From: Natronococcus amylolyticus DSM 10524
GTDB lineage: Archaea > Halobacteriota > Halobacteria > Halobacteriales > Natrialbaceae
Assembly: GCF_000337675.1 (NCBI RefSeq)
Contig: NZ_AOIB01000031.1
Coordinates: 36,659-73,890, forward strand
Direction: 5' to 3'
DNA length: 37,232 bases
This document shows, piece by piece, positions 1 to 37,232 of this stretch; the stretch's first letter is position 1, and each line of letters opens with the position of its first letter. Both the position numbers and the translations under genes were made by a program. Below the pieces are notes generated by a model. The model was not told the origin of the DNA. It did not search any database and saw only the letters and a program-made list of their open reading frames with translations.

Positions 1-644
1 TTGCTCGCGTTCGTACAGTCCTCGATGTAACACAGCACGCCGTTGCCCTCGCGACCGATCTCGCGGAACCGCTCCATGTCGATCGGGTCGCCGATGACCG
101 GCGTGTGGTCCATGCGCTTGTCGAGCCCGTAGACGACCGCACCCTCGGGGGTGTGGAGCACGGGGTTGATCGCGTCGATGATCGAGTGGGTGACGTTGAC
201 GAACTCGAGGTCGACCTGGTCGGAGTCGCCGATCGACATCGTCTCGCCGGCGTCCATCTTCACGAGGTCGTTCTCGACGCCGAACTTCTGTTCGCCCTCG
301 ATCTGCTGTTTGACCAGTTCGATCGTAAACGGCGTCGCGACGATCGGTGCGTCGTACCGGTGGGCCAGCTTCGAGATGGCGCCGATGTGATCCAGGTGGC
401 CGTGGGTCGGGACGATCGCCTGGACGTCGCCCTCGAGGTCGCTCATGATCCGATCGTCCGGAATCGCGCCCATGTCGATCAGATCCAGACTGTGCATCCG
501 CTCGGTCTCGACGTTGTCGTGGATGAGAACCTGCGAGAGGTTCAGCCCCATGTCGAAGATGACGACGTCGTCGCCGGCGCGAACGGCAGTCATCTGCCGT
601 CCGACTTCCTCGTAACCGCCAATCGTTGCAATTTCGATTTCCAT
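1..644 (-). CDS. rnj: Ribonuclease J (archaeal aRNase J), 5' part of gene
   Basis: This is a metallo-beta-lactamase/beta-CASP ribonuclease, expected to be a 5'-3' exonuclease and endonuclease in mRNA and rRNA processing in the cytoplasm. The first 214 codons are present and the rest runs off the left edge. The metal-binding motif HGHLDHIG is visible at residues 81-88, and the N-terminus ([10 protein letters not shown], then EVGRQM) is typical of archaeal RNase J. The start at 644 is the first ATG and fits the family. In many archaea rnj follows mevalonate kinase and isopentenyl phosphate kinase and precedes idsA. Here a transporter and a regulator separate it from ipk, and it has its own promoter with a long structured leader. 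Membership is certain; exact substrates are not. Confidence 0.95.
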
Positions 645-746
645 AGTTGCTAGCACTGAAAGCCGCGTGTGGACTCTCACTGAAACGGTCCGCGGACTCC
701 CGGTTGTGCGGCCCCGGCGTCTTACAGCGCGTCGGCCATCCCGCTA

Positions 747-807
747 TGCGTTCGTGGCAGGGTATTCCGCCAGTCGGCCTCCGGAAACGCCGTGAGGCCC
801 GAACGCA
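747..807 (-). ncRNA. Predicted three-way-junction RNA element in the rnj leader
   Basis: An 8-bp outer stem pairs 747-754 (TGCGTTCG) with 800-807 (CGAACGCA). Inside it, hairpin 1 pairs 755-758 (TGGC) with 769-772 (GCCA). A 3-nt linker (773-775) follows. Hairpin 2 pairs 776-781 (GGCCTC) with 794-799 (GAGGCC) and continues as CGG/CCG with one bulged base and the loop AAACG. The three helices abut almost exactly. All pairs are Watson-Crick and could form from either strand. The minus strand is preferred because the element would lie downstream of the predicted rnj start site. It does not match a riboswitch or sRNA family that I can name. Confidence 0.4.
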
Positions 808-848
808 CTTGCCCGCGGGTACGTTGGCCCTACCTACACGCTCGGGTG

Positions 849-855
849 TTAAAAA
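849..855 (-). promoter_or_regulatory. TATA-like box of rnj
   Basis: The minus strand reads TTTTTAA here, preceded by GCG. Transcription would start about 26 nt downstream, near 825, which leaves a leader of roughly 180 nt. That is unusual in a neighbourhood of mostly leaderless genes. The position rests on spacing only. Confidence 0.4.
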
Positions 856-996
856 CGCAGTGGGTTGGGTCACGGCGAGCGCGCCGAGCCGTCGATCGGC
901 TCTCGAACCGCCCGATCGTTCGCTTTCGGCCGCAGATGATTGATGTGTATCGAACGTAGCGGCGACGGCTTCGCAATCGGTTCCGAAACACCAACG

Positions 997-1003
997 TTTC
1001 TTA
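997..1003 (+). promoter_or_regulatory. TATA-like box of the amino-acid transporter
   Basis: TTTCTTA is centred 28 nt before the ATG at 1028, which suggests a transcript that starts within a few bases of the start codon. The match is weak and was chosen on spacing. Confidence 0.35.
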
Positions 1004-1027
1004 GCGCTCGCGGAAAACCATCGTCCG

Positions 1028-3250
1028 ATGACGAAGGATCTCGAGCGCGACCTGGGGCTGTCTGCCGTAATCGCGATCAGCATGGGCGCGATGATCGGCA
1101 GCGGGATCTTCATCCTGCCCGGGATCGCGATGGCCGAAGCCGGCCCCGCCGTGATCCTCGCGTTCGTGGTCGCGGCGATCCTGGTCGTTCCCGCCGCACT
1201 CAGTATCGCCGAGCTGGGGACGGCGATGCCGGAAGCTGGCGGGGACTACGTCTTCATCGAGCGAGGGATGGGGCCGGCGATGGGGACGATCGCCGGGCTC
1301 GGGACCTGGCTCATGCTGATGTTGAAGGGGGCGCTCGCGCTCGTCGGCGGCATGTTCTACCTCGAGGCCGTGATGGCGCTGCCGAGCGTCGAGGCGGTGG
1401 CGGTGACGTTCGCAGTCGTTCTCATCGTTATCAACCTGATCGGGGTCAAACAGACCGGCGGACTACAACTGATCATGGTCGTCGTCATGCTGGTGATCCT
1501 GTCGGTGTTCGTCGCCGGATCGATCATCCAAGTCGACGGCGCGAACTACGATCCGTTCTTCACCGAGGGGATGGGTGGCGTGTTCACCGCGACCGCGACC
1601 GTGCTCGTCTCCTACGCCGGCGTCACGAAGGTCGCGGCCGTCGCCGAGGAGATCGAGGACCCGGGCCGGAACCTTCCGCTTGGACTCCTCGTCTCGCTGG
1701 TCGCGACCTCAATCCTCTATGCCCTGTTGGTGTTCGTCCTCGTCGGCGTCATCGAGGGCGAAGCACTGGCCGGGGAGGAGGCGCCGATGGCCGAGGCGGT
1801 CGACCTGCTGTTTGGCGAACTGTTCCTGTACGCGATCGTTCTGGCCGCACTGCTGGCCCTGGTCAGTACCGCCAACGCGGGTATCCTGACGGCCTCGCGG
1901 TATCCGCTCGCGTTGAGTCGCGATGATCTCTTTCTGGATATCTTCGAGTATATCCACCCGCGATTCGCGACTCCGGCAGTCGCGATCCTCTCCACCGGCG
2001 CGATCATGATTCTCGCGATCCTCACGCTCGACGTCGAACAGATCGCCAAATCCGCCGGCGCCTTCCAGATCCTCGTCTACATCCTGGTCTGTGGTGCCCT
2101 CATCGCATTTCGCGAACGCGATCTGGAGTGGTACGACCCCGAGTTCTCCACGCCCGGCTACCCGTGGGTCCAGCTGTTCGGCATCGCTTCGGGCGTGTTC
2201 ATCATCTCCCGGATGGAGCTGCTCCCGATCGTCGGCTCGGTCGGGATCGTCATCGGCGGGTTCGTCTGGTACAAGCTGTACGCCCAGGAACGTGTCGAGC
2301 GCGAGGGAATCGCGAAGGGCCTCGCGCGCCGCGAAGCGGGACGACAGTTCGTCCGCGACACGGAAGCCCAGCTCGAGCGATCCGACCAGTACGAAGTCCT
2401 CATCCCGATCCGGCGGGACGTAACCCGCGAGCAGGAGGACGCCCTGATCCAGATGGCCGCACCGATCGTTCGCCGCCGTGGCGGGCGGATCCGCGTCGTC
2501 CGGTTCGACGAGGTACCCGACCAGGTTCCCCTCGACACCGCAGCCGACGAGCTCACCACCGAGGACGTCGAGTTCGAGACCCGGACCGACCACCTGGTGC
2601 GGTACCTCGAGGTGCCCGTCGAGGTCGGCGAGATCGTCAGCCACGACAGCCGCCACGCGGTCGTCAACTTCGCGGAACGGACCGGGGCGGACCTCGTGTT
2701 GGCTCGCCAGCGGCCGACGAGTCGGCTCGAGACCCTGTTCGGCCGGGACGCGGACTGGATCATGGAACACGCCCCCTGTGACGTCGTCTTCGTCCAGCAC
2801 GAACAGCGCGGTGAGATCGACGAGATCGCGGTCGTCACCGATCGCAGCCCCTTCAACGACCCGCTCAAGGTCGAGCTCGCGGACGCGATGGCCGATACGC
2901 TGGGGGCGTCGGTCAGGTTCCTCTTTGCGGTCTCCGAGGACGCACCGGAGGAACTGCTCGAGACGGTCGAGGAATACCACGACGACCTCGACGATCTCTG
3001 TACCGTCCCCGTCGACTCGACGATCGTTCGCACCGACGACGAGGTCGAGGGGCTCTCCGAAGCGCTCGAATCGGCCGATCTGGTGATGCTGAGTACCGTC
3101 ACCCACCGTCGGCTGCCGGACCTGTTCGTCGAACGACGGTCGGATCGACTCGCCGCGGCGATCGAACAGCCCGTACTGTTGGTCCACTCGAAGAAGACGC
3201 GCCGGGGGTCGTTCCTGCGACCGATTCTGAATCGGGTGCTGTTCGACTGA
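1028..3250 (+). CDS. APC-family amino-acid permease fused to universal stress domains
   Basis: This 740-residue protein is a membrane transporter of the amino acid-polyamine-organocation superfamily, probably an amino-acid/cation or proton symporter. Residues about 10-425 hold some twelve hydrophobic segments. The substrate-binding loop of helix 1 is clear (GAMIGSGIFILPG, residues 20-32). Two cytoplasmic UspA-like domains follow, about 455-605 and 610-725, which could sense nucleotides or energy state. Such permease-Usp fusions are common in haloarchaea. The substrate cannot be told from sequence. The gene is convergent with the FilR1-type regulator, with only 34 nt between the stops. The pair interrupts the usual ipk-rnj order. 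The start is the first ATG of the hydrophobic reading frame. Confidence 0.88.
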   Translation: MTKDLERDLGLSAVIAISMGAMIGSGIFILPGIAMAEAGPAVILAFVVAAILVVPAALSIAELGTAMPEAGGDYVFIERGMGPAMGTIAGLGTWLMLMLKGALALVGGMFYLEAVMALPSVEAVAVTFAVVLIVINLIGVKQTGGLQLIMVVVMLVILSVFVAGSIIQVDGANYDPFFTEGMGGVFTATATVLVSYAGVTKVAAVAEEIEDPGRNLPLGLLVSLVATSILYALLVFVLVGVIEGEALAGEEAPMAEAVDLLFGELFLYAIVLAALLALVSTANAGILTASRYPLALSRDDLFLDIFEYIHPRFATPAVAILSTGAIMILAILTLDVEQIAKSAGAFQILVYILVCGALIAFRERDLEWYDPEFSTPGYPWVQLFGIASGVFIISRMELLPIVGSVGIVIGGFVWYKLYAQERVEREGIAKGLARREAGRQFVRDTEAQLERSDQYEVLIPIRRDVTREQEDALIQMAAPIVRRRGGRIRVVRFDEVPDQVPLDTAADELTTEDVEFETRTDHLVRYLEVPVEVGEIVSHDSRHAVVNFAERTGADLVLARQRPTSRLETLFGRDADWIMEHAPCDVVFVQHEQRGEIDEIAVVTDRSPFNDPLKVELADAMADTLGASVRFLFAVSEDAPEELLETVEEYHDDLDDLCTVPVDSTIVRTDDEVEGLSEALESADLVMLSTVTHRRLPDLFVERRSDRLAAAIEQPVLLVHSKKTRRGSFLRPILNRVLFD

Positions 3251-3284
3251 CAGCTGCAGTTTCGCCTGCCGCCGGAGCCCCGTG

Positions 3285-4121
3285 TTAGGCTTCGATCTCT
3301 ACATCCTCGACCCGTTCGGGCTCGAGCGGGCGGGCCTCGCTCCTGTAGGTCGCGTAGACCGCGTCGGCCCACTCGCGGGCCTCGGGGAGGTCCGTATCGA
3401 CGAGCACCGTCACGCCGCCGCTGTCGGGGTCGTAGCCGCTGACGGCGACCCGGTCGTCGAGCCTGCTGATCCCGTAGGACGGCAGCTCGTCGTGAACCAG
3501 CGCGGTCAGGTTCTCGGTCTCGAGGAGCCTGGCACACCGTTCGGGATACGTCGACAGCATGTACGCGGCGACGTCGGGTGAGTCGATCAGCTCCGTGTCC
3601 ATCCCGTCGAGGACGCGTCGACCGAACACGTCCGTACAGGGATCGTAGAGCCCGACGTCGAATCCGACGAACCTGAACCGGTCGGTCTCGTGAAGCAGCG
3701 ATCGGAACCGGTTTACCGGCCGATACGGCGTGTCGTGTTCGGCAACGGTCACAGTCGTCCGTCCCGGCTGCTCGAGGGCGAGCTCGAGGATCGCGTCCGG
3801 CAGCTCGGTCCAGACGCCCCGCAGCGTTCGCTCGGTTTCGATCAGGGCGAGCAGCGTCTCCATCCCGCTGGCGACGGCCGCCCCAAGCGCGGTCGCCCGG
3901 TATCGATATCCGTCGCGACGAACCCAGCCGCGGTCGTCGAAGCCCCGGAGCGTTCGTCGAGTCGTCGACGGCGACGCCCCGGTTAGCTCGCGGAGTTCGC
4001 CGCGGGTCCGCGGACGAGCCGCCATCGCGGCCAGCGCCGGAACGCGGTGTTCCGATCGAACGAGGTAGGCGACGTCGTCGATCGCCTCTCGCGGCGCCGC
4101 TGGTGTGCTACCAATAGACAT
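3285..4121 (-). CDS. HTH regulator with FilR1-like effector domain
   Basis: This 278-residue protein belongs to the large haloarchaeal family with an ArsR/MarR-like winged helix in front (about residues 15-75, with SPSTTRRTLRGFDDRGW as recognition-helix region) and a middle/C-terminal domain like that of the methanogenesis regulator FilR1 (about 110-265). It probably represses or activates a few genes on binding an unknown small ligand. Its target may be the neighbouring transporter, but that is inference: the two genes converge rather than share a promoter. A TATA-like box (4145-4150) lies 26 nt before the ATG, so the mRNA is probably leaderless. Confidence 0.78.
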   Translation of the reverse strand: MSIGSTPAAPREAIDDVAYLVRSEHRVPALAAMAARPRTRGELRELTGASPSTTRRTLRGFDDRGWVRRDGYRYRATALGAAVASGMETLLALIETERTLRGVWTELPDAILELALEQPGRTTVTVAEHDTPYRPVNRFRSLLHETDRFRFVGFDVGLYDPCTDVFGRRVLDGMDTELIDSPDVAAYMLSTYPERCARLLETENLTALVHDELPSYGISRLDDRVAVSGYDPDSGGVTVLVDTDLPEAREWADAVYATYRSEARPLEPERVEDVEIEA

Positions 4122-4144
4122 AGTGAGCGTACAGCCCCGCTCTC

Positions 4145-4150
4145 GATAAT
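4145..4150 (-). promoter_or_regulatory. TATA-like box of the FilR1-type regulator
   Basis: The minus strand reads ATTATC in the setting CGATTATCG, itself a short palindrome. It is centred about 26 nt upstream of the start at 4121, the spacing expected for a leaderless transcript. Confidence 0.45.
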
Positions 4151-4202
4151 CGTTTCCTCACCGCGGAGCGACCGTTCGGCGACGACGAACGTCACCGACG
4201 CG

Positions 4203-4955
4203 CTATTCGATCGTCGTCCCCGCCCCCTCGCCCTCGAGGAACCCCTCGAGCCCTTCGAGCCCGAAGATCGACGCGTCGGCCTCGAGTGCGAGCAGCGCCC
4301 GCACCTTCGCGGCCATTCCGCCGGTGACGTCAGTCGCCTCGCTCTCGCCGAGGACGTCGGCGACGGTCCCGTAGGATTCGATGCGGTCGATGACCGAATT
4401 GTCGTCGTCGAGTACGCCCGGAACCGTCGAGCAGAGCCCGATCCGGTCGGCCTCGAGGGCGCGCGCGAGTTCGGCGACGAGTTCGTCGCCGCTGACGATC
4501 GTCGCCCCCTCGCCCGCGTGAGCGATCACGTCGCCGTGGAGGACGGGGACGAACCCCTCCTCGAGCAGCGTTCGGACCTGTCCCGTCGGCAGGTGGAGTT
4601 CGCCGTCGGCGTCGCGATGACCTACCGAAAAGGGGTGGATCGGGACCGCGGGGACGTCGCGCTCGAGCAGCCGCGAGCGCACGAACGCGTTCAGCGTCGT
4701 CATCGCTCCGTGGATGTCCTGTATTGCGGCCGGATCGTGCGTTCCCGCGGTCGTGCTGACCCCGTGCTCGCTGGCGTTGTGATGGCCGAAGCTCCCGCCC
4801 CCGTGGACGACGACGAGCCCCTCGGCGAGCGATTCCGAGGGAGACTCGAGCGCATCGGCGACGGCGTCGGCCGCCCGGCTGAGCGCCTCGCCGTCCAGGG
4901 TCTCCGCGCGGTCCTTGTCGGTGACGACGCTGCCGCCGAGTTTCAGGACGATCAT
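4203..4955 (-). CDS. ipk: Isopentenyl phosphate kinase
   Basis: This enzyme phosphorylates isopentenyl phosphate to isopentenyl diphosphate with ATP. It is the last step of the haloarchaeal mevalonate pathway, in which phosphomevalonate is decarboxylated first. The 250-residue protein is an amino-acid-kinase fold member. The N-terminal KLGGSVVTDK (5-14) binds phosphate. The HGGGSFGHH block (51-59) ends near the family's catalytic histidine. The motif TGGMAAKV near residue 213 is the usual C-terminal nucleotide/Lys region. The start overlaps the stop of mvk by 4 nt (ATGA-type junction), so the two kinases are cotranscribed and probably translationally coupled. Downstream, the HTH gene breaks the expected link to rnj. 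Confidence 0.93.
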   Translation of the reverse strand: MIVLKLGGSVVTDKDRAETLDGEALSRAADAVADALESPSESLAEGLVVVHGGGSFGHHNASEHGVSTTAGTHDPAAIQDIHGAMTTLNAFVRSRLLERDVPAVPIHPFSVGHRDADGELHLPTGQVRTLLEEGFVPVLHGDVIAHAGEGATIVSGDELVAELARALEADRIGLCSTVPGVLDDDNSVIDRIESYGTVADVLGESEATDVTGGMAAKVRALLALEADASIFGLEGLEGFLEGEGAGTTIE

Positions 4956-5938
4956 TCGAGTCGCTCCACCCCCGTCTCGGCGAGTTCGGCGCGGAAGGTT
5001 TCCTCACAACCGGGCGTGTACGAGAGGGCGGTCTCGGTCTCGTCGGTCGGATCGAGTGCGACGATACAGCCGCCGCCGCCGGCCCCCGTTAGCTTCGCGC
5101 CGTAGGCGCCGGCGTCTCTCGCCCCCCAGACCATCGAGTCCAGCGAGCGCGAGGACACCCCCAGCGCCGACAGCAGCCCGTGGTTGAAGTTCATCAGGCG
5201 ACCGACCTCCTCGAGATCGCCCGCCTCGAGGGCCTCCTCGCCGTTGCGAACGACGTCGCCGATCGCCGCGACGGTGTCCTCGGCGAAGGGGTACTCCTCG
5301 CGGAGCGCTCTGACTCCCGCGACGAGCTGCCCCGTATCGCCCGCGCCGCCGTCGAACCCGATCACGAGCGGGAGGTCGGGGGCCTCGATCGAGCCGCAGT
5401 CGTCGCCCTCGACGCGGACCGCCCCACCCGTCGCCGAGCAGAAGGTGTCCGCGCGGGAGGCCTGGCCGTCCTGAACCTCGTACTCGGTCCGAAAGGCGCG
5501 CTCGGCGATCTCGGTTGGCTCGAGTTCGACTCCCAGTTCGCGGGTTGCAGCGTCGATAGCGGCGACGACCACTGCTGCGGAGGAGCCGAGTCCCGCACCC
5601 AGCGGGATGTCGCTCTCGATAGTGACGTCGAAGCCGACCGTCTTCTCGCCGGTGACGTCCCGCACCTGTTCGATCGCGCCGTCGACGTAGCCCATCGCCG
5701 CCGTCACCAGCGACTCGGAGACGTCGACGTCGGGCTGTTCGTCCGCGCTCCCGCCGTACTCGACGGTAAAGCCGTCCAAACTGAGGTCCTCGGCGTGAAC
5801 GCGCAGCTTTCCGTCGTCGCGTCGCCGGACGCCGACGCGCGCCCGTCGTTCGATCGCACACGGCACCGCGGGCTCGCCGTAGACGACCGCGTGCTCCCCG
5901 AAGAGATAGACCTTGCCGGGGGCGCTCGAGCGTGTCAT
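4952..5938 (-). CDS. mvk: Mevalonate kinase
   Basis: This 328-residue GHMP kinase converts mevalonate to 5-phosphomevalonate, supplying isoprenoids for archaeal ether lipids, carotenoids and quinones. All three GHMP motifs are visible. These are the N-terminal GKVYLFGEHAVVYG (8-21), the phosphate loop IPLGAGLGSSAA (111-122), and the C-terminal KLTGAGGGGC (282-291). An Asp in SRADTFCSATGG (161-172) fits the catalytic base. The gene overlaps ipk by 4 nt. It probably has its own leaderless promoter: TATTAA lies 27 nt upstream, and a TTCGAA-centred palindrome sits between box and start. The 42-residue microprotein gene is 91 nt upstream. Confidence 0.95.
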   Translation of the reverse strand: MTRSSAPGKVYLFGEHAVVYGEPAVPCAIERRARVGVRRRDDGKLRVHAEDLSLDGFTVEYGGSADEQPDVDVSESLVTAAMGYVDGAIEQVRDVTGEKTVGFDVTIESDIPLGAGLGSSAAVVVAAIDAATRELGVELEPTEIAERAFRTEYEVQDGQASRADTFCSATGGAVRVEGDDCGSIEAPDLPLVIGFDGGAGDTGQLVAGVRALREEYPFAEDTVAAIGDVVRNGEEALEAGDLEEVGRLMNFNHGLLSALGVSSRSLDSMVWGARDAGAYGAKLTGAGGGGCIVALDPTDETETALSYTPGCEETFRAELAETGVERLE

Positions 5939-5945
5939 ACCCGGC

Positions 5946-5968
5946 CGTTCGAACGACGGCGGTTAATA
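5946..5968 (-). promoter_or_regulatory. mvk promoter with palindrome at the start site
   Basis: TATTAA (5963-5968 on the minus strand) is centred 27 nt from the mvk ATG. Between them lies the perfect 10-bp palindrome CGTTCGAACG (5946-5955). A regulator bound there would cover the RNA polymerase start region. The same CGTTCGAACG core occurs in a longer palindrome at the DUF5822 gene (29969-29982). Confidence 0.45.
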
Positions 5969-6029
5969 GTTGACTGTGTCCGGATGCGGCGCTCATCGTG
6001 CCGGATCGCTCCGCTCGCGCCGGTCGACC

Positions 6030-6158
6030 CTATAGAACGGCGAACGAAACCAGCCGGTAGACGAGCCCGACCGCGAAAAGCACCATCAGGCCGATCGTCG
6101 ACAGCAACACCGGCAACGGCATTTTCTTCTCTTCGAACTCGAAGACGTGCTCGAGCAT
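6030..6158 (-). CDS. 42-residue membrane microprotein in the S9/S2 operon
   Basis: The reading frame encodes 42 residues: a charged N-terminus (MLEHVFEFEEKK), then one hydrophobic helix of about 25 residues (PLPVLLSTIGLM onward). This suggests a single-pass membrane peptide with its N-terminus in the cytoplasm. It sits in the same direction between rps2 (82 nt upstream) and mvk (91 nt downstream). The described Haloarcula marismortui S9 operon also includes a small putative membrane protein near this position, which supports its reality. Function is unknown. It could be a tail-anchored partner of a larger complex. The ATG at 6158 was chosen because the earlier in-frame ATG would read back through non-homologous sequence overlapping rps2. 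Confidence 0.65.
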   Translation of the reverse strand: MLEHVFEFEEKKMPLPVLLSTIGLMVLFAVGLVYRLVSFAVL

Positions 6159-6240
6159 ACAGTTCGTTTCACAGGGAAGAACCCTAACGCTATCGCTCCG
6201 AAGCGACGATTGACGATCGTGAGAAAATCGAATCCGTCGG

Positions 6241-7023
6241 CTACACCATGCTCTCGAAGTCCTCGAGCGCGTAGGACGGCTCGGCGCCGCGGCGGTCGAG
6301 AACCTCGTTGGCGAGCAGCCAGTAGACCACGGAGAGGGCCTTGCGACCCTTGTTGTTGGTCGGGACGACCAGGTCGACGTTGCTGACCTGGTTGTTCGAG
6401 TCACACATCGCGATGACCGGGATACCCACGGTGATCGCCTCCTTGACGGCCTGGGCGTCGCCGATCGGGTCCGTGACGACCACGACGTCGGGTTCGATGT
6501 AGCCGTCGTACTTCGGATTCGTGAGCGTGCCGGGGATGAAGCGGCCGGTGCGGGCGCGAGCGCCCACGGCCTCGGCGAACTTCTCGGCCGGGAACCGACC
6601 GTACTGGCGGCTCGAGGTGACCAGGATCTGCTCCGGGTCGTAGTTCGAGAGGAAGTTCGCGGCCGTGCGGATGCGGCCGTCGGTCTTCGAGACGTCGAGC
6701 ACGTAGAGGCCGTCGGTCCGGACGCGGTGGATGAACCGCTCCATGTCCTTGGTCTTCTGCTGGGTCCCGATGTGGACGCCGGCGCCGAGGTAGTCCTCGA
6801 CGGGGATCAGCAGGTCGGCCTCCTCGTCGCTCATGACGTCGTCGTCGAGCGAGGGTCCTGCGTCTTCTTCGGCCTCGGCCTCCTCGGCCTCGGCGGGCTG
6901 TTCGTCAGCAGGCTCGACGTCCTCGTCGGGATCGGCGGCGGGGCCGGGCCCTTCGGCCGGCTCCTCGTCGATCTCTTCGTCGGCGGCGTCGAGCCCTTCC
7001 TGGGTTGCGTTTTCGTCTGTCAT
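6241..7023 (-). CDS. rps2: 30S ribosomal protein uS2
   Basis: This is the 260-residue small-subunit protein S2 of archaeal/eukaryotic type. The conserved body begins near residue 75 ([16 protein letters not shown]) and continues through [16 protein letters not shown] and [11 protein letters not shown]. The first ~70 residues form an extremely acidic, Ala/Pro-rich extension with almost no basic residues, a haloarchaeal feature likely to lie on the solvent side of the ribosome. The start overlaps the enolase stop by 4 nt, so translation is coupled to eno. It is the last ribosomal gene of the tRNA-Leu/eL18 operon. Confidence 0.96.
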
Positions 7024-8231
7024 GTCGCGTCGTCTGCGATTCTGATGAGCTCGTTGAGCTTGGCGGTTCGCTCGCCGCCGACGGCGCCCGTCTTGATAAA
7101 GGGCGCGTCGGTTGCGACGGCGAGGTGTGCGATCGTCGCGTCCTCGGTCTCGCCCGAACGGTGGGAGACGACCGAGTCATAGCCGTGCTCGGTCGCGAGT
7201 TCGATCGCGTCGAAGGCGTCGGTCAGCGTCCCGATCTGGTTCGGCTTGATAAGGATGCTGTTTGCCGCGTCGCGATCAATTCCCTCCCGCAGTCGGTCGG
7301 TGTTCGTGACGAACAGGTCGTCGCCACAGACCAGCGTCTGCTCGCCGACCTCGTCGGTGAGGTCGGCGAAGGCGTCGTAGTCGTTCTCGTCGAGGGGATC
7401 CTCGACGTAGACCAGGTCGTACTCGCGGACCAGATCGGCGATGTACTCGATCTGCTCGTCGGTGTCGCGGCTGACGCCCGCCGACTCGTACTCGTAGGTT
7501 TCCGAGTCGGCGTCGTACATCTCCGCGGCCGCGACGTCGAGTCCGAAGCCGATCGTGAACCCGACCTCGTCTTCGACCCGTGAGACGGCCTCCTCGACGA
7601 TCTCGAACGCCTCCTCGTCGTCGATTGATGGCGCCCACGCGCCCTCGTCGCCCTTTCCCGAGGGGTAGTCGCGCTCCTCGAGGATATCGGCGACCTCGCC
7701 GTGGACGGCGGCGTTGGCGAAGACGGCGTCCTCGACGCTCGGCGCGCCGACGGGTGCAGCGAGGAACTCCTGGATGTCGGTCGCGTCGGCGGCGTGTTCG
7801 CCCCCGCCCACGACGTTGCCAAGCGGCGTCGGGAAGTTCTCGCCCCGGAAGGTGCCGCCGAGATGCTGGAACAGCGGCGCGCCCAGCACGTCGGCGCCGG
7901 CCTTCGCGGCGGCCATCGAGATCGCGACCGCGCTGTTGGCGCCGATCTTCGAGAAGTCGTCGGTGCCGTCGGCGGCCCGCAGTGCGGCGTCGATCTCGCG
8001 TTGGTTGCCCGCGTAGGTCTCGTTGACGAGTCGCGGTACGGCGTGTTCGCGGGCCGCGGCGATCGCCTCGCCGGCCGGCAGTTCGATCGCCTCGAACTCG
8101 CCGGTACTCGCCCCGCTCGGTGCCGCGGCGCGGCCGAAGCCACCGCTCTCGGTGACGACGTCGGCCTCGACCGTGGCGTTGCCACGCGAGTCGAGGATCC
8201 GGCGGAGCCGGACGTCGGTGACGAGCGTCAT
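7020..8231 (-). CDS. eno: Enolase (phosphopyruvate hydratase)
   Basis: Enolase interconverts 2-phosphoglycerate and phosphoenolpyruvate with Mg2+. The 403-residue protein has the N-terminal [16 protein letters not shown], the GGGEHAAD loop, the signature [13 protein letters not shown] and the C-terminal [14 protein letters not shown], with the catalytic region intact. The ATG at 8231 gives the canonical N-terminus [11 protein letters not shown]. Longer in-frame starts would overlap rpoK and rpoN. Its start overlaps the rpoK stop by 4 nt and its stop overlaps the rps2 start. A glycolytic gene inside a ribosomal operon is an old, conserved archaeal arrangement. Confidence 0.96.
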
Positions 8232-8410
8232 CGCTTCGGCCCCCGGTTGACGGTAAAGGGGAGCACGTCGGCGTCGTACTCCTCGGCGGCGATCAGGATC
8301 GGCTCGCTCCGATCCGTCTCGATCAGCACCGGCGCACCGTAGGAGATCTGTAGCGCTCGCGCGCCCAGAATGCGTGCCTTCTCGTATCGGTTGTGGCGTT
8401 CCTGTTGCAT
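8228..8410 (-). CDS. rpoK: RNA polymerase subunit K (Rpo6)
   Basis: This 60-residue subunit corresponds to bacterial omega and eukaryotic RPB6 and helps assemble the largest subunit. The conserved core is [20 protein letters not shown] (8-27), followed by PILIAAEEY. It lacks the longer N-terminal tail of some archaeal homologues. The ATG at 8410 lies 2 nt after the rpoN stop, and the 3' end overlaps eno by 4 nt. It is part of the S9 operon. Confidence 0.93.
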
Positions 8411-8412
8411 TG

Positions 8413-8607
8413 TTACTGGTATGGTGAGACCACGTCGACGAGGTCGGTGTGGCTGACGAGCATCCGCCGACAGCAGTAGCGGTCGACGCCGAGATCGTCG
8501 AGCACCTCCTGTGGGTCCTCGTCGCCCTGGTTGGCTCGCTCGTCGAACTCCTCCCAGTGTTCGCCGACGACGTTTCCACAGGTGAAACACCGGACCGGTA
8601 CCATCAT
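8413..8607 (-). CDS. rpoN: RNA polymerase subunit N (Rpo10)
   Basis: This 64-residue zinc-binding subunit is homologous to eukaryotic RPB10. The atypical zinc site is complete: CFTC at residues 7-10 and the adjacent pair C45-C46 in YCCRR. The length is normal. Two consecutive ATG codons open the gene (8607 and 8604). The first is used here, as in other haloarchaeal annotations, but initiation at the second would lose only one residue. It follows uS9 after 12 nt. Confidence 0.95.
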
Positions 8608-8619
8608 ATGTGAATCACC

Positions 8620-9018
8620 TCAGCGGTAGGACTTCTGGTAGCGAGCCCGAGCGCCCGGGCCGCCCCACTTCTTCGGTTCGGACTGGCGAACGTCGTTGAC
8701 CAGCAGCGAGCGGTCGAACTCCATGTAGGCGTCGCGGAGCTCGGCGTCGTTGGTGTGCTGGACGATCCCGCGAGCGATGGCGGTGCGGACGGCGTCAGCC
8801 TGTCCGCTGATGCCGCCACCCTCGACGTGGATCTCGATGTCCATCTCGTCGCGGAGTTCGTCGCCGGCGATGCGGAACGGCTCGAGCATCTTGAGTCGCG
8901 ACATCTCCGGTTCGACCAGTTCGACCGGTTTCGAGTTGATACGGACGCGGCCCTCGCCCTCGCGAACGGTTGCGCGGGCGACGGCGGTCTTCTTCTTTCC
9001 ACTCGTGTTCGTTACCAT
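8620..9018 (-). CDS. rps9: 30S ribosomal protein uS9
   Basis: This 132-residue S9 shows the N-terminal [18 protein letters not shown] and the C-terminal [13 protein letters not shown]. The conserved basic tail reaches the decoding-site tRNA. It is basic at both ends and acidic in the middle, as usual in halophiles. The start overlaps the uL13 stop by 7 nt, which supports translational coupling. Confidence 0.96.
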
Positions 9019-9452
9019 GTGACGTTAGCACCTAACTGTTCGCTGACCTCGTGCAGGTGCACGAAGCGGATGTTCGAGAGCCGATCGAGCGACGTGTCCT
9101 CGAGGACCTCTGCCTCGTCGTCCTCGTAGGGGTTGCCGACGTAGACCCGAACGTTGTCGAGCGCCTCCCGGCCGCGGGGCTTCTTGTACGGCAGCATGCC
9201 GCGAACGGAGCGCTTGAGGATCGTGTCGGGTCGCTTCGGGTAGTACGGACCGCTGTCGGAGCCAAGCTCCAGACGCTTGCGGTAGGTTCCGAAGACGTCC
9301 TCGGCGTCGCCGGTGATAACGGCGTCCTCTGCGTTGACGATCGCGACGCGCTCTCCGTCGAGGGCACGCTGTGCGACCTGGCTTGCGACGCGGCCGAGAA
9401 TGCAGTCTCGAGCGTCGACGACGACGTCTGCTTCGAACTCTGCCATGCTCAT
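9012..9452 (-). CDS. rpl13: 50S ribosomal protein uL13
   Basis: This 146-residue L13 has the recognisable [16 protein letters not shown] (13-28), [16 protein letters not shown] and VYVGNPYE blocks. The start could be M1 (9452) or M3 (9446). The first overlaps the eL18 stop by 4 nt and is preferred for coupling. It belongs to the eL18-uL13-uS9 unit known from Haloarcula. Confidence 0.96.
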
Positions 9453-9802
9453 CGAATCACCCGGACGTTGGCTCCCTCGGGGTTGTTCTCGAGCACCTGC
9501 TCGAGCGGGACGGTGTCGCCGACCTGTTCGATCTTCGTCTCTGCGGAGGACGAAAAGTCGACGGCGGCGACGGTGACGTTTTTCTGTAGTGCGCCGGATC
9601 CCAGCACCTTGCCGGGAACGACGACGGTCTCTTCCTCGCGTGCGTATCGCTCGATACGGCCCAGATTGACCTCGGCGTGAGTACGCCGGGGCTTCTCGAG
9701 TCGATCCGCAACGTCTTGCCAGACGTCGGCGTCCCGTTCCCGGGACGTCGACTTCAGCTCGGCGATGAGATCGTTGAGCCTCGGATTGGTTTTGCTACTC
9801 AT
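9449..9802 (-). CDS. rpl18e: 50S ribosomal protein eL18 (L18e)
   Basis: This 117-residue archaeal/eukaryotic-specific large-subunit protein has the conserved [12 protein letters not shown] start and [13 protein letters not shown] centre. It is the first protein gene after tRNA-Leu. A strong Shine-Dalgarno sequence (GGAGG, 9809-9813) lies 7 nt before the ATG, in contrast to the leaderless genes nearby. This fits translation from a processed internal leader that carries a 9-bp hairpin. Confidence 0.95.
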
Positions 9803-9985
9803 TGGTTTCCTCCAAATACTGCGGGCACGCGACGAGACGGGAAACTGTCTCGTCGGTGCAGTTGATTGCTGAGAAGTGGATGCAGGGAGCAGGATTTGAA
9901 CCGTCGGGAGACGCTGTCGCGACTCCCGTAGCTCAAACCCGTGCGTTCCATTTTTGCGGCTCTTCCGTTCGGTCGAGCCGAAAAA
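9803..9985 (-). promoter_or_regulatory. Structured leader between tRNA-Leu and eL18
   Basis: In transcript order this 183-nt spacer holds several elements. A T5 run comes directly after the tRNA. A 6-bp hairpin follows (9975-9980 with 9957-9962, loop 12). A second 6-bp hairpin comes next (9923-9928 with 9905-9910). A 22-nt copy of the tRNA-Leu 3' end is at 9881-9902. A perfect 9-bp hairpin (9847-9855 with 9830-9838, loop 8) stands just upstream of the GGAGG of eL18. These could separate the tRNA from the mRNA, terminate some transcripts, or regulate ribosomal-protein translation. None of these roles is shown. Confidence 0.5.
9881..9902 (-). repeat. 22-nt copy of the tRNA-Leu 3' end
   Basis: The sequence is identical to 9986-10007, the T-loop 3' half, acceptor 3' strand and discriminator base of tRNA-Leu(CAG). 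It has the same orientation, with start points 105 bp apart. The bases before it do not complete a T-stem, so it is not a functional tRNA. The geometry is that of an attachment-site duplication or a decayed tRNA duplicate. Confidence 0.7.
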
Positions 9986-10070
9986 TGCAGGGAGCAGGAT
10001 TTGAACCTGCGGACTCCTACGAGACAGCGCCCTGAACGCTGCGCCGTTGGCCTGACTTGGCTATCCCTGC
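9986..10070 (-). tRNA. tRNA-Leu(CAG)
   Basis: An 85-nt tRNA with acceptor stem GCAGGGA/TCCCTGC and discriminator A. The anticodon arm is CAGCG-TTCAGGG-CGCTG, which gives anticodon CAG. A long type-II variable arm and the T-arm GCAGG-TTCAAAT-CCTGC are present. CCA is not encoded. It reads CUG codons, the commonest Leu codon in this GC-rich genome. It is the first gene of the operon with eL18, uL13, uS9, rpoN, rpoK, eno and rps2. Cotranscription of tRNA-Leu with S9-operon genes has been described in Haloarcula marismortui. Confidence 0.96.
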
Positions 10071-10096
10071 TCGCACTTCCGTCTACCCGTCGCCCC

Positions 10097-10102
10097 TTCA
10101 AA
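10097..10102 (-). promoter_or_regulatory. TATA-like box of the tRNA-Leu/eL18 operon
   Basis: TTTGAA on the minus strand is centred about 26 nt before position 10073, which would start the transcript a few bases before the tRNA 5' end. The match is weak and rests on spacing. Confidence 0.35.
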
Positions 10103-10201
10103 CCCCTTTCGATTCGAGCTGCCGACGTCCCGCCAGTCTCGCTGGAGACGGCGCTGGCGAGGAACGCGTCGGCGACGTGGGTTTGGGGGCGTCGGATCAT
10201 A

Positions 10202-10951
10202 TTATAGCTGTACTGCCTCTTCGAGTTCGGTCGCGCGCGCCTCGATCGAGTCGACGGCTCGCGTGACCAGTTCTTCGACGCTGAAGGAGCCGTCCGTCTC
10301 CACGTGGAAGACGAAGGCGTTCGGGACGTCCTCCAGATGGACCTCCTTGCCGGGATGGCGGGTCGAGAGGTCGTGGTCGAACTCGCTTGTCGGCACGAGT
10401 TCACCGTTCTCCTCGACGACTCCCCGGACGATCTGGGATTCGGGCTCCTGGAACTCCGGCAGGTCGTCGACGACCTCCACGCGCTGGAGGTGTCGGTAGC
10501 CGACCGCGACCCCGCCCTGGTGTTTCGCGTGGTTCTTCCCGCGCTCGAGTCGGGCCTCGGCCTCGGCCTCGAGGCGCTGGCCCTCTTTGAGCTCGATGAT
10601 CGGGACGTTCTCGTCGGCGGCTTCGACGAGCGAGTCGCTCGAGACGAGATCGCCCGAGTAGGCGGTGGCCGGTCCTTCGACGTCGATCGAGAGCGTCACG
10701 GTGTCGTCCTCGACGAACTCGCCTTCCGGCGGGGTCGTCAGCGGAACGAGCCCGAGTCGCAGGGCGAGCTGTTCGTCGAACATCACCGACGAGTTCTCGA
10801 CGAACCGGACGGTGTCGATCGCCATCGTCGGGACGTCGGCGACCATCGCGCGACGGATCCCGTTGGCGAACGCGGGGGTGATCCCGCGGACGAGGAATCG
10901 ACCCTCTCGATTCCCGCGTTCGACGAACTCGACGTCGTACTCCTCACTCAT
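10202..10951 (-). CDS. rpoD: RNA polymerase subunit D (Rpo3)
   Basis: This 249-residue subunit corresponds to bacterial alpha and eukaryotic RPB3 and nucleates polymerase assembly with subunits L, N and P. The conserved N-terminus is [18 protein letters not shown], and [15 protein letters not shown] marks the dimerisation domain. The protein contains no cysteine at all. The 4Fe-4S cluster domain of some archaeal RpoD proteins therefore cannot bind a cluster. It is the last gene of the tRNA-Ser/uS13 unit, 3 nt after uS11. A 131-nt gap then leads to tRNA-Leu. Confidence 0.95.
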
Positions 10952-10954
10952 GGG

Positions 10955-11344
10955 TTAGTAGCCGCCCTTGCCTTTGGGTGCGCGCGATCCGTCGTGCGGG
11001 ATCGGCGTGACGTCCTCGATGCGCCCGATCTCGATGCCCGAGCGGGCCAGCGCGCGGATCGTCGCCTGCGCGCCGGGACCGGGGGACTTCTGGAGGTTGC
11101 CGCCGGGACCGCGCACGCGAACGTGCAGGCCCGTGATGCCGGCAGCCTTGACCTCCTCGGCGATCGACTCGGCCATTTGCATCGCCGCGTACGGCGAGGC
11201 CTCGTCGCGGTTCTGCTTGACCGCGGTCCCGCCGGAGGACTTGGCGATCGTCTCCGACCCGGTGAGGTCGGTGACGGTCATGATCGTGTTGTTGAACGAT
11301 GCGTGCACGTGGGCTACGCCCCACTTCTCGTCGTCCTGGCTCAT
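10955..11344 (-). CDS. rps11: 30S ribosomal protein uS11
   Basis: This 129-residue S11 has [18 protein letters not shown] and, near the C-terminus, the typical ITPIPHDG-type block (here [18 protein letters not shown]). The ATG at 11344 follows the uS4 stop by a single base. It is part of the archaeal S13-S4-S11-RpoD order, the same as in the bacterial alpha operon. Confidence 0.96.
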
Positions 11345-11345
11345 G

Positions 11346-11867
11346 TTATTGCTCCTCCGCGCGTTCCGGGTGCAGGTCGTCCGACAGCGGGCTGTTCTCC
11401 TCGAAGCCGACGAGATCCTCCTCGTCGATGTCGACGACGTAAGAGGGGACCCGGTGGCGCTGGCCGTCGACCACGATGTGGCCGTGGACGATGAACTGAC
11501 GGGCCTGCTGGGTCGTGTTCGCGAACCCCTTCCGGTAGACGACCGTCTGGAGACGGCGCTCGAGGACGTCCTCGATCTCGAGGGAGAGAACGTCGCCGAG
11601 CTCGTCGGCCTCGTTGAGGATGCCGACGCGCTTGAGCCGTCCGAGGAACTCCTCGGAGCGGCGCATGACGGTCTCGTCGTCCTGTGCCTGACCGAGCAGG
11701 TCACGAGCCTCGCGTCGGTAGGAACGAAGCTCGGACTGCGCTCGCCAGAGTTCCTCCTTGTTCGAGAGCCCGTAGCGCTCGACCAGCGAGTGTTCGTCGG
11801 CGATGCGCTCGCCCTGGTAGGGATGATTCGGCGTCTCGTACTGCTTGGTGTCGGTTCCGAGCGGCAT
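11346..11867 (-). CDS. rps4: 30S ribosomal protein uS4
   Basis: This 173-residue primary rRNA-binding protein carries the S4 RNA-binding domain ([20 protein letters not shown], then [21 protein letters not shown], about 105-150). The archaeal N-terminus ([20 protein letters not shown]) lacks the bacterial zinc region. Its first base overlaps the uS13 stop (TAATG-type junction). Confidence 0.96.
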
Positions 11868-12382
11868 TATTCGTCATCCTCCTCGGCGGCTTCCTCTTCC
11901 TGTTCCTCGCGGATCTCCTCGACGTTGACGCCGATGGTGCCCTCCGTACGACCGGTGGACTTCGTTCGCTGGCCGCGGACCTTCTGGCCGCGCTTGTGGC
12001 GAACGCCCCTGTAGGAGTCGATCATCTTCATCCGGTTGATGTCGTGCTGTCGGGTCAACTGGAGATCGTTGCCGATCTCGTGGGTTGTTTCGCCGGTGTA
12101 GAAGTCGTTCTGGCGGTTGTTGAGCCAGTCCGGGACTTCGTCGGCGTAGTTCTCTACGACTGTCACGACCTCGTCGATGACGTCTTCGTCGAGTCGGCCG
12201 AACGTTGCCGTTCGGTCGACGCCCGCTTTCTCGGCGATGAGTCGGGCGGTCCGACGACCGATCCCGTTCATCTCCGAGAGCGAGCGTTCGACGGACTTCG
12301 TCCCGTCGAGGTCGGTTTGACCGATGCGGACGAAGTACTGAAGGTCTTCGTCCTCTTGCTCTTGAGGTTCTTCCTCGCTCAT
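11867..12382 (-). CDS. rps13: 30S ribosomal protein uS13
   Basis: This 171-residue S13 has the core [36 protein letters not shown] and the C-terminal [20 protein letters not shown] that contacts tRNA. Both ends carry acidic extensions made almost wholly of Glu, Asp, Gln and Ala, typical of halophiles. The first protein gene after tRNA-Ser; no strong Shine-Dalgarno is seen before its ATG. Confidence 0.96.
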
Positions 12383-12453
12383 GTGTGGTGAATCTGTGTC
12401 TGGTGTGCGCGCGTTTCAGAGCCGACCGACTGGACGTCGATCGGGTAAGCCGA

Positions 12454-12536
12454 CGTCGTGGCGGGGATTTGAACCCCGGAGGCTTGACGCCACATGGTTA
12501 GCAACCATGCGCCTTGGGCCGCTTGGCTACCACGAC
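12454..12536 (-). tRNA. tRNA-Ser(GCT)
   Basis: An 83-nt type-II tRNA with acceptor GTCGTGG/CCACGAC and discriminator G, the serine identity base. The anticodon arm CATGG-TTGCTAA-CCATG gives anticodon GCT for AGC/AGT codons. The variable arm is long and the T-arm has GGTTCAAATCC. CCA is not encoded. It is followed after 71 nt by uS13 and is probably cotranscribed with it. Confidence 0.96.
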
Positions 12537-12617
12537 ACGGTGTGTTGTATCGTCGCCCGTACGGACTCGGGGACGGCGTCCCCTGCACGTATTGCACTCA
12601 CACCTATCGCCGATGGG

Positions 12618-12625
12618 TACTTAAG
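12618..12625 (-). promoter_or_regulatory. TATA-like box of tRNA-Ser and the uS13 operon
   Basis: The minus strand reads GCTTAAGT here, a good haloarchaeal TATA box. The start would be near 12595, about 59 nt before the tRNA. The short leader would contain the hairpin GGGGAC-GCC-GTCCCC (about 12570-12585), which RNase P would remove. Confidence 0.5.
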
Positions 12626-12682
12626 CGCAACGAATCCCCTCGACTGCGGGCGCCAGACGTTGACAAAACGGAAGGACCGGCG

Positions 12683-12689
12683 CTTATTA
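12683..12689 (+). promoter_or_regulatory. TATA-like box of the DUF4129-DUF58 cluster
   Basis: CTTATTA is centred about 31 nt before the GTG at 12717. This supports that GTG as start, with a leader of only a few bases. Confidence 0.5.
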
Positions 12690-12716
12690 CCGACGCCTTC
12701 GTACCGCCGTCAACGC

Positions 12717-13643
12717 GTGTCACGAAGAACCGTCCTCGTTCGCCTCGTCGCCGCGGCCGCCGCGATCGTCGCAATCGGGCTGGCCGCGGCGACCGTTCGC
12801 TCACCACTCGAGACCGGTGGCTCCGGTGGGACGGGAACTGGCGACGGGGACGGAACGGGAACCGGACAGCCGCCCGAACCCGACCCCCAGACCGGCAGCG
12901 AGATCCCGCCGTTTCTCGAGTACCTCCTCTACGCCGTCGTTGCCCTGCTGGCGATCGTCCTGGTCTGGTACCTGCTGGCCCACCGCCGGGACGCCGTTCG
13001 ACTGCTCGCGATCGCCCTCGTCGTCGCGCTCGTCGCCCTCGGGCTGGCGTACGCGCTGGCGTCCCTCGGTACGGTCCCGCTCGGCGGCGAGGAGCCGGCC
13101 GGCGACGAACCCGAGGAGCCAGGTATCGGCGAGGAGGGGGGTGAGCCCGGGGAGGGTGACGGCGAGCGATCGGTGCCCACGGGCCCGTTGCTCGGCGTTC
13201 TGGCCGTTCTCGCCGCCGTCTTCGTCGGCGGGCTCCTGCTGACTCGGAACGCGACCGAACCGACGTCTCCGCCCTCTGAAGCGACACCCGAAGATAAGGG
13301 ACGAGCGCCGACCGAGGCCGAGGCCGCCGCCGTCGGCTCCGCCGCGGGTCGCGCGGCCGACCGAATCGACGAGGGGACCGCCGCCGACAACGAGGTGTAC
13401 CGCGCCTGGCGGGAGATGACCGCGCCCCTTGAGGTCGAGCGCCCCGACTCGAGCACGCCTCGGGAGTTCGCCGACGCCGCGATCGAAGCCGGACTCGAGC
13501 GCGACCACGTCGAGGAACTCACCCGGCTGTTCGAGGACGTCAGGTACGGCGACAGCGAGACGACGGCGGCGATGGAGCGACGGGCCGTGTCGGTCCTCCG
13601 GAAGATCGAGTCCGAGTACGCCGACGGAGGCGACGGAACGTGA
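12717..13643 (+). CDS. DUF4129-domain membrane protein
   Basis: This 308-residue protein starts at a GTG (VSRRTVLVRL) chosen from the TATA spacing and the signal-like N-terminus. It has hydrophobic helices at about 10-26, 64-84, 89-115 and 160-176. Gly/Glu-rich extracellular or linker segments lie between them. A cytoplasmic C-terminal DUF4129 domain occupies about 200-305 (NEVYRAWREMTAPLEV, RPDSSTPREFADAAIEAGL). DUF4129 proteins usually accompany DUF58, transglutaminase and MoxR ATPase genes in surface or cell-envelope maturation modules of unknown substrate. The stop overlaps the next start by 4 nt. Confidence 0.75.
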   Translation: MSRRTVLVRLVAAAAAIVAIGLAAATVRSPLETGGSGGTGTGDGDGTGTGQPPEPDPQTGSEIPPFLEYLLYAVVALLAIVLVWYLLAHRRDAVRLLAIALVVALVALGLAYALASLGTVPLGGEEPAGDEPEEPGIGEEGGEPGEGDGERSVPTGPLLGVLAVLAAVFVGGLLLTRNATEPTSPPSEATPEDKGRAPTEAEAAAVGSAAGRAADRIDEGTAADNEVYRAWREMTAPLEVERPDSSTPREFADAAIEAGLERDHVEELTRLFEDVRYGDSETTAAMERRAVSVLRKIESEYADGGDGT

Positions 13644-15586
13644 ACCGCCGAGCCGTCGCGCTGGCGTTCGGCCTGGCGGCGTTCGTCGCCGCGCTTGCCG
13701 TCCTCGCCGGCGTCCTCGAGTTCGGACTCGCACAGCCGGTGATCGTCGTCGTCGGTCTCGCCGCGATCGGGATCGGCCTTCGGGCGCTGTTTGCCCGCGA
13801 GCCGCCCCGAAACGTCGGCACGCCCGACCCCGAGCGCCCGACTGACGTTCCCGTCCCGGGCGAAACCCTCCGGGAGTCGCTCGGGGCCTTCCGGTCGGTC
13901 GAGACGAGCTATGCGGTGACGAGCCGCAGAACCGTCGAGGGGCTTCGAGCTGCGGCGATCGCGGTCTGCTCGCGGTTCGGTGGGGACGGCGAGGAGCAGG
14001 CCCGAGAGCGCGTCGAGTCCGGGGAGTGGACCGACGACGCCGTCGCCGCCGCCTTCCTCTCGCCCTCGCTCGAGCGACCGTCGGGATCGGTTCGAGACAG
14101 AATCGCCGCCGTTGCCGGTCCCGGGTCGCGGTTCGACGACGGCGTTCGACGCGCGGTCGCCGCCATCGCGAGGGTCGGCGACGGCGAGAGCGACGGCTCG
14201 CTTCCCCGGTACGACCCCGGCGAGGGACGACCCGTTCGCGATCGGGGAACACGGACCGCCACGGACCCGATCGACGGCACCCAACGGCGCCGCGAGCGCG
14301 CGACGAACTACTGGCACGGAATCGGCGTTGTCGCGCTGCTGGCCGTCGGCGTCGGGGTCGTTTCCGAGGCCCCCGCGGTCGTCCTGGCCGGCGTCGTCGG
14401 CGTCGGCTACGCCGGCTTCTCCCGGGCGTTCGAGCCGCCCGAACTCGAGCTCTCGGTCGATCGCGAGCTGAGCGACGACGAGCCCGCACCCGGCGACGAG
14501 ATCGACGTGACGGTGACGATCACCAACGAGCGCGACGGGTTCGTCCCTGACCTCCGGATCGTCGACGGCGTCCCCGCAGGGATGGCCGTCGTCGAGGGCT
14601 CGAGTCGGCTCGGAACCGCGCTCCGGCCCGGCGAGTCGGTTCGCCTCGAGTACTCGGTCGCGGTCGGGCGCGGCAGTCACGAGTTCGATCCCGTGCTCGC
14701 GGTCGTCGGCGACCTCTCGCGTTCGACCGAACGCGAGTACTTGGTCAGCGCGGAGACGACGGTCGTCTGCGAGCCCGAACTGCAACCGGTCGCAGCACCG
14801 GTTCCACTGCGTCCCGCCGGGGCCACCGTCTCGGGTCGACTTCGAACGGAAGAGGCGGGCGCCGGGACGACCTTCCACTCGGTCCGGCAGTACCGGAGGG
14901 GCGACCCCCTCGCTCGGGTCGACTGGAACCGCCGCGCCAGAACCGGCGAGCTGGCGACGCTGCAGTTCCACGAGGAGCGCTCGGCCCGCGTCGTCGTCCT
15001 GGTCGACGCCCGACGGGACGCCTACCTGGCGCCCGACTCCGAGACCACCCACGCCGTCGATCGGTCGGTCGCCGCGGCGGGCCGGATCGCCACCTCGCTG
15101 CTGGCCGAGGGTGACACTGTCGGCCTGGCGGGTCTCGGAGCGATCGACCGGAATCGGGATGAGGAGCCCTGCTGGCTCGCGCCCGCCGCGGGTCGCCACC
15201 ACGAGGTCCGGCTAGCGGAGCTCCTCGCGAGCCACCCGCAGTTCTCGACGATCCCGCCGACGAACGAGGGGCGGTGGCTCTGGCAGCTTCGGGGGCTCAG
15301 GCGACGACTCGCGACCGGGACGCAGATCGTCTTCCTGACGCCGCTTTGTGACGGCGTCTCGGAAGACATCGCGCGCCGGCTCGACTCCCGGGGGTATCCG
15401 GTCACGATCGTCAGCCCGGATCCGACCGCCGACGGCACCGCCAGCGAGCGACTGGCCCGCGTCGCCAGGACGGTCCGAAAGTTCGACCTCCGGCGGGCGG
15501 GGATCCCCGTGGTCGACTGGCCCGCCGACGAGTCGATCGACACCGTCTTCGCCCGGCGAGCCGCGAGCGCGGGTGATCGCCGGTGA
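13640..15586 (+). CDS. DUF7269-DUF58 fusion protein
   Basis: A 648-residue protein starting at a GTG that overlaps the previous stop. Two N-terminal helices (5-27, 33-52) and a cytoplasmic part to about residue 215 resemble the haloarchaeal DUF7269 family. From about residue 225 it matches DUF58 proteins: a helix pair (228-260), an extracellular beta-rich part (DIDVTVTITNERDG-like, about 286-375), and the DUF58 signature VRQYRRGDPLARVDW (415-429). A von Willebrand A-like domain follows. Its metal site, normally DxSxS, reads DARRD (456-460) and is degenerate. No in-frame ATG or GTG lies near the junction, so this is a true fusion of genes that are often separate. The role is probably envelope-related; the substrate is unknown. 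Confidence 0.78.
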   Translation: MNRRAVALAFGLAAFVAALAVLAGVLEFGLAQPVIVVVGLAAIGIGLRALFAREPPRNVGTPDPERPTDVPVPGETLRESLGAFRSVETSYAVTSRRTVEGLRAAAIAVCSRFGGDGEEQARERVESGEWTDDAVAAAFLSPSLERPSGSVRDRIAAVAGPGSRFDDGVRRAVAAIARVGDGESDGSLPRYDPGEGRPVRDRGTRTATDPIDGTQRRRERATNYWHGIGVVALLAVGVGVVSEAPAVVLAGVVGVGYAGFSRAFEPPELELSVDRELSDDEPAPGDEIDVTVTITNERDGFVPDLRIVDGVPAGMAVVEGSSRLGTALRPGESVRLEYSVAVGRGSHEFDPVLAVVGDLSRSTEREYLVSAETTVVCEPELQPVAAPVPLRPAGATVSGRLRTEEAGAGTTFHSVRQYRRGDPLARVDWNRRARTGELATLQFHEERSARVVVLVDARRDAYLAPDSETTHAVDRSVAAAGRIATSLLAEGDTVGLAGLGAIDRNRDEEPCWLAPAAGRHHEVRLAELLASHPQFSTIPPTNEGRWLWQLRGLRRRLATGTQIVFLTPLCDGVSEDIARRLDSRGYPVTIVSPDPTADGTASERLARVARTVRKFDLRRAGIPVVDWPADESIDTVFARRAASAGDRR

Positions 15587-16119
15587 GCGAGATCACCCGC
15601 CGACCGGCCGTTCGCTCGAGCGTCACCGCCGGCGCCGTCGTCCTCGTTGTCGTCCTCGCCGCGGGGAGCCAGTCGGCGAGCGCCCTCGGGTTCGGCGCGG
15701 TTGGCGGGCTCGTCTTCACCGTCGGGCTGGTAACCGGCCGTCACCGCGCCGTCGACGTTGGCGCGCTCGCGCTCTTCCTCGGGGTGGTCGCCGGCGGGCT
15801 CGAGGCGACCGCGGTCGAGGCGACGATCGTCGCCACGGTCGCGACCGTCGTCGCCTGGGACCTCGCTCACGGGGCGATCGCGCTCGGCGATCAGCTCGGT
15901 CGCGAAGCCGAGACGCGCCGACTCGAGGCGGTTCGGGCGTTCTCGAGTCTTCTCGTGGGGTTGCTATCGGGGACTGTCGGTTACGCAGTGTACGTCTTCG
16001 GAGGAAGCGGACAGCCGGTCGCGGCCGTCGTCCTGTTGCTCGTCGCAGCGGTACTGATCGTCGTCGGATTCGGCGGCGGACGGGCGGGATCGAGCCGTCG
16101 ACGGCGAGCCCGTTACTGA
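15583..16119 (+). CDS. DUF7519-family membrane protein
   Basis: A 178-residue protein with five or so hydrophobic helices (about 14-32, 35-50, 57-72, 78-96, 120-165) and a short basic C-terminus (GRAGSSRRRRARY). It starts at a GTG overlapping the DUF58 stop by 4 nt. It is the last gene of the DUF4129-DUF58 cluster, where this small family normally sits. It may be the membrane anchor or a channel-like partner of the DUF58 protein; nothing in the sequence gives a catalytic role. Confidence 0.65.
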   Translation: MSEITRRPAVRSSVTAGAVVLVVVLAAGSQSASALGFGAVGGLVFTVGLVTGRHRAVDVGALALFLGVVAGGLEATAVEATIVATVATVVAWDLAHGAIALGDQLGREAETRRLEAVRAFSSLLVGLLSGTVGYAVYVFGGSGQPVAAVVLLLVAAVLIVVGFGGGRAGSSRRRRARY

Positions 16120-16147
16120 ACAAGCGGAGCCGTAGAGCGTGTCGGCC

Positions 16148-16158
16148 AAAATAATTTT
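16148..16158 (+). promoter_or_regulatory. TATA-like box of the Tat lipoprotein gene
   Basis: AAAATAATTTT is a strongly A/T-rich box in a GC-rich region, centred 29 nt before the ATG at 16182. This indicates an almost leaderless transcript separate from the DUF58 cluster. Confidence 0.5.
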
Positions 16159-16181
16159 GTGTACTGACAGAAACGACCGGT

Positions 16182-16616
16182 ATGGAGCGACGTGCGTTCC
16201 TCGCGACGGCGGCGACCGGGGGGTTCGTCGCCGCCGCGGGCTGTCTCGAGCGGTTTCCGGGTGTGGGTCTCGACGCCTCTCTAGAGACGACCGATCCGGA
16301 GCTTCGGCCACAGGACCCGCCCGACGTGACCGTCGACGGCGACAGCGTTACCGTTCGCGGAACGATCGAGTACGGGTCGAGCAGCTGTGGCGGGGTCGAG
16401 CTCGCACACGCTGACTACGAGGACTCCCAGGCTCGACTCGACGTCCTCGTCGTCGCGGCCGACGATTCGGGCTGGACGTCGGCGTGTTCGGATGATCTTG
16501 TAGAGGAAGGCTACCGCGTCGAGGCGACCGTCAGCGAGAGGCTGCGGCGGGTCGCCGCGACCGAGCATCACGTGTTCGGGGAGACGTCCTCGACGACCGT
16601 CGACGGACTGGATTAG
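16182..16616 (+). CDS. Small Tat-exported lipoprotein
   Basis: A 144-residue predicted lipoprotein. The N-terminus has twin arginines ([14 protein letters not shown]) and a lipobox AAGC, with lipid-modified Cys21 in the usual haloarchaeal Tat-lipoprotein form. The mature part is acidic with a beta-rich pattern and three more cysteines, two of which (SSCGG and SACSD) may form a disulfide outside the cell. I recognise no named family. The 3' end overlaps the moaA 3' end by 4 nt on the other strand. Confidence 0.68.
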
Positions 16617-17584
16617 ACCTCCGCGTACCCCTCGACGTACTTGTCGTTGATCTCCCACTCATCGTCGTCGTTTTTGACCATGTACTCGCCGTAGTAGGGG
16701 ACGCGGTTCGCGACGACCTCGCGGTAGGCCTCGCGTATCTCCGGTTTGGTCATCTCGCCCATCGGGCGAAGGTCGTCGCTGCGGTTGAGACAGCCCTTCA
16801 GGTACCCCTCGTGGGTCACCCGAACGCGGTGGCAGTTTGCACAGAAGGTCGGGTTCTCGACGGGGTCGACGATCTCGACCATTCCTCCGTCGACCCAGTA
16901 GCGCTTGCGGTCGTGCATCTCCCGGTGTTCGATCTCGTCGGCCTGCTCGGCGAGCCAGTCGTGGACCCGCTGGATGTCGATGTTCCACTCGGGGCGTCCC
17001 GTCAGTTCGGGCATGTACTCGATTAGCTGGAGCTGGAGCCCGTCGTTCTCGGCGACGTGGTCGACCATTTCCGGGACGTACCCGGCAGTGTGTTCGAAGA
17101 CGACCATGTTGAGTTTGACCGGGTCCAGGCCGGCGTCGACGGCCGCCCGCACGCCCTCGAGGACCTTCTCGTAGGCGCCGCTTTTCGTGACCGCGGCGAA
17201 GTCCTCGGGGTCGAGCGCGTCCTGGGAGACGTTGACCCGCTCGAGGCCGGCATCGACGAGGTCCTCGGCCCGACCGGGGAGGAAGGTGCCGTTTGTCGTC
17301 AGCGAGACCTCCATCGAGTCGGGCGTGCGCCGGATGATCTCCTCGAGATCCTGGCGGAGCATCGGTTCGCCGCCCGTGAACTTCACCGAGTCGACGCCGA
17401 ACTCCTCGACGACCTCGAGGAAGCGCACGACGTCGTCGGCGCTCATCTCGTCGTCCTGGGGGTCCATCGGTCCCCGCGTGTCGCCGAGCCCCTCGTTGTG
17501 ACAGTAGATGCAGTCGAAGTTACACCGGTCGGTGAGCGAGATCCGAACCCCCGTGACCTCGCGCCCGAACTCGTCGGTCAACAT
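16613..17584 (-). CDS. moaA: GTP 3',8-cyclase MoaA
   Basis: MoaA is a radical-SAM enzyme that rearranges GTP in the first step of molybdenum cofactor synthesis. The 323-residue protein has the N-terminal cluster motif CNFDCIYC (21-28) and the C-terminal cluster cysteines C248, C251 and C265 ([10 protein letters not shown], then GYLKGC). The SAM-binding TGGEP is present. The usual C-terminal Gly-Gly is not seen; the protein ends in EGYAEV. The ATG at 17584 was chosen over farther upstream starts because it gives the family N-terminus and lies 27 nt from a TATA box. Confidence 0.93.
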
Positions 17585-17592
17585 ACCACCCA

Positions 17593-17614
17593 GTTTCAGG
17601 TGAAACCGCTTAAG
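17593..17614 (-). promoter_or_regulatory. moaA promoter with 14-bp palindrome
   Basis: CTTAAG (17609-17614) is centred 27 nt before the moaA ATG. The inverted repeat GTTTCA-GG-TGAAAC (17593-17606) fills the gap between TATA box and start. Its six-base arms are perfect; the central GG is the spacer. A protein bound there would block initiation, so it is a good operator candidate. Confidence 0.5.
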
Positions 17615-17723
17615 TTCGCCGGACGAAATCAACCTTCGTAACCAATTTCGGTTTCGTAAGCGGCGGTGCAGTTCCACCTCACGTGGTGTATGACTCTTGC
17701 AGCAGGCCGTCGTGTGACTCGGC

Positions 17724-18383
17724 ATGAGCACGATCGCCGAGTTCACGATCCCCGCCGAGGCGTTCGCGCTCGGGCAGACGCTCGAGCGCGTTTCCGACCT
17801 CGAGGTCGAGGTCGAACGGGTCGTCGCGGCGGGTCCCGAGACGGTGATACCTTGCGTCCGATTCCTCGGCGACGAGGAGACCCTCGAGCGCGCCGACCAC
17901 GCGCTTGCCGGAGATCCGACGGTCGAAATCGCGACGCCGATCCTCGATCTCGAGGGCGAGCGGTGTTACCGGATCCGATGGAACGAGGCGGTTGTCGACG
18001 CCGTTGACCTGCTTACCAGGGAGCACGCGACGGTGCTCGAGGCAGGTCTCGAGGACGATCAGTGGCGGTTTCGCGTCCTCTTTCCGGACCGGGAGGCGCT
18101 GGCCCGAAGCTACGAGTTCGCGACCGATCAGGGGGTTCCGATCGACCTCCGGAAAATAAACCGCCTCGAGGAGACCCGCCACGGTCGGTTCGACCTGACC
18201 GACCCCCAGTACGAGACGCTCGTCGCGGCCCTCGAGTACGGCTACTACGACATCCCTCGGGGGATCGACATGGAGGCGCTGTCGGACGAACTCGAGATCT
18301 CCCACCAGGCCTTATCCGAACGGCTGCGGCGGGCCCACCTGACGCTTGTCAGAGAGGCGGTCGGCACCGACGAGACGCGGTGA
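17724..18383 (+). CDS. Bat-like regulator with HTH_10 domain
   Basis: A 219-residue member of the haloarchaeal bacterio-opsin-activator-type regulators. The N-terminal two thirds (about 1-150) form the conserved sensor-like domain. The C-terminal HTH_10 (about 158-212, [21 protein letters not shown] then [19 protein letters not shown]) should bind DNA. No PAS or GAF domain is added, so this is a short form. It is divergent from moaA with 139 nt between and is followed closely by a small acidic gene. The target is unknown. Confidence 0.82.
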
Positions 18384-18429
18384 ACGCGCCGGCAGAACAC
18401 CTACCTCCGTCGACGGGCAACGGGCCTCC

Positions 18430-18657
18430 ATGGACCGAGAGATGCTCGCGGATCAGCAGCGGCTCGTCGAACTCGTCGAGGAGGAGGGGTGGGACGTCAC
18501 CGACCTCGAGATCTCGGCCTACGACAGCCCGTGGTCCGACGAGGACGATCCCGAGGCGACCGTGACGATCACGGCCCGAAAACCGTACGAGAGCGAGGAC
18601 GACGGAAGCGACTCGGATCGCGACGGCGACGACGAGAACCCGTTCCGCGTGAACTAA
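18430..18657 (+). CDS. Small acidic protein next to the HTH_10 regulator
   Basis: A 75-residue protein (MDREMLADQQRLVELVEEEG onward) with a predicted helical N-terminus, a beta segment (ATVTITARKPYE) and a disordered Asp/Glu/Ser tail. I know no function; similar short proteins occur in haloarchaea. The ATG at 18430 was preferred to an upstream in-frame start because the intervening residues are basic and unlike the proteome. It lies 46 nt after the regulator and overlaps the rtcB 3' end by 4 nt. Confidence 0.55.
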   Translation: MDREMLADQQRLVELVEEEGWDVTDLEISAYDSPWSDEDDPEATVTITARKPYESEDDGSDSDRDGDDENPFRVN

Positions 18658-20114
18658 CCCTTGATGTTACAGACGGGGAAGGTTCGCGCGACCTTATCGC
18701 CGATGCCCAGCCCGTCGGAGACGCGGACGACCTCGTCGACGTCCTTGTAGACGCCCGGTGCTTCCTCGGCGACCGTCGCGCCCGACTGGGCCTTCACGTA
18801 GATCTGTTGCTGGTCCTGTAGTTCCTGCTGGACGTCCCCGCCCCAGTACTCGTTTTTGGCCTGGGTCCGGCTCATCAGCCGACCCGCGCCGTGGGCGGTC
18901 GACCCGAACGTGAGATCCATCGAGTGCTCGCCCCCGCGCAGGACGAAGCTACCCGCGCCCATGCTGCCGGGGATGATGACCGGCTGGCCGACGTCGCGGT
19001 ACGCCTTCGGCACCTCGGGGTGGCCCGCGGGGAAGGCTCGAGTCGCACCCTTGCGATGGACGTAGAGTTCGCGTTCCTCCCCGTCGACGGTGTGGAGTTC
19101 CTTCTTCGCGATGTTGTGTGCCACGTCGTACAGCAGCTCCATCTCCATCTCCTCCCACGAGCGGTCGAAGACGCGCTCGAAGACCTGCCGGGTCCGGTGC
19201 ATGATCAGCTGGCGGTTGACCCACGCGAAGTTGATCGCCGCGTTCATCGCCCCGTAGTAGTCCTCGGCGAGCTGCGATCCCGCGGGTGCGGCCGCGAGTT
19301 CCTTGTCCGGCAGCCGATCGAGCAGCCCCTTGTGCTGTTGCTCGATCTTCCGCAGGTAGTCGTTACAGGTCTGGTGACCCAGCCCCCGCGAACCACAGTG
19401 GATGAGGACGACGATTTGATCCTCCTCGAGTCCGAACGCCTCGCCCACGTCGCCGTCGAAGACGTCCGTCACGCGCTGGACCTCGAGGAAGTGATTCCCC
19501 GAGCCCAGCGAGCCGATCTGGTTCTTGCCGCGGTCCTTGGCCTTCTGGCTCACCTTGTCGGGGTCGGCGCCCTCGCGCATCCCCTCGTCCTCACAGTGCA
19601 GGAGGTCGTCCTCGACGGCGTGACCGTGCTCGAGCGCCCAGTCGACGCCTCGAGCGAGGATCTCGTCGACGGCGTCGATGTCAGCCTCGACGATCCCACC
19701 GCCGCCGAGCCCCGAGGGAACGTTGGCAAAGAGGGAGTCGACGAGCTCCTCCTCGCGGCCCTGGAGTTCGTCGTAAGTGAGGTTTGTCCGCATCATTCTT
19801 ACGCCGCAATTGATATCGTAACCAACTGCTCCAGGGGAGATACAGCCGTTCTCGGCGTCGAGCGCGCCGACTCCCCCGACGGGGAAGCCATATCCCTGGT
19901 GGCCGTCGGGCATACAGATCGCGTTCGTCGTGATCCCCGGCAGGTGGGTCGTGTTCTTGAGCTGCTGGAGGGTCTTGTCCTCGCTGATCTCCTCGAGTAA
20001 GGCCTCGCTGGCGAGCACTCGCGCGGGGACGTTCATCTCCCCTTCCTGCGGGATCTCCCAGACGTAGTCGCGTACCTTCTCGAGGGTGATGCCGTCGGCG
20101 TCGAAGGTGGTCAT
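18654..20114 (-). CDS. rtcB: RNA-splicing ligase RtcB
   Basis: RtcB is a GTP- and Mn2+-dependent ligase joining RNA 2',3'-cyclic phosphate ends to 5'-OH ends. It seals tRNA exons and repairs broken RNA. The 486-residue protein has CMPDGHQGYGFPVGG (68-81 region), the metal-binding GYDINCG (98-104, Asp100 and Cys103), GSGNHFLE, HCGSRGLGHQ, and the guanylylated histidine in STAHGAGR (His408). No intein interrupts it, unlike the Pyrococcus protein. The activator archease is encoded two genes upstream on the same strand, with a DoxX-like gene between. Confidence 0.96.
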   Translation of the reverse strand: MTTFDADGITLEKVRDYVWEIPQEGEMNVPARVLASEALLEEISEDKTLQQLKNTTHLPGITTNAICMPDGHQGYGFPVGGVGALDAENGCISPGAVGYDINCGVRMMRTNLTYDELQGREEELVDSLFANVPSGLGGGGIVEADIDAVDEILARGVDWALEHGHAVEDDLLHCEDEGMREGADPDKVSQKAKDRGKNQIGSLGSGNHFLEVQRVTDVFDGDVGEAFGLEEDQIVVLIHCGSRGLGHQTCNDYLRKIEQQHKGLLDRLPDKELAAAPAGSQLAEDYYGAMNAAINFAWVNRQLIMHRTRQVFERVFDRSWEEMEMELLYDVAHNIAKKELHTVDGEERELYVHRKGATRAFPAGHPEVPKAYRDVGQPVIIPGSMGAGSFVLRGGEHSMDLTFGSTAHGAGRLMSRTQAKNEYWGGDVQQELQDQQQIYVKAQSGATVAEEAPGVYKDVDEVVRVSDGLGIGDKVARTFPVCNIKG

Positions 20115-20162
20115 ACGCGATACTCCGACGGCGACGATGAAAGAACGTTCGCCTCGACGCCG

Positions 20163-21227
20163 TCAGTCGACCTCGGTGAGCCGGCCGTCGGCGGCGAGGG
20201 GGCCGCCGCCGGTGATCAGCAGCACCGATGCCATTCCGAACAGCGCGACGTGGGCCAGCACGGGGTCGTCGGGCAGCGCGAACAGCGTCAGGGTAAACAT
20301 CGCAATCGCCGACAGCGCCGTCGCGCGGGTAAAGAGGCCGAGGATCAGGGCGATCCCGAGGGCGATCTCGGCCAGCCCCGCGCCCATCACCCACAGCTCC
20401 GGGCTGACCGGGACGACGCTCGTCAGGTCGTACTGGTTGACGACCGCCAGCGCGATCCCCGGCCGGAGGATCTTCTGGGTCAGCCCGAGGTAGATGAACG
20501 TCGCGCCAAGGCCGACTCGGACCACCGTCGGCAGGTACCGCTTGTGCGGCTCGTTCCACTCCTGGAACCGACGGGCGTGATCGTAGACGACGTCGATCCG
20601 GCCGTAGAGCGTTCCGTGCATCCCGGCCATCCGCTGGAGGACGTGATCCGCGCTCGGTTTGCCGCTCCCGACGAGCGCGACCGCGAGCAGTCCGCCGACG
20701 AACTCGAGCTGTAACAGCAACAGCGGGCGAAACGCCAGTCCGACGAGGTACGACGCGAGTGCCGCCAGCGCGACGACTCGAGTGCCGAGGCCGAACAGCA
20801 ACAGGAAGCCCAGGCCGACCTGCAGGAGCCGGAGTTCGACTTCGACTGCGGGACTGATGAAGTAGCCGCCAAAGCCGGCGCCGATCAGCGGGATCCCGAA
20901 CGAGATCCGCAACAGCCACGGGACGTACCTGGTGTACTCCCCCATCGCGTCCCTGAACGCGGCCACGTCCCGCGGTGCGGGCCGAACGTACAGGTAGCCG
21001 CCCAGGACGGCCAGGGCGGCCAGACCGCCGGCGACGAGCGGCCCGACGACGAAGGGATCGGTCAGCGCGTCGGTCAGAAACTCCGCGACGGGAACGTCGT
21101 ACTCCTCGTCGGCGACGTACTCCTCGTGGGCGCCGGCCGACCCGGTTGCGAGCGCGGCGAGCGCGAGCAGCGAGCCGACGGTCGCGGCGACGGCCGCGAC
21201 GGGTCGCGAGCGACGATAGTCGTCCAT
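20163..21227 (-). CDS. DoxX-family membrane protein
   Basis: A 354-residue protein with a cleavable or anchoring signal-like N-terminus (AAVAATVGSLLALAALATGSAGAHEE) and about eight hydrophobic helices. Two four-helix halves resemble DoxX/DoxD, and the second half (VVRVGLGATFIYLGLTQKI, then GAGLAEIALGIALILGL) is clearest. DoxX relatives act with quinone-linked or sulfur/oxidative enzymes, but no cofactor ligand is evident. It lies between rtcB (48 nt) and archease (139 nt), all in one direction. Function here is unknown. Confidence 0.75.
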   Translation of the reverse strand: MDDYRRSRPVAAVAATVGSLLALAALATGSAGAHEEYVADEEYDVPVAEFLTDALTDPFVVGPLVAGGLAALAVLGGYLYVRPAPRDVAAFRDAMGEYTRYVPWLLRISFGIPLIGAGFGGYFISPAVEVELRLLQVGLGFLLLFGLGTRVVALAALASYLVGLAFRPLLLLQLEFVGGLLAVALVGSGKPSADHVLQRMAGMHGTLYGRIDVVYDHARRFQEWNEPHKRYLPTVVRVGLGATFIYLGLTQKILRPGIALAVVNQYDLTSVVPVSPELWVMGAGLAEIALGIALILGLFTRATALSAIAMFTLTLFALPDDPVLAHVALFGMASVLLITGGGPLAADGRLTEVD

Positions 21228-21366
21228 CGCGTAGTGTATCGCGGAGGCGACTGAAAAACATCCACCTGGCGGTTCCCAAACTCCCTCGGACGAACTCCTG
21301 TATATCGATTCCGGAGCGACCCAGGGCGGCTCGTGATCGCCCGGGACAGCGGTACAGCGGCCCGTC

Positions 21367-21786
21367 TCAGACGTCGAAGACCACGTACGCCTCCCAGCCG
21401 TCGCCGACCGCCTCGAGTCGCATCTCCGAGTAGGTGACGGCCTTGATCTCGCGGGCGGTGATCGCTTCGAGAGGAATCCCGCGAGCGCTGCCCTCGAGAC
21501 GCCACTCCTCCACGCCCGGCTCGTCGATCCGTTCGACGCGGTGATCGACGGGCAGAGCGTTGCGAACGTCCCGCAGATAGATCAGTTCGTCCAGAAAGTC
21601 GAACAGCAGCGCCTCGCGGCTTTCGGCCGTCACCGACACCGAGAAGCGCTCTCCGGTTCCGTCCGGAATCGACTCACAGGAGGCGGCCGCGAGCCCGTCG
21701 GCGATAGCCGCGAAGACCGCCTCGAGGCTCTCTCCGGTCGCTTCGACCCCGATGTCGGCGGTGTGATCGCGAAGCTGGAATCCCAT
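21367..21786 (-). CDS. Archease, RtcB activator
   Basis: Archease is a small Ca2+-binding protein that speeds RtcB guanylylation and lets it turn over. The 139-residue protein has the motif DHTADIG (8-14), LFDFLDELIYLRD, EIKAVTYSEM and the C-terminal metal-binding FDV. All conserved acidic residues seem present. The chromosomal link to rtcB, with one gene between, supports a tRNA splicing or RNA repair unit. Confidence 0.92.
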   Translation of the reverse strand: MGFQLRDHTADIGVEATGESLEAVFAAIADGLAAASCESIPDGTGERFSVSVTAESREALLFDFLDELIYLRDVRNALPVDHRVERIDEPGVEEWRLEGSARGIPLEAITAREIKAVTYSEMRLEAVGDGWEAYVVFDV

Positions 21787-21907
21787 ACTCTCCCGTTCTC
21801 GAGCCCGCGAGGTATGTCCGTCGCTTCGAGCCGCCGCCGTCGCGTCCCCGGCAGCACCGACGGCGGGTCGACAGGCGGTTCCCGGCGAACGACCGCGCTG
21901 CCGGTGG

Positions 21908-21916
21908 AATTATATT
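21908..21916 (+). promoter_or_regulatory. TATA-like box of the GNAT gene
   Basis: AATTATATT is centred about 28 nt before the GTG at 21940. This is the main reason for choosing that start over longer in-frame options. Confidence 0.55.
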
Positions 21917-21939
21917 GGCGAGCCTGCTACACTGTGGTA

Positions 21940-22416
21940 GTGAGCGTCAACATCGACAGTCGCGTCGTCGCCCCGGGGAGCGACGAGTACGTCGACGAGG
22001 CCTGGCGGCTCAAGGAGCGCATCAACAGCCAGGAGGGCGTGCTGAAGCAGCGCCACGACTTCTTTACCGACGCGTACCGTCGCTCGACGGTCCACTGCTA
22101 CCTGCAGGAGGACGATCTCGTGGGTTTTGCCGCGGTTCGCCGCGACGGCTACATTCTCTTTCTGGCGGTCTCGACGGAGTTTCGCGGCCAGGGGATCGGC
22201 AAGCGACTCGTCGCACGGGTCGCCGACGACAACGAGTCGATCACCTGTCACGCTCGAACCAGCAACGAGAACGCCCTCGAGTTCTACGAACATCTCGGCT
22301 TCGAGATCAAACGGCGGATTAACGGCTACTACGAGGACGGCGGCGACGCCTACTACCTCAAACTCGGCTCAGACTCCGGGCTGGCCGACCGAATTTCGGA
22401 GTTCGTTCGCCGGTAG
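21940..22416 (+). CDS. GNAT-family N-acetyltransferase
   Basis: A 158-residue acetyltransferase. The acetyl-CoA-binding motif FRGQGIGKRLV lies at 81-91, followed by the usual NALEFYEHLGFE block. The substrate is unknown; the shape resembles RimI-like or small-molecule GNATs. The start GTG at 21940 is placed by the TATA box; GTG at 21934 is possible. It is divergent from archease and 111 nt before priS in the same direction, with a GC-rich inverted repeat between. Confidence 0.82.
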   Translation: MSVNIDSRVVAPGSDEYVDEAWRLKERINSQEGVLKQRHDFFTDAYRRSTVHCYLQEDDLVGFAAVRRDGYILFLAVSTEFRGQGIGKRLVARVADDNESITCHARTSNENALEFYEHLGFEIKRRINGYYEDGGDAYYLKLGSDSGLADRISEFVRR

Positions 22417-22441
22417 ACCGCCGTTATTTCGCACTCGCTGC

Positions 22442-22486
22442 CCCGTGAGCGGCCGCTCGGGAGGGGTCCCCACGGGCCGGGGTTTT
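22442..22486 (+). terminator. Candidate terminator after the GNAT gene
   Basis: CCCGTG (22442-22447) pairs with CACGGG (22471-22476) around an inner palindrome AGCGGCCGCT, and the sequence then reaches GGTTTT. This could end GNAT transcripts just before the priS promoter. Archaeal terminators are mainly T-runs, so confidence is low. Confidence 0.35.
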
Positions 22487-22492
22487 CGGCAG

Positions 22493-22500
22493 GATTATAC
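22493..22500 (+). promoter_or_regulatory. TATA-like box of priS-GINS
   Basis: GATTATAC is centred about 31 nt before the ATG at 22528. This gives a leader of about 5 nt for the replication operon. Confidence 0.5.
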
Positions 22501-22527
22501 CGCCACGACGACGAGCACACGAGGCGC

Positions 22528-23703
22528 ATGGAGGAGCGAACGAGGGCCTACCTTCGGGGTCGATTCCGCGATCACTACCGCCGCACGGAGCTGACGCTCC
22601 CACCTGCGGCCAACGAGCGCGAGTGGGGATACATCCCCTGGACCGACGGACCCGATACGACGATGGTCCGTCACCGTTCGCTGCTCGAACTCGGCGACCT
22701 CGAGGAGTTCCTCGTTCGCAAGCGGCCCCGCCACGTCTACTTCTCGGCGGGGCGGTTTCGCGACCCCGGCGCGAGCTCGATGCACGAGAAGGACTGGCAG
22801 TCCGCGGATCTCGTCTTCGACCTCGACGCCGACCACCTGCCGAACGTAACCCTCGGCGAGGACTCCTACGCCGAGATGCTCGCGACGTGTAAGGACGCCC
22901 TGCTCCGCCTGCTCGATTTTCTCGAGGACGACTTCGCGTTCGAAGAGCTGGAGATCGTCTTCTCGGGCGGGCGGGGGTACCACGTCCACGTCCGCGACGA
23001 GTCGATCCGACACTTCGATCGGGAGCACCGCCGCGAGGTCGTCGACTACGTCCGCGGAATCGGCCTCGAGTTCGAGGAGCTGATCGAGACCGAGACCGTC
23101 GCCGGCCTCGGCCGCAAGACCCCGACCGAGCGCCGCACCCTGCGAACCGAGGGCGGCTGGGGCGCCCGCACCCACGACAGATTCATGGCCTTCGTCGACG
23201 AGCTGCTCGCCCTCGAGGAGGAGGCAGCCCTCGAGCGGCTCCGAGAGTTCGACGGGATCGGCGAGGGGAAGGCGACGGCAACTCTCAACGCCGCCCGGAA
23301 CAACCGCGAGCAACTGGAAGCGGGCAACGTCACGGTCCACACCGCCGTTTCCCAGCTGGCCGAACGGTTCGCTCACCGGGCCGTCGAAGCCGACAACGCC
23401 CCGATCGATGAACCTGTAACGACCGACACGAATCGACTCATCCGCCTGCCCGGGAGTCTCCACGGCGGCAGCGGGCTCGAGACGGTTCGCCTCGAGCGCG
23501 ACGAGATCGACGCCTTCGACCCGCTGGTCGACGCCGTTCCGGAGACGTTTACGGGCCACGAGATCCGGGTCGACGTCACCGACGGCGGCGAGGTCGAGCT
23601 CGGAGGAGATAGCTTTACGGTTCCGGAGGGTGACCAGTCACTTCCGGAGTACGTTGCCGTGTTCCTCATGGCCCGCGGCCGAGCCGAGAAGGAGAAAGAA
23701 TGA
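22528..23703 (+). CDS. priS: DNA primase small (catalytic) subunit PriS
   Basis: PriS is the catalytic subunit of the archaeal/eukaryotic primase and makes primers for both strands. The 391-residue protein has the metal-binding DLVFDLDADH (94-103), the conserved SGGRGYHVHV and the nucleotide-contacting TNRLIRLPGSLHGGSGL. The length is normal for haloarchaea. Its stop overlaps the GINS start by 4 nt. This linkage is conserved and places primase and helicase cofactor in one transcript. Confidence 0.94.
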   Translation: MEERTRAYLRGRFRDHYRRTELTLPPAANEREWGYIPWTDGPDTTMVRHRSLLELGDLEEFLVRKRPRHVYFSAGRFRDPGASSMHEKDWQSADLVFDLDADHLPNVTLGEDSYAEMLATCKDALLRLLDFLEDDFAFEELEIVFSGGRGYHVHVRDESIRHFDREHRREVVDYVRGIGLEFEELIETETVAGLGRKTPTERRTLRTEGGWGARTHDRFMAFVDELLALEEEAALERLREFDGIGEGKATATLNAARNNREQLEAGNVTVHTAVSQLAERFAHRAVEADNAPIDEPVTTDTNRLIRLPGSLHGGSGLETVRLERDEIDAFDPLVDAVPETFTGHEIRVDVTDGGEVELGGDSFTVPEGDQSLPEYVAVFLMARGRAEKEKE

Positions 23704-24701
23704 ATCTCGACGAGCTACGATCCGTCCAGAGCAAGGAGCGCCAGAAAGACAGCCTCCAGAACCTGCGCCCCTCGTTCTACCAGGAGGTCGGCGAGTACAT
23801 CGCCGAACTCGAGGGCGAACGCGATCGGGCGGCCGAACGGGCCGACGACCCCTTTTCGTCGCCCGAGGTGAGCCGACTCACCGACGAGATCGAGACGGCC
23901 AAGGACGTCGTCGAGGCGATCTACGAGCGACGAATGGGCAAACTCGTCAAGCAGGCCAGCCTCGCTGCGGCCGGGATGGCGGCCAACGACGAGGGCCTCA
24001 CCGCCGAGGAGGCCGACCTCTTCGACGACCTCGTCGACCGTATCGACGCGAACAAGACCCGCGTGCTCGACGTCCTCGAGGGCCTCGAGGCCGATCCCGA
24101 CCCAGAACCGGAGTCGGGGCCGGCGTCCGAACCACCAACCGACTCGACGAGGGACGCCTCGAGATCGGCCGTCGACCCCGACGCGTCGACCGACGACGCG
24201 CCGCCTGCGCCGCCGATGAAACCCGATCCGGCAGACGGTGACGCGGACGTCGACCCGACGACCCTCGAGCCCGACGACGCTTCTCAAGCGGCGGAGGCGA
24301 GCGAAGGCGAGAGCGAGGTCACAGCCGCCGACGTCATGGGCGGTGCCGGCCCGTCGACCGGCGACGCAAACGAGGAGGCGCCGCGACCCGACGGAGAGCC
24401 GACGTCACCGGTCGACGCTGCGGATGACGGAGTCGCCGAATCAGATCCGAGCGACGCGACGCCCGGCGAGTCCGTCGATCCCGGCCTCGAGGACGGAACG
24501 TCCGCCGACCCCGAGGCAGCCGCTGGAGCCCCCACCGAGGACACTGTCGATCGCGTTACCGTTCGGATGACCCGCGACGTCGGGTCGATCCTCGGCGTCG
24601 ACGACCGGGAATACACGCTCTCCTCCGACGACGTCGTCACGCTCCCCGAACAGAACGCCTCGCCGCTGCTCGAGCGCGACGCGGCCGAACGGCTCGACTG
24701 A
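23700..24701 (+). CDS. GINS replication factor (Gins15/51 type)
   Basis: GINS binds MCM helicase and the Cdc45/RecJ-like protein at the replication fork. The 333-residue protein has a helical A domain at about 1-140 (LRPSFYQEVGEYIAELEGE, EAIYERRMGKL). A very long, low-complexity acidic Pro/Ser/Asp linker covers about 140-285. A C-terminal B domain at about 286-333 (VTVRMTRDVGSILGVDDREY) follows. The A-then-B order is that of Sld5/Psf1 (Gins15). The linker is much longer than in non-halophiles. It is coupled to priS. Confidence 0.85.
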   Translation: MNLDELRSVQSKERQKDSLQNLRPSFYQEVGEYIAELEGERDRAAERADDPFSSPEVSRLTDEIETAKDVVEAIYERRMGKLVKQASLAAAGMAANDEGLTAEEADLFDDLVDRIDANKTRVLDVLEGLEADPDPEPESGPASEPPTDSTRDASRSAVDPDASTDDAPPAPPMKPDPADGDADVDPTTLEPDDASQAAEASEGESEVTAADVMGGAGPSTGDANEEAPRPDGEPTSPVDAADDGVAESDPSDATPGESVDPGLEDGTSADPEAAAGAPTEDTVDRVTVRMTRDVGSILGVDDREYTLSSDDVVTLPEQNASPLLERDAAERLD

Positions 24702-24759
24702 CGGTCGGACCCGTCGGACGCAACCGGAAGGCATACGACGCCTCCGTCGAAGGAACGGT

Positions 24760-25245
24760 ATGCTCGAAACCGGCGACGACGCACCCGAGTTCGCACTGCA
24801 AAACCAACACGGCGAGACGGTTCGCCGTTCGGATTTCGACGGCCGACTCGTCGTCTACTTCTATCCGCGGGCGGGCACCGACGGCTGTACGACGGAGGCG
24901 CAGGAGTTCGAGGCAGCTCGCGATGAGTTCGAGAATCGCGGCGTCGGGATCGTCGGGATCAGCGACGACTCGGTCGAGGACCTCGAATCGTTCGCTACCG
25001 ACCACGACCTCGAGTTCGACCTGCTGTCCGATCCCGAAGGAGAGGTCGCAACGCTGTACGATTCCTACGGCGAGAAGCAGATGTTCGGCAACACCTTCGA
25101 CGGCGTCTTCCGGACCACGTACGTCGTCGGTTCCGACGGCACGATCGAGGCGGCCTACGAGGACGTCGCGGTCGACGGCCACGTCGACCGCGTCCTCGAG
25201 GACCTCGACGAGCGACGGACCGGAAAAGCCGTTCCGGAGCGGTAG
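24760..25245 (+). CDS. bcp: Peroxiredoxin of the BCP/PrxQ family, one cysteine
   Basis: This 161-residue thiol peroxidase reduces hydroperoxides. The peroxidatic site YFYPRAGTDGCTTEA (33-47) holds Cys43. There is no second cysteine, so the usual PrxQ resolving cysteine four residues later (an A/E position here) is missing. Recycling must use an external thiol such as gamma-glutamylcysteine or a thioredoxin. It stands alone, 58 nt after GINS. Confidence 0.92.
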   Translation: MLETGDDAPEFALQNQHGETVRRSDFDGRLVVYFYPRAGTDGCTTEAQEFEAARDEFENRGVGIVGISDDSVEDLESFATDHDLEFDLLSDPEGEVATLYDSYGEKQMFGNTFDGVFRTTYVVGSDGTIEAAYEDVAVDGHVDRVLEDLDERRTGKAVPER

Positions 25246-25373
25246 GCTTTCGGCGGCCTGCTCTTGGGAGGCGGCGACCGCGAGGCGAATCGGTTCGGCC
25301 GGCGGTTCCGATCTCGGTACCGTCTCGATATTTCTGGACAAAGAGTTTTGCACCGATAGCCGGACGCACCAGT

Positions 25374-25511
25374 ATGGAGTTACAACGGCTCGTCGATGTG
25401 CTCGAGGGCGAGGAGCTGACCGGTCGACAGGCCGCGATCATCGTCGCCGTCTGGATGGCGCTCACGGCTGCCTTCGGGATCGTCATCTTCGTTGCCGTCT
25501 TCGTCTTCTGA
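25374..25511 (+). CDS. 45-residue membrane microprotein
   Basis: The frame from ATG 25374 gives 45 residues. A charged, amphipathic first half (MELQRLVDVLEGEELTGRQA) is followed by one long hydrophobic helix ending in FVAVFVF, a tail-anchored shape. It is probably real because codon use is GC3-rich and the hydrophobic profile is clean. It has its own 128-nt upstream region and ends just before cdc48's 3' end (convergent). The family is not known to me. Confidence 0.55.
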   Translation: MELQRLVDVLEGEELTGRQAAIIVAVWMALTAAFGIVIFVAVFVF

Positions 25512-25567
25512 AATAGCCGTTCTCTCGACCTTTCGACACCAAACCGGTGAGAACGAGGGCGCTTCCG

Positions 25568-27829
25568 TTACTGGAAGGTGCGGCCGAGCTGTTCTTCGCC
25601 CTCGGGTTCGGTGGCCTGGAACTGCTGTTCGATCTCCTCGTAGCGCTCGCGGGTCTCGGGGGTCACGCTCGGCTGGACCTCCTCGAGTGCCTGCTCGAAG
25701 TGTTCCTTGCTGATGCGGACGTTCTCGATCGTGTCCGGCATGTCGTCGGGGTCGACCGAGTTGATGAACTCGCGGCTGGCGGCCATCGAGGCCTCACGGG
25801 TGACGGCCTCGATGTCGGCGCCGACGTAGCCCTCCGTTTCGGCGGCGAGCCACTCGAGGTCGATCGCGTCGGCCAGGGGTTTGTCGCGGGTGTGGACCTC
25901 GAAGATCCGCTTGCGGCCCTCCTCGTCGGGGACCGGCACGTGGACGTGGCGGTCGAGGCGGCCGGGCCGCAGCAGCGCCGAGTCGATCAGGTCCGGGCGG
26001 TTGGTCGTCGCGATCACGACGACGTCCTCGAGCTCCTCGAGGCCGTCGAGCTCCGTGAGCAGCTGGGAGACGACACGCTCGCCGACACCCGAATCACCCT
26101 GGCGCTGGCCGCGTTCGCCCGCGATCGAGTCGATCTCGTCGAAGAAGATCACGGTCGGAGCGTTCGAACGGGCCTTCTCGAAGACCTCGCGGACGCCCTT
26201 CTCGGACTCGCCGACGTACTTGTTCAGCAGTTCGGGGCCCTTGATCGAGATGAAGTTCGACTGGGACTCGTTGGCCACCGCCTTGGCGAGCAGGGTCTTC
26301 CCCGTGCCGGGCGGGCCGTACATGAGGACGCCCCTGGCGGCCTCCATGTCCATCTGTTCGAACACCTCGGGGTAGTCGAGCGGCCACTGGATCGTCTCGC
26401 GAAGCCGTTCTTTGGTGTCTCCGAGGCCGCCGACGTGGTCCCACGTGACGTCCGGCACCTCGACGAAGACCTCCCGGAGCGCCGAGGGCTGGATCCCCTT
26501 CATCGCCTCCTTGACGTCGGTTTCGGTCACCTCGAGCGATTCGAGGATCTCGGCGTCGATCTCGTCGGATTCCAGGTCGAGGTCGGGACGGATCCGTCGC
26601 AGGGCGTTCATCGCACCCTCGCGGGCGAGGCTCTCGAGGTCGGCGCCGACGAAGCCGTGGGTGTTCTCGGCGTAGTGATCGAGGTCGATATCTTCGCTGA
26701 GGGGCATCCCGCGGGTGTGGACCTGCAGGATCTCCTTGCGGCCGCCCTTGTCGGGGACGCCGATCTCGATCTCGCGGTCGAATCGGCCGCCCCGGCGCAG
26801 GGCGGGGTCGATCGCGTCGACGCGGTTGGTCGCGGCGATGACCGTGACTCGGACCCGCTCCTCGAGCCCGTCCATCAGGCTCAGGAGCTGGGCGACGACG
26901 CGTCGTTCGACGTCGCCGCCGGCTTCCTCTCGTTTGGCGGCGATGGAGTCGAGCTCGTCGATGAAGATGATCGCGGGGGCGTTCTCCTCTGCCTCCTCGA
27001 ACACCTCCCGGAGCTGCTCCTCCGATTCGCCGTAGTACTTCGACATGATCTCCGGGCCGGAGATCGTCTCGAAGTGAGCGTCGATCTCGTTGGCGACGGC
27101 TTTCGCCATCAGGGTCTTCCCGGTGCCGGGTGGGCCGTGCAGCAGGACTCCCTTCGGCGGTTCGATGCCGAGTTGCTGGAACAGCTCGGGGTGGCGCATC
27201 GGCAGCTCGATCATCTCGCGGACCTGATCGAGCTCGTCGTCGAGTCCGCCGATGTCCTCGTAGGTGATGTTCGGCACGCCCTCGGGGGACTCGCCGGCCT
27301 CGGAGCTGACCTGCTCGGCCGGCGTCTCGGAGATCTCGATGTTCGTCGAGTCGGTGATGACGACCGTCCCGGAGGGATCGGCGCTGGCGATCTTCAGCGG
27401 CACCGACTGGCCGGAGCTGGCCATCGGACCGAACGACAGCGAGAACGGCACCGTCTGCCCCTCGGCGACGGCCTGTCCGGACAGCTTGTCGCGCACGAGC
27501 GGGCCGATGTCGCCGCGAATGCGGAGGTTCTGCGGGAGTGCGACCGTAACCGAGTTCGCGGGCTTGACGTCGGCCGGCTCGACGCTGACGTTGTCGTCGA
27601 TCCCGACGTCGGCCTCCTGGCGCAGGCGGCCGTCGATACGAACGATGCCACGACCCTCGTCCTCGGGGTAGCCGGGCCAGACGCGCGCGACGGCCTGGCT
27701 GTCGTCCTTGCCCTCGATGACGATGTAGTCGCCGTTCTCGAGGTCGAGCTCGCGCATCGAGACGCGGTCGATTGCGGCGAGTCCGCGGCCCGCGTCCTTC
27801 TGTTTTAGGGGTTTGACGGTGAGTTTCAT
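25568..27829 (-). CDS. cdc48: Cdc48/VCP-type AAA+ ATPase (CdcH)
   Basis: A 753-residue double-ring unfoldase that threads proteins, often towards the proteasome. The N-terminal double-psi barrel domain spans about 1-180. AAA1 has Walker A GPPGTGKT at 232-239 and Walker [12 protein letters not shown] near 287. AAA2 has GPPGTGKT at 505-512 and [15 protein letters not shown], with arginine fingers in both rings. It overlaps the upstream small gene by 4 nt, forming an operon from a strong TATA promoter. No HbYX tail is seen; the C-terminus is GRTFQ. Confidence 0.96.
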
Positions 27830-28074
27830 TGGTTGCCCTCCAGTTCGACAGTGAGCACGCCGTTTCTGATAAACGTGTGCGCGTCAGCTGCGCCGTCGGG
27901 CAGCTCGAACTCGTACTGGTCGTCGCCGTCGACGACGATGACCGTGCCGTCGGCGATATCGGCGGCGGCGTCGGTACTCGCCGTGCCGAAGTCGACGGCC
28001 AGCACCGATCCGTCCTCGTACTCGTAGCGACGAGCGATCTGCTCGTCTTCACGAGTGAATTGATCGAGTGTCAT
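27826..28074 (-). CDS. Small acidic protein cotranscribed with cdc48 (DUF7127-like)
   Basis: An 82-residue protein. The C-terminal end has the pattern [15 protein letters not shown], which recalls the last strand of Hsp20/alpha-crystallin domains (GVLTV). The rest ([31 protein letters not shown]) is beta-rich. This resembles a haloarchaeal family often upstream of cdcH. It could be a small chaperone or Cdc48 adaptor, which is inference. Its stop overlaps the cdc48 start, so expression is tightly coupled. Confidence 0.68.
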
Positions 28075-28094
28075 GGTGATACTAACTATGGGTA

Positions 28095-28114
28095 AGTGCT
28101 ACTAGTATATAAGT
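28095..28114 (-). promoter_or_regulatory. Core promoter of the cdc48 operon with TAGTAG motif
   Basis: The minus strand reads ACTTATATA then C, then TAGTAG, C and ACT. The TATA box (28106-28112) is unusually strong. TACTAGTA (28100-28107) is a perfect 8-bp palindrome on its downstream edge. The start should be near 28084, 10 nt before the ATG. The same blocks recur at the tfb promoter (35921-35943). Confidence 0.6.
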
Positions 28115-28250
28115 ATTCCCCCATAAAACCACGGTACTGAATCGGGGTGCCATAGAAGAGGCTTGTTCGCAGTTCAACGTATGGACTCCGGATGCAGGAC
28201 CCTATCGGATCCGTCCGTTCCTGCCGGTTGTATCGGCGCCGGCTCGAGCC

Positions 28251-28256
28251 TTTATA
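28251..28256 (+). promoter_or_regulatory. TATA box of the alpha/beta hydrolase gene
   Basis: TTTATA is centred 27 nt before ATG 28281, the classic leaderless spacing. The GGAGGAG directly before the ATG is too close to act as a Shine-Dalgarno. Confidence 0.55.
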
Positions 28257-28280
28257 CCGGTTCCCCGCGTCCGGAGGAGT

Positions 28281-29057
28281 ATGGAAACGGTTCGACACCA
28301 CGGCCGGGAGACGGCCTACGAGGTCGCCGATCGAGGGGGAACTGGGCCGACGATCTGTTTTGTCCACGGGAGTGGGGGCTCGCGAGCAGCCTGGAAGGCA
28401 CAGCACCGCCTCGCCGACCGATACCCGGTCGTCGCCGTCGACCTCAGCGGGCACGGCGACTCCGGGGACGTCGACGCCAGCGCGGGGTACACGGCGCTGT
28501 CGGCGTACGCCGACGATGTCGCGGCCGTCCTCGAGGCGACGGATGCGAGTGTACTGGCGGGTAGCTCCCTTGGCGGAGCCGTCACTATGCAGCTTCTGCT
28601 CGAGCGGGAGCCCGACATCGACGGTGTCGTGCTTGCCGGGACAGGCGCCAAGCTGGGCGTGCTCCAGGACCTGCTCGAGTGGCTCGACACTGACTTCGAT
28701 CGGGCCCTCGAGTTCCTCCATGGGTCGGATCGGCTCTTTCACGATCCCGACCCCGAACTGCGCGACGAGTCGATCGAACGGATGCGCGAGTGCGGACAAG
28801 CGACCGTGCGCCGGGACTTCCGAACCTGCCACCGCTTCGACGTCCGCGACGACGTCCACCGGATCGACGTTCCCGCACTCGCGGTCTACGGCGAGCACGA
28901 CCAGCTGACGCCCCCGCAGTACCACGAGTACCTCGCCGACGAGATCGGCGAGGGCGACCTCGTCGAGATTGAGGGCGCAGCTCACCTGGCGATGCTCGAG
29001 CAGCCTGTGGCGTTCAACGAGGCCGTCGCGGAGTTCGTCGGCGGACTCGAGGAGTAA
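28281..29057 (+). CDS. Alpha/beta hydrolase
   Basis: A 258-residue serine hydrolase. The oxyanion region VHGSGGSRAAW is followed by the nucleophile elbow GSSLGG (serine near residue 96). The acid lies in YGEHDQLTP and the catalytic His in GAAHLAMLEQP. All triad members are present. It could be an esterase, lactonase or haloperoxidase-like enzyme; the substrate is not evident. It is divergent from the cdc48 operon and convergent with panB. Confidence 0.82.
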   Translation: METVRHHGRETAYEVADRGGTGPTICFVHGSGGSRAAWKAQHRLADRYPVVAVDLSGHGDSGDVDASAGYTALSAYADDVAAVLEATDASVLAGSSLGGAVTMQLLLEREPDIDGVVLAGTGAKLGVLQDLLEWLDTDFDRALEFLHGSDRLFHDPDPELRDESIERMRECGQATVRRDFRTCHRFDVRDDVHRIDVPALAVYGEHDQLTPPQYHEYLADEIGEGDLVEIEGAAHLAMLEQPVAFNEAVAEFVGGLEE

Positions 29058-29070
29058 CCCGTCTCGAGGA

Positions 29071-29883
29071 TCAGTACAGGTCGTCGAGATCCCGCTCCTC
29101 GTGGCTGTGTTCCTCGGCCGGGAACTCGCCGGACTCGACGGCCTCGACGTAGCCCTCGACGGCCGAGCTCATCTCCTCGCGGACGTTCCCGAACTGCTTC
29201 GAGAAGGAGGGCGACCAGTCGCTGAGGCCGACGGCGTCGTCGACGACCAGCACCTGGCCGTCGCAGTCGGGGCCGGCGCCGATCCCGATCGTCGGAATCT
29301 CGAGCGCCTCGGTGATCTCGGCCGCGAGGTTCGACGGGACGTGCTCTAGGACGAGCGAGAACGCGCCGGCCTCCTCGTGGGCAACGGCTAGCTCGAGCAT
29401 GCGCTCGGCGGCCTCCTGATCGGTCCCCTGGCGCGGGTAGCCGCCGTACCGGTTGACGTGCTGGGGCGTCAGCCCCAGGTGGGCCATTACGGGGATTCCG
29501 AGCTGGGCCATCGTCTCGGTCAGCTCGACGGTGTGGGGACCACATTCGAGTTTTACTGCGGCGGCACCCTCCTCTTTGAGCATCCGCCCGGCGTTCTCGA
29601 GGCTGTCAGCCTCGTCGACGCCGAAGGAGAGAAACGGCATGTCGGCGACGACCAGTGCCTCGTCGGTCGCCCGCGAGACCGCGCCGACGCGAGCCGCGAC
29701 GTCGTCGACGGTTACCGGGAGCGTCGTCTCGTACCCGAGTGAGGTGTTGCCGACGCTGTCGCCGACCAGGATCATGTCGACGTCTGCCTCGTCGACGATT
29801 TCGGCCGTCGGTGCGTCGTAGGCCGTCAGCATCGTGATCGGTTCGGTTCCGGCCATCGACTGCAGCTCCCGTACGGTAGGCAT
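29071..29883 (-). CDS. panB: Ketopantoate hydroxymethyltransferase PanB
   Basis: PanB adds a hydroxymethyl group from methylene-folate to 2-oxoisovalerate, an early step to pantothenate and coenzyme A. The 270-residue protein has the conserved DSVGNTSLGYETTLPVT, MPFLSFGVDEA, KLECG and PVMAHLGLTPQHVN blocks, with metal ligands in DSVG and a catalytic Glu in the LEHVP region. It stands as a single gene with its own leaderless promoter. Confidence 0.93.
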   Translation of the reverse strand: MPTVRELQSMAGTEPITMLTAYDAPTAEIVDEADVDMILVGDSVGNTSLGYETTLPVTVDDVAARVGAVSRATDEALVVADMPFLSFGVDEADSLENAGRMLKEEGAAAVKLECGPHTVELTETMAQLGIPVMAHLGLTPQHVNRYGGYPRQGTDQEAAERMLELAVAHEEAGAFSLVLEHVPSNLAAEITEALEIPTIGIGAGPDCDGQVLVVDDAVGLSDWSPSFSKQFGNVREEMSSAVEGYVEAVESGEFPAEEHSHEERDLDDLY

Positions 29884-29906
29884 ACGTGTGGGTTCGGCTC
29901 CCGCGA

Positions 29907-29912
29907 GTAAAC
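29907..29912 (-). promoter_or_regulatory. TATA-like box of panB
   Basis: GTTTAC on the minus strand is centred about 26 nt before the panB ATG at 29883, which implies a leaderless transcript. Confidence 0.4.
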
Positions 29913-29949
29913 GTCATCGTTCCGCACCGACGACCTGCCACCCGCGACC

Positions 29950-29982
29950 CTTAAGAGGACCCGGTGAACACGTTCGAACGTG
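29950..29982 (+). promoter_or_regulatory. DUF5822 promoter with 14-bp palindrome over the start codon
   Basis: CTTAAG (29950-29955) is centred about 27 nt before the GTG at 29980. CACGTTCGAACGTG (29969-29982) is a perfect 14-bp palindrome that covers the predicted start site and ends on the GTG start codon. It shares CGTTCGAACG with the mvk promoter palindrome (5946-5955). Confidence 0.5.
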
Positions 29983-30213
29983 CCAGAACGCGTCGAAACA
30001 ACCTCGCCGGACGGGGTCGACTTCGGGTGGGTGATGCAGACGACGTTCGTCGTCACGATCCTCGTCGGCGCGCCGATCGTCGCCCTGCTGTCGATCGGCA
30101 CCGAGCTCCCGACCTGGGGCGCTCGAGCCGAGTTCGCGATCCGAGTGGGTGCCGTCGTCTGGCTGCTCGTGGCGCTGTCGGTGTTCGCATACGCGAAGCG
30201 AACGCAGGAGTAG
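29980..30213 (+). CDS. Small two-helix membrane protein (DUF5822-like)
   Basis: A 77-residue protein with two hydrophobic helices (about 20-41 and 53-71) and a short charged C-terminus (AKRTQE), resembling the haloarchaeal DUF5822 family. The start is GTG, supported by the TATA spacing. Function is unknown. It ends directly beside the convergent HAD gene. Confidence 0.7.
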   Translation: MPERVETTSPDGVDFGWVMQTTFVVTILVGAPIVALLSIGTELPTWGARAEFAIRVGAVVWLLVALSVFAYAKRTQE

Positions 30214-30744
30214 CTACTCGCTGCCCTCGACGTACTCGAAGTCGACGCCGGCTCGGTCGGCCGTTCGCTCGTCGCGCTCGGTGTCGCCGACAAACAGCGT
30301 GGACGCCGGCTTCGCGCCGAGCCCACGGACGGTCTCGAGCAGCGGCTCGGGGTCGGGCTTTCGCGTCTCGACGGTGTCCCGACCCACGACGGCGTCGACC
30401 GCGGGCTCGAGGTCGTGTTCCTCGAGCGCGATCCAACAGGCGGCCTCACAGTTGAGCGAGCAGACCCCGACGGGAACCCGCCGCTCGAGGGCCTCGTCGG
30501 CGCGGGTCAGGCGACGCGACAGCCGCGCGCCCTCGCGTTCGTGGTCGGCGATCGTCTCCTCGACGGCCGGTGCGATCTCGAACTTGCTCGCAGCCTCGAG
30601 CAGCTCCCAGAGGTTCTCGCTGGGTGGCTCGGTCGCGGCCCGGGCGTACACCGCGATCACGTCGATCGCAACGGCGTTCCAGTCGACAACGAGGTCGACG
30701 AGAGTCCCGTCCAGGTCGTAGACGACGGCGTCGTATTCGGTCAC
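30214..30744 (-). CDS. HAD-family phosphatase, small
   Basis: A 176-residue HAD hydrolase with motif I YDLDGTLVD and motif IV GDTERDERTA. The cap insertion is short and helical, like phosphoglycolate phosphatases. The substrate is unknown. It starts at a GTG (VTEYDAVVYD) with a TATA-like TATTCTA 24 nt upstream (30766-30772). Confidence 0.82.
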   Translation of the reverse strand: MTEYDAVVYDLDGTLVDLVVDWNAVAIDVIAVYARAATEPPSENLWELLEAASKFEIAPAVEETIADHEREGARLSRRLTRADEALERRVPVGVCSLNCEAACWIALEEHDLEPAVDAVVGRDTVETRKPDPEPLLETVRGLGAKPASTLFVGDTERDERTADRAGVDFEYVEGSE

Positions 30745-30765
30745 GACGGATGATACGGACGGGAG

Positions 30766-30772
30766 TAGAATA
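30766..30772 (-). promoter_or_regulatory. TATA-like box of the small HAD gene
   Basis: TATTCTA on the minus strand lies about 25 nt before the GTG at 30744, supporting that unusual start codon and a leaderless mRNA. Confidence 0.4.
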
Positions 30773-30786
30773 GCGACTTCGGTCCG

Positions 30787-31911
30787 CTACTCGAGCAGGT
30801 GGCGCGCGATCACCTTCTTCTGGATCTCGGTGGTCCCCTCGTAGATCTCGGTGATCTTGGCGTCCCGGTAGAGCCGTTCGACCTCGCCCTCGGTGACGTA
30901 GCCGTAGCCGCCGTGGATCTGGACGGCCTCGTTGGTGACGTGCATAGCCGTCTCGCTGGCGAAGTACTTCGCCATGCTCGCGGTCAGTCCGGCGCTGCCC
31001 GACGCTCGCTCTCGGGCGGCCTCCCGAGTCAGCAGCCGGCTCGCCTTGATTCGGGTCGCCATCTCGGCGAGCTTGTGGCGAATCGACTGGAACTCGCCGA
31101 TCGGCTGATCGAACTGCTCGCGCTCCCCGGCGTACTCGAGCGCTTCGTCCATCGCACACTGGGCGAGACCGACCGACTGCGCCGCGATGGCGATCCGGCC
31201 GCCCGTAAGGATGTGAAAGGCGGCCGAGAGACCGCGTCCCTCCTCCGTCAGCCGGTTCTCGGCGGGGATCCGGACGTCGTCGAAGGTGAGACTGGTCGTG
31301 TCGCTCGCGCGGAGGCCGAGCTTGTCCTCCTTCTCCCCGACCGAGAGCCCGTCGACGTCGCCGGGGACGAGGAACTGGGTCACCGTCGACGGATCGTCGC
31401 GGTCGGTCTTTGCAAATAGCACGTAGACGCCCGCCCGCTTTCCGTTCGTGATCCACTGCTTCTCGCCGTTGATGACGTACTCGTCGCCCTCCCTGCGGGC
31501 CTCGGTCGACATCTCAGCGGGGTTCGAACCGGCATGGGGCTCCGAGAGCGCGAACGCGCCGACGGGGCGGCCGTCGGCCATATCGGGGAGCCACCGCTCC
31601 TTGAGCTCCTCGCTGCCGAACTCGGCGATACAGGAGGTCGCCAGCGAGTGGACCGACAGCGCCGTCGCGACCGCCAGCGCACCGTAGGCGACCTCCTCGT
31701 TGACGACGGCGGCCGTCACGGGGTCGGCGTCGTAACCGCCGTACGCCTCGGGAACGGTGAGGCTCGTCAGGTCGAGCTCGGCGAGCCCGTCCCAGACGTC
31801 CTCGGGAAACTCCTGGCTCCGGTCGGCCTCGAGCGCCGTCGGTCTAATCTCCTCGCGGGCGAACTCGCGGACCACGTCGCGAACCGCCGCCTGCTCGTCG
31901 GTGAGTTCCAT
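30787..31911 (-). CDS. Acyl-CoA dehydrogenase
   Basis: A flavoprotein that introduces the trans-2 double bond in acyl-CoA. The 374-residue protein has the acyl-CoA dehydrogenase signatures GAFALSEPHAGSNPA and QIHGGYGYVTEGEVERLYRD. The catalytic base is in IYEGTTEIQ near the C-terminus. Chain-length preference cannot be read; it resembles short-chain enzymes. ATG 31911 (MELTDEQAAVRD) matches the family. An ATG 39 nt upstream adds an unlikely hydrophobic tag. Confidence 0.92.
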   Translation of the reverse strand: MELTDEQAAVRDVVREFAREEIRPTALEADRSQEFPEDVWDGLAELDLTSLTVPEAYGGYDADPVTAAVVNEEVAYGALAVATALSVHSLATSCIAEFGSEELKERWLPDMADGRPVGAFALSEPHAGSNPAEMSTEARREGDEYVINGEKQWITNGKRAGVYVLFAKTDRDDPSTVTQFLVPGDVDGLSVGEKEDKLGLRASDTTSLTFDDVRIPAENRLTEEGRGLSAAFHILTGGRIAIAAQSVGLAQCAMDEALEYAGEREQFDQPIGEFQSIRHKLAEMATRIKASRLLTREAARERASGSAGLTASMAKYFASETAMHVTNEAVQIHGGYGYVTEGEVERLYRDAKITEIYEGTTEIQKKVIARHLLE

Positions 31912-32065
31912 ACGACCCCATTCGAGCGCGGTGGCAAAAATGGCCACCACTCGAGCGCCCGATCCTTACCGGTTCGCTCGGTCGATTTGCCGTCGTTGTG
32001 TCGTCGGGCCGTTCGTTCCCGCCGAGACGGTCCGTCCGTTCCGGCAGTGTGAGTGTCGGCCTCGC

Positions 32066-33310
32066 TCACCCGAGGCTCGCGAGGCGATTGAGCGCGTACG
32101 CCGTCTGGAGGACGTCGACGCTCTTTCCGCGATCGAAGACGAGTTCGTCGGTGCCGAGGACGTGCTCGAGGGTGTCCTGGGAGGCGTGTTCTGGCGCGGC
32201 CGCGATCCCGGCGTCGTTCTCCGCAACCCACTCCATAACGCGGCGATCGCTCTTGGAGTCGCCCATCACCAGCGCGAACGGGTCGTCGATCCCGAGCACC
32301 TCGAGCGCGCGCTCGACGCCGACGACCTTGTTCAGCTCGAGGCTCCCGATTTCGGCGGCGTCGGCCTCGTAGTAGGCGACGTCGATCCGCTCGAGGACGG
32401 CCGCGAGCTCGTCGGGAATTTCCTCGTCGTCTCGATCGGGGTAGGCGCCCTCCTCCTCGAGGACGGTCCTGATCTCGGGATCTTGATCGGCGTAGAACGC
32501 GCGGGTCCGGTCGCGGATCTCCTCGCCGTCGAACTCGATCGCCTCACTGACGGCGTCGGCCAGCAGGTCGATCAGGTAGACGAGCGCGTCGTCGATGATC
32601 TCGCGGGCGTCGGCCGACCCGGTTTCGTAGTTGGGTTTCATCGTGACGTTGAACTCGTTGCCCTGCAGGTGACAGCCCCGCCTGAGCGCGTCGGGAGCCT
32701 CCGTCAGGACGCGAGCCCGCAGGTCGTCGAACACCTCGCGGATCTCCTCGTCGAGTTCCTCGTACAGCAGCTGTTTGGTCTCGGCGCCGTGGCCCGGCGT
32801 GAACACGCCGGTTCCCGCCTCGTAGACGATCGACAGCTCCCCGGAGTGGACGATCTCGCTGCCGAGCCCCTGGATGGCAAAGCCCTTGACGTTCTCTAAG
32901 GTCTGGCCCGTACAGATCACGATCGGGACGCCGGCCTCGTGAAACTCCGTCAGGACGTGCAGGGTCTCGCGCGGGATCTCGTTGTCCGTACTGCCGGCCG
33001 AGCGCAGCGTCTCGTCGACGTCGAGGACGAGCACGTTTACGCCACGGCCGTACTTGGCCTCGAGGTCGAGCGCGGTAAACGCCTGATCGCGGGTCGCCCG
33101 CGCGGCGATCTCCGCGAACGTCTCGCCGGCTGCGAACGCCGCCCGGATCTCGTCCTTGCGGTCCTCGAGCTCCTCGTTTGCCGACTGCCAGTGCTCGAGG
33201 GCGACCCGGGAGTCGACGGCGGGGAAGACGTCGACGAACTCCTGGTACTCTCGCAACGTCTTCGTGTCGTACTCGTCGTAGAGCTGGTAGACGAGATCGT
33301 ACCGTTCCAT
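32066..33310 (-). CDS. Large HAD-superfamily hydrolase
   Basis: A 414-residue protein. The first ~90 residues form a helical domain (YDLVYQLYDEYDTKTLREYQ) not part of the HAD fold. HAD motif I is VLDVDETLRS (95-103) with Asp97 and Asp99. A long cap domain follows. The C-terminal motif VMGDSKSDRRVM supplies motif IV. It is probably a sugar- or cofactor-phosphate phosphatase. The ATG at 33310 gives a leaderless start 27 nt from a TATA box. Longer frames run through the gfcR control region. Confidence 0.78.
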   Translation of the reverse strand: MERYDLVYQLYDEYDTKTLREYQEFVDVFPAVDSRVALEHWQSANEELEDRKDEIRAAFAAGETFAEIAARATRDQAFTALDLEAKYGRGVNVLVLDVDETLRSAGSTDNEIPRETLHVLTEFHEAGVPIVICTGQTLENVKGFAIQGLGSEIVHSGELSIVYEAGTGVFTPGHGAETKQLLYEELDEEIREVFDDLRARVLTEAPDALRRGCHLQGNEFNVTMKPNYETGSADAREIIDDALVYLIDLLADAVSEAIEFDGEEIRDRTRAFYADQDPEIRTVLEEEGAYPDRDDEEIPDELAAVLERIDVAYYEADAAEIGSLELNKVVGVERALEVLGIDDPFALVMGDSKSDRRVMEWVAENDAGIAAAPEHASQDTLEHVLGTDELVFDRGKSVDVLQTAYALNRLASLG

Positions 33311-33334
33311 ACTCGAGATACCGGAGAGACGAGT

Positions 33335-33340
33335 GATAAT
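33335..33340 (-). promoter_or_regulatory. TATA-like box of the large HAD gene
   Basis: ATTATC on the minus strand, centred 27 nt before the ATG at 33310. It supports the chosen start. Confidence 0.45.
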
Positions 33341-33401
33341 CCTTGCCAATACTGAGAGTCTTTCCAGGGAGTCGAGGCGACGTTCGTCGGCTGCGACACG
33401 A

Positions 33402-33410
33402 CTATAAAAA
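33402..33410 (+). promoter_or_regulatory. TATA box of gfcR
   Basis: CTATAAAAA is centred 26 nt before the ATG at 33431, a near-perfect leaderless arrangement. Confidence 0.6.
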
Positions 33411-33430
33411 CGGCGTGCGAACTCCGAGCC

Positions 33431-34081
33431 ATGAAAAACGTTGACGACCTTATCGAGAGCGCCGCCGAGCTCGCGGGCCAGGGCCTCTCGAAGGGCGAGA
33501 TCGCGGACGAGCTGAACGTCTCCCGGGAGACCGCGAGCTGGCTGGTCGAGCGCGGCGACGCGACGACCGACCTCTCGAGCCAGTCGACCCAGCAGTCCGC
33601 CGAGAACGGCGGTCCACAGGACATCCACGTCGACTGGTCGGCGATTGGCCGGGACAGCAAACGGATGAGATCGATCGCGGAGGCGATGGCCGACCTGCTC
33701 GCCAAACACGGCGAGGACGTCGATCTGACCGTCGGGATCGAGAAGGCGGGGGGGCCCATCGCGACGCTCATCGCGAGCGAACTCGAGACCGACCTCTCGA
33801 CGTACACGCCCGCGAAACACCAGTGGGAAGAGGGCGACATCGAGGAGCTGGGCGGGACGTTCTCCCGGAACTTCGCGGGTATCCGCAACCGGGAGTGTTA
33901 CGTCGTCGACGACACGATCACCAGCGGAACGACGATGCGCGAGACGATCACGGCGATCCGGGCGGAAGGCGGCGAGCCGCTGGCGTGTGTCGTCCTCGCG
34001 GACAAGCAGGGCGTCGAGGAGGTCGAGGGCGTTCCCGTCTACTCGTTGCTACAGGTCATCAGCGTCGGCAAGGACGAGTGA
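33431..34081 (+). CDS. gfcR: Transcription regulator GfcR (PyrE-like)
   Basis: A 216-residue protein with an N-terminal helix-turn-helix (about 12-42, LSKGEIADELNVSRETASWLV) and a phosphoribosyltransferase domain. The PRPP-binding loop is YVVDDTITSGTTMR (157-170). Such PyrE-like proteins regulate sugar catabolism genes in Haloferax (GfcR, glycolysis and fructose catabolism) rather than making orotidylate. The HTH at the front, absent from real PyrE, favours the regulator. The leaderless TATA spacing fixes the start. Confidence 0.88.
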   Translation: MKNVDDLIESAAELAGQGLSKGEIADELNVSRETASWLVERGDATTDLSSQSTQQSAENGGPQDIHVDWSAIGRDSKRMRSIAEAMADLLAKHGEDVDLTVGIEKAGGPIATLIASELETDLSTYTPAKHQWEEGDIEELGGTFSRNFAGIRNRECYVVDDTITSGTTMRETITAIRAEGGEPLACVVLADKQGVEEVEGVPVYSLLQVISVGKDE

Positions 34082-34112
34082 CGGCTCCGACGGACGAGCC
34101 CGACCGATTCGT

Positions 34113-34138
34113 CCGTTCGAAACGGTAACTAACGTTTT
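34113..34138 (+). terminator. Candidate gfcR terminator
   Basis: A CCGTT-CGA-AACGG hairpin (34113-34125) is followed by TAACTAACGTTTT, about 32 nt after the gfcR stop. Archaeal termination mainly needs the T tract, so this is a plausible but weak call. Confidence 0.4.
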
Positions 34139-34350
34139 CGGCGTGCGGACGTCCCGATTACGGTCGGTCGATCTCCCGTTACCGCCGCCGACAGGGGTGT
34201 CCCGGTCGCCGGACTGGCGGCTCGAGTGCCCGCGATTTTCTCGCCCGGGAACCCGTTCGACGTAACTGCAGTTTGTGTTCGACGGAGCGAGAATAGGCAG
34301 CGCATTCTCTTTACTGTAGACTTCTCAAACCCGATTCGGAGTGACCGATC

Positions 34351-34794
34351 ATGGAGGACCATCTCACACGCCGGCGTCTGATCGCACTGAGCGGCACAGT
34401 TAGCGCTATCGCAATCGCAGGATGTAACGACGATCCGGAAGACGATCCCGAAGAGGAGGAACCGGACGACGAGGAAGAGGATCCGATGGAAGACGACGAG
34501 GAGGATCCGGTAGATGACGAAGAAGACGACGAAGAGGATCCGGTAGACGACGAGGAAGACGATGAGGAGGACGACGAGGACGACGACATGATGGACGACG
34601 AAGAAGATGACGAAGAGGATCCGGTAGACGACGAGGAGGACGATGAGGTGGATGATGACCCGATGGACGATGAAGAGGATGATGAGGACGACGATATGAT
34701 GGACGATGAGGAGGACGACGAGGACGACGACATGATGGACGACGAAGACGACGAGGACGACGATATGATGGACGATGAGGAGGACGACGAGTAA
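34351..34794 (+). CDS. Tat lipoprotein with an Asp/Glu-only mature domain
   Basis: A 147-residue protein. Its N-terminus holds arginines 7-9 followed by a hydrophobic run (LIALSGTVSAIAIA) and lipobox AGC with Cys25, so it should be exported and lipid-anchored outside the cell. After N26 the remaining 121 residues use only Asp, Glu, Pro, Met and Val; about 99 are acidic. The units EEDPVDDEEDD and DDDMMDDEEDD recur several times. It should be disordered and extremely anionic. A cation (Ca2+, Mg2+) buffer or adhesive spacer is possible. I know no named family. Confidence that it is a gene comes from the signal and lipobox. Confidence 0.7.
   Translation: MEDHLTRRRLIALSGTVSAIAIAGCNDDPEDDPEEEEPDDEEEDPMEDDEEDPVDDEEDDEEDPVDDEEDDEEDDEDDDMMDDEEDDEEDPVDDEEDDEVDDDPMDDEEDDEDDDMMDDEEDDEDDDMMDDEDDEDDDMMDDEEDDE
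34440..34791 (+). repeat. Degenerate GAC/GAG/GAT repeat tract coding for Asp/Glu
   Basis: This is roughly 350 bp of near-triplet purine repeat. Longer units such as GAGGATCCGGTAGA recur at least three times (near 34498, 34534 and 34615). The DNA-level similarity points to recent expansion by slippage or unequal recombination, so copy number may vary between strains. Confidence 0.75.
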
Positions 34795-34914
34795 CCCGCC
34801 GAACTCGTCCTCGAGCGGCCGCAGGGACTTGCACCGACGTTCGGCAGCGAGCATCCACGGAGACGGCGCCTGGATCAGCGACAGTGCTGACGAACGGTAG
34901 GCGGCGGTGGTCGA

Positions 34915-34921
34915 ATAAAAG
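34915..34921 (-). terminator. T-rich terminator after tfb
   Basis: Reading in the tfb direction, CTTTTATT follows the stop by about 24 nt, with no hairpin. This is the usual archaeal T-tract terminator form. Confidence 0.45.
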
Positions 34922-34944
34922 AGGTGGTGTTGGTGGTGTCGGTG

Positions 34945-35907
34945 TTAGCCGTGGATTCCCATCGCTTCGATCTGTTCCTGGTAGCGGTTCCGGATCGTGA
35001 CTTCGGTCACCTGGGCGACGTCTGCGACCTCGCGTTGGGTCTTCTTCTCATTACACAGCAGCGAGGCGGCGTAGATCGCCGCCGCGGCGTACCCGGTCGG
35101 GGATTTGCCCGAGAGCAGTCCTTCCTCGGCCGTCTTTTCGATGATCTCGTTGGCCTTGGTCTGGACCTCCTCGGAGAGTTCGAGTTCGGAACAGAAGCGG
35201 GGAACGTACTTTTTCGGGTCGACGGGGCGCATCTCGAGGCCGAGTTCCTGCGAGATGTACCGGTACGTACGACCGATCTCCTTTCGCTCGACGCGTGAAA
35301 CTTCCGAGATCTCCTCTAAGCTTCGCGGGATCCCCTCCTTGCGACAGGCAGCGTACAGCGCACTGGTCGCGACGCCCTCGATCGATCGGCCGCGGATGAG
35401 GTCCTCCTTGAGCGCGCGCCGGTAGATGACCGACGCCACCTCGCGAACCGACCGCGGCACACCCAGCGCCGAGGCCATCCGATCGATCTCCGAGAGCGCG
35501 AACTGCAGGTTGCGCTCGCCAGCGTCCTTGGTTCGGATGCGTTCCTGCCACTTGCGCAGGCGGTGCATCTGACTGCGCTTCTTCGAGGAGATCGAGCGAC
35601 CGTAGGCGTCCTTGTCCTTCCAGTCGATCGTCGTCGTCAGTCCCTTGTCGTGCATCGTCTGTGTCGTCGGCGCACCGACGCGGGACTTCTCCTGTCGCTC
35701 CTGGTGATTGAACGCCCGCCACTCCGGACCGGGGTCGATCTTCTCCTCCTCGACGACGAGCCCACAGTCTTCGCAGATGAGCTCACCCCGATCGGAGTCT
35801 TTCACGAGATTATCCGATTCACACTCGGGACAGGCACGTACCTCGTCCTGTTCCTCGGATTCGTCCGTTTCACGCATTCGCTCCCGCTGGCGGGTGGACC
35901 GTGTCAT
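34945..35907 (-). CDS. tfb: Transcription initiation factor TFB
   Basis: A 320-residue TFIIB homologue that recruits RNA polymerase to TBP-bound promoters. The zinc ribbon has C26, C29, C45 and C48. The B-reader/linker follows ([17 protein letters not shown], then [26 protein letters not shown]). Two cyclin repeats occupy about 125-210 and 220-315, the second with a helix-turn-helix that reads the BRE. Haloarchaea carry several TFB paralogues and this is one; which one cannot be assigned. Its promoter has a palindrome shared in part with cdc48. Confidence 0.96.
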
Positions 35908-35916
35908 CGCGCTTTT

Positions 35917-35943
35917 ATAGTAGTACTACTATGATATATAAGT
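35917..35943 (-). promoter_or_regulatory. tfb promoter with 16-bp palindrome between TATA and start
   Basis: CTTATATATC (35933-35942) is a strong TATA box, centred 30 nt before the ATG. ATAGTAGTACTACTAT (35917-35932) is a perfect 16-bp palindrome that fills the space from TATA to the predicted start near 35912. Blocks ACTTATATA, TAGTAG and ACT are shared with the cdc48 promoter. Confidence 0.6.
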
Positions 35944-36037
35944 TCTGGGGTCCTCCTCCCAACACTTTCCTGTTATCCGTCGAAAACGGCATTTACAGAC
36001 GTTCAGCGAGATGGTTTACGATTTGAAACCGCAAAAC

Positions 36038-36044
36038 CTTTATC
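36038..36044 (+). promoter_or_regulatory. TATA-like box of rnhA
   Basis: CTTTATC is centred 29 nt before the ATG at 36070, with an expected leader of 0-3 nt. Confidence 0.5.
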
Positions 36045-36069
36045 CGACTCTCCTCGAGCACAGACACGA

Positions 36070-36663
36070 ATGCCGGTTATCGAGTGCGACGTCGACGACG
36101 CCCGCGAGCGCCTCGAGGAGGCGGGCGTCGCCGTCGATTCCGGAAACACCGAACACGAACGCTGGCGGGCGAGTCGCGAGGGTGCGACGGCCGTCGCCTA
36201 CGACGACAAGGTCGTGGTTCAGGGCGAGACGCCCCGCACGCTCGAGTCACTGCTTCGCGAAGGCGGCGGCCGAGCCCACGTCTACTTCGACGGTGCCAGC
36301 CGCGGTAACCCCGGCCCGGCATCGATCGGCTGGGTGATCGTCACGAGCGAGGGAATCGTCGCCGAGGGGGGCGAACGGATCGGACGAACGACGAACAACC
36401 AGGCGGAGTACACCGCGCTGATCACGGCCCTCGAGGCGGCAGAGGAGTACGGCTACGGCGAGGTCCACGCCCGCGGGGATTCCGAGCTGATCGTCAAGCA
36501 GGTCCGCGGGGAGTACGACACCAACAATCCCGAGCTGCGCGAGCAGCGGGTTCGGGCCCTCGAGCTCCTCTCTTCGTTCGACGACTGGACCCTCGAGTAC
36601 GTTCCACGGGAGGTCAACGACCGCGCGGATGGACTGGCCAACGAGGCGCTGGACCAGGGGTAG
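36070..36663 (+). CDS. rnhA: Ribonuclease HI, archaeal
   Basis: This 197-residue RNase H cleaves RNA in RNA-DNA hybrids. The catalytic domain starts near residue 75: YFDGASRGNPGPA (first Asp), NNQAEY (Glu), GDSELIVKQ (Asp) and NDRAD (last Asp). All four metal ligands are present. The first ~70 residues form a separate small domain (DDARERLEEAGVAVDSG) seen in haloarchaeal RnhA. It is followed by a conserved partner gene after 46 nt. Confidence 0.92.
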   Translation: MPVIECDVDDARERLEEAGVAVDSGNTEHERWRASREGATAVAYDDKVVVQGETPRTLESLLREGGGRAHVYFDGASRGNPGPASIGWVIVTSEGIVAEGGERIGRTTNNQAEYTALITALEAAEEYGYGEVHARGDSELIVKQVRGEYDTNNPELREQRVRALELLSSFDDWTLEYVPREVNDRADGLANEALDQG

Positions 36664-36709
36664 CGCCGAAAACGGCAACGGAAAGGGCGTCGAGCGCGAA
36701 CGACGGGTA

Positions 36710-37232
36710 ATGAGCGACCTCGCGGACGAGAGAGGCGATGAAGAGAGGCCGCCCGGGGAACTGCCCGACGACGTCGTCGACGAGGCCGAACGGCTGACGC
36801 GGCTGGCCCGCACCGCGACCGACGAGAACGAGCGCGCGGCCCGGCTCGAGCGTCGTGACGACCTGCTCGCAGAACACGAGTTCACCGCCCGCGTTCGGGA
36901 CGAGGAGGACGCGACGCTCGTGCTCCACCCCGAGGAGTGGCATGCCGACGGCGTCATCAGGACCGATCGCATCGAGGACATCGACCGGGCGATCGAGATC
37001 CAGCTCGAGGGCACCGAGGATCCCGACGACTGGCAGGCGGTCGACGAGCGAAACCGCGAGCTGGTCGCCGAGGTCAGGGCGGCCCACGGCGATGTCCACG
37101 GCGACAACGCGGTCGCCCTCGCGGACTTCTTCGGGAATCACTACGCGAAGCCGATCGAATCGGCGACGCCGACGGAGCTCGAGGAGTTCCTGACTGAGTA
37201 CTTCGTTCGGAACGCCTGGCCCTCCGAAGCAC
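36710..37232 (+). CDS. RnhA-operon protein, 3' end cut off
   Basis: The first 174 codons of a haloarchaeal protein that commonly follows rnhA (annotated as rnhA operon protein, DUF7108-like). It starts MSDLADERGDEERPPGELP. It is highly charged and mostly helical, with WHADGVIRTDRIEDIDRAIEI and NHYAKPIESATPTELEEFLTEYF. It may be an accessory factor of RNase H or an unrelated neighbour; no catalytic motif is seen. The gene runs off the right edge. Confidence 0.7.
   Translation, partial: MSDLADERGDEERPPGELPDDVVDEAERLTRLARTATDENERAARLERRDDLLAEHEFTARVRDEEDATLVLHPEEWHADGVIRTDRIEDIDRAIEIQLEGTEDPDDWQAVDERNRELVAEVRAAHGDVHGDNAVALADFFGNHYAKPIESATPTELEEFLTEYFVRNAWPSEA

Follow-up and report, generated by a model that had tools for sequence, protein, structure and literature searches.

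A conserved operator of probable HSR1/Phr type at the DUF7127-cdc48 promoter and before one tfb paralogue in haloarchaea

The window analysed here is the whole stretch of 37,232 nucleotides, a segment of a haloarchaeal contig (G000:C31:36659-73890) from a genome of 4.4 Mb. The genes considered were a two-gene operon of DUF7127 and cdc48, in which cdc48 overlaps the end of DUF7127, and one gene for the general transcription factor TFB (tfb). These genes and their promoter features are listed in Table 1. The promoter assigned to cdc48 in the initial annotation does lead to this gene, with the qualification that DUF7127 is transcribed first and cdc48 second.

Table 1. Positions of the genes and promoter features in the window.
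Feature	Position	Strand	Remarks
DUF7127	27826..28074	-	82 aa; first gene of the operon; PF23444, E 4e-15
cdc48 AAA+ ATPase	25568..27829	-	Second gene of the operon; CDC48_N, CDC48_2 and two AAA domains
HSR1-type box, operator-like dyad CTTAC-CCATA-GTTAG = CTTACCCATAGTTAG	28082..28096	-	Conserved element of the cdc48 promoter
9-nt spacer CTAGTAGCA	28097..28105	-	Contains TAGTAG; length constant, sequence weakly conserved
TATA box TTATATA	28106..28112	-	Exactly 9 nt ahead of the operator
tfb of the window, housekeeping-type	34945..35907	-	TFIIB repeats and Zn ribbon; without the operator
Ultraconserved start region of the window's tfb	35881..35925	-	-18 to codon 9; distinct from the operator
16-bp palindrome ATAGTAGTACTACTAT	35917..35932	-	At the window's tfb; real; outside the operator system

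A palindromic code shared by the cdc48 and tfb core promoters had been proposed around the hexamer TAGTAG, and the letters were as claimed. The minus strand from 28114 to 28095 reads ACTTATATA-C-TAGTAG-C-ACT at cdc48, the tfb promoter reads ACTTATATA-TCA-TAGTAG-T-ACT, and the palindrome at the latter promoter is perfect. In the suggested genome scan, TATAN{1,4}TAGTAGNACT had exactly two matches over the 4.4 Mb, one at each of these promoters, and the reversed control had 0. Comparison of the upstream regions of 30 DUF7127 orthologues and 30 orthologues of the window-type tfb, however, did not show conservation of this motif at both promoters in relatives, and two different conserved elements were found, CTTACC-N3-GGTTAG at cdc48 (3' of TAGTAG) and TACTACTATAAAAGTGCGATG at tfb. 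It is thus very improbable that TAGTAG and the 16-bp palindrome form the operator of a regulator common to cdc48 and the window's tfb. The confinement of the combined TATA-TAGTAG pattern to these two promoters genome-wide speaks for such an operator, as do a weak enrichment of TAGTAG within the 9 nt that separate TATA from the operator (14 of 55 cdc48 promoters) and the retention of the palindrome at tfb by most of the genus. Against it, TAGTAG is missing at cdc48 in 3 of the 9 genomes of the genus, its distance to TATA differs between the cdc48 promoter and that of the window's tfb, the left half of the palindrome is kept within the genus and lost outside it, and perfect 16-bp palindromes are not rare, with 7 in the window including the one at tfb. 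The right half of the palindrome (TACTACTATAAAAG) is conserved across the order. Overall, the TAGTAG motif is correct as a string of letters but incidental, while the adjoining operator is real, old and specific.

This operator, the box, lies directly downstream of TAGTAG at cdc48 and belongs to a fixed composite element, TTATATR-N9-CTWAC-N5-GTTAG. The cdc48 box is the only match with 0-1 mismatches in the window and is retained in orthologues across haloarchaea, and the spacing between TATA and box was constant across about 115 distinct promoters, belonging to cdc48 and to tfb paralogues. Its dyad CTTAC-N5-GTTAG is one base apart from the published HSR1 site of A. fulgidus, CTAAC-N5-GTTAG (PMC9133787), and both variants occur across haloarchaea. 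Lying at a fixed distance from TATA, the box overlaps the predicted transcription start. This position would also suit an element of the core promoter, or an initiator, that is recognised by TBP, a TFB or RNA polymerase with no dedicated regulator. This alternative is hardly credible, since each genome has the box at no more than two or three genes, and since the box forms a dyad and agrees with the published site of a regulator. The bare CTTAC-N5-GTTAG without TATA context was rejected as a search pattern; it was about as frequent in single genomes as its reversed control, and the composite element was therefore used for the scans.

With up to 2 mismatches allowed, the composite TTATATA-N9-box was present in 56 of 61 haloarchaeal genomes with few control matches. 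It usually stood in two places, one ahead of a single tfb paralogue and the other ahead of DUF7127-cdc48 or directly ahead of cdc48. An exact search for BRE-TATA-N9-box in the genomes of about 85,000 bacterial and archaeal species produced 53 matches, confined to haloarchaea and Archaeoglobi. By downstream gene, 35 of these preceded a tfb paralogue, 13 DUF7127-cdc48, 2 HSR1-like-cdc48 and 2 HSP20 genes; the remaining match was cut off by the end of its stretch and equals in sequence one of the 35 tfb-paralogue matches. In a phylum sample of 148 genomes, the composite without mismatches gave 27 matches compared to 0 for the reversed control, at 12 HSR1-like-cdc48 operons, 10 DUF7127-cdc48 operons, 3 HSP20 genes and 2 tfb paralogues. 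A few further genes were added at 2 mismatches, including hsp20 (L137), psmA (L168) and a small membrane protein. As in an HSR1-type regulon, the targets thus comprised DUF7127-cdc48 and some hsp20 genes.

Two further box-like sequences were also observed. A box with 3 mismatches, TTATACATCACGACCCCTTACCTCGGGGTAT, stands before a gene for an HtpX-like protease in two congeners (L115/L195 and L126), L115/L195 being in the genome under study (C13:374021-374051, minus strand). The small conserved membrane protein, MTGYYDIVLGLIPVAL... (L164, L167, L170, L171 and L175), is preceded by TATA-N9 and a related box, C[AT]TACTATNxGATAG or similar, which is possibly a relative of the operator.

The tfb gene that carries the box in this genome lies on another contig. 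Ten strong TFB matches were found in the genome and nine of their promoters were inspected, with the box in one (C21:277318-277348, minus strand, TTATATGGGTTACGGTCTTACAATATGTTAA). This site has one mismatch within the box and is located 61 nt ahead of a TFB that is about 63% identical to that of the window. Upstream of the window's tfb there was no box, the best match having 4 mismatches compared to 3 or 4 in seven box-less TFB paralogues. The window's tfb was accordingly rejected as the regulatory partner of cdc48, being without the operator, and is outside the HSR1-type regulon. In a TFB tree, a fully supported branch parted the box-bearing TFBs from the window-type TFBs, although the tool warned of long branches; in the same tree, two box-less paralogues of this genome fell inside the broad group of box-bearing TFBs. 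The initial annotation had also suggested a stress regulator, common to cdc48 and a TFB, that binds just 3' of TATA. The comparative evidence supports this idea well in kind, with a motif and a tfb other than those proposed.

A candidate regulator of 222 aa is encoded from C14:30564 onward, among about 100 HTH_20-like matches in the genome. It matched the structure of P. furiosus Phr (2p4w) with an E value of 1.3e-22 and the NCBIfam Phr model, in the latter case under the strict cut-off of the model, and was 53% identical to the Archaeoglobus sp. JdFR-37 gene that occupies the HSR1 position. Among these regulators, the recognition helices were near-identical. Phr and HSR1 were placed in one family, arCOG01684, in a proteome study (PMC5852551), and in Methanonatronarchaeum the arCOG01684 regulator and the adjacent Cdc48 rise at high temperature (PMC5852551). 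The HSR1/Phr orthologue was single-copy in 59 of 61 haloarchaeal genomes, and the two genomes without it (G037 and G053) were also without DUF7127 and without the cdc48 box.

No box, and so no sign of autoregulation, was found in 30 haloarchaeal promoters of the regulator, which was therefore identified by homology. This absence and the roughly 100 HTH_20-like matches leave room for another binder, and an ArsR-like protein other than the HSR1/Phr orthologue could occupy the box. Such a reading is unlikely, as the box is of the same kind as the HSR1 site and, in Archaeoglobi and other lineages, precedes the very operon of regulator and cdc48; in addition, no protein of the set other than the orthologue combines a likeness to Phr at E 1e-22 with the recognition helix of Phr. 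In place of the box, the promoter of the regulator has a conserved stretch of its own, AGACACSCTTTTCAGCG, about 40 nt upstream of the gene (L227-L256). The C-terminal domain of the regulator carries the Pfam label 'Cmi2, C-terminal' (PF24270); a search of the open-access literature gave no paper on Cmi2.

The AlphaFold model of DUF7127, built with 12 orthologues, was all-beta and of modest confidence, with a pLDDT of 65. Nearly all of the 24 best PDB matches of this model in Foldseek were small heat-shock proteins with an alpha-crystallin domain, with probabilities near 1 but weak E values of 0.03 or worse. The sequence had no HSP20 match in Pfam. From the modelled fold, DUF7127 may well be a minimal small heat-shock protein and a partner of Cdc48. 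An operon of an HSP20-like protein and Cdc48 would fit the cargo of an HSR1 regulon, which is supporting but not decisive.

Taken together, the cdc48 promoter most probably carries a haloarchaeal repressor operator of HSR1/Phr type, released on heating, whose regulon includes one tfb paralogue. This interpretation is drawn from sequence comparison, and the box-less promoter of the regulator and the one mismatch in the C21 tfb box were counted against it. Phr keeps the polymerase off the TBP-TFB complex (PMC9133787), and by analogy with Phr the haloarchaeal box would be occupied over the start site and vacated on heating. At normal temperature, a dimer of the HSR1/Phr orthologue on the box would block the recruitment of RNA polymerase to the TBP-TFB complex; on heating, the regulator would leave the box and the operon of the HSP20-like DUF7127 and cdc48 would be switched on. 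Since one tfb paralogue is preceded by this operator too, release would at the same time increase the level of a general transcription factor. The alternative TFB freed in this way could then turn on additional heat-shock genes, forming a second tier. A two-tier cascade of this kind, with an ancient HSR1/Phr-type repressor over Cdc48 and an alternative TFB acting like a heat-shock sigma factor, appears reasonably likely, and if true would mean that a classical repressor regulon has captured a general transcription factor.

The putative haloarchaeal system shares with HSR1 of A. fulgidus (arCOG01684) the dyad, its location downstream of TATA, the cargo (cdc48 and hsp20) and an orthologous regulator. 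It differs in that the haloarchaeal regulator gene is apart from cdc48 and without a box of its own, DUF7127 replaces the regulator gene before cdc48, the regulon has gained a tfb paralogue and the usual half-site is CTTAC. With Phr of P. furiosus it has in common a homologous winged-helix regulator, a site over the transcription start and targets of the same kind, those of Phr being hsp20 and an AAA+ ATPase. The Phr operator is different (TTTA / TGGTAA / AAAA; PMC9133787), no TFB was found described among the Phr targets, and both HSR1 and Phr are autoregulated, unlike the haloarchaeal regulator. By most of the features compared, the system appears to work like and belong to the HSR1/Phr kind, in a rewired form without a sign of autoregulation and with a TFB added.

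A heat response directed by TFBs is known in haloarchaea (tfb2 of H. volcanii, TfbB/TfbG of Halobacterium; hsp5 promoter). There, as in the proposed cascade, a heat-induced TFB paralogue drives a small heat-shock gene, and the operator would provide the upstream switch that is missing. Heating of Halobacterium to 49 C raised cdc48b 5.6-fold, cdc48d 3.4-fold and tfbG 2.4-fold (PMC1971269), tfb2 of H. volcanii is raised up to eight-fold by heat (PMC2121645), and induced TFBs act at the hsp5 promoter (PMC9133787). These published responses of cdc48 and TFB genes to heat agree in outline with the proposed cascade at the level of gene kind. A review of 2022 stated that no heat-shock regulation of HSR1/Phr type had been identified in halophilic archaea and ascribed their heat response to induced TFBs, with the inducer unnamed (PMC9133787). 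In addition, no report of an HSR1/Phr system in haloarchaea was found in the open-access literature. A conserved operator with a probable regulator and two target operons would fill this gap in the heat-shock regulation of halophiles, and what switches on the heat TFB would become directly testable. It would further show how an ancestral regulator-cdc48 operon was rewired so that its regulon took in a general transcription factor.

The start region of the window's tfb was conserved separately from the operator. This region was present in 48 of 61 genomes, one copy each and at tfb, and its sequence (TACTACTATAAAAGYGCGATGACACGG...) was nearly invariant in 30 genomes of several families. Synonymous sites in this region were also near-invariant, with the top codon at 0.93-1.00 compared to a mean of 0.71. 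The stretch TATAAAAG directly before the ATG resembles a second TATA box. RNA folding at this start was no more stable than that of shuffled sequences. The region may perhaps serve autoregulation by TBP/TFB, or else be a start element of the mRNA.

Finally, the box-bearing tfb genes have a leader of 50-90 nt that starts inside the right half of the operator and is conserved as GAGGCGACCGGGTTTCTTCTGGTTNCCCCACCCGGGAGCCCCGAGTAAC (L106, L157 and about 57 more loci). A consensus fold of this leader from a MAFFT alignment gave no clear result. The leader can form a hairpin, with a mean z of -1.4 compared to shuffled sequences, which is perhaps a second control at the RNA level.
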